This document shows positions 1 to 25,752 of a stretch of 25,752 nt of DNA, piece after piece. Source of the DNA: a virus; the IMG/VR virus record IMGVR_UViG_3300007540_000089, positions 1-25,752 of that record; one strand, 5' to 3'. Under the pieces are notes generated by a model. That model did not search any database. It was not told the origin of the DNA and was given only the letters and a program-made list of their open reading frames with translations. How positions within the stretch are numbered: the stretch's first letter is position 1; every line of letters starts with the position of its first letter. The position numbers were made by a program, and so were the translations under genes.

Positions 1-121
1 CAAATCAGGAGTTAAGATGAATAAACCTATTGACGCATACAATCACGCAATAGATGCAATGCGTTACGCTATAATGAGCCAACTAGAAAATCCAAACAAA
101 GGAAACTATTTTATTTACTAA
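1..121 (+). CDS. terL: Large terminase subunit, C-terminal end (partial)
   Basis: The window opens inside this reading frame; the first complete codon is at position 2 and the stop TAA is 119-121, leaving 39 residues. The segment holds the motif NHAIDAMRYA, typical of the RNase H-like nuclease domain at the end of phage large terminases, where the Asp helps bind catalytic metal. The protein would be the ATP-driven packaging motor and headful or cos nuclease, docking on the portal encoded at 12460. The N-terminal ATPase part is not in the window; it may be the gene that begins at 25740. The stop overlaps the next ATG by one base. Identification rests on a short motif, but one that is characteristic and in a fitting context. 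Confidence 0.8.
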   Translation, partial: KSGVKMNKPIDAYNHAIDAMRYAIMSQLENPNKGNYFIY

Positions 122-270
122 TGACATACGGACAAATGATTGCTGAGATACAATGCTATATTCATCACGTTATGAATGTAGAGGTGATAATTAATTTACC
201 AAGAAACATAGGTGAGATAAAGAAAATGCAAGCTATGTTTAAAGTAGCAAACAAATACTTCAAATGTTAA
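121..270 (+). CDS. Small protein of unknown function (49 aa)
   Basis: A 49-residue frame starting MTYGQMIAEIQCYIHHVMN and ending KYFKC. Its ATG overlaps the terminase stop codon (TAATG), so translation is probably coupled to terL. No domain, signal peptide or membrane segment is visible; the composition is mixed helical with several Met and Lys residues. I do not recognise a family. The tight coupling to terL is the main argument that it is real. Confidence 0.5.
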   Translation: MTYGQMIAEIQCYIHHVMNVEVIINLPRNIGEIKKMQAMFKVANKYFKC

Positions 271-272
271 AG

Positions 273-326
273 TTTTGTTAAAATTTATAGTTATAGTTTT
301 AAATGTTAATAAAGTTTGTATATTTG
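273..326 (+). promoter_or_regulatory. Promoter P1 (TAnnTTTG type) with upstream 11-mer
   Basis: TATATTTG at 319-326 matches the Bacteroidota -7 box TAnnTTTG. TTTTGTTAAAA at 273-283 is the exact reverse complement of the TTTTAACAAAA 11-mer upstream of promoter P2 (18697). The A-rich leader from 327 to the ATG at 360 closely resembles the leaders of P2 and of P3 (20926). I see no clear -33 TTG at the usual spacing. Confidence 0.6.
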
Positions 327-359
327 TACTCAGATAACAACAAACAAAAAATAGAAACT

Positions 360-548
360 ATGAATAAAGTAATTAAAATAAAAGGAAATTTTGTAAATGG
401 ATATACAAAAAGAAGTAATAACTCCGCTTATGTTATGACTAACTCATTAGGTCAATTTGGTTACTTGCCAAATGAAAGTAATCCTTATATGCCAATAGGT
501 GGAAGAAAAGCTTTGTTAAGTGTAGAATCAATTTTAATTTTTAAATAA
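360..548 (+). CDS. Small protein of unknown function (62 aa)
   Basis: The frame is open from 303, but the start is set at ATG 360 because promoter P1 (box 319-326) and its leader lie between. The product begins MNKVIKIKGNFVNGYTKR and contains the patch LGQFGYLPNESNPYMPIGGRK. It is basic, without membrane segments or a signal peptide. It is first in a three-gene unit (360-859) with its own promoter and a terminator at 908-935, which suggests an accessory ('moron'-like) insert between terL and the tail genes. Family not recognised. Confidence 0.55.
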   Translation: MNKVIKIKGNFVNGYTKRSNNSAYVMTNSLGQFGYLPNESNPYMPIGGRKALLSVESILIFK

Positions 549-704
549 ATGGATAATTACGCAATTGAAGTATTAGAAAAAGAAATTTATTTGTTAGAAA
601 AATGTTTATCTGAATGGCAATTAAATCAATATAAAGAAGCAAGAAATCAAAGGGAAATAAAATTAAACCAATTGAAAGAAGCTATAATAAAAATAAAGAT
701 ATGA
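549..704 (+). CDS. Small coiled-coil-like protein (51 aa)
   Basis: Starts MDNYAIEVLEKEIYLLEKCL directly after the TAA of the preceding gene, with no spacer. The sequence has leucine/isoleucine heptad spacing with Glu and Lys flanks (EVLEKEIYLLEKCL, then IKLNQLKEAIIKIKI), so a single amphipathic helix or short coiled coil is likely. Its stop overlaps the next ATG by four bases (ATGA). Function unknown. It could be a small adaptor or an anti-host factor expressed from P1, but nothing in the sequence decides this. Confidence 0.5.
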   Translation: MDNYAIEVLEKEIYLLEKCLSEWQLNQYKEARNQREIKLNQLKEAIIKIKI

Positions 705-859
705 AAGCATTTAAAGTTGAAGGTTGGTACAGATACAACGATGAAAAAGATTTTGAAACAATAACAATAGAATGTAATACGCCTGAAGAAGCTATTAAGT
801 CTTTTAAAGAGTGGTGTTCTTTTAGTTGTTACAAAATAGATATAAAAGAAATAGTTTAA
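701..859 (+). CDS. Small protein of unknown function (52 aa)
   Basis: Begins MKAFKVEGWYRYNDEKDFET inside the end of the preceding gene (ATGA overlap) and continues to TAA 857-859. It is a compact mixed alpha/beta sequence with two cysteines (EWCSFSCYK). The opening 'KAFKVEGWYRY...ETITIEC.TPEEAIKSF' resembles small conserved proteins I recall from Bacteroidota phages, but I cannot name one. Last gene of the P1 unit; a terminator lies about 50 nt downstream. Confidence 0.5.
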   Translation: MKAFKVEGWYRYNDEKDFETITIECNTPEEAIKSFKEWCSFSCYKIDIKEIV

Positions 860-867
860 TTGGTTAT

Positions 868-875
868 TAAATTTG
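868..875 (+). promoter_or_regulatory. Possible -7 box TAAATTTG
   Basis: TAAATTTG fits TAnnTTTG and lies just after the P1 unit. A transcript starting here would be only about 50 nt before meeting the terminator at 908-935. In such AT-rich DNA an 8-mer of this kind can occur by chance, so this is tentative. Confidence 0.25.
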
Positions 876-907
876 GTTAGGGTTGTGGTGTCCGCAGTTC
901 GGAATTA

Positions 908-935
908 GACTTACAGAAATGTAGGTCTTTTTTTT
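908..935 (+). terminator. Rho-independent terminator after the P1 unit
   Basis: GACTTACA (908-915), loop GAAA, then TGTAGGTC (920-927) forms an 8-bp stem with one G-U pair, followed by eight T (928-935). A smaller hairpin TCCG/CGGA (891-894 with 900-903) lies just upstream. It separates the small-gene unit from the tail operon. Confidence 0.8.
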
Positions 936-981
936 GTTTATTACAATTTCAACTAAATGTTATTATTATAAAAAAAACATA

Positions 982-1653
982 ATGAAATTAGAGATAAGCA
1001 TACCAACAAAACTAAGCGAAATAAAATTATCACAGTATCAAAAGTTTTTAAAGATAGCTGATGGTAATATTGACAATGAATTACTTCATCAAAAGATGGT
1101 TCAAATATTTTGTGGAATTGATTTAAAAGATGTAGCTGAAATAAGGTATAAGGATGTACTTGAAATAACTGCATCGCTTGGATTAATGTTTGAAAATAAA
1201 AACCATAGATTTATCAATAGATTTAAAATGGGTGGTGTTGAATTTGGATTCATACCTAATTTAGAAGACATATCATTTGGTGAATATACTGATTTAGATA
1301 CGTATTTAAACGATTGGACGCAAATGCACAAAGCAATGGCAGTATTATATCGACCAATCAAAAAGAATGGCTTAAACGGCACATATGAGATTGAGAAATA
1401 TAATGGTTCAATTACTTATTCAGATGTAATGAAACACGCTCCTTTAGATGTTGTTCTTGGTGCTAATGTTTTTTTTTACAATTTAAGCAACGAATTATTG
1501 AACAGTACGATGACTTATTTGGAGGAGAATCAGGAGGTACAGAATATTCTCAAGTCACAAACTTCGGTAGAAAATGGGGATGGTACTCTTCATACTATGC
1601 TATCGCTAAAGGAAACCTTGAACGATTTGATTATATTTCAGAATTACCGTTAA
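982..1653 (+). CDS. Tail assembly chaperone-like protein, zero-frame product
   Basis: The start is taken as ATG 982 (MKLEISIPTKLSEIKLSQYQ), not an upstream start at 934, because the extra residues are encoded by T-rich leader sequence. The zero-frame product is 223 residues. Position ahead of the tape measure and the N-terminal sequence suggest a tail assembly chaperone of Bacteroidota siphophages. The last ~58 zero-frame residues look poorly organised, whereas the -1 frame from the T9 run at 1469-1477 carries a well-formed domain (see next entry). The gene is therefore probably expressed as two proteins sharing about 165 N-terminal residues, like lambda G and G-T. A sequencing error in the T run is the competing explanation. 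Confidence 0.65.
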   Translation: MKLEISIPTKLSEIKLSQYQKFLKIADGNIDNELLHQKMVQIFCGIDLKDVAEIRYKDVLEITASLGLMFENKNHRFINRFKMGGVEFGFIPNLEDISFGEYTDLDTYLNDWTQMHKAMAVLYRPIKKNGLNGTYEIEKYNGSITYSDVMKHAPLDVVLGANVFFYNLSNELLNSTMTYLEENQEVQNILKSQTSVENGDGTLHTMLSLKETLNDLIIFQNYR

Positions 1654-1733
1654 CACAATGTTTGACATATTTAACATTTGAAAAAGAAAAGAATAAAATT
1701 GAATCAGATTTAATAAAAAGACAAAATAAATGA
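1476..1733 (+). CDS. -1 frame extension of the tail assembly chaperone
   Basis: From 1476 the -1 frame is open for 85 codons to TGA 1731-1733. It contains FGRKWGWYSSYYAIAKGN, followed by a hydrophobic helix and a Lys/Glu-rich end. I recall the GWY...I.A.GD-like motif from Bacteroidota phage tail chaperones. Entry from the zero frame could occur at the slippery heptamer T_TTT_TTT (1470-1476) inside G-T9-A. The resulting fusion would be about 250 residues. The stop overlaps the ATG of the next gene (ATGA at 1730), which is normal gene packing and supports this as the true end. If the T run is really ten bases, the two frames are one ordinary gene. Confidence 0.7.
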   Translation, partial: LQFKQRIIEQYDDLFGGESGGTEYSQVTNFGRKWGWYSSYYAIAKGNLERFDYISELPLTQCLTYLTFEKEKNKIESDLIKRQNK

Positions 1734-2182
1734 GTACATTCTACGAAATAACAACTAAGATAAAAGACCAACTAGAACTTGATAAGTTTGTAAATACAGT
1801 TACAATAGGCGACATCTTTAAAGTTGATTTAAACAAGCAAACTATATTTCCATTAAGTCATATAATAGTTAATAATGTATCTTATCAAGGCAATATTTTA
1901 GTTTATAATGTATCTATTTTATCTATGGATATTGTGGATGAAAGCAAGGATATGGTTACAGATATATTTTTAGGAAATGACAATGAGCAAGATGTATTAA
2001 ATACTCAGCTATCAGTAGCTAATAGGTTCTTAGAAATATTAAGAAGAGGAACATTGGCAGATGATTATGAACTAATTGGAAATCCAAACATTGAGTTTTT
2101 TGTAGAACGATTTGAAAACAAATTAGCAGGTGTTACTTATACGTTTGATATGGCGATTGCAAATACAATGACAATATGCTAG
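1730..2182 (+). CDS. Conserved tail-completion-like protein (150 aa)
   Basis: The start MSTFYEITTKIKDQLELDKF overlaps the -1 frame stop of the chaperone. Conserved-looking blocks are VNTVTIGDIFKVDL, KQTIFPLSHIIVNN and LGNDNEQDVLNTQLSVANR. I recall these blocks from a protein found in Bacteroidota siphophages between the tail chaperone and a gp10-like protein. A role as tail terminator or neck protein is inferred from size, position and company, not from a recognisable fold. No membrane or signal segments. It overlaps the following gene by seven bases. Confidence 0.6.
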   Translation: MSTFYEITTKIKDQLELDKFVNTVTIGDIFKVDLNKQTIFPLSHIIVNNVSYQGNILVYNVSILSMDIVDESKDMVTDIFLGNDNEQDVLNTQLSVANRFLEILRRGTLADDYELIGNPNIEFFVERFENKLAGVTYTFDMAIANTMTIC

Positions 2183-2706
2183 AAGTTGAAGCAGTAATAA
2201 AAAGATTTAGGGATTATGTTATACAACAATCACGCAGTAATTTATCTAAGTCAGGACACAATAACACTAAAGAACTTTATAATAGTTTAAAAGGTGAAAT
2301 AGTAAATGAAAAAGATTATACAATAGTTGGTTTTGAAATGTTAAATTATGGGATGTTTCAAGACCAAGGTATAAAAGGAAAAAGCAGTTCAGCAAAAGCA
2401 CCAAATAGTCCGTTTAAATTTGGAACAGGAACGGGAAAGAAAGGTGGGTTAACACAAGGTATAAATAAATGGGTTAGGCAAAAAGGATTTCAATTTAGAG
2501 ATAGGAAGTCAGGTAAATTTTTAAGCTACCAATCTACTGCTTATTTAATAACAAGGTCAATATTTCATAAAGGAATAAAACCAAGTTTATTTTTTACAAA
2601 ACCATTTGAAGCGGGATATAAGAAATACATAGATACAGATTTAATGAAAGCATTTTCACAAGACATTGATACATTAATTGATTACAGTTTAAAAGATATA
2701 AAATGA
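2176..2706 (+). CDS. HK97 gp10-like neck/tail-completion protein
   Basis: A 176-residue basic protein. The N-terminal helix RFRDYVIQQSRSNLSKSG is followed by ELYNSLKGEIVN, a Gly/Lys-rich loop with GTGTGKKGGLTQGINKWV, and a C-terminal part with SYQSTAYLITRSIFHKGIKP and SLFFTKPFE. The order 'helical N-terminus, basic loop, then RSI...GIKPS.FF..PFE' matches HK97 gp10-like proteins that join head and tail. Its placement beside the 150-residue completion-like protein fits. It ends four bases into the next gene. Assignment is by pattern memory only. Confidence 0.6.
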   Translation: MLEVEAVIKRFRDYVIQQSRSNLSKSGHNNTKELYNSLKGEIVNEKDYTIVGFEMLNYGMFQDQGIKGKSSSAKAPNSPFKFGTGTGKKGGLTQGINKWVRQKGFQFRDRKSGKFLSYQSTAYLITRSIFHKGIKPSLFFTKPFEAGYKKYIDTDLMKAFSQDIDTLIDYSLKDIK

Positions 2707-3800
2707 AAATAGTAAAAGTAAGAAGTCCTTTTATAATAGAAGTTAATGAGCCTGCTCAATTAGGAAGCAAGATAGAATTATTTATTTGGAATAAAGGAAG
2801 TGCTGAACCTACAACACCAACCTACACACTAAGTAAAAAAATATCTAGTACTTCAGATGTTAAAACAAATTACAATGTATCAAATTTTGTACGTGAATAT
2901 ATTAATAATGTTATCCCAACTATATCGACTAATCCAAGTGTTGAAGATAACAATGAATGGTGTTTGTTTAAGATTAAACGATATACTTTATCGACTGTTT
3001 ATAATTTAATTGACACGACTACTTATGTAGGTGTAAATGGTTTTACAAGTCACATAGATGGATTTAATGCTATTGTAGACACTAGTGGAGGAGGTAGTCT
3101 TGTACCCGCTTATCCTTTAATTAGTAATGGATATAAAAATTACAGACAATATAATCAATATAATTTAAGTAGCTATTTTAATTTAATTTGTCAAAAGAAA
3201 CCAAGTGCTGCATTATGGATTTTTTACGCAAATACAGATTCAGGAGTTCCATTTAAATCTGCTGAAATATTACCCGCAGGTGCAACTGACGAAATATACA
3301 ATTATAAAATACCTTTTAGATTTGGAAGCAATCCAAGACAAACTATTTTTCTTTCTTATTTAGGTGAAAGTGAATTTATAAGAGTTTACTCGGATGAAGT
3401 TGAAGAGTGTAAATATACACCCGTAGAATGTAGGTTTATAAATAGTAAAGGAGGATGGCAGAGTATAACGTTCTTTAAAGCACAAACTAATTCTATTAGT
3501 GTTAATACTACTAATTATAATTTAAGTCCCGAAGCAGTTAATTATAACATCCACAAAGGTCAAAGTAAAAACTTTAATACCAATGGAAAACAAACTGTAA
3601 AATTAAACACAGGATGGGTGGATGAAAATACTTCATTAGCAATAACTGATTTATTATTAAGTGAAACGGTTTTATTGGATTATCAGCCTTCTTTAGTGAA
3701 GACAAGTAGCTTTGAAATTAAAAACAGTTTAAAAGAAAAACTAATTAACTACGAAATTGATTTCGAATATAATTTTGATTTAATTAACAATGTACTATGA
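2703..3800 (+). CDS. Conserved tail protein (365 aa), probably tail tip or distal tail
   Basis: Begins MKIVKVRSPFIIEVNEPAQL. It is beta-rich with few charged helices. A conserved-looking C-terminal region reads GGWQSITFFKAQ, then GQSKNFNTNGKQTVKLNTGW, a LLLSETVLLDY stretch and a last FEYNFDLINNVL. These blocks recur in a tail protein family of Bacteroidota siphophages encoded beside a large tip protein, as here. I infer a baseplate or distal-tail structural role. The TGA overlaps the next ATG (ATGA). No enzymatic motif is visible. Confidence 0.6.
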   Translation: MKIVKVRSPFIIEVNEPAQLGSKIELFIWNKGSAEPTTPTYTLSKKISSTSDVKTNYNVSNFVREYINNVIPTISTNPSVEDNNEWCLFKIKRYTLSTVYNLIDTTTYVGVNGFTSHIDGFNAIVDTSGGGSLVPAYPLISNGYKNYRQYNQYNLSSYFNLICQKKPSAALWIFYANTDSGVPFKSAEILPAGATDEIYNYKIPFRFGSNPRQTIFLSYLGESEFIRVYSDEVEECKYTPVECRFINSKGGWQSITFFKAQTNSISVNTTNYNLSPEAVNYNIHKGQSKNFNTNGKQTVKLNTGWVDENTSLAITDLLLSETVLLDYQPSLVKTSSFEIKNSLKEKLINYEIDFEYNFDLINNVL

Positions 3801-6103
3801 TTTTAAAATTAGCATTATATTTAGAAATTCCAAAAGAAATAACTACATCGGATTATACTCCTGAATTAGCATCAGGATTTACACAAAGAGTTTTAGCTGA
3901 TGGTGGTGTATTTGAGGGTGATTATTGTTTAAACAAAATACTTTACGACTTAGGTGGATATAGCTTAACTGCAAATTATATCTCAGACTTTAAAAGTAGA
4001 GTTATAACTGATGGAGGTACTTATGAAGCGGGACAATGTTTGTATGATACTTTAATAGGGTTAGGTGGATTTACTCAAACAAGTACACAACAAGTATTTG
4101 AAAGAGTAGATTTATTTGCTGATGAAAGTGTTTCGTTAACACAAGTAATACAAGATGTAAAAGATATTTCTAAAATATTTACAGAATTTAGTAAGACATT
4201 TAGTTTACCTGCTAATGAAAAAAATAATAGAATATTCAAACATTATTACAATTATGATATTGATAATTATTTTGATGCAAGGTTTAAGATAAATGCATAC
4301 ATAGAGATAGATAATGTACTTTATAATACAGGTAAAATAAAACTAGAAGGTGTAGACTTGAAAAATGGGCAACCAAATAATTACAGAATAACATATTTTG
4401 GAAGTACTGTAAACTTAAAGGATGTCATAGGAGAAGATAAACTAAATGCATTAGATTTAAGTCAATTTAATTTAGCGTATAATAACACAAATGTAAAAGC
4501 TAAGTTACAAGTCAACCCTAGTGCAAATGATGTAATAGTACCTTTTATTTCGCATACAACTAGGTATTTTTTAGACTCAAGTTCAGGACATTCAGAATCA
4601 GATGTAAGTAATTTAAATTACCATAGTGGGGCTGGAAATAATCACGGATTACTTTGGTCTGATTTAAAATACGCATTGAGAATATCTAAAATAGTAGAGG
4701 CTATTCAGATAAAATATAACTTAACGTTTTCAAATGATTTCTTTAATAACACAAATTTAGATTATTACAATCTATTTATGTGGTTACATAGAGTAAAAGG
4801 AGATGTTCAAAGTGCTACGTTTGGAAATAATCCACCTCAATTAATTGACGCTTTTACACCTACAACAGATACTTGTGGAGGTGTTTATATGCTTAATGAA
4901 TCTACGTTAAAAGTACTTGATAATAGTTTAATATACTCAGGTGAATTACGTTTAAATACAATCTCAACGGGTAATTATAAGGTGTCTATTTACAGAAATG
5001 GTACTTTAATATATCAATCAGCTGATTTAACTGGAAATCAAGTTATAAATACATCAGTATTAGGTGCATCTCTTTTAAATGGTGACTATACTTTGTACGT
5101 TCAAAGTCAATCTATTATTTCATTTAGTTTACTTGAATGGTATTTTAATGTAGACTGTACTTTTTCACCTATAAAAAGATTTCAAATATTTGATTTCAAT
5201 TTGTCAGGTGACTTCTTGTTTGATATTTCACAACAAATTCCTGATATTAAAGTAATTGATTTCTTAACTGGTTTGTTTAAAATGTTTAACCTTACTGCTT
5301 ATGTAGATAATGGAACAATTATAGTAAAAAGTTTAAATGAGTTTTACAATACATTCGATATTTATGATGTATCTCAATATGTGATTTCAGATAGTAAGTC
5401 AATTGATGTTGCTTTACCTTTTAAACAAGTTTCATTTGGTTATGAAGACACTAATGCGTTATTAGCTTTAAAACACAATCAGTTATTTAGTCAAGAATGG
5501 GCTAAAGAAAAATATCAATCTGAATTAGGTTTAGCGGGTGATACTTACGAAATAAGTTTACCTTTTTCACATATGAAATACGAAAGAATTATTGATTTAA
5601 ATGGTAACGTTCAATCGAATATCCAATGGGGTTATTCTGCTACTGATAACTTTAATTCAGCAACAGGTAATTATGAATCATACATAGGTAAGCCTTTATT
5701 GTTTTATCCTATTTTAGTTAGTGGTGTTCCTGATATGAGTTTCAGAGATACAATTTCTACTCATACACAAATAACATCATACATTGCTCCATCAAATAGT
5801 TTATATTTAAGTTCGGCAACTGATTCGACAAATATAAATTTCAAGCAAGAAATAAATGAGTGGACAGGTGACACGACATTTGAAAATACTTTGTTTAAGA
5901 AACATTATGAAAATTATATTTTAGAAGTATTCGATCCTAAAAATAGACTAACAAAAATTAAAGCTATTTTACCATTAAAGATTTTAACTAAATTTAAATT
6001 AAACGATAGGTTTCAAATATCTGACAGACTATTTAAGATAAATAAAATAACTACTAATTTAACAAATGGAGAAAGTGATATTGAACTTTTAAATGAATTA
6101 TGA
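3797..6103 (+). CDS. Large tail tip/baseplate protein (768 aa) with N-terminal motif repeats
   Basis: Two tandem copies of a short motif lie at residues 27-52 and 64-90 (RVLADGGVFEGDYCL, then RVITDGGTYEAGQCL). From about residue 100 comes a region (VSLTQVIQDVKDISKIFTEF, SKTFSLPANEKNNRIFKHYY) that I recall from large tail proteins of Bacteroidota siphophages. The middle is beta-rich and low in cysteine; the C-terminus has LKLNDRFQISDRLFKINKI-like sequence. It is the largest virion gene before the tape measure and probably builds the tail tip. The motif copies also occur in two other genes of this window (12039 and 14807). The end overlaps a 48-residue gene. Confidence 0.65.
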   Translation: MILKLALYLEIPKEITTSDYTPELASGFTQRVLADGGVFEGDYCLNKILYDLGGYSLTANYISDFKSRVITDGGTYEAGQCLYDTLIGLGGFTQTSTQQVFERVDLFADESVSLTQVIQDVKDISKIFTEFSKTFSLPANEKNNRIFKHYYNYDIDNYFDARFKINAYIEIDNVLYNTGKIKLEGVDLKNGQPNNYRITYFGSTVNLKDVIGEDKLNALDLSQFNLAYNNTNVKAKLQVNPSANDVIVPFISHTTRYFLDSSSGHSESDVSNLNYHSGAGNNHGLLWSDLKYALRISKIVEAIQIKYNLTFSNDFFNNTNLDYYNLFMWLHRVKGDVQSATFGNNPPQLIDAFTPTTDTCGGVYMLNESTLKVLDNSLIYSGELRLNTISTGNYKVSIYRNGTLIYQSADLTGNQVINTSVLGASLLNGDYTLYVQSQSIISFSLLEWYFNVDCTFSPIKRFQIFDFNLSGDFLFDISQQIPDIKVIDFLTGLFKMFNLTAYVDNGTIIVKSLNEFYNTFDIYDVSQYVISDSKSIDVALPFKQVSFGYEDTNALLALKHNQLFSQEWAKEKYQSELGLAGDTYEISLPFSHMKYERIIDLNGNVQSNIQWGYSATDNFNSATGNYESYIGKPLLFYPILVSGVPDMSFRDTISTHTQITSYIAPSNSLYLSSATDSTNINFKQEINEWTGDTTFENTLFKKHYENYILEVFDPKNRLTKIKAILPLKILTKFKLNDRFQISDRLFKINKITTNLTNGESDIELLNEL

Positions 6104-6246
6104 TAAAAAACATCTTAGAATTATTAGCATTGCAAGAACATTATAATCAATCTGAAAACATAGAAATTGCAAAAGGGAAATATAAATTAGTAACTACTTG
6201 GAAACAAGGATTTGAACAAATAAAAAGAATATGGAAAATAAGGTAG
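6100..6246 (+). CDS. Small protein before the tape measure (48 aa)
   Basis: Starts MIKNILELLALQEHYNQSEN inside the end of the tip gene (ATGA overlap). It ends 16 bases inside the tape measure gene, so it fills the only gap between the two. It is helical, with aromatic residues in KLVTTWKQGFEQIKRIW. Bacteroidota phages often carry a small gene at this place. Function unknown; a chaperone-like or minor tail role is conceivable from position only. Confidence 0.55.
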   Translation: MIKNILELLALQEHYNQSENIEIAKGKYKLVTTWKQGFEQIKRIWKIR

Positions 6247-8120
6247 TTAATTTAAAAGTAAATTTAGGCTCATCTGAAGAGGACTTAAAAAACCTTGGTG
6301 ATGCATTTAAAAAAGTAGATAAAGAAGCTACTAATTTAGATGCAACATTTGAGGAGATATACGGTGATTTAAAACCTTTAACTGCTCGAATGGGTGAACA
6401 AGAAGATAGGCTTTATGAATTAGCAAAAGCGGGGAAACAAAGTTCACAAGAATATAAAGACTTATTAAAATCAGTTGGTGAATATAAAAGAGTTCAGCAA
6501 CAAACAGATTTAATAGTTGATGCATCTGCTCAAACATTAGGAACGAAACTGTCAGGTTCTTTAAATGCGGTTGCAGGTGGTTTTTCATTAGCACAAGGAG
6601 CGGTTGGATTATTTGGTACAGAATCTGAAAACGTAGAAAAAGCTATTTTAAAAGTTCAATCTGCAATGGCTATAAGTCAAGGATTCGAAACTATAAATCA
6701 AGGCTCTAAAAGCGTTAAAGCATTAGGAGAAACAATAAAAGCAACTACTGTATTTCAGAAATTGCAAACTGCTGCAACTGCTGCTCAAACATTTGTAACC
6801 AATGGAGCGACATTAGCAACTAAGGCTTTAAGAGGTGCTTTAGTAGCTACGGGAATAGGTGCTTTAGTTGTTGGTGTAGGTTTGTTAATTGCTAATTTTG
6901 ATAAAGTTAAAAAGGTAATTTTAAATTTAATTCCTGGACTTTCTAAAGTTGGTGATTTCATTGGTAGTATAGTAGATTCTGTTACTGATTTTGTAGGTGC
7001 AACTTCAGATGCTAGTAGAGCGTTAGATAAATTAAAAGCAAATGCAGATAAAACTTTATCAGTAAATAAAAAATTCTTACAAGAACATTCTGACCAAATA
7101 GATGAATATACTAAGAAAAAGATTGAAGCTAAAAATGCATACTCCGAAGCAGTAAAAGAAGAAGGTGCTGACCAAATTGCATTAGCTAAAAAACTCAATA
7201 GAGAATTAGCCGCCATAGAATATTCACGTGGTGATGAAAAAAGAAAAATACAAAAAGAAAATGATGATAAACTAAAAGCAGATAGAAAAGCAAAATCAGA
7301 AAAAGATAAAGCAGATAGAGAAGCAGAAACTAAAAGGTTAAAAGATGAAAAATTAGCTGAAGAAATGCAATCGGCTAAAGATGCTTTAGCTATTCAAAAA
7401 GCATTACAAGAATCACAAGAAACACCAATACAAAAAGAACAAAGAGAATATTTAGAAAAGAAAGCTATATTAGAAGCTAATAATGTAGATACTGAACTAT
7501 TAACTAAAACGCATAATGACGCTATTAATAAGCTAAATATAGATAGTTATGTAGCAGATTTTGAAGCAACAAAAAAGAAAACTGAAGACGAAAAGGAACA
7601 ATCTGACGCAAGAAAGAAAATAATTGAAGCAGAATATGCTTTTAAAATAGGTCAGGCTAGAGAAGCAAGTGCAGTATTAGGTCAATTATCTGAATTAGCA
7701 GGAAAAGAAACTGCTGCGGGTAAAGCATTAGGGATTGCAAGTGCTACGATAAATACCTATGTGGGTGTATCTGAAGCATTAAAACAAAAATCAACCCTAC
7801 CATCTCCTTTTGATGTTGTCGCTAAAGTTGCCAATGTAGCTACTATTTTAGCTACGGGTTTTAAAGCAGTAAGAGCAATTACTTCAGTTAAAGTTCCTGG
7901 AGGCGGTGGTGGTGGTTCTGCTCCAAGTCCAATATCAGTTCCTAACGCTACTGCTCCATCTGCACCTCAGTTTAATGTAGTTGGAACAAGTAACACAAGT
8001 CAATTAGCACAATCAATAGGACAAAAAGATGCAACACCTATAAAAGCATATGTAGTAAGTAATGATGTAAGTACGCAACAAGGATTAGATAGAGCAATTG
8101 TAAAAACTGCAACTTTATAA
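6231..8120 (+). CDS. Tape measure protein (629 aa)
   Basis: A long helical protein that sets tail length and is threaded through the tail tube. It starts MENKVVNLKVNLGSSEEDLK. It has Ala/Gly-rich amphipathic stretches, a hydrophobic segment near residues 207-225 (GIGALVVGVGLL), and a long Lys/Glu/Ala coiled coil around residues 335-480. A Gly run near residue 557 is followed by a Pro/Ser/Thr-rich tail. This arrangement is typical of siphophage tape measures. At about 0.15 nm per residue the length would predict a tail near 95 nm. ATG 6231 is inside the preceding 48-residue gene. No terminator follows; a homing endonuclease gene comes next. Confidence 0.85.
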   Translation: MENKVVNLKVNLGSSEEDLKNLGDAFKKVDKEATNLDATFEEIYGDLKPLTARMGEQEDRLYELAKAGKQSSQEYKDLLKSVGEYKRVQQQTDLIVDASAQTLGTKLSGSLNAVAGGFSLAQGAVGLFGTESENVEKAILKVQSAMAISQGFETINQGSKSVKALGETIKATTVFQKLQTAATAAQTFVTNGATLATKALRGALVATGIGALVVGVGLLIANFDKVKKVILNLIPGLSKVGDFIGSIVDSVTDFVGATSDASRALDKLKANADKTLSVNKKFLQEHSDQIDEYTKKKIEAKNAYSEAVKEEGADQIALAKKLNRELAAIEYSRGDEKRKIQKENDDKLKADRKAKSEKDKADREAETKRLKDEKLAEEMQSAKDALAIQKALQESQETPIQKEQREYLEKKAILEANNVDTELLTKTHNDAINKLNIDSYVADFEATKKKTEDEKEQSDARKKIIEAEYAFKIGQAREASAVLGQLSELAGKETAAGKALGIASATINTYVGVSEALKQKSTLPSPFDVVAKVANVATILATGFKAVRAITSVKVPGGGGGGSAPSPISVPNATAPSAPQFNVVGTSNTSQLAQSIGQKDATPIKAYVVSNDVSTQQGLDRAIVKTATL

Positions 8121-8160
8121 ACAAAAAACAATTTAATTTATTTTGATAATAAAAACATTT

Positions 8161-8712
8161 ATGGCTTTAGTATATCAACATTTAAAACCTAGTGGAGAAG
8201 TTTTTTATATTGGAATAGGAATATCTAAAAAAAGAGCATATTCTAAATATGGTAGAAATAAACATTGGAGTAATACGGTTAATAAATATGGTTATGAAGT
8301 TCAAATTTTAACTAATAATATTAACTATGAGTTTGCAAAAGAAATAGAAAAAAACTTAATTTCTTATTATGGAAGAAAAGATTTAGAAAGAGGTAAATTA
8401 GTAAATATGACAGATGGAGGAGAGGGTTTTCTAAATATGAATCCAGAAGAGAGATTAAAAAGAAAAATAAAATTAACAAATTATAATAAAAATATAAAAG
8501 ATTACTCTTTCACTCAAGACGAAACTTATAAATTAAATATGAGAAAGTCTTGTTTAGGAAAAAATAATAAAAAAATAATAGATATAGAAACTAAAATGAT
8601 TTTTAAATCAATGCGAGAAGCATCTGAATTTAGTAAAATAAATTACACAATATTAAGTGGTATGTTAAATAATAAAAAAATTAATAAAACAAATTTAAGA
8701 TGGCAGAATTAG
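8161..8712 (+). CDS. GIY-YIG homing endonuclease with NUMOD1-like C-terminus
   Basis: ATG 8161 (MALVYQHLKPSGEVFYIGIG) is preferred over an in-frame TTG at 8143. Residues 4-18 hold the GIY-YIG signature (VYQ...FYIG). It continues through a KKRAY basic stretch, a helix with AKEIEKNLISYYG and the NMTDGGEG motif that closes the catalytic domain in this class. Residues 138-180 (IDIETKMIFKSMREASEF onward) look like a NUMOD1 DNA-binding element. It is a free-standing selfish endonuclease, not a virion protein, placed between the tape measure and the protease. Its last 13 bases overlap the protease gene. Confidence 0.85.
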   Translation: MALVYQHLKPSGEVFYIGIGISKKRAYSKYGRNKHWSNTVNKYGYEVQILTNNINYEFAKEIEKNLISYYGRKDLERGKLVNMTDGGEGFLNMNPEERLKRKIKLTNYNKNIKDYSFTQDETYKLNMRKSCLGKNNKKIIDIETKMIFKSMREASEFSKINYTILSGMLNNKKINKTNLRWQN

Positions 8713-9293
8713 AAACAATAGAATTGTATATTGATGAAAACATAGAGAAAGAAGGTATTGATGCTCTTAGCTTGGTTAAATTTCCAGCAATAGAAGAAAA
8801 TTGGGTGGCATTAAATAATCATAGAATTGAGTTTAAATCGGTTGATGAAGAAAAAAGAATAATTATAGGATTAGCTTTAGTTCCAGATAAATTAATTTAT
8901 AGAAGAAATGGAGAACACGAATATAATATTAAGTTTTCAAAAGAAACTGTAAAAAAAGCGGGTCAATTATATTTAAAAAGACTAAACAATAATAATGCTA
9001 CATTAGAGCATACTACAAATGTAAAAGGAGTATCGGTTGTGGAATCTTGGATTGTAGAAAATCCATTATTAGATAAAACTGCTATTTATAATTTAAATGC
9101 GGTTGAAGGGGCTTGGGCAGTAATTATGAGTATTGACAATGATAAAGTTTGGGAAGAAATAAAAAACGGAACTTATTTAGGAATAAGTGTCGAAGGATAT
9201 TTTTCGGACAAACTAGAAATGAGTTTACAAGCTGAAAAAGAAAATGAATTAATAGAAAAAATAAAATCAATAATTTTAAAAAATGGCAAATAA
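8700..9293 (+). CDS. XkdF-like prohead serine protease
   Basis: A 197-residue protein matching the Peptidase_S78_2 (XkdF) pattern: LIYRRNGEHEYNIKFSKETV, then LEHTTNVKGVSVVESWIVE, then AWAVIMSIDNDKVWEEIKNG and LGISVEGYF. By analogy with HK97-type prohead proteases, His104 (LEHT) and Ser163 (GISVEG) are the likely catalytic pair. It would cleave scaffold and capsid protein during prohead maturation and lies just before the scaffold-like and capsid genes. A C-terminal helical tail (EMSLQAEKENELIEKIKSII) may help its incorporation. The start lies inside the homing endonuclease gene; its stop overlaps the next gene. Confidence 0.8.
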   Translation: MAELETIELYIDENIEKEGIDALSLVKFPAIEENWVALNNHRIEFKSVDEEKRIIIGLALVPDKLIYRRNGEHEYNIKFSKETVKKAGQLYLKRLNNNNATLEHTTNVKGVSVVESWIVENPLLDKTAIYNLNAVEGAWAVIMSIDNDKVWEEIKNGTYLGISVEGYFSDKLEMSLQAEKENELIEKIKSIILKNGK

Positions 9294-9468
9294 AACAAGT
9301 TCACCAAAAGGTGGAAAAAGAGGATGTCTTTGTAAAGATGGTAAATACAGTCAAAAATGTTGCAATGGTGAACTATCTGAACAAGGTATAGGTTCATTAA
9401 TTCAGCAACAAAACTCAACTATTACAGTAATAGATGGAGTACGTACAACAGTTAGAAGTAATGGCTAA
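9283..9468 (+). CDS. Small cysteine-rich conserved phage protein (61 aa)
   Basis: Begins MANKTSSPKGGKRGCLCKDG and has a C-x-C and CC arrangement (GCLCKDGKYSQKCCNGE) followed by QGIGSLIQQ. I recall this short KRGCLC...KCC.G...QGIG protein from Bacteroidota siphophages, usually among head genes. The four cysteines could bind a metal or form disulfides. Function unknown; co-location with protease, scaffold and capsid suggests a head role. Confidence 0.6.
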   Translation: MANKTSSPKGGKRGCLCKDGKYSQKCCNGELSEQGIGSLIQQQNSTITVIDGVRTTVRSNG

Positions 9469-9515
9469 TTTATAACAAAAATAAATAACATTAATTAATA
9501 TAAAAAAATACACTT

Positions 9516-10067
9516 ATGAGCGTAATAAATGAAATTAAAACACTTTTGGGAATGGAGGTAAAACTTGCCCAAATGAAACTAATGGATGGAGTGACTGTTA
9601 TTGAAGCAGATTCTTTTCAATTAGATAATGCAGTATTTATTGTAAATGGCGAGGAAAGAGTTCCAATGCCTATTGGTGAATACGAATTAGAAGATGGTAA
9701 TATCTTAAAGGTAGATGTTGAGGGAATCATTGCTGCAATTGAACCAGCTACTGAGGAAGAGCCTGCTAATGAAGAACCATTGGCTACTCCTGCTGAACAA
9801 GAAATGGAAGCAGAACCTAATGCGCCTAAAAAAATTGTTGAATCAGTTTCTAAAGAGATTTTCTTTGCAGAAATTGAAAAATTAAGAACTGAAATTGCTG
9901 AATTAAAATTAGCAAAAGAAGTTATTAAAGAAGAATTAAGTGCAGATGTAGTTGTTGAACCATTAACACATTCACCTGAAACTAAGTCGGAAGTTAAATT
10001 AAACAAAATATCAACTAATCGCCAAATGACTACTCAAGATAGAGTTATGGCACAACTTTTTAAATAA
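9516..10067 (+). CDS. Putative capsid scaffold protein (183 aa)
   Basis: Starts MSVINEIKTLLGMEVKLAQM. It has a short beta-like domain with GEYELEDGNILKVD, a long acidic Glu/Pro/Ala stretch (residues ~73-103), a coiled coil (FFAEIEKLRTEIAELKLAKE) and a polar C-terminus. An acidic, coiled-coil protein encoded just upstream of the major capsid gene is the usual picture of a scaffold. It would be removed by the neighbouring XkdF-like protease. The leader contains TTAATATAAAAAA (9495-9507), which recurs before the gene at 12039. Assignment is from composition and position. Confidence 0.65.
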   Translation: MSVINEIKTLLGMEVKLAQMKLMDGVTVIEADSFQLDNAVFIVNGEERVPMPIGEYELEDGNILKVDVEGIIAAIEPATEEEPANEEPLATPAEQEMEAEPNAPKKIVESVSKEIFFAEIEKLRTEIAELKLAKEVIKEELSADVVVEPLTHSPETKSEVKLNKISTNRQMTTQDRVMAQLFK

Positions 10068-10073
10068 TAAAAT

Positions 10074-11027
10074 ATGGCTACTACTACAAGTATTACTACT
10101 ACTTATGCTGGTGAATTTGCAGGAAAATATGTTTCTGCTGCATTACTATCAGGTTCAACTATCGCAAATGGCGGTATTGAAGTAAAACCAAATGTAAAAT
10201 TCAAAGAAGTAATTAAGAAACTAAGTTCAGACGCTATTGTAGCTGATGCAACTTGTGATTTCAATGCTACTTCTACAATTACATTAACAGAAAAAATTCT
10301 ACAACCAGAGGAATTTCAAGTAAATTTACAACTTTGTAAAAAAGATTTCCGTTCAGATTGGGAAGCGGTATCAATGGGGTATTCTGCTTTTGATTCTTTA
10401 CCAAAATCATTTGCTGATTTCTTACTGGCTCACGTAGTTGCTAAAGTTGCACAAAAAACTGAACAAAACATTTGGAAAGGTGTTACTGCTAATGCAGGTG
10501 AATTTAACGGATTCGCTACATTGTTATCTTTAGACGCTGGCTTACCTGCTGCTCAAGAAGTTGCTGGAACAACTGTTACTGCTTCAAATGTTATCGTTGA
10601 ATTAGGTAAAATTGTGGATGCAATTCCTGCTGCATTGTATGGAAAAGAAGATTTATATCTTTATGTTTCTCAAAACGTAGCTAGAGCATACGTAAGAGCA
10701 TTAGGTGGATTTGGAGCATCAGGATTAGTTTCTGCTGGTACTAATGATATGGGTACACAATGGTACAATAATGGTTCACTTTCTTTTGATGGTGTAAAAA
10801 TCTTTGTTGCCGATGGTTTAGCTGCTAATACTGCAATTGCTGCTGAGAAATCTAACTTGTATTTTGGTACAGGATTACTTTCTGACAATAATGAAGTAAA
10901 AGTAATTGATATGGCTGACATTGATGGTTCTGAAAATGTAAGAGTAGTAATGAGATTTACTGCTGGTGTTCAATACGGAATTGTTTCTGACATTGTAACT
11001 TACGGAATCGTTAACGCTGCAAACTAA
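10074..11027 (+). CDS. Major capsid protein, HK97-type
   Basis: A 317-residue protein, rich in Ala, Gly, Ser and Thr and low in charge. Blocks typical of capsid proteins of Bacteroidota siphophages are VKFKEVIKKLSSDAIVADAT, LQLCKKDFRSDWEA, TEQNIWKG, DLYLYVSQNVARAYVRALGG and VRVVMRFTAGVQYGI. The order (long helix, beta-rich P domain, A domain, C-terminal strand) suits an HK97 fold, though this is inferred. It follows the scaffold-like gene by six bases and is followed by a strong terminator (11056-11087), as expected for an abundant product. Codons are comparatively GC-rich, consistent with high expression. Confidence 0.85.
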   Translation: MATTTSITTTYAGEFAGKYVSAALLSGSTIANGGIEVKPNVKFKEVIKKLSSDAIVADATCDFNATSTITLTEKILQPEEFQVNLQLCKKDFRSDWEAVSMGYSAFDSLPKSFADFLLAHVVAKVAQKTEQNIWKGVTANAGEFNGFATLLSLDAGLPAAQEVAGTTVTASNVIVELGKIVDAIPAALYGKEDLYLYVSQNVARAYVRALGGFGASGLVSAGTNDMGTQWYNNGSLSFDGVKIFVADGLAANTAIAAEKSNLYFGTGLLSDNNEVKVIDMADIDGSENVRVVMRFTAGVQYGIVSDIVTYGIVNAAN

Positions 11028-11055
11028 TAACAATTAGATAATTAAATTAAAAGAT

Positions 11056-11087
11056 GGGCAGTTTGCTTTTTGCTTTCTGCCCTTTTT
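11056..11087 (+). terminator. Rho-independent terminator after the major capsid gene
   Basis: GGGCAG (11056-11061), a 15-nt T-rich loop, then CTGCCC (11077-11082) and TTTTT. It follows the capsid stop by about 30 nt. The HNH gene starts only 7 nt after the T tract. Confidence 0.85.
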
Positions 11088-11093
11088 AAAACA

Positions 11094-11393
11094 ATGATAG
11101 TTTGCGAGTATAAACATTGTGACAATTTATTTGAATATAAATCAAATAAAAAGTTTTGCAGTAGAAGGTGCAAAGAAAGAAGTAAGGAATCAAGAACTTG
11201 TTCAAAAAGACCTTATAGATTATTTGTAGCAGATAAATGCTCAAATTGTGGATTTATACCAATACATATTTGTCAATTAGATGTTGACCATATAGATGGT
11301 AATAGAAATAATAATAACATTTTAAACCTTCAAACTCTTTGTGCTAATTGTCACAGATTGAAAACGTACTTAAACAAAGATTGGATTAAATAA
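11094..11393 (+). CDS. Free-standing HNH homing endonuclease (99 aa)
   Basis: The true start is taken as ATG 11094, because the frame open from 11070 includes the terminator stem. The N-terminus has CEYKHC (4-9) and CSRRC (22-26), a zinc-finger-like pair. The C-terminal half is an HNH domain with CSNC (49-52), DVDHIDGNRNNNN (63-75) and CANCH (83-87). It is a metal-dependent DNA-nicking or cutting enzyme of the mobile-intron type. It is inserted between the major capsid terminator and the major tail protein gene, a usual landing place for such elements next to conserved virion genes. Confidence 0.88.
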   Translation: MIVCEYKHCDNLFEYKSNKKFCSRRCKERSKESRTCSKRPYRLFVADKCSNCGFIPIHICQLDVDHIDGNRNNNNILNLQTLCANCHRLKTYLNKDWIK

Positions 11394-11424
11394 TCTTTTT
11401 TATTAACTTTAAAAAATATAAAAA

Positions 11425-11943
11425 ATGGCGTGCGATATAACACTAGGAAGAACGGAACAATGTAAAGATTCCAATGGAGGTCTTAGAGCAGTATATTTTG
11501 TAAATTGGGGAGATGCAACAGGTTATACAATTGTTGACGATTCAATTACTGCTGCTGCTGGTACACCTTCAGCATACAAATATGAACTAAAAGGAACAAG
11601 TTCATTCGAACAAACAGTTACAAGTTCAAGAGAAAACGGAACTACATTTGTTTCTCAAAAATTGACATTAGATTTAAAAAAATTAAGTGCTGCTGACCAT
11701 AAGCAAGTAAAACTTTTATCTTATGGAAGACCACAAGTAATAATCGAAGATAATAACGGAAATCATTTTCTTGCAGGATTAACTAAAGGATGTGACTTGG
11801 TTTCTGCTACTATTTCAACGGGTGCAAATCTTGGAGATAAAAGTGGTTATTCTTTAGAATTTGATGGAATGGAACCAATTGCTGCAAACTTCATCACGGG
11901 TGATTTAACTACTGTTGGATTTACAATTGTTGCGGGAGTATAA
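11425..11943 (+). CDS. Major tail (tube) protein
   Basis: A 172-residue protein starting MACDITLGRTEQCKDSNGGL. It is beta-rich (VYFVNWGDATGYTIVDD, SSFEQTVTSSRENGTTFVSQ) and ends in short strands (AANFITGDLTTVGFTIVAGV). The N-terminal C-DIT.GR.E.CKD pattern is one I associate with tail tube proteins of Bacteroidota siphophages. It has its own terminator with a UUCG tetraloop (11966-11992), fitting a highly expressed product. It is separated from the other tail genes (982-8120) by the head genes, which is unusual. Confidence 0.75.
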   Translation: MACDITLGRTEQCKDSNGGLRAVYFVNWGDATGYTIVDDSITAAAGTPSAYKYELKGTSSFEQTVTSSRENGTTFVSQKLTLDLKKLSAADHKQVKLLSYGRPQVIIEDNNGNHFLAGLTKGCDLVSATISTGANLGDKSGYSLEFDGMEPIAANFITGDLTTVGFTIVAGV

Positions 11944-11965
11944 TTTATTTTTATTTGTTTTTTTT

Positions 11966-11992
11966 AAAGGGTGTCTTCGGGCATCCTTTTTT
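11966..11992 (+). terminator. Rho-independent terminator with UUCG loop after the major tail gene
   Basis: AAAGGGTGTC (11966-11975), loop TTCG (11976-11979), then GGCATCCTTT (11980-11989). This pairs over 10 bp with two G-U wobbles, followed by more T. The tetraloop and T tract make it one of the clearest terminators in the window. Confidence 0.9.
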
Positions 11993-12038
11993 ATTTAAAA
12001 CAATTTTCAATTTTAATTATTAATATAAAAAATATTAT

Positions 12039-12467
12039 ATGATAATTTTAAAGCAACAAACAGAACCACAATTAATATACTTTATTCCTAGAGAATATAC
12101 TGCTTCGGCTTTGAGTTTAAGAAATGAAACTACTGGTGAAATAGTGATATATTATACTGCTGATGCTATTTATAAATTAATTGATAGAACTTTATTAGAA
12201 GGAGGTAATTTTGAAGCTAAAGAATGCTTAATAAATAGTTTTGATTTAATAGATACTTATTTTCAACAAGAAGATTATTTTTTAAAAATATCAATACCAT
12301 TAACTTTAACAGAAAATACTTTCTATAATTTAAATATTTTCAACAAAGATAAGGTTATTTATAAAGATAAAGTTTTTTGTACTAACCAAGTAATAAAAGA
12401 CTTTACAGTTAACGAAAATCAATACGTAGAGAACAATACAACGAACGAATTTATAATATATGAGTAA
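12039..12467 (+). CDS. Putative virion protein with DGG-type motif (142 aa)
   Basis: Begins MIILKQQTEPQLIYFIPREY, with beta-rich halves on either side of a short motif at residues 44-71 (IDRTLLEGGNFEAKECLINS). The motif is a diverged copy of that found twice in the large tip protein and once in the protein at 14807. Position between major tail protein and portal suggests a minor virion component. The leader holds TTAATATAAAAAA (12020-12032), shared with the scaffold gene. It overlaps the portal gene by eight bases. No family name recalled. Confidence 0.5.
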   Translation: MIILKQQTEPQLIYFIPREYTASALSLRNETTGEIVIYYTADAIYKLIDRTLLEGGNFEAKECLINSFDLIDTYFQQEDYFLKISIPLTLTENTFYNLNIFNKDKVIYKDKVFCTNQVIKDFTVNENQYVENNTTNEFIIYE

Positions 12468-14238
12468 TATATCAGTTCTTAATTTATCGGCTTACACAAG
12501 CCCTACAATTCAAGAAAATAAGAAAAACAATTACGTAGAATATGGCTCAGAAAATAACTACTTTCAATATTTAATTGATAGATATTTATATTCAGCCACA
12601 AATGGAGCAATCATTACAGGTGTATCTAATATGATATACGGTAAAGGATTGGATGCTTTAGATTCTAACCATAAACCAAACGAATACGCACAATTTAAGT
12701 CTATTGTAAAAGATTCAGATTTAAAGAAAGTTATCTTAGAGCGTAAACTTCTAGGTATGGCTGCAATGCAAGTTGTAAAAGAAAAAGGAGTAGTTAAACA
12801 AGTACTTCATTTTCCTATGCATACATTAAGAGCAGAGAAATGCAATGATAAAGGACAGATTGAAAATTGGTATTACCATAATAATTGGGCTGAAAAGAAA
12901 CCTAATGAAGTAATTAAAAAGATTCCTGCTTTTGGATTTGGTAATGGTAATGAAGTAGAATTGTATGTTATTAAACCTTATGTATCGGGTTTTGATTATT
13001 ATAGTCCGATTGATTATAGCGGTTCATTGCCTTATGCATTACTTGAAGAAACTATTGCTGATTATCAAATTAATGATTGCCAAAATGGATTCTCAGGAAC
13101 TAAAGTAATAAACTTCAATAACGGAGTTCCATCTGAGGAAATGCGTGATAAAATGAAGAGTGATGTGCTGCGTAAATTAACAGGTTCAAGAGGTGAAAAG
13201 GTAATTGTAGCTTTTAATCAAAATGCTGAATCAAAAACAACAGTTGAAGATTTGCCTTTAAATGATGCACCTCAACACTATGAATATTTAAGTAAAGAAT
13301 GCTTTGATAAGTTGATTGTAGGTCATAGAGTTACTTCGCCAATGTTGTTAGGAATACGCACAGGTGATGGTGGTTTAGGTAACAATGCAGACGAAATTAA
13401 GACTGCTACGCTATTAATGGACAATATAGTAATTAAACCATACCAATTAGAAATAATAGACGCAATTGATGAAATTTTAGCAGTTAACGATATATCATTA
13501 AAACTTTATTTCAAAACTATCCAACCTTTAGAATTTGTAGATACTGATGGAATGAATGCTGAAACTAAAGAAGAAGAAACAGGTGTTAAAATGAGTGCTG
13601 AAAATTCAATTGAATTAGATGAATTTATTGATTTAAAAGGTGAGGTTTTACCTGACAATTGGGTTTGTGTTGACGAAACTGAAGTAGATTACGAAACTGA
13701 GGAAGAATTGGATAATGAAATTAATTCTTTAAATAAAAAATCAGTTTTATCTAAAATATATGACTTTGCTACATCTGTTGGTTCTAGACCAAATGCAAAA
13801 TCTGAACAAGATAAAGAAATTGATGGTTTTAAATTTATCACTAGATATTCATATACTGGTAATGAATCACCTGAAAGAGAATTTTGTAAAAAAATGATGT
13901 CCGCAAGTAAAAACGGTAGAGTTTATAGAAAAGAAGATTTAGAAAATGTAAATTCTAAAGTTGTAAATGATGGTTTTGAGCATAACAACGAGCCTTATAA
14001 TATCTTTCTTTATAAAGGTGGTGCTAGATGTCATCATAAATTTTTAAGAAAAACTTTTGTAAATATGGAAGGTGTTAAAATAGATGTCAACAATCCACAA
14101 GCAAAAACTATTTCAGTAGCAAAAGCAGAAAAATATGGTTATAGAATCAGAAACAAAAAAGAGGTTGCTATGATGCCGAATGATATGCCTTTGAAAGGAT
14201 TTCACCCTGATAATAAAAACTTACCTAAAGACGTATAA
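12460..14238 (+). CDS. Portal protein with extra C-terminal Cys/His domain (592 aa)
   Basis: The first ~365 residues have portal features: YFQYLIDRYLYSATNGAIIT, GVSNMIYGKGL, KVINFNNGVPSEEMRDKM and the helical LTSPMLLGI-like block (VTSPMLLGIRTGDGGLGNNA). It would form the dodecameric channel for packaging and tail joining. A linker rich in Glu (366-425) leads to a second domain (456-540): RYSYTGNESPEREFCKKMMS, VYRKEDL, YNIFLYKGGARCHHKFLR. Its conserved-looking C476 and C524-H525-H526 could bind metal. The two-part layout is one I recall from Bacteroidota phages; what the C-terminal domain does is unclear to me. The portal follows the capsid and tail genes instead of terL. Confidence 0.8.
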   Translation: MSNISVLNLSAYTSPTIQENKKNNYVEYGSENNYFQYLIDRYLYSATNGAIITGVSNMIYGKGLDALDSNHKPNEYAQFKSIVKDSDLKKVILERKLLGMAAMQVVKEKGVVKQVLHFPMHTLRAEKCNDKGQIENWYYHNNWAEKKPNEVIKKIPAFGFGNGNEVELYVIKPYVSGFDYYSPIDYSGSLPYALLEETIADYQINDCQNGFSGTKVINFNNGVPSEEMRDKMKSDVLRKLTGSRGEKVIVAFNQNAESKTTVEDLPLNDAPQHYEYLSKECFDKLIVGHRVTSPMLLGIRTGDGGLGNNADEIKTATLLMDNIVIKPYQLEIIDAIDEILAVNDISLKLYFKTIQPLEFVDTDGMNAETKEEETGVKMSAENSIELDEFIDLKGEVLPDNWVCVDETEVDYETEEELDNEINSLNKKSVLSKIYDFATSVGSRPNAKSEQDKEIDGFKFITRYSYTGNESPEREFCKKMMSASKNGRVYRKEDLENVNSKVVNDGFEHNNEPYNIFLYKGGARCHHKFLRKTFVNMEGVKIDVNNPQAKTISVAKAEKYGYRIRNKKEVAMMPNDMPLKGFHPDNKNLPKDV

Positions 14239-14239
14239 A

Positions 14240-14740
14240 ATGGCAAAAGCATTATTTATAAACACAAATGACATAGTTAAATATACTATGCTAAACGGAA
14301 ATGTAGACCCTGATACTTATACTCAATTTATTTTTCAGGCTCAACAAATACACATTCAAAACTATTTAGGTACTAAGTTATACAATAAAATCAACGATGG
14401 TATTATAGCAGGAACTTTGACTACTGACTATTCAGACCTTTTAAAGGATTATATTAAAATGATGACAGTATGGTGGTCAATGGTGGAGTTCTTACCTTAT
14501 GCGTCTATTAAAATAAGCGAAAAGGGAGTATTTAAACATAACTCAGAGAATAGTGTAAATGTAGATAAGGTAGAAATGGATTCTTTAATTGCAAATGCAA
14601 GAGATACTGCTCAAAGTTATACAAATAGGTTTATTGATTTTATGACTTTTAACCAAGAAAAATTCCCTGAGTACAACTTGAATACTAATGCGGATGTATA
14701 TCCCGACAAAGACGCAAACTTCGGAGGATGGATACTATAA
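14240..14740 (+). CDS. Head-tail connector-like protein (DUF6712-like, 166 aa)
   Basis: A mostly helical protein starting MAKALFINTNDIVKYTMLNG, with IHIQNYLGTKLYNKINDGI, a WWSMVEFLPYASIKISEKGV block and RFIDFMTFNQEKFPEYN near the end. Helical proteins of this length directly after the portal are usually head completion (connector) proteins. The IQ.YLGT.LY.KI signature matches the DUF6712 family of Bacteroidota phages as I recall it. One base separates it from the portal stop. Confidence 0.65.
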   Translation: MAKALFINTNDIVKYTMLNGNVDPDTYTQFIFQAQQIHIQNYLGTKLYNKINDGIIAGTLTTDYSDLLKDYIKMMTVWWSMVEFLPYASIKISEKGVFKHNSENSVNVDKVEMDSLIANARDTAQSYTNRFIDFMTFNQEKFPEYNLNTNADVYPDKDANFGGWIL

Positions 14741-14835
14741 AAAAGACATACGAACCTAAGAAAAAGAACGTTAAAAAATTACAAATCTTTTTAAAAAAAA
14801 TAGCAAATGAGCGATTGGGGACAAGGAGTAAATAA
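14728..14835 (+). CDS. Possible small basic protein (35 aa)
   Basis: A short frame, MDTIKKTYEPKKKNVKKLQI onward, begins inside the connector gene and runs 29 bases into the next one. It is very rich in lysine. It fills the 66-base gap between 14740 and 14807, and its location is one where Bacteroidota phages often have a tiny basic gene. The AT-rich DNA makes lysine-rich chance frames easy, so confidence is low. Confidence 0.3.
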   Translation: MDTIKKTYEPKKKNVKKLQIFLKKIANERLGTRSK

Positions 14836-15037
14836 TACAATTGGATGGAGTCAAGGATTCATCAATAATACTATTAATTGGGGTAAATCTTATGTTACTA
14901 GTTGGACAGGAGAAACAGATATTACAGGAGTAGTTTATAAAATTACAACTGATTTTAAAGCAAGAGTATTATTAGATGGTGGAACATTTGAATCTGATTC
15001 TTGTTTATACAATACATTAACAAATTTAAACATATAA
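14807..15037 (+). CDS. Small virion protein with W-G repeats and DGG-type motif (76 aa)
   Basis: The N-terminus has three tandem units of about 11 residues with Trp at 4, 14 and 25 (DWGQGVNNTIG, WSQGFINNTIN, WGKSYVT). The C-terminus (residues 50-73) is a clear copy of the motif RVLLDGGTFESDSCLYNTL, also present twice at the N-terminus of the large tip protein. I recall such WGQGANN... proteins next to receptor-binding proteins in Bacteroidota phages. It probably belongs to the tail fibre or tip; no enzymatic feature is visible. Confidence 0.6.
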   Translation: MSDWGQGVNNTIGWSQGFINNTINWGKSYVTSWTGETDITGVVYKITTDFKARVLLDGGTFESDSCLYNTLTNLNI

Positions 15038-15038
15038 A

Positions 15039-16001
15039 ATGAGTTTATTAGATAAAGCAAGTTTGGTTATTACACCAAATGCAACAAAAGCAAGTAAATT
15101 ATATTCAGTTATTCCTTCAGATGGAACAGGTGATATGAACGTTGTAAGAGCAACAACTGCAACAAGAGTTAATAGTAGTGGTTTAATAGAATCAGTTGCT
15201 TTAAATGTACCTAGAATAGACTATACAGATAGTAATTGTCCTAGTGTATTGGTAGAACCACAAAGAACTAATTTATTATTTCCTAGTGATATAGCTACAA
15301 TACAAACGAAAACAGTAACTGCACAAGCATATACTTTATCCTTCTATGGCACAGGTTCAATTGTTGTATCAGGTGTGTTTACGGGAACTTTAGTGGGTAC
15401 TGGGTTAAACAATAGAGTTTATTTAACTTTCACTCCAACTGCTGGAAGTGTTATTTTTACAGTTTCTGGTTCGGTTTTAAATTGGCAACTAGAACAAGGA
15501 TCATACGCTACATCATACATACCAACGGTAGCATCAGCAGTAACTAGAAATGCAGATGTTATTAGTAAAACAGGTGTAAGTGATTTGATAGGACAAACTG
15601 AGGGAACTATTTTTTTTGATGGATTAGCAATTGGAGAAACTGAAATTTGTAACATTAATCAAAGTATTGTAAATTCAGTATTTTTATATGTGCTATCAGG
15701 TAAAGTTTGCGGAATTGTTTTTGCAGACGGTACTACTTTAAATATGATTTCTACTATTAATTCATCAACAAGATTTAAAGCCGCTATTGCTTATAAATCA
15801 AATGATATTATTTTTTATGTAAACGGTCAATTAATTTCACAACAAACATCTGCAACATTTACTCCAAATGTAATAATGCAAAACTTCTATATTGCACAGG
15901 GTAATTATGTACAAGGAAAAGAAAAAGTAAATTGTAATTCAGCACAACTTTACAAAACAGCTTTAACAAATACAGAACTAGCAACTTTAACAACACTATA
16001 A
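15039..16001 (+). CDS. Receptor-binding-like tail protein with lectin-type fold (320 aa)
   Basis: The N-terminal ~80 residues (SLLDKASLVITPNATKASKL, ATTATRVNSSGLIESV, CPSVLVEPQRTNLL) are a block I recall from Bacteroidota phage tail fibres and adhesion proteins. The rest is beta-rich with TEGTIFFDGLAIGE, VFADGTTLNMIS and FYVNGQLISQQ, a pattern of concanavalin A/LamG-like jelly rolls that bind sugars. It is the best candidate for the host receptor-binding protein. It lies one base after the small W-G repeat protein and before the lysis genes, a normal place for fibres. Specific ligand unknown. Confidence 0.7.
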   Translation: MSLLDKASLVITPNATKASKLYSVIPSDGTGDMNVVRATTATRVNSSGLIESVALNVPRIDYTDSNCPSVLVEPQRTNLLFPSDIATIQTKTVTAQAYTLSFYGTGSIVVSGVFTGTLVGTGLNNRVYLTFTPTAGSVIFTVSGSVLNWQLEQGSYATSYIPTVASAVTRNADVISKTGVSDLIGQTEGTIFFDGLAIGETEICNINQSIVNSVFLYVLSGKVCGIVFADGTTLNMISTINSSTRFKAAIAYKSNDIIFYVNGQLISQQTSATFTPNVIMQNFYIAQGNYVQGKEKVNCNSAQLYKTALTNTELATLTTL

Positions 16002-16002
16002 A

Positions 16003-16314
16003 ATGAATATAATAAAACTAAATTACACAGATAAAGAAACTGCAATTGCTGATTTAAAAGCTAAAGGAGTTTATGTAGAAAAAGAAAACTTAGAAAAAGA
16101 GTTAGTGTTAAGCTATGGTGATGGTGTTCAAGCTATTGTTGAAATAGGTAAAATAGTTTTAACACAAGGTACTTATGATGCTGATTTTGTAGAATTAACC
16201 CCTCCAATATTTGCTGATGGTTATCACTATGATATTATGTGTGAACAAGAAATAGACTTTGGTGTAAATGAAGTTGTAGTAAATAATCCTAAACATTCCT
16301 TCGCAGGATATTAA
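16003..16314 (+). CDS. Conserved protein after the receptor-binding gene (103 aa)
   Basis: Begins MNIIKLNYTDKETAIADLKA and has beta-rich middle blocks (GDGVQAIVEIGKIVLTQGTY) and a YHYDIMCEQEIDFG segment near the end. One base separates it from the fibre gene. Small proteins of this kind follow the fibre gene in related phages as far as I recall, and may be fibre chaperones or minor tip proteins. No domain recognised, no membrane segment. Confidence 0.5.
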   Translation: MNIIKLNYTDKETAIADLKAKGVYVEKENLEKELVLSYGDGVQAIVEIGKIVLTQGTYDADFVELTPPIFADGYHYDIMCEQEIDFGVNEVVVNNPKHSFAGY

Positions 16315-16315
16315 T

Positions 16316-16510
16316 ATGAAAAACATTTATAAAAGTTGGAAAACAACCCTATTAGGCATTATCTTAATAGGGGTTGGTATTGGTTATGTATTCGTAAATG
16401 CATCACCTGATTATATCTTAATGAGTATTTTAATAAGTGCTGGAATAGGCTTTGTTTTTTCTCCTGATAGTGTAATAGAATTGTTAAAAAAGAAAAGTAA
16501 GGAAGTGTAA
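16316..16510 (+). CDS. Holin-like membrane protein (64 aa)
   Basis: Two transmembrane segments, about residues 10-28 (TTLLGIILIGVGIGYVFV) and 34-50 (ILMSILISAGIGFVFS), joined by a short polar turn and followed by a basic tail KKKSKEV. Size, hairpin topology and location directly before an XhlA-like protein and a lysozyme fit a class II holin, which would open the inner membrane at lysis. The stop overlaps the next start by one base. Holins are identified here by shape and context only. Confidence 0.65.
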   Translation: MKNIYKSWKTTLLGIILIGVGIGYVFVNASPDYILMSILISAGIGFVFSPDSVIELLKKKSKEV

Positions 16511-16803
16511 TGACAAAGCTTGAATCAGAAAAAATAGACCGTTTAGAAAGTCATTTTAAAGTGTATAAATCTGATATGGTTGATGTAATAGCTAGCGTTA
16601 GAAATATAGAACAATCTTTAATAGGTTCACCTTTAAACGGTCATAAAGGAATAGTTCATTTATTAGATTCTATTGATGAAAGAGTAAAAGATTTAGAGAA
16701 AAAACAGATATTAGCAGATGATAGACTTGAGAAGTTTAAGTGGTTTCAAAGGGGATTTATAGGAGTGATTTTTGGTTATTTAACGTGGTTAATAAGTAAG
16801 TGA
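16510..16803 (+). CDS. XhlA-like coiled-coil protein with C-terminal anchor (97 aa)
   Basis: The N-terminal part is a predicted coiled coil (IDRLESHFKVYKSDMVDVIA, then DSIDERVKDLEKKQILADDR). A single C-terminal membrane segment follows, WFQRGFIGVIFGYLTWLIS (about residues 77-95). This arrangement resembles the Bacillus PBSX lysis protein XhlA, which works with a holin. It lies between the holin-like gene and the lysozyme. It may be a second holin component or a membrane-associated lysis regulator. Confidence 0.55.
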   Translation: MTKLESEKIDRLESHFKVYKSDMVDVIASVRNIEQSLIGSPLNGHKGIVHLLDSIDERVKDLEKKQILADDRLEKFKWFQRGFIGVIFGYLTWLISK

Positions 16804-16804
16804 T

Positions 16805-17251
16805 ATGAAGCTAGATGCAAATGGAATAAATTTTTTATCTGAACTTGAGGGATTAGAATTAAAAGCATATAAATGCTCCGCAGGTGTATGGACAATAGGA
16901 TTAGGAAATACATTTTATTCTGATGGTTCTAAAGTAAAACAAGGCGATGTTATAACTAAAAAAGATGCTTATGATTTATTTCATCTAATAGCGATTAAAT
17001 TTGAAAAAGCTATTAATGAAAATGTAAAAGTTAATTTAAATCAAAATCAATTTAACTCTTTATTTTGCTTTGTTTATAATATAGGTATTACTGGGTTTAA
17101 AAATAGTACACTTTTAAGATATGTAAATCTAAATCCTAATGATGGAAATATAGCTAAACAATTCTTGAGATGGAATAAGATAGCAGGAAAAGAATCTAAA
17201 GGATTGACAAATAGAAGAATCAAAGAATCAGCTTTATACTTTAAAAAATGA
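16805..17251 (+). CDS. GH24 lysozyme (endolysin) with Glu-Cys-Thr triad
   Basis: A 148-residue muramidase of the T4 lysozyme family that cuts the glycan strands of peptidoglycan. The active-site region is FLSELEGLELKAYKCSAG followed by VWTIGLGN. Glu15 matches T4 Glu11 and Thr30 matches Thr26. Cys24 stands where T4 has Asp20, a natural variant seen in other phage lysozymes. FNSLFCFVYNIG and FLRWNKIAGKESKGLTNRR are further family blocks. There is no signal peptide or signal-anchor, so release depends on the holin upstream. Its stop overlaps the next gene. Confidence 0.92.
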   Translation: MKLDANGINFLSELEGLELKAYKCSAGVWTIGLGNTFYSDGSKVKQGDVITKKDAYDLFHLIAIKFEKAINENVKVNLNQNQFNSLFCFVYNIGITGFKNSTLLRYVNLNPNDGNIAKQFLRWNKIAGKESKGLTNRRIKESALYFKK

Positions 17252-17448
17252 ATGATAAATATTTAATATTAACGGAAGCTAAAAGTATTAGAGAACAATT
17301 TTCAACAGAAAAAGAGTTTGAAGATTGGTTAAGAATAGATTTTGAAGGTTCACACTATGAAGATTTATTATTTGCTTTACAAGTATTTGAAGAAGCTGAA
17401 ATGTATGAAGACTGTATAATAATTAAGAAAATCTTAGATGAATTTTAA
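17248..17448 (+). CDS. Small acidic protein of unknown function (66 aa)
   Basis: Begins MNDKYLILTEAKSIREQFST inside the lysozyme stop (ATGA). It is strongly acidic and helical (FEDWLRIDFEGSHYEDLLFA, LQVFEEAEMYEDCIIIKKIL), without membrane segments. It lies within the lysis block and overlaps the candidate spanin gene by 11 bases. It might regulate lysis, but I recognise no family. Confidence 0.5.
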   Translation: MNDKYLILTEAKSIREQFSTEKEFEDWLRIDFEGSHYEDLLFALQVFEEAEMYEDCIIIKKILDEF

Positions 17449-17920
17449 AATAAGTATTATCATATGTGGTGCACTTTTTTTTAGTTGTGCATCTAGAAAA
17501 GTAGATATAAATAAAACAGAAATAAAAAAAGATAGTTTAGTTGAAAAATTAATTACTATTAAAGATACTATTTCAGAAAAAAAAGAATCTAAAATTAATT
17601 ATAGTATATTTTCAGATATAAATGAAATAACTATTAAACCAATAGACACATCAAAAGCAATTGAAATAAACGGTATTAAATACAAAAACGTTGTTTTAAG
17701 CGTTAAAAATAGTAAAGTTAATAGTTTATACAATAAAGAAGAAATAACATCTAAAAACGTGTCTAAAATAACAACTGAAAAGAATAAGACACATTTAACA
17801 ACTAAAGAAAATATAAAAGAAAAAAAAGTAAATAAAAAAGCAAATTATTTTGTTTATTTATGGTTACTTATTTTACCATTAATTTATTTTTTATATCGGT
17901 CAATTAAGTTTAAAGCATAA
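17438..17920 (+). CDS. Candidate unimolecular spanin (lipoprotein plus C-terminal TM, 160 aa)
   Basis: The N-terminus is a lipoprotein signal (MNFKISIIICGALFFSCASR) with lipobox Cys17, which would place the mature end in the outer membrane. The middle (~18-135) is a Lys/Glu/Thr-rich periplasmic stalk. Residues 138-154 (FVYLWLLILPLIYFLY) form one membrane segment followed by a basic tail, which would sit in the inner membrane. This double anchoring defines u-spanins such as T1 gp11, which fuse the two membranes at the last step of lysis. Position at the end of the lysis block supports this. Plain lipoprotein remains possible. Confidence 0.7.
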   Translation: MNFKISIIICGALFFSCASRKVDINKTEIKKDSLVEKLITIKDTISEKKESKINYSIFSDINEITIKPIDTSKAIEINGIKYKNVVLSVKNSKVNSLYNKEEITSKNVSKITTEKNKTHLTTKENIKEKKVNKKANYFVYLWLLILPLIYFLYRSIKFKA

Positions 17921-18104
17921 TTTTCCCTAAAATTTTTGTTCGCTTATTTTAATTTATTTTTGTTTACTTATTTTAAATATATTTTTTAGTTATTTATTTA
18001 GTTTTTAAGAACATTACAAATTTACAGTTTTTTTTTGACAAAATTGCAATGATTTAAATAAAGTTATTAACCGAAATGTTTAAAACGTAATATTACATTT
18101 GTAT
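17921..18104. other. Gene-free AT-rich spacer between lysis genes and ninG-like gene
   Basis: About 180 bases of very AT-rich sequence with many T runs. No hairpin terminator and no convincing small gene are visible. It ends in the -7 box at 18094-18101. Confidence 0.5.
18094..18101 (+). promoter_or_regulatory. Promoter -7 box TACATTTG, possibly giving a leaderless mRNA
   Basis: TACATTTG matches TAnnTTTG. If the box spans about -11 to -4, transcription starts at 18105, the A of the ATG of the NinG-like gene. No -33 TTG is evident. Confidence 0.45.
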
Positions 18105-18479
18105 ATGAAGAAACCTACTCGTAAATCTTTAGTTACAAAACTAGATACTGTGTTTAGTCAATACATAAGACGCAAGGATGCGGTGAATGATATTGCTGAG
18201 TGTATTACTTGTGGTAAAAAAGACCATTATAAAAAATTGCAATGTGGTCATTTTATGAGTAGAAGACATTACTCTACTAGATGGGATGAGAATAATGTTG
18301 GTGTTCAATGTTATGGTTGCAACATCACTAATCAGGGTCAACAATATATTTTTAGTCAATATCTTGGTAATAACTTATCTGAAGAAATGTATTTAAAATC
18401 AAAACAAATAGTTAAATTTGCTGATGTAGATTTAATTGATATGATTGATTATTATACTGAAAAGGTTTCTATGTTATAA
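18105..18479 (+). CDS. ninG: NinG/Rap-like recombination nuclease (124 aa)
   Basis: ATG 18105 is preferred; an in-frame TTG at 18099 overlaps the -7 box. The protein carries a zinc-binding HNH-like core: C33-x2-C36, LQCGHFMSRR (Cys47, His49) and C69-x2-C72 (VQCYGCN). The GHF.SR...RW.E.NV..QC..CN pattern is that of lambda NinG (Rap), a structure-specific nuclease acting on recombination intermediates. It is the only gene between the lysis block and the accessory array. It probably cooperates with the ERF protein at 21518, although an independent HNH role cannot be ruled out. Confidence 0.75.
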   Translation: MKKPTRKSLVTKLDTVFSQYIRRKDAVNDIAECITCGKKDHYKKLQCGHFMSRRHYSTRWDENNVGVQCYGCNITNQGQQYIFSQYLGNNLSEEMYLKSKQIVKFADVDLIDMIDYYTEKVSML

Positions 18480-18502
18480 AATTCTTTCTTTCCTGTTTTA
18501 AT

Positions 18503-18553
18503 ATGAATAGCATTAGTAGCCACCGCTCGAAGGGTAATAAATAAGAAGCTACT
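18503..18553 (+). other. Candidate structured RNA element with 13-codon frame
   Basis: AGTAGC (18515-18520) can pair with GCTACT (18548-18553). A 13-codon frame, MNSISSHRSKGNK, starts at 18503 and ends inside the loop. Upstream of it is only AT-rich sequence; downstream comes TTGTGGCCGAAATCGCAG and then a terminator. It could be a leader, an sRNA or nothing; 252 bases here lack an ordinary gene. Confidence 0.3.
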
Positions 18554-18610
18554 TTAATATATTGTGGCCGAAATCGCAGTATAATCTATTCGACTTTTGT
18601 TTGTTGAAAG

Positions 18611-18633
18611 CCCCTTTAATTAGGGGTTTTTTT
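18611..18633 (+). terminator. Rho-independent terminator after the ninG region
   Basis: CCCCT (18611-18615), loop TTAATT, AGGGG (18622-18626), then seven T. Flanking AAAG allows the stem to extend into the T tract, so it may work in both directions. It closes the ninG unit before promoter P2. Confidence 0.85.
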
Positions 18634-18645
18634 ATGCTTAAAAAG

Positions 18646-18704
18646 TTTTAACAAAATTTTAACAAAATTTAAAAATCAATATGTTTAAATATGTTGTATA
18701 TTTA
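18646..18704 (+). promoter_or_regulatory. Promoter P2 with tandem TTTTAACAAAA repeats
   Basis: TATATTTA at 18697-18704 is a near match to TAnnTTTG. Two perfect tandem copies of TTTTAACAAAA lie at 18646-18656 and 18657-18667. The leader up to ATG 18732 resembles those of P1 and P3. The 11-mers may be an operator or an activator site. Confidence 0.5.
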
Positions 18705-18731
18705 CACCATAGAAATAAACAAATAGAAATT

Positions 18732-18959
18732 ATGAAATCAGCAATGAATCAATTAGAAAAATGGATTTTAGATTACGAAAAAGTAAATGGATCTCCAACA
18801 ATGTGCGAAATTAAATCACAATTAGAAATGTTTAAAGAAGTTGAAAAATAACAAATTTTTGATGCTTATGATGCTGGAAATGATTTTGATGGAGATTGGG
18901 AAGCAGAAGAAAATTATTATAAAGAAACATTTGGCGACAATATAGAAGCTGGAATATAA
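18732..18959 (+). pseudogene. Small accessory gene split by an in-frame TAA
   Basis: A 39-codon frame (MKSAMNQLEKWILDYEKVNG...) ends at TAA 18849-18851. The same frame then continues without a shift for 35 codons, IFDAYDAGNDFDGDWEAEEN onward, to TAA 18957-18959. The second part is acidic and well formed and ends NIEAGI, similar to the QAGI end of the gene at 19427. A single base change (for example GAA to TAA) in a 75-residue gene is the simplest reading. Readthrough, or a functional 39-residue protein, are alternatives. It is the first gene after promoter P2. Confidence 0.6.
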
Positions 18960-19026
18960 CGGATAGCCGCTATAATTTCAGCGTGGAATTATGTAAACTG
19001 AACTGCATTTAAAAAACAAAAATATT
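18956..19026 (+). repeat. Array element A (degenerate)
   Basis: Starts with TAACGGA just at the stop codon of the broken gene, as do elements B, C and D. It contains a short palindrome, CCGCT...AGCG, and ends in AAATATTATGA at the next start codon. No long arms are visible. Confidence 0.4.
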
Positions 19027-19260
19027 ATGAAAGTAAATGGAACAGAATATGGTTTTTCAATTTTTCCTAGCTATGGAAAAGTACAGGCTGAGATATACAA
19101 GGTATCTAGTTATAAATTAGATGTAGAAATGAATATGCATATAAGACTTTTAAATAAAGATTTCGGATCTATTTTTAGAAGTCCAAATGAAAACGATTAT
19201 AAAAACGCTAGAAAATGGGTTGATATACAAATGAAGTCTATTTTAGACGCTAACGCTTAA
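19027..19260 (+). CDS. Accessory array gene, unknown function (77 aa)
   Basis: Begins MKVNGTEYGFSIFPSYGKVQ after the leader AAAAATATT. It is a mixed alpha/beta soluble protein: strands AEIYKVSSYKLDVEM and MHIRLLNKDFGSIF, then a helix KNARKWVDIQMKSIL. No signal peptide, cysteine or known motif. It lies between array elements A and B in one direction with its neighbours, with no promoter of its own that I can see. Family not recognised. Confidence 0.5.
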   Translation: MKVNGTEYGFSIFPSYGKVQAEIYKVSSYKLDVEMNMHIRLLNKDFGSIFRSPNENDYKNARKWVDIQMKSILDANA

Positions 19261-19265
19261 TCTTG

Positions 19266-19426
19266 CTGTTAACGGAATCGCATAACAGAAGTTACGGATA
19301 AGTAAATCCTGAAACTCCAAATTAAAGACTAATAAAACCAAGTACAAACTAAACATTAAATTAATCAACCAAGCCGTAATTACTGTTATGCAGTGTTATA
19401 TTCTTGGCTTTTTAAACGCAAACATT
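19266..19426 (+). repeat. Array element B with 18-bp inverted arms
   Basis: GTTAACGGA is followed by arm 1, GCATAACAGAAGTTACGG (19280-19297), and arm 2, CCGTAATTACTGTTATGC (19374-19391). They pair at 16 of 18 positions across a 76-nt loop. The outer ends GCATAAC/GTTATGC resemble the core sites of integron attC sites. A T run and ATTATGA follow. Confidence 0.7.
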
Positions 19427-19678
19427 ATGAAAACAGCAGGACAAGATTTTTTAGAATGGTATAACTATTACGTAAAAAAATACGGATGCTCTCCAAGTGA
19501 TTACGATGTGAACTATTTTTGGAACGGAGGTAATTTAGAAAAAGAAAAACAGCAAATTATGGACGCTAGAATAGACGGAGTTACTAAAAGTTTAGCATTG
19601 CCACCTAGTTATTCTATTAAAAACGCAGAGGAGTACTACAAGAATACGTATATCGACTCCAACCAAGCTGGAATATAA
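19427..19678 (+). CDS. Accessory array gene, unknown function (83 aa)
   Basis: ATG 19427 (MKTAGQDFLEWYNYYVKKYG) is chosen; an upstream in-frame ATG at 19388 lies inside the inverted repeat. The protein is helical and rich in Tyr, Trp and Asn (VNYFWNGGNLEKEKQQIMDA, NAEEYYKNTYIDSNQAGI). Its C-terminal AGI and the following TAACGG repeat the layout of the broken gene at 18732. No domain recognised. It sits between elements B and C. Confidence 0.5.
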   Translation: MKTAGQDFLEWYNYYVKKYGCSPSDYDVNYFWNGGNLEKEKQQIMDARIDGVTKSLALPPSYSIKNAEEYYKNTYIDSNQAGI

Positions 19679-19811
19679 CGGAAGGTTGCTTGGCATCTGT
19701 TGCCGATAACGTGAACGGAATTATGAAAAATAAATTTAATATTACCAGCGGATTTTCAGCTGAAAAACTAAACGGCAATAGTGCCAAACAACTGTTAACA
19801 ACTGTAATTTT
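19676..19811 (+). repeat. Array element C with ~20-bp inverted arms
   Basis: TAACGGAA, then arm 1 at 19685-19705 (GTTGCTTGGCA, TCTG, TTGCCG), a 67-nt loop and arm 2 at 19773-19792 (CGGCAA, TAG, TGCCAAACAAC). The arms pair on both sides of an unpaired central bubble with one C-A mismatch. GTTAACA follows arm 2. Confidence 0.7.
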
Positions 19812-19815
19812 ATGA
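19723..19815 (+). CDS. Possible mini-protein within element C (30 aa)
   Basis: A short frame, MKNKFNITSGFSAEKLNGNS..., starts in the loop of element C and crosses arm 2. It ends with an ATGA overlap at the start of the next gene. The overlap suggests translational coupling, perhaps a leader peptide, but the frame is short and may be fortuitous. Confidence 0.3.
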   Translation: MKNKFNITSGFSAEKLNGNSAKQLLTTVIL

Positions 19816-20117
19816 AAACATCATTTTGGATTTTATTTAGTCTATTCTTTATTATTTATAGCTCTAAACCAACATTAAGTATTAAACCATTTGCAATTAG
19901 TTTTGAATCTCCTTACACACCATTCGGTATAATTTTTCTAATACTTTCTCTCAGTTGCTTTCAGTTACAAACAAGAAAAGATACAAAAAAAGAATTAATA
20001 AAAACTTACTACGTTGAAGGAATAAATGACGGATTTGATAAGGCTGTTGAATCAATTAATTTAGAACTAAAAAAACAAGGTAAAGAATCAAAGATAATAA
20101 TTGAAAGCAACAACTAG
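19812..20117 (+). CDS. Accessory array membrane protein (101 aa)
   Basis: Two hydrophobic segments, residues about 5-18 (FWILFSLFFIIYSS) and 36-52 (TPFGIIFLILSLSCFQL), are followed by a charged cytoplasmic tail. The tail holds TRKDTKKELIKTYYVEGIND and GFDKAVESINLELKKQGKES. Topology suggests an inner-membrane protein with a helical soluble tail. No family recognised. In a phage accessory array such proteins are often exclusion or host-takeover factors, but this is only a general possibility. The last codons form one arm of the hairpin of element D. Confidence 0.5.
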   Translation: MKTSFWILFSLFFIIYSSKPTLSIKPFAISFESPYTPFGIIFLILSLSCFQLQTRKDTKKELIKTYYVEGINDGFDKAVESINLELKKQGKESKIIIESNN

Positions 20118-20209
20118 CTATTATAGTTGTTAACGGAAGGTATCCTTGCTTAGTGGCTGAATTAAAACTATTGCAAACAAATATAAACTAATCATTAAAT
20201 GCAAAAATT
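20109..20209 (+). repeat. Array element D (short hairpin form)
   Basis: AACAACTA (20109-20116) and TAGTTGTT (20124-20131) form an 8-bp hairpin over the stop codon, then GTTAACGGAAGG and a small AAGG-TAT-CCTT hairpin. The 3' end AAACTAATCATTAAATGC is like the loop of element B. Confidence 0.5.
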
Positions 20210-20347
20210 ATGAGTAAAGAAAAAACAAATGAGCCATTATGCAAGACTGATGTTAACAAATTGGTTTGCAAGCACTGTGGTAACAAATTATGCCCAAGTC
20301 AAACATTTAATGAGGAATGTTTCAAGTGTGGTAAAAAGCCTTTGTAG
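20210..20347 (+). CDS. Small zinc-ribbon-like protein (45 aa)
   Basis: A 45-residue frame, MSKEKTNEPLCKTDVNKLVC onward. Two CxxC knuckles (CKHCGNKL and CFKCGKKP), 20 residues apart, match a zinc ribbon, and two further cysteines lie outside them. Such minimal zinc ribbons usually mediate protein or nucleic acid contacts. It is preceded by element D and followed by element E, with the usual AAAAATTATGA start context. Conserved cysteine spacing makes a real gene likely despite its size. Confidence 0.6.
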   Translation: MSKEKTNEPLCKTDVNKLVCKHCGNKLCPSQTFNEECFKCGKKPL

Positions 20348-20357
20348 CAAACTGTTT

Positions 20358-20512
20358 GTTAACGTTCATTATTGTAGCAGTTAAGGAAAAGTACACCTTA
20401 TGCTTCGATTAAAGACCAAATTTTAAAAGTACAAAACAATAATCAAATTAATAACCAAAGCCTTAATTGCTACAATATATTGTTGTAGGTAGGTTTTTTA
20501 ACACCACTAATT
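20358..20512 (+). repeat. Array element E with 17-bp inverted arms
   Basis: GTTAACG, then arm 1 (20370-20386) and arm 2 (20461-20477). TATTGTAGCAGTTAAGG pairs with CCTTAATTGCTACAATA over 17 bp with one G-U. The loop is 74 nt and resembles that of element B. GTTGTAGGTAGGTTTTTT follows at 20482-20499. Confidence 0.7.
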
Positions 20513-20764
20513 ATGACACCAAAAGAAGAAGCACAAGATTTAATAGACAAAATGACGATGGAAATAGGTAAATTTAACGCTAAACAATGTGCGTTAATTG
20601 CTGTTAATGAAATAATAAAATACCACGAATCATTATTTGATAAAGGATTTAAAGATATTCATATTGCACTTTCATCGCCAATAAAAACTTATCTAGATAT
20701 TATGAATCCTTTATTAAAACACCTGATAGAAGTAAGAGAAGAATTAAAAAACCTACCTGCGTAA
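20513..20764 (+). CDS. Conserved small accessory protein (83 aa)
   Basis: Begins MTPKEEAQDLIDKMTMEIGK and contains FNAKQCALIAVNEIIKYHES. I recall an AKQCALIAVDEI-type signature from small proteins common in Bacteroidota phages and mobile elements. It is all-helical and soluble; function unknown. The gene is bracketed by a 12-bp inverted repeat, GGTAGGTTTTTT (20488-20499) and AAAAAACCTACC (20746-20757). The second arm lies within its last codons (KNLPA). Confidence 0.65.
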   Translation: MTPKEEAQDLIDKMTMEIGKFNAKQCALIAVNEIIKYHESLFDKGFKDIHIALSSPIKTYLDIMNPLLKHLIEVREELKNLPA

Positions 20765-20864
20765 CTTTGGCACCAAAGTTGAGCAAACTTACCTACAACT
20801 GCTAATATCGTATAAGCGTAGTAAATTTATAAATTATAAAAAGTCTTATTTATTACGTTTATAC
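20763..20864 (+). repeat. Array element F with two palindromes
   Basis: AACTTTGG-CA-CCAAAGTT (20763-20780) is a perfect 8+8 palindrome overlapping the stop codon. ACCTACAAC (20791-20799) is complementary to GTTGTAGGT at 20482-20490. Further on, arms 20810-20826 and 20848-20864 pair over 17 bp with two G-U wobbles around a 21-nt loop. No T tract follows, so it is not a standard terminator. Confidence 0.65.
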
Positions 20865-20877
20865 TAAGTTATAAAAT

Positions 20878-20933
20878 TAACAAAATATTAACAGTTTTAA
20901 ATAACCAATATTTAAAAAACATTTATATATTTG
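20878..20933 (+). promoter_or_regulatory. Promoter P3 (TATATTTG) with TTAACA repeats
   Basis: TATATTTG at 20926-20933 matches TAnnTTTG. TTAACAAAATATTAACAG lies at 20878-20895, about the same distance upstream as the 11-mers of P1 and P2. The leader to ATG 20961 is nearly identical to those promoters. It drives the recombination and replication operon. Confidence 0.65.
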
Positions 20934-20960
20934 TACTCAACAAACAAACAAATAGAAATT

Positions 20961-21050
20961 ATGAAAAATAATTTAAAAGATTTCGGAGCATCATTAGTAT
21001 TTATGTTTATACTAATAACATTATACACAACTTTAATATCACTAATATAA
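20961..21050 (+). CDS. Small membrane peptide (29 aa)
   Basis: MKNNLKDFGASLVFMFILIT onward: after a short polar head the rest is one membrane segment ending TTLISLI. It is the first frame after promoter P3 and its stop overlaps the next start (TAATG). Function unknown; single-span phage peptides of this kind may act on host membrane proteins. Reality is supported by the promoter and coupling, not by homology. Confidence 0.45.
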   Translation: MKNNLKDFGASLVFMFILITLYTTLISLI

Positions 21051-21229
21051 TGAAAGATTTACTAGATTTCCAAAGGTTTCAAATCCAAAGTTTGCAAAAT
21101 AGAATATGTGAACTTGAAAATCAAAACAACATTCTTACTGAATACATTTTTGAAGCTTTAGACGAACAATGTACGCAAGAATATAAGACTATAATAAAAA
21201 AAGAAATTTACACCTTAAAACAACCTTAA
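21050..21229 (+). CDS. Small helical protein (59 aa)
   Basis: Begins MKDLLDFQRFQIQSLQNRIC with heptad-like spacing through ELENQNNILTEYIFEALDEQ, then a charged end. A short coiled coil is likely. It overlaps the preceding stop by one base and is one base away from the lipoprotein gene. I recognise no family; small coiled-coil proteins ahead of ERF genes occur in phage early operons. Confidence 0.5.
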   Translation: MKDLLDFQRFQIQSLQNRICELENQNNILTEYIFEALDEQCTQEYKTIIKKEIYTLKQP

Positions 21230-21230
21230 A

Positions 21231-21512
21231 ATGAAAAAAGTTTTATTTTCAGCAATTATTATAACAACGTTATTTAGTTGCACAAATAATGAGTTAATAC
21301 AAGAGGATTGTAGTTGTGATGAAATAGTAAGTAAAAAAGTTTCTGCTGATTATGGTTCTAATCCAAGAGTAATAGTTTTATATCACACAAAAAATTATTG
21401 TTCAAATGTAGAAAAAGATTTTAATTTAGTAATCGACGCAACTTACTCAGGAGTAATTAATGCGTTAAATGATTCTAGGATTCAAGAAATAGGTAAATGT
21501 TATAAAAAATAA
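21231..21512 (+). CDS. Putative lipoprotein (93 aa)
   Basis: MKKVLFSAIIITTLFSCTNN is a lipoprotein signal with lipobox Cys17 (LFSC). The mature part is short, with four more cysteines (DCSCDE, NYCSN, GKCYKK), which may form disulfides in the periplasm. A lipoprotein in an early operon could serve superinfection exclusion, but nothing here proves that. It is an ordinary member of the P3 operon by spacing. Confidence 0.65.
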   Translation: MKKVLFSAIIITTLFSCTNNELIQEDCSCDEIVSKKVSADYGSNPRVIVLYHTKNYCSNVEKDFNLVIDATYSGVINALNDSRIQEIGKCYKK

Positions 21513-21517
21513 ATAAA

Positions 21518-22075
21518 ATGGAAAATATGTTATTACAAGAAAAATTATCAATTATTCAAAAAGAATTTAAAGCAAACAAATCAAAATTTAACAGTTTTGG
21601 TAAATATAACTTTAGAAGTGCTGAGGATATATTAGAAGCCTTAAAGCCTTTTAATGAAAAGTATAAAGTTAGTTTTATTATTAAAGAAAAAATGATTAGT
21701 TTTGACCCTCCAATTATGTTATCTGAAGCTATTATTTACGATAATAATGGAGTAAATGAATTATCAGCATCAGCAGTAGTTGGTATCGACTTAGAACAGA
21801 AAGGAATGCAAATGCCACAAAAATATGGTTCTGCTAGTTCTTACGCTAAGAAATACGCATTAGGTAACTTACTATTAATTGATGACACACAAGACCCTGA
21901 TGCAAGTAATAAGCACGACAAAACAGAATCAAAAACAGATGATAAAAAATGGTTAAATAAAAATACACCTGAATTTAAAAAAGCAGTTGAATATTTAAAA
22001 AATGGTGGTAATATTGTAACCATTGAATCTAAATATAAAATGACTAAAGAAGTCAAAGAAGAGTTAACTAAATAA
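21518..22075 (+). CDS. erf: ERF-family single-strand annealing protein
   Basis: A 185-residue protein matching the ERF superfamily: KLSIIQKEFKANKSKFNSFG, KYNFRSAEDILEALKP, then GSASSYAKKYALGNLLLIDD and TQDPDAS. The FGKYNFRSAEDILEA and SSYA.KYAL...DDT.D.D blocks are diagnostic as I know the family. It anneals complementary single strands during phage recombination and genome circularisation. The C-terminal ~45 residues are Lys/Glu-rich and variable. Downstream lie an SSB-like protein and a RecA-fold ATPase, a common grouping. Confidence 0.88.
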   Translation: MENMLLQEKLSIIQKEFKANKSKFNSFGKYNFRSAEDILEALKPFNEKYKVSFIIKEKMISFDPPIMLSEAIIYDNNGVNELSASAVVGIDLEQKGMQMPQKYGSASSYAKKYALGNLLLIDDTQDPDASNKHDKTESKTDDKKWLNKNTPEFKKAVEYLKNGGNIVTIESKYKMTKEVKEELTK

Positions 22076-22136
22076 TAATAACTGAAAAGCTGACAACAGT
22101 AAAAAAAGGTAAGCAAAGTAAATAAAAATAAATATT

Positions 22137-22433
22137 ATGAGTGCATTAATTAATTTAAGTTTAAGAGTAGACAAGTTGCCAAAAGAGAAATTTGTTCAAG
22201 GAAAAGATGGAGCGGTTTACTATAATTTCACAGTTTCAGTAAATGACGATTCAAACCAATGGGGACAAAATGTTTCTGCAATTGATTCACAAACTAAAGA
22301 AGAACGTGAAGCTAAAAAGACTAAAAACTACTTAGGAAACGGAACAGTTGTTTGGACAGATGGTAGTATTAAAACTGCTGAAAAGAAAGCTGAAGCAACT
22401 AAAGAAGAAATAGCATCTGACCTGCCATTTTAG
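22137..22433 (+). CDS. SSB-like single-strand DNA-binding protein (98 aa)
   Basis: Begins MSALINLSLRVDKLPKEKFV. The first ~75 residues are beta-rich with an OB-like pattern (YYNFTVSVNDDSNQWGQNVS, GNGTVVWTDGS). The C-terminus is acidic and ends DLPF, like the D-D-I-P-F tip by which SSB recruits partners. It follows the ERF gene and precedes a terminator. A single-strand-binding role is inferred from this tip and the neighbours; the core is too diverged for me to be certain. Confidence 0.65.
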   Translation: MSALINLSLRVDKLPKEKFVQGKDGAVYYNFTVSVNDDSNQWGQNVSAIDSQTKEEREAKKTKNYLGNGTVVWTDGSIKTAEKKAEATKEEIASDLPF

Positions 22434-22440
22434 TATTCAT

Positions 22441-22467
22441 AGGGGATGTAAAAGTCCCCTTTTTTTA
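22441..22467 (+). terminator. Rho-independent terminator after the SSB-like gene
   Basis: AGGGGA (22441-22446), 8-nt loop, TCCCCT (22455-22460), then seven further T. The next gene starts 14 nt after the tract, behind an AAACAAACAAACAA leader. It probably trims transcription into the replication genes. Confidence 0.88.
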
Positions 22468-22480
22468 AACAAACAAACAA

Positions 22481-23323
22481 ATGGACGAAGAAGCAAAAAG
22501 AATGTTAATGCAAATGTATGAGGAGGAATGTTTTATTAATCCTTTGGAAAAAATAACATATCCTGAGCCTGCAATATCATTCGGAACAAAAGAATACGAA
22601 ACTAAAGATGGTGTAATTGAATACCCAATTCCAATTGGAACTTATGGAAACTTTAGTTTTATACAAGCACCACCAAAATCAAAGAAAACTTTTTTTGTAT
22701 CATTATTATCTGCTGCATATTTAGCTGAAAGTTTAGAATCATTTTGTGGTGATTTGAAGTCAAATAGAAATGACAAACATTTGATACATTTTGATACTGA
22801 GCAAGGGAATTTTCACGCTGCAAATGTGTTTAAAAGACCAATAGATATGACAGGAATAAAAACAAATAAATATCATACATTAGCGTTAAGGCAATTGTCA
22901 TTCAAAGAGAGAATAGATTTTATTGAGTATTATCTGTATGATAAATTAGAAGATAAAAACATAGGATTAGTCATTATAGATGGTATTGCTGATTTATGTA
23001 GTGATGTAAATAACATTGAAGAATCAAACAATGTAGTTCAAAAACTTATGAAATGGACAAAAGAGTTGAATTGTCATATTATCACAGTAATTCACAGTAA
23101 TTTTGGTTCAGATAAACCAACTGGTCATTTAGGTTCATTTTTAGAAAAAAAAACAGAAACACAAATACAACTAGAATTAAATACAGTTAACAAAGGATTA
23201 GTTACTGTAAGTTGCAAACGTTCAAGAAATGCATCATTTGAGAACTTTAGTTTTAAAATAAATAAGTTTGGGTTACCACAAATAGAAGGAGCATTTTATG
23301 ACCCACTAAAAGATATATTCTAA
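22481..23323 (+). CDS. RecA-fold (AAA_25/RepA-like) replication ATPase
   Basis: A 280-residue protein. FSFIQAPPKSKKTFFVSL (residues 58-75) is a P-loop of the A/G-x-x-K-S-KKT type used by this family of Bacteroidota mobile-element proteins. LIHFDTEQ (101-108) and IGLVIIDGIADL (161-172) are the Walker-B-side strands. VIHSNFGSDK and GHLGSFLEKKTE (215-226) match the sensor region. It is probably a DnaB/RepA-like hexameric helicase or loader. The lack of a canonical GxxGxGK is a family trait, not necessarily loss of function. It overlaps the next gene by one base. Confidence 0.78.
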   Translation: MDEEAKRMLMQMYEEECFINPLEKITYPEPAISFGTKEYETKDGVIEYPIPIGTYGNFSFIQAPPKSKKTFFVSLLSAAYLAESLESFCGDLKSNRNDKHLIHFDTEQGNFHAANVFKRPIDMTGIKTNKYHTLALRQLSFKERIDFIEYYLYDKLEDKNIGLVIIDGIADLCSDVNNIEESNNVVQKLMKWTKELNCHIITVIHSNFGSDKPTGHLGSFLEKKTETQIQLELNTVNKGLVTVSCKRSRNASFENFSFKINKFGLPQIEGAFYDPLKDIF

Positions 23324-23619
23324 TGAAAACAACAATTAAAAACCATTTAAACGACATACAACTTTCAACTGCTAAAGCATTATTATTACATTCAGACAAT
23401 AGAGTGTTAATAAGTTTCTTTAAAGACTTGAATGAAAAGTTGTTATATTTACAACAGTTAACAGAATCGGATTCTAAATATGATTGGATGCAACTTGAAT
23501 TATTTATGGATGGGTTAATAAAACAAGACCCTGAACTAACCAATATTAATATTAATTTTGAAATTCAAGAAGTGCAGTCAGAAAAAAAAGAAGCTAGATT
23601 AAAAATAAAAAGTTTTTAA
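23323..23619 (+). CDS. Small replication-operon protein, unknown (98 aa)
   Basis: Begins MKTTIKNHLNDIQLSTAKAL. Mainly helical (NRVLISFFKDLNEKLLYLQQ, YDWMQLELFMDGLIKQDPEL), ending in a basic beta-like tail EKKEARLKIKSF. It is coupled to the ATPase upstream (shared base) and directly abuts the sigma factor gene. It might be a helicase partner or loader by position. I recognise no family. Confidence 0.5.
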   Translation: MKTTIKNHLNDIQLSTAKALLLHSDNRVLISFFKDLNEKLLYLQQLTESDSKYDWMQLELFMDGLIKQDPELTNININFEIQEVQSEKKEARLKIKSF

Positions 23620-24159
23620 ATGGAATACAAATGGCTTGAAGAAGTAGCAAAGCATCATAAAGAATGGGTTAATACTATTCAAAAGATGGGAGAGTTTGAC
23701 TATGCTGAGGACATAGTCCAAGAATCTTATATCGCTTTAATGAAGTATGCTGATGCAACTAAATTGATAGATGTAAATGGTGATGTTCGCAAGGGGTATA
23801 TGCTTTTTACTCTAAGGTCATTATATTATCAATTCTACAATAAAAAGAAAAAAATAAATAAAGTTTCTTTTGATGGATGTTGGGAATTATTTGACGATTC
23901 AAACATCGAAGAACAAGAAGCGTATCATAGCATTTGTCTTTTAATTGATGAAGAAATAGAGAATTGGCATTGGTACGATAGAAAATTATTTAAACTTTAT
24001 AGAGATACTGATTTTTCAATGCGTGATATTTCTAAAGAAACAAATATAAGTTTGATTTCTATATTTCATTCAATAAAGAATTACAAGTCTATTTTAAAAG
24101 ATAAATTACAAAAAGATTATCAAGATTACATTAATAACGATTATAATAACATTTATTAA
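23620..24159 (+). CDS. Sigma-70-like (ECF-type) transcription factor
   Basis: A 179-residue protein. Residues 28-45, YAEDIVQESYIALMKYAD, match sigma region 2.1-2.2 (the A.D..QE....L pattern that binds the RNA polymerase clamp). A promoter-melting-like KGYMLFTLRSLYYQFYNKKK block follows. Residues 132-158 (FSMRDISKETNISLISIFHS) are a helix-turn-helix of region 4 type. Acidic spacers separate the two. It probably directs host RNA polymerase to phage late promoters. It lies at the end of the replication block, upstream of packaging genes, which suits that role. An anti-host sigma-like decoy cannot be excluded. Confidence 0.78.
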   Translation: MEYKWLEEVAKHHKEWVNTIQKMGEFDYAEDIVQESYIALMKYADATKLIDVNGDVRKGYMLFTLRSLYYQFYNKKKKINKVSFDGCWELFDDSNIEEQEAYHSICLLIDEEIENWHWYDRKLFKLYRDTDFSMRDISKETNISLISIFHSIKNYKSILKDKLQKDYQDYINNDYNNIY

Positions 24160-24162
24160 ATT

Positions 24163-24348
24163 ATGAAAAAATTATCAGTTTTAGTAGTAGCAATTTTTTT
24201 ATTTGCTTTAGTGGGAGAAGTTAAGTGTATAATAAAAGCAATTAATTGCAACTGGGAACCAATAGGCAAAGCAGAAGTAGTTTATACTGCTTCGGTATTT
24301 ACAGGATTAGGTTGTATAGTAGGATGGTTTAATATTGAGGATAAATAA
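24163..24348 (+). CDS. Small membrane protein (61 aa)
   Basis: MKKLSVLVVAIFLFALVGEV is either a signal peptide or a first membrane segment. A second hydrophobic stretch is VVYTASVFTGLGCIVGWF (about 39-56). Three cysteines are scattered. Two spans with a short loop would make it hairpin-like. Its place among replication and packaging genes is no guide to its function. No family recognised. Confidence 0.5.
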   Translation: MKKLSVLVVAIFLFALVGEVKCIIKAINCNWEPIGKAEVVYTASVFTGLGCIVGWFNIEDK

Positions 24349-24356
24349 ATTTAATT

Positions 24357-24749
24357 ATGGCTAAAAAAGTAGTAAAAAAGATGTCAGACAAAGGTCTTGG
24401 TGACACAGTAGAAAAAATAACAAAAGCAACGGGTATTAAAAAAGTTGTTGAGTTATTTAGCAAAGCAACAGGATTAGATTGCGGATGCGATGAACGTAAA
24501 GAAAAACTAAATAAGTTATTTCCTTACAATAGACAAATTAATTGTTTAAATGAAACTGATTATAATTCATTGACTGTATTTTTATCACCTAAACAAACAA
24601 CTTTAAATCCTGCTGAACAAAAGATTATCTCAGATATTTATTTTAATGTGTTTAATGTACGATTACAAATAAGTTCTTGTAATAGTTGTTGGAAAGGAAA
24701 AATTGAAGAGTTAAAAAGAGTTTATAACGAATACAAAATAAATGAATAA
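24357..24749 (+). CDS. Conserved phage protein with CGCDERK motif (130 aa)
   Basis: Begins MAKKVVKKMSDKGLGDTVEK, then ITKATGIKKVVELFSKATGL and CGCDERKEKLNKLFPYNRQ. I know this GLGDT.EKITKATGIKK...CGCDERKEKLNKLFP arrangement as a frequent protein of Bacteroidota phages and prophages, without known function. It carries five cysteines, two in CSSC-like spacing near the end (SSCNSCW), so metal binding is possible. It overlaps the nuclease-like gene by eight bases and belongs to the pre-terminase cluster. Confidence 0.7.
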   Translation: MAKKVVKKMSDKGLGDTVEKITKATGIKKVVELFSKATGLDCGCDERKEKLNKLFPYNRQINCLNETDYNSLTVFLSPKQTTLNPAEQKIISDIYFNVFNVRLQISSCNSCWKGKIEELKRVYNEYKINE

Positions 24750-25137
24750 TTGGACAGAAATAGATTTATTTAATTGGCTAAAAGAAAATGTTTATCCTGA
24801 TTTAGTTAAAGCAAAGAATCCAATGTCTAGATGGGACTGTTATTCTCCTTGTTCAGGTCATAGGCTTGAATTAAAATGTAGAAAGAAACATTATTCTACT
24901 ATGTTATTGGAAAAGAAAAAATACAACGCAATGCATTTTGAATGTCTGAAGCATTTAGACATACCAATGTATTTTAACTCAACTCCTGAAGGAATATTTT
25001 CTTGGAATCTAAATAAAATAGACCCGATTTGGGAAGTTAACTTTAAGAATCCTGCCACTACTCAATTCAATAACAATAATAAAATAAGTAAAGAAGTATC
25101 ATATTTAGAAATAGAAAAAGCAAAACAATGGAAGTAA
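24742..25137 (+). CDS. PD-(D/E)XK-like nuclease (131 aa)
   Basis: Residues 32-45 (WDCYSPCSGHRLELKCRKKH) fit the PD-(D/E)XK pattern: Asp32, Glu43-Leu-Lys45. A helix with YSTMLLEKKKYNAM follows, as in small restriction-like folds. A beta-rich second half contains FNSTPEGIFSWNL. It is likely a structure- or sequence-specific DNase used in replication or packaging. It overlaps its neighbours on both sides (8 and 10 bases). I recall similar proteins near terminase genes in Bacteroidota phages. Activity is an inference from the triad. Confidence 0.6.
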   Translation: MNNWTEIDLFNWLKENVYPDLVKAKNPMSRWDCYSPCSGHRLELKCRKKHYSTMLLEKKKYNAMHFECLKHLDIPMYFNSTPEGIFSWNLNKIDPIWEVNFKNPATTQFNNNNKISKEVSYLEIEKAKQWK

Positions 25138-25487
25138 GTGAAGTACAACAAGAATATTTAAAATCAGTTTTATTGAGCCAATTATTATTGGAATCAAATG
25201 AAAATTTAGCATTTACAAAGCAATACAAGCAACAAGTAAAGCAAAAGATAAATAGCTTAAATAAAGACTTAGAAGAAACTGTACGAAATGAATTTAAGAT
25301 AATTTACAAAACAGACCCTGAAACAACTACAAACATTTTAAGAAGTATAGACGAAATAATTGGTAAACTTCAAACAAATTCTTTAGACGAATTAGTATTT
25401 ATAAATGCAGTAATTGATAAGTATAACGAAAATAAAGAATGGTTCAAAGAATACGGAGAAACTGAGTTTTTAAGACTAAATGGCTAA
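25128..25487 (+). CDS. Helical protein of unknown function (119 aa)
   Basis: Begins MEVSEVQQEYLKSVLLSQLL and is helical almost throughout (KQKINSLNKDLEETVRNEFK, NILRSIDEIIGKLQTNSLDE). No cysteine, no membrane span. It overlaps both neighbours by a few bases, so it is part of one tightly packed transcription unit with the nuclease-like and pre-terminase genes. Function not recognised. Confidence 0.5.
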   Translation: MEVSEVQQEYLKSVLLSQLLLESNENLAFTKQYKQQVKQKINSLNKDLEETVRNEFKIIYKTDPETTTNILRSIDEIIGKLQTNSLDELVFINAVIDKYNENKEWFKEYGETEFLRLNG

Positions 25488-25743
25488 AAAAAAAGAAGAT
25501 AAATACCATCCAACAGAAGCAGAAATACAAGCTATGCATTTATGCAATAAGAATGATTTAGCTTATTTAATTCAACCTATTAAAAATAAAACAAAATACA
25601 ATGTAATTAAGTTTCAGATTTCAAATTATTTGCAAGTTCATATTCTAAAAGAAAATGATATACCTTTAGAATTTACAGAGAATGATGGAATGAAAAAAAC
25701 AATGGAATTATATTTGTTTCACTCAAAAAGATTTAAGAAATGA
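25480..25743 (+). CDS. Small protein before terL; possible small terminase substitute (87 aa)
   Basis: Begins MAKKKEDKYHPTEAEIQAMH and contains KYNVIKFQISNYLQVHILKE and ENDGMKKTMELYLFHSKRF. It is basic at both ends. It lies directly before the gene that starts at 25740, which may be terL. No helix-turn-helix of the usual TerS type is evident, so a small-terminase role is only positional. I recall similar short proteins in front of terL in Bacteroidota phages. No other small terminase was found in the window. Confidence 0.5.
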   Translation: MAKKKEDKYHPTEAEIQAMHLCNKNDLAYLIQPIKNKTKYNVIKFQISNYLQVHILKENDIPLEFTENDGMKKTMELYLFHSKRFKK

Positions 25744-25752
25744 CATACCAAG
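25740..25752 (+). CDS. Start of the next gene (only 4 codons), possibly terL
   Basis: ATG 25740 overlaps the preceding stop (ATGA) and reads MTYQ before the window ends. The first gene in the window is the end of terL, so on a circular or permuted map this is a natural place for the terL start. Four residues cannot identify it. Confidence 0.35.

What the first reader, a model, noticed from the sequence alone, without database searches (positions are those of the whole stretch)
1467..1733. Likely programmed -1 frameshift in the tail assembly chaperone at a T9 run
The zero frame runs to 1653, but from 1476 the -1 frame is open to 1733 and encodes the well-formed block FGRKWGWYSSYYAIAKGN. The run G-T9-A at 1468-1478 provides the heptamer T_TTT_TTT in the correct phase. 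Known: tail assembly chaperones of long-tailed phages conserve a programmed frameshift (lambda G/G-T). The usual partner site differs, so an all-T slippery site in Bacteroidota would be worth recording. A miscounted homopolymer (T10) is the alternative.
Basis: partly seen in the sequence, partly recalled or inferred. Interest (0 to 1): 0.65.

Follow-up and report, generated by a model that had tools for sequence, protein, structure and literature searches.

The report
Poly-T frame switch in phage tail gene
A phage gene of the tail region, probably a tail-assembly helper, makes two proteins from one gene by slipping on a run of nine T's; hundreds of related aquatic Flavobacteriia phages keep that run at exactly nine or ten T's, which suggests that the RNA polymerase, rather than the ribosome, may do the slipping.

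Summary
G-T9-A lies at 1468-1478, the zero frame ends at 1653 and the -1 frame is open to 1733. It is neither a sequencing error nor a pseudogene: 338 distinct relatives (N-terminal protein identity down to about 30%) all have an uninterrupted T9 or T10 at the same place and the same -1 relation; no T7 or T8, no TTC interruption, no in-frame fusion. Exceptions are two plasmid records with homopolymer undercounts and one continuous-ORF homologue. The ~56-codon overlap is protein-coding in both frames. The trans-frame product is homologous end to end, across the junction, to single-ORF proteins of Duneviridae and a Bacteroides phage. So one gene makes a 223-aa and a ~250-aa protein. 'Tail assembly chaperone' is a good inference from architecture and position; fold and family searches did not confirm it. 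The mechanism is open. The conserved feature is run length of at least 9 in five codon-phase classes, with at least 14 switches on the tree, no detectable RNA structure, and a length matching the 9-10 bp RNAP hybrid. This favours transcriptional slippage (about 55%) over T_TTT_TTT ribosomal frameshifting (about 40%).

The parts
982..1653 (+). zero-frame ORF (223 aa): shared N-terminal domain of about 165 aa plus a 58-aa zero-frame-only tail (G-like short product)
   Evidence: phrog_32199, E 7.8e-15; AF2 pLDDT 86
1469..1477 (+). T9 run, the slip site; T9 or T10 in 338/338 scorable relatives
1470..1476 (+). in-phase heptamer T_TTT_TTT (any T>=9 run contains one)
   Evidence: sequence
1476..1733 (+). 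-1 frame extension (85 aa, WGWY motif); gives the ~250-aa trans-frame product (GT-like)
   Evidence: AF2 pLDDT 85, helical; no ATG/GTG/TTG before the conserved block
1478..1653 (+). dual-coding overlap, both frames under protein-level constraint
1730..2182 (+). next gene (150 aa), ATGA overlap with the -1 ORF; unknown tail-module protein (phrog_30964)
6231..8120 (+). probable tape measure protein (629 aa), fifth gene after the frameshift gene
   Evidence: phrog_1535/1538/3336 tape measure, E 2e-4 to 7e-4

Best explanation
One gene (982-1733) makes two proteins with a common N-terminal domain: a 223-aa zero-frame protein with its own 58-aa tail, and a ~250-aa protein in which a T9 run moves expression into the -1 frame and adds an 85-aa helical C-terminal domain. 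Most likely (about 55%, against about 40% for the ribosomal rival) the switch is made during transcription: RNA polymerase realigns on T9, whose length matches its 9-10 bp RNA:DNA hybrid. A share of the mRNAs then carries one extra U (or two fewer), and normal translation of those mRNAs gives the long form. By analogy with lambda gpG/gpGT, the short form would coat the tape measure protein and the rarer long form would recruit tail tube protein. Shown: the site, its conservation, both coding frames, homology of the fused product to single-ORF proteins. Inferred: chaperone function, that RNA polymerase is the slipping machine, the product ratio.
For: Frame switch: 338/338 scorable relatives with T9/T10 and the -1 relation; both frames constrained; no start codon in the -1 frame before its conserved block in the window, and no ATG there in 77 of 82 representatives; end-to-end profile homology of the fusion to continuous ORFs, 97.4%, E 1.1e-11, 233 columns. 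Length rule: five phase/length classes (e.g. GTT TTT TTT TAC; ATT TTT TTT TTG; ATA TTT TTT TTT TGG; TTA TTT TTT TTT CTG; AGT TTT TTT TTT CGT), at least 14 switches by parsimony, never under 9. In the commonest phase the base after the heptamer is T in all genuine cases although the residue is Tyr, Leu, Phe, Trp or Ser. Phe is never TTC in the run, although TTC is about 21% of Phe codons elsewhere. No local RNA structure, z +0.26 downstream and +0.12 upstream. Literature: bacterial RNAP slips efficiently in vivo on 9 A or T, hybrid 9-10 bp, U_UUU_UUU far less shifty than A_AAA_AAG in E. coli (PMC5009743); E. coli RNAP needs at least 7 T and slips more on poly(T) than on poly(A) (PMC6260861).
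Against: Any T>=9 run also holds T_TTT_TTT in phase, so sequence alone cannot exclude ribosomal slippage. Part of the T richness comes from conserved residues (V/I/L-F-F-Y in frame 0, L/F in frame -1). Known tail chaperones are taken to use ribosomal frameshifting. No RNA, protein or phenotype data. Parsimony counts rest on a quick tree with 34 weak branches. Chaperone identity is unconfirmed: no Pfam or PDB match, only a weak annotated BFVD match.
Confidence: 0.55

Rival explanations
1. Classical programmed -1 ribosomal frameshifting: two tRNA-Phe in the P and A sites slip together on T_TTT_TTT (1470-1476), giving the G/GT pair as in lambda.
For: T_TTT_TTT in phase in every relative; all-U -1 sites are known (HIV U_UUU_UUA, PMC5009743; P2 TTTTTTG from own knowledge); tail chaperones are the standard setting for -1 frameshifting (PMC4493119). 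TTT rather than TTC may favour re-pairing of tRNA-Phe.
Against: No RNA structure near the site; U_UUU_UUU much less shifty than A_AAA_AAG in E. coli; the heptamer needs neither the T before nor the T after it, yet the run is always 9-10, and U_UUU_UUC or other heptamers never replace it.
Confidence: 0.4
2. Sequencing error or pseudogene: the true sequence is T10 and there is one continuous ORF.
For: Homopolymers are error prone; two plasmid records show T7 and T8 here; a distant sister family has one continuous ORF.
Against: Independent assemblies of nearly the same virus (L003-L005) and every other close relative keep T9 and the two frames; none of 338 is in-frame; the zero frame is under selection beyond the site.
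Confidence: 0.01
3. Phase variation: replication slippage switches the gene between in-frame and out-of-frame versions.
For: A long homopolymer inside a coding region.
Against: No in-frame version among 338 sequences; T9/T10 differences go with a moved codon phase so that the -1 relation is kept; the zero-frame tail is constrained.
Confidence: 0.02
4. The -1 ORF is a separate protein made by re-initiation or internal initiation, as annotated in Nonlabens phage P12024L (gp40 and gp41).
For: GenBank annotation of P12024L/S.
Against: No ATG/GTG/TTG in the window's -1 frame before its conserved block; no ATG there in 77/82 representatives; conserved -1 residues (LxFRxR) begin right at the run; fused homologues exist.
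Confidence: 0.02

Closest known systems
Lambda gpG/gpGT tail assembly chaperone pair (and TP901-1 gpG/gpT)
   Same: One gene, short product and -1 extended product sharing an N-terminal domain; tail module, upstream of the tape measure gene.
   Different: Site is T9/T10 instead of GGGAAAG (TP901-1, PMC4493119); the zero frame runs about 56 selected codons past the site (mean 26 nt in SEA-PHAGES, PMC10885494); several genes lie between it and the tape measure; no detectable sequence or fold match to solved chaperones.
Phage P2 E/E+E' frameshift (TTTTTTG; own knowledge)
   Same: All-T heptamer, -1 direction, tail gene.
   Different: Here T9-T10, never a T6 heptamer; run length conserved.
Programmed transcriptional slippage on 9 A/T (Thermus dnaX; Shigella mxiE, spa33, mxiA; PMC5009743)
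   Same: Uninterrupted homopolymer of about 9, truncated and full products, no RNA structure needed.
   Different: Not described for a phage tail chaperone in the papers I could search; here also a long dual-coding overlap.
Continuous-ORF homologues in Duneviridae (FPSV-D15, laban6-1, Ingeline) and Bacteroides phage BT-TP2
   Same: End-to-end homology with the trans-frame product; in Ingeline three genes before an annotated tape measure gene.
   Different: Single uninterrupted ORF of 270-301 aa, no T9 run.

Membership tests
Phage tail assembly chaperone with programmed -1 frameshift (G/GT) | two overlapping ORFs, the second reached by a -1 shift, conserved in relatives | tested here: met
   338/338 scorable relatives
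Phage tail assembly chaperone with programmed -1 frameshift (G/GT) | gene lies directly between major tail protein and tape measure | tested here: inconclusive
   tape measure candidate is the fifth gene downstream; homologue in Ingeline is three genes before an annotated tape measure; major tail protein not identified
Phage tail assembly chaperone with programmed -1 frameshift (G/GT) | sequence or fold relationship to known chaperones | tested here: inconclusive
   no Pfam or PDB sequence match; weak BFVD match to an annotated chaperone, E 0.16; phrog_166 'tail protein' weak in 31/82 members
Phage tail assembly chaperone with programmed -1 frameshift (G/GT) | slip site close to the 3' end of the short ORF (common, not strictly defining) | tested here: not met
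   zero frame continues about 170 nt past the site in nearly all members, against a mean of 26 nt (PMC10885494); nearer in the Nonlabens phages
Phage tail assembly chaperone with programmed -1 frameshift (G/GT) | both products made at a set ratio and needed for tail assembly | not testable with these tools
   needs protein and genetic data
Programmed transcriptional slippage | uninterrupted A/T homopolymer of about 9 or more | tested here: met
   T9/T10 in all 338 scorable relatives
Programmed transcriptional slippage | signal independent of codon phase | tested here: met
   three phases, five classes, at least 14 switches by parsimony
Programmed transcriptional slippage | mRNAs with inserted or deleted U | not testable with these tools
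   no transcript data held
Classical -1 programmed ribosomal frameshifting | X_XXY_YYZ heptamer in phase | tested here: met
   T_TTT_TTT 1470-1476 and in all relatives
Classical -1 programmed ribosomal frameshifting | stimulatory downstream structure or upstream SD-like element (usual, not universal) | tested here: inconclusive
   no local structure beyond shuffles over 82 sequences; SD-like element and long pseudoknots not tested

The most novel reading that the evidence does not exclude
A large phage family makes its short and long tail-assembly proteins by programmed RNA polymerase slippage on T9/T10 instead of ribosomal frameshifting, with two alternative C-terminal ends encoded over the same ~170 nt.
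Probability: 0.45. Interest if true: 0.8.

Novelty: new variant of a known kind. Interest (0 to 1): 0.62.

Why it matters
It adds a large, unannotated family of two-product tail genes in aquatic Bacteroidota phages (the halves sit in databases as separate unknowns, phrog_32199 and phrog_38404). It offers a natural comparison of shifted and fused forms, and a strict rule (nine or ten T's, any codon phase) that makes the question 'ribosome or RNA polymerase?' directly testable. If polymerase slippage is right, a structural ratio thought to be set in translation can be set in transcription.

Tried and rejected
Miscounted homopolymer, pseudogene, phase variation, separate initiation of the -1 ORF: rejected (see rivals). 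Pfam: no match for the gene. PDB by sequence and by fold: nothing convincing for either half; this does not exclude a known fold. Local RNA structure up- or downstream: none. Search of about 790 Bacteroidota genomes with the profile: no further true copy beyond the seed; the one weak hit (L365) is a false match beside fusA. Flavobacterium phage 6H first seemed to hold a T6C frameshift; its -1 frame stops at once and phages about 96% identical have one continuous ORF, so it is a broken or mis-sequenced copy. Two searches with a wrong handle, one with wrong coordinates and two paper look-ups with too short terms (86, 87) gave nothing. The artificial code was a wrong model of a -1 shift and was not used.

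Full report
1. The observation. The window reads G1468, T1469-1477, A1478. The zero frame runs from ATG 982 to TGA 1653 (223 aa); relatives begin at the same ATG. The -1 frame is closed by TAA at 1464-1466 and open to 1733, so a switch can only occur within the T run. The fused product is 250 aa. T_TTT_TTT is in phase at 1470-1476.

2. Not an error. The two halves were used separately to search IMG/VR: more than 550 candidates encode a relative of each half. Of 104 distinct sequences covering both halves, all 104 have exactly T9 at the site and the -1 relation, including independent assemblies of nearly the same virus (L003-L005) and the isolated Nonlabens phages P12024L/S. Further profile searches reached about 30% protein identity. 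In the final set of 341 distinct sequences, 338 have T9 or T10 with the -1 relation. The three exceptions are two plasmid records (pEF06 T7, LZH-9 T8) that look like homopolymer undercounts and one continuous-ORF homologue, L368. No relative is in-frame. Search patterns mostly lay outside the run; those containing FFY were back-translated with degenerate codons (TTT and TTC both allowed), so they did not force T runs.

3. Two coding frames. Past the site the zero frame stays open for about 56 codons on average in 82/82 divergent representatives. The equivalent frame in the single-coding part is open in 0.15% of 659 windows, and the third frame of the overlap has 6.8 stops on average. Resampling codons while keeping the -1 protein leaves the zero frame open with a median probability of 0.5%. 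Diversity by codon position is flattened in the overlap (0.355/0.261/0.334) against 0.379/0.261/0.562 upstream and 0.308/0.200/0.471 after it; close relatives show the same. The Nonlabens phages have a much shorter zero-frame tail, so the long tail is not universal.

4. The fused product is a real protein. The -1 block has no ATG/GTG/TTG before its conserved part in the window (no ATG in 77/82 representatives), and conserved -1 residues start at the run. A profile of trans-frame proteins aligns over 233 columns, through the junction and into the C-terminal domain, with single-ORF proteins of Duneviridae and Bacteroides phage BT-TP2 (97.4%, E 1.1e-11 for one comparison); the single sequences alone match weakly, so this rests on the profiles. 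In IMG/VR the recovered relatives of that family are matched over most of their length in one piece, as expected for continuous ORFs. In Cellulophaga phage Ingeline the gene is three genes before an annotated tape measure gene.

5. What it is. The window gene is followed by tail-module genes and, fifth, by a probable tape measure gene. AlphaFold2 gives a confident N-terminal domain (block means of pLDDT 88 or more to residue 170), a low-confidence zero-frame tail, and a helical C-terminal domain. No solved structure matches convincingly. BFVD matches are mostly unnamed phage proteins, with one weak annotated tail assembly chaperone. Tail assembly chaperone is therefore an inference from architecture and position (my estimate about 0.7).

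6. Mechanism. Conserved is an unbroken run of 9-10 T, not one codon phase: GTT TTT TTT TAY, ATT TTT TTT TTG, ATA TTT TTT TTT TGG, TTA TTT TTT TTT CTG and AGT TTT TTT TTT CGT all occur, with at least 14 class changes by parsimony on a quick tree (starred branches force fewer). In the commonest phase the base after the heptamer is always T although the residue is Tyr, Leu, Phe, Trp or Ser; it is C only where the run is already nine or ten long in another phase. TTC never appears within the run, though about 21% of Phe codons elsewhere are TTC (P about 3e-14 for 65 clusters if treated as independent). No local RNA structure was found. Bacterial RNA polymerase slips efficiently on nine A or T, and its hybrid is 9-10 bp (PMC5009743); E. 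coli RNA polymerase needs at least seven T (PMC6260861); U_UUU_UUU is a far weaker ribosomal site than A_AAA_AAG in E. coli. These favour transcriptional slippage. But every T9 run contains T_TTT_TTT in phase, and protein constraints in both frames explain part of the T richness, so ribosomal frameshifting stays a strong rival. I put it at 55 to 40.

7. Against what is known. It works like lambda G/GT or TP901-1 gpG/gpT (PMC4493119), with a different signal and a long dual-coding overlap; in annotated SEA-PHAGES the site lies on average 26 nt from the zero-frame stop (PMC10885494). Literature searches found no description of this family's frameshift or of slippage-driven tail chaperones, within an open-access library only. 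In GenBank the halves are separate hypothetical proteins, and PHROGs files them as phrog_32199 and phrog_38404.

Noticed in passing
L156 (NZ_CP040811.1) and L157 (CP045836.1): 'Plasmids' of Escherichia fergusonii (pEF06) and Lysinibacillus pakistanensis (LZH-9) look like one and the same Bacteroidota-type phage, probably contamination; T7 and T8 at the slip site and broken ORFs point to homopolymer miscalls.
   Followed up: partly
L366 (KC959568.1) 10048-10927, minus strand: Flavobacterium phage 6H homologue is interrupted (stop after RCFFYSTR), whereas phages about 96% identical have one continuous ORF; broken or mis-sequenced copy.
   Followed up: partly
window 8143-8712: ORF resembling a GIY-YIG homing endonuclease between the tape measure gene and the next gene (judged by eye).
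   Followed up: no
window 11070-11393 and 18099-18479: Two small ORFs with Cys/His patterns resembling HNH endonucleases (judged by eye).
   Followed up: no
window 6231-14238: Unusual gene order: tape measure gene upstream of capsid and portal genes, with the frameshift gene soon after the terminase end in the record.
   Followed up: no
L001 1501-2195 (NC_018272.1): Nonlabens P12024L gp40 and gp41 are two halves of one frameshift gene; annotation should be joined.
   Followed up: yes

Follow-up and report, generated by a model that had tools for sequence, protein, structure and literature searches.

A probable small integron-like cassette array in a flavobacterial phage and a candidate second branch of integrons in Bacteroidota

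Positions 18958-20882 of the window, by which we mean the whole 25,752-nucleotide stretch of viral DNA analysed here (IMG/VR record IMGVR_UViG_3300007540_000089), probably form a small integron-like cassette array of a flavobacterial phage. Judged at the level of sequence, this reading best accounts jointly for the cassette borders, the single-unit indels and varying content in related phages, and the association of such arrays with a recombinase and an attI-like site. With somewhat less assurance, we favour the broader view that integrons have a second branch in Bacteroidota and their phages, in which the integrase has lost, or never acquired, the domain regarded as 'necessary' for recombination in integrons. 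The phage form would be inverted, with the gene behind the site and cassettes appended on the promoter-distal side beside the integrase, and phages that lack the enzyme would share the cassette pool in trans.

Layout of the array in the window

Five small genes are set apart by three full hairpins (elements B, C and E), two decayed sites (A and D) and a terminal site (F), all on the + strand. The six intergenic elements lie where the sequence-only reading had placed them, each at or just past a stop codon. Element B (19271-19397) runs from an AAC at 19271-19273 to a GTT at 19395-19397 and is, like C (19677-19796) and E (20361-20484), an attC-like hairpin. Element A (18958-19026) retains an AAC box (18958-18960) and the left part, with right arm and R' box absent, and D (20132-20209) retains the left part only, its right arm being absent as well; both went uncalled by our finder at a score of 31. 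Element F (20800-20882), consisting of TGCTAATATCGTATAAGCG, a hairpin and AAGTTATAA, would be the attI-like end of the array.

Cassette genes 1 (19027-19260; 77 aa), 2 (19427-19678; 83 aa, or 96 aa with a start at 19388) and 5 (20513-20764; 83 aa) match no Pfam family, gene 3 (19812-20117; 101 aa) matches no family above cut-off, and gene 4 (20210-20347; 45 aa) carries CxxC motifs that look zinc-ribbon-like by eye, again with no Pfam match above cut-off. Among ten proteins searched, the only Pfam match above cut-off was NinG, for the gene preceding the array, and two cassette proteins searched against viral contigs were found at three loci and one locus, respectively. A 90-nt leader repeat is present as two direct copies (D1) that are 76% identical: the left copy (18648-18737) carries a promoter-like TATATTTA followed by AAACAAATAGAAATTATGAAA, and the right copy (20877-20966) runs into backbone genes.

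The elements display the attC order R''(AAC)-L''-loop-L'-R'(GTT), with the structure kept and the arms variable. The arms of B are 18 nt long, 89% complementary and enclose 76 nt, and B is related to E (72% over 61 nt that take in the right-hand side of the loop together with the right arm). RNA-fold z scores against 200 shuffles were -2.2 for A, -2.0 for B, -3.6 for C, -2.2 for E, -4.6 for F and -0.35 for D, which therefore folds no better than chance. AACG-stem-GTT elements scoring at least 37 occurred three times in 18000-21500 and in none of 300 dinucleotide shuffles. Arms scored a median of 42 when paired with their own partners, a score that is high by construction, and 17 when swapped, with 3 of 192 swapped pairs reaching 33. 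Hairpin length peaks near 125 nt. A 20-nt body pattern occurred in 50 stretches of genome contigs where our own estimate predicts about 30, and none of these carried the cassette repeat at threshold. A TAnnTTTG promoter motif occurred 30 times in hairpins, against 14.7 in simple shuffles and 12.8 on the other strand.

An inverted repeat, GTTnnnnnn...nnnnnnAAC, brackets every intact gene, as in integron cassettes. The boxes pair across the gene and not across the element: those at 19395/19677, 19794/20132 and 20482/20797 match over 6, 7 and 7 nt past GTT/AAC, and of 4156 GTT..AAC pairs lying 200-600 nt apart in the window only seven match over at least 6 nt, the three cassette pairs among them. 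In cassette 2 the R' box (19395-19403; GTTATATTC) is complementary to the R'' box at 19671-19679 (GAATATAAC), which overlaps the stop codon; in cassette 3 the R' box at 19794-19803 (GTTAACAACT) pairs with 20125-20134 (AGTTGTTAAC), and in cassette 5 that at 20482-20491 (GTTGTAGGTA) pairs with 20790-20799 (TACCTACAAC). GCATAAC and GTTATGC, previously taken for the core sites of B, both lie inside the stem, and the real boxes are the flanking ..GTTAAC and GTTATATTC. The canonical RYYYAAC/GTTRRRY form is not kept in the R' boxes of the window (GTTATAT, GTTAACA and GTTGTAG), nor in position counts over 245 cassettes.

Recombinases beside arrays in viral contigs and chromosomes

The window record, which is possibly a fragment, has no PF00589 match, and the array and its attI-like end are thus present with the recombinase absent. 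In other viral contigs, elements of this kind lie upstream of a tyrosine recombinase gene at 62 of 73 loci, near-duplicates (L448/L449, L455/L459) included. On the recombinase strand 239 elements were upstream and 2 downstream, with 3 on the other strand, and each of the 11 loci without elements has less than 1.2 kb of sequence upstream. A PF03237 terminase was found in only 7 of 20 recombinase-bearing contigs, and the viral origin of the rest therefore depends on IMG/VR.

The same kind of element adjoins recombinase relatives in Bacteroidota chromosomes, such relatives being found in 114 of 395 genomes at E <= 1e-35. At the 20 chromosomal loci examined, which are 20 of the top 28 matches, we found 66 elements, 24 of them with an exact 10-bp repeat, compared to 11 and 0 in controls; the element was missing from its expected place at four loci. 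Arrays reach 22 elements in 20 kb. Among ten chromosomal duplicate families, the right border falls at AACG in all ten, and the left border is visible at AAC in nine.

A putative attI site adjoins the integrase gene at viral and chromosomal loci alike. In the 41 array-bearing viral loci tested of the 62, a terminal box (consensus TATTATATATA) was present in 33, and in 31 of these it preceded the start of the match to the recombinase by 52-73 nt; the terminal site of the window only loosely resembles this consensus. In chromosomes, an AACTYRTTTAT-type site lay within 300 nt of the recombinase stop at 18 of 20 loci, against a background of 0.007, the motif having been derived from these same loci.

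In our own tree, the recombinase is sister to canonical IntI, and the phage recombinases form a separate clade with one chromosomal row inside. The IntI-specific insertion is absent, with 12 residues against 54 in 2A3V, and each of the ten chromosomal recombinases tested, as well as that of viral contig L005 (6886-7686), scored below the TIGR02249 cut-off of 265 bits (150-222). The proteins resemble XerC, XerD and XerA in lacking the insertion, and their top NCBIfam match is NF040815 'XerA_Arch'. They differ in that the array-linked proteins fall adjacent to IntI and outside the sampled Xer group, and in that elements were absent from 7 of the 10 Xer-like loci; one of the 10 had an element with the repeat.

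These observations suggest a mechanism in which each cassette would start with a foldable attC-like hairpin, continue with one gene and end in an R'' box (AAC). Crossover at AAC|G would mean that the hairpin and the downstream gene move together. Cassettes would enter and leave singly, abutting the invariant attI-like end on the promoter-distal side, and the array would be read from the upstream side of the phage. The enzyme is likely to be a tyrosine recombinase that resembles IntI but has no IntI-specific insertion; other viral contigs and Bacteroidota chromosomes encode it beside arrays of this kind. We infer that this recombinase carries out the exchange, that it acts on folded single-stranded DNA and that it would act in trans on the phage of the window.

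Gene polarity and relation to known integrons

Relative to the site, phage genes were sense in 175 cases, antisense in 5 and ambiguous in 12 (n = 192), whereas chromosomal genes were sense in 14, antisense in 189 and ambiguous in 13 (n = 216). Since phage genes are turned round with respect to the site, the site would travel 5' of its gene; chromosomal genes run opposite to the AACG strand, so that chromosomes look canonical and phages alone are reversed. In 17 phage gene pairs, seven from five families shared the 5' site only, eight neither site and one both, and one leaned the other way only at threshold (0.79/0.87), none clearly sharing the 3' hairpin with the gene. In a separate set of 40 pairs, six trivial ones (L005 = L078) were dropped, and one gene family in L318/L319 supplies many of the 34 that remain. 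Both hairpins differ in gene pairs further apart (4 of the 34, and also L161/L288). The canonical cassette of a gene with a 3' attC and a border at G|TT in the gene sense was not found in phages, where the unit is a 5' hairpin plus gene with a border at AAC|G. Chromosomal arrays follow this canonical form where the gene frame is clear, as in 4 of 10 duplicate families (antisense frame), the other six having no clear frame. As a canonical control we used Pseudomonadota arrays beside TIGR02249 integrases, scoring both strands and discounting mirror copies. On the strand expected from the position of the integrase, eight pairs shared the 3' site only (seven from one L372 cassette, one from L380) and one borderline pair went the opposite way (0.85/0.84); gene sense was clear in L380 (64 vs 23 codons), and the L372 family has no clear frame.

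These results bear on the possibility that the window holds an ordinary CALIN, in which canonical cassettes, each a gene with a 3' attC cut at G|TT, were taken from chromosomal integrons of the host, without any form peculiar to phages. CALINs are defined by at least two attC sites under the published covariance model and no integrase; the window has three full sites by our own finder and no PF00589 match. Such clusters have been published in phages, one of them in a Polaribacter phage (PMC9892861), and phage and chromosomal hairpins are alike in sequence and polarity. The reversed orientation of phage genes, the 5' hairpin that accompanies its gene in seven pairs, the two natural indels described below that agree with it, and the separate clade of phage recombinases nevertheless make an ordinary CALIN unlikely.

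The integron-like reading preferred here shares much with integrons and sedentary chromosomal integrons (IntI, attI, attC): arrays of cassettes with one gene each, AAC...GTT hairpins built of R and L stems, many with an unpaired base, complementary R boxes within one cassette, an attI-like site by a tyrosine recombinase, and single-unit indels. In contrast to integrons, the recombinase lacks the IntI-specific insertion, the R boxes are not GTTRRRY, recombinase and genes are co-directional, and in phages the gene is flipped, with the hairpin 5' of it and the array read toward attI. The hairpin length and the recurrence within one family of a single hairpin type, 83-99% identical in at least 80 of 199 genomes, recall the Vibrio cholerae repeats (VCR), attC sites of about 125 nt; the sequences are unrelated, and VCR belong to a different phylum and integrase branch.

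Phage cassette clusters as such are already known. Qi et al. 2023 (PMC9892861) described attC clusters that lack an integrase in virulent phages, among them Polaribacter phage P12002L, one site of which was recombined by IntI1, but the junctions reported there are the canonical G|TTRRRY. 'Flavobacter' has no occurrence in the main text of that paper, and the passages considered make no mention of a Bacteroidota integrase, attI or reversed polarity. What is new here is an integrase branch lacking the domain, the form it takes in phages and the reversal of polarity. The earlier suggestion of a cassette array lacking an integrase thus stands; that of a different, undescribed kind of element was half right, the array being apparently an integron variant whose integrase lacks the domain and whose gene polarity is reversed, and the gene-flanking repeats, single-unit indels, attI-like end and recombinase had been missed. 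IntegronFinder recognises integrases by the IntI-specific domain (PMC9668308), which is absent from the recombinases tested here and from the window, and would therefore record a domain-less branch as no more than orphan attC clusters. Among complete integrons, the IntegronFinder 2.0 paper (PMC9024848) names one from Bacteroidetes, that of Salinibacter ruber. If the enzyme works, the extra domain would be dispensable for attC recombination, which bears on the origin of integrons from Xer-like enzymes.

Proposed cassette exchange among related phages

Two near relatives, L160 and L161, share the backbone of the window (92-96% nucleotide identity) from 20797 onwards and carry different cassettes to the left of that position. 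Cassette content thus differs among near relatives, and the concern that matches would occur only in colinear copies of this phage therefore falls away. Element F is common to both, where it is joined by other cassettes, and is 83% identical to the array end in L217; its position agrees with the invariant AAC|TACAATATTA end of isolate phages. In another relative (L163) the array is absent at this place, and one stretch matches both copies of the leader repeat. Near relatives thus swap or lack the array, and others bear arrays directly after different backbone stop codons.

Isolated Flavobacterium phages bear similar arrays, and phage hattifnatt9-1 has, beside different genes, a hairpin body 92% identical to that of element C. 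The final R'' of the array, for which the final R' box comes in six different versions, joins at AAC one invariant phage sequence in 10 of 11 isolates. PF00589 genes were absent from ten phage records, of which eight are array-bearing Baltic isolates. In two near-identical pairs of isolates, the 11-12 kb compared differ by one unit bounded by AACG, of 506 bp in mumin6-1 and 439 bp in sniff9-1, with AACG..AACG borders that share only 6-7 bp. These natural indels point to site-specific gain or loss of single cassettes, although one of the two has a poorly paired site: the arms of the 506-bp unit pair badly, it was uncalled by the finder and the R' of the preceding cassette is mismatched (2 of 6), whereas the 439-bp unit folds well.

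Phage mosaicism, in which homologous or illegitimate recombination at repeated intergenic hairpins would need no dedicated recombinase, is improbable. Hairpin bodies do recur, phages are mosaic, and the array-bearing isolate records searched have no recombinase gene; but the short shared borders fall on identical bases in both indels, as in the ten chromosomal duplicate families, mosaicism gives no role to the gene-flanking R repeats, and at most viral loci the recombinase gene follows the elements on the strand of the array. Intercistronic RNA hairpins serving as terminators or processing sites of a variable operon are more improbable still: the RNA folds of B, C, E and F are moderately stable, but 17900-21500 holds only three terminator-like sites where 1.2 are expected, and none of them coincides with B-F in the sense of the genes; an Rfam scan of 17500-21500 gave no match, and the R repeats, borders and mobility are left unexplained.

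Cassette arrays of the proposed kind would explain the variable accessory genes among phages and, if the reading is true, constitute a gene-by-gene trading system that includes methyltransferases that may set host range. The annotation of the first 11 kb of mumin6-1 includes four methyltransferase genes, all of them within the array region, and Nilsson et al. 2020 (PMC7077304) report that some Muminvirus phages without one methyltransferase plate 3-4 orders lower on one host.

The hairpin-separated genes of the window

The array in the window is real, mobile and integron-like, and it works like an integron. The sequence-only reading had proposed a row of small genes separated by hairpins, and this was confirmed: five small genes lie at 18958-20882 with hairpin elements between them, all on the + strand. 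Elements B (19271-19397), C (19677-19796) and E (20361-20484) are complete hairpins, elements A and D are decayed with the right half missing, and element F terminates the array. With a finder pattern of AAC, then G, a stem and GTT, and a score cut-off of 37 for the window test, we found 3 elements scoring at least 37 between 18000 and 21500, compared to 0 in 300 dinucleotide shuffles. Five elements (A, B, C, E, F) gave RNA folds that beat shuffles, and D folded no better than shuffles.

In integrons, a repeat flanking the gene is expected from cassette circularisation. We found that the R' box (GTT...) after one hairpin is complementary to the R'' box (...AAC) before the next, spanning the gene. 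The three complete cases in the window pair over 6, 7 and 7 nt beyond GTT/AAC, against a background of 7 in 4156 comparable GTT..AAC pairs in the window that pair over at least 6 nt. In a nine-element array on the 50-kb viral contig L005, 8/8 neighbouring pairs match over 6-7 nt, and in 11 isolate phages, with 10-15 elements each, the R boxes match 6/6 in most cassettes, with exceptions. Two identical GC-rich inverted repeats in L008 (682-752 and 1275-1345), each bordered by a copy of body C's left arm, belong to another array type.

Two copies of a 90-nt leader, 76% identical, bracket the array (18648-18737 and 20877-20966), and a viral relative without an array at this place (L163) has one single stretch matching it; the array may sit between duplicated promoter-leaders. 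Two consecutive frames precede the array at 18735-18960, the downstream one ending, like gene 2, in AGI* and the GGAATATAAC box; it looks like a cassette gene whose site was lost or which a stop has interrupted.

Cassette gain and loss in related phages

Contig L159 is the same phage as the window (99.98% identity over 8.3 kb). In L160 and L161, whose backbones are 92-96% identical to the window, common sequence begins at 20797, in the AAC box of F, and other cassettes lie to the left. L163 carries a one-cassette array after the ATPase gene instead, and in L217 the ERF gene is followed by an array of ~930 bp that is missing at this point from L212, L197 and L218. Cassette content and placement differ between related phages.

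We also compared isolate phages described by Nilsson et al. 2020 (PMC7077304), the main text of which gave 0 matches in a term search for integron or cassette. Over the first 11-12 kb, mumin6-1 and mumin6-3 are 99.9% identical and one 506-bp unit apart, and sniff9-1 and sniff9-2 are at least 99.96% identical and one 439-bp unit apart; record lengths imply more differences outside this region. Each indel is bounded by AACG at either end, and 6-7 bp are shared. The unit that separates the sniff phages consists of a hairpin with well-paired arms and a gene; in the mumin unit the R boxes match and a gene is present, and the arms of the site are poorly paired. One and the same sequence, TACAATATTACATG..., follows the AAC of the last R'' in 10/11 isolate phages, and the last R' boxes ahead of it are of six kinds; a search for a terminal match in snusmum9-1 gave none.

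In mumin6-1 (L478 5427-4191) the R' before the extra unit, GTTataggct, mismatches its R''; at the same spot in mumin6-3 (L479 4921-4191), in surrounding DNA ~99.9% identical, R' is GTTaaccgct and matches. Four annotated DNA methyltransferase genes lie within the cassette region of mumin6-1 (L478 1649-6268), and PMC7077304 links plating efficiency to methyltransferase content.

Recombinases beside viral and chromosomal arrays

A 266-aa tyrosine recombinase adjoins the L005 array, scoring 150 bits against TIGR02249, the integron integrase profile (cut-off 265), and 192 bits against NF040815, XerA_Arch (cut-off 220). AttC-like elements occur at 62/73 viral loci with relatives of this recombinase; on the same strand as the recombinase, 239 elements lie upstream of it and 2 downstream, and 3 are on the other strand. 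A terminal R'' is present in 33/41 viral loci tested; in 31 of them, 52-73 nt separate it from the point where the recombinase match begins, with the consensus TATTATATATA after AAC, from which single loci deviate, and in 2 loci an additional hairpin separates box and recombinase. One viral contig, L462, has two back-to-back arrays of 6 elements each on opposite strands.

Such a recombinase would bind the folded strand of the site and the attI-like end and cut at AAC|G; hairpin-gene units would be gained or lost at the promoter-distal end of the phage operon, with array transcription starting from the phage side. Borders, indels and the association with a recombinase can be read from the sequences; the acting enzyme, the folded-strand substrate and action in trans are inferred. 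Since PF00589 had no match in the window record, eight Baltic isolates, phage 11b and P12002L, a Polaribacter phage, recombination of their arrays would depend on an enzyme supplied in trans. Phage clusters of attC sites without an integrase, including one in a Polaribacter phage, were described by Qi et al. 2023 (PMC9892861), where one Polaribacter phage site was recombined by IntI1 at G|TTRRRY; the published sites may differ from those seen here in that phage's record.

Relatives of the recombinase (E ≤ 1e-35) occur in 114/395 Bacteroidota genomes. The surroundings of 20 of the top 28 matches (345 kb) contained 66 elements, of which 24 had an exact 10-bp cassette repeat. As controls, 19 stretches (378 kb) taken from genomes in that scan contained 11 elements, 0 of them with such a repeat. 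Around ten Xer-like loci there were 3 elements, of which one had a cassette repeat, and five further recombinase relatives gave 6, 2 with the repeat. Of the chromosomal elements, 54 had the side and strand expected, 3 were located past the recombinase and 5 were on the other strand, and 18/20 loci have a conserved site resembling AACTYRTTTAT no more than 300 nt from the recombinase stop. In a search of one family, a 9.1-kb array was matched in 140/199 genomes, mostly through one hairpin type among the matches listed; 40 stretches (up to 20 kb) around such matches held arrays of up to 22 elements, several having none or one. In one Bacteroidota family, at least 80 of 199 genomes carry a hairpin type that is 83-99% identical to the one at 8971-9113 of the chromosomal stretch L122, often in more than one copy per genome among the matches listed.

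Gene polarity and enzyme type

After removal of 6 trivial pairs, 30/34 homologous gene pairs in chromosomal arrays, many from one family but with at least 10 families in agreement, share one flanking hairpin only, always on the same side, and 4/34 share neither. In ten chromosomal families the right border falls at AACG, and in nine the left border falls at AAC, the left-border view of the tenth being out of register. The gene is antisense to the AACG strand in 189/216 chromosomal cassettes, and in 4/4 of the families with a clear gene frame (4/10); the unit is therefore a gene with its site on the 3' side, as in canonical cassettes. A control on canonical arrays of Pseudomonadota pointed in the same direction, but was thin.

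In viral arrays, 175/192 cassettes carry the gene in the opposite sense. Among 17 viral pairs, 7 (5 families) share the 5' hairpin, 8 neither, 1 both, and 1 is borderline the other way; in six examined of the seven 5'-sharing pairs, identity ends on the right 4-9 nt from the AAC start. The 506-bp and 439-bp indels agree with a unit of 5' hairpin plus gene. Together, the opposite gene sense, the shared 5' hairpin and the two indels show that phages have the gene flipped with respect to its site. The window array has the phage form.

Ten chromosomal recombinases taken from the array loci all scored below the TIGR02249 cut-off (197-222 bits), their best stretch aligning only up to about position 180/315. 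The alignment of one with V. cholerae IntI4 (2A3V) breaks, with 12 residues against 54 in IntI4; the IntI additional domain is described as necessary for integron recombination and used to find IntI (PMC9668308). In a tree of 60 rows picked from larger sets (17 phage, 20 chromosomal, 15 canonical IntI, 8 Bacteroidota Xer), eleven of unusual composition, phage enzymes (with chromosomal row L134) and chromosomal enzymes form two clades (support 100/99 and 100/96). With a root for drawing only, the two clades together (97/91) form the sister group of the IntI rows and are separate from Xer. We do not file the array as an integron, because tests for the IntI domain and for integron cassette polarity found neither. 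A full-text literature search, judged by titles and abstract starts in a collection with few subscription papers and no preprints, showed nothing on this integrase branch or polarity. With script-chosen start codons, several chromosomal recombinases (among L120-L139) have an extra N-terminal segment of ~60-70 residues (...WHLPDT), absent in the L005 enzyme.
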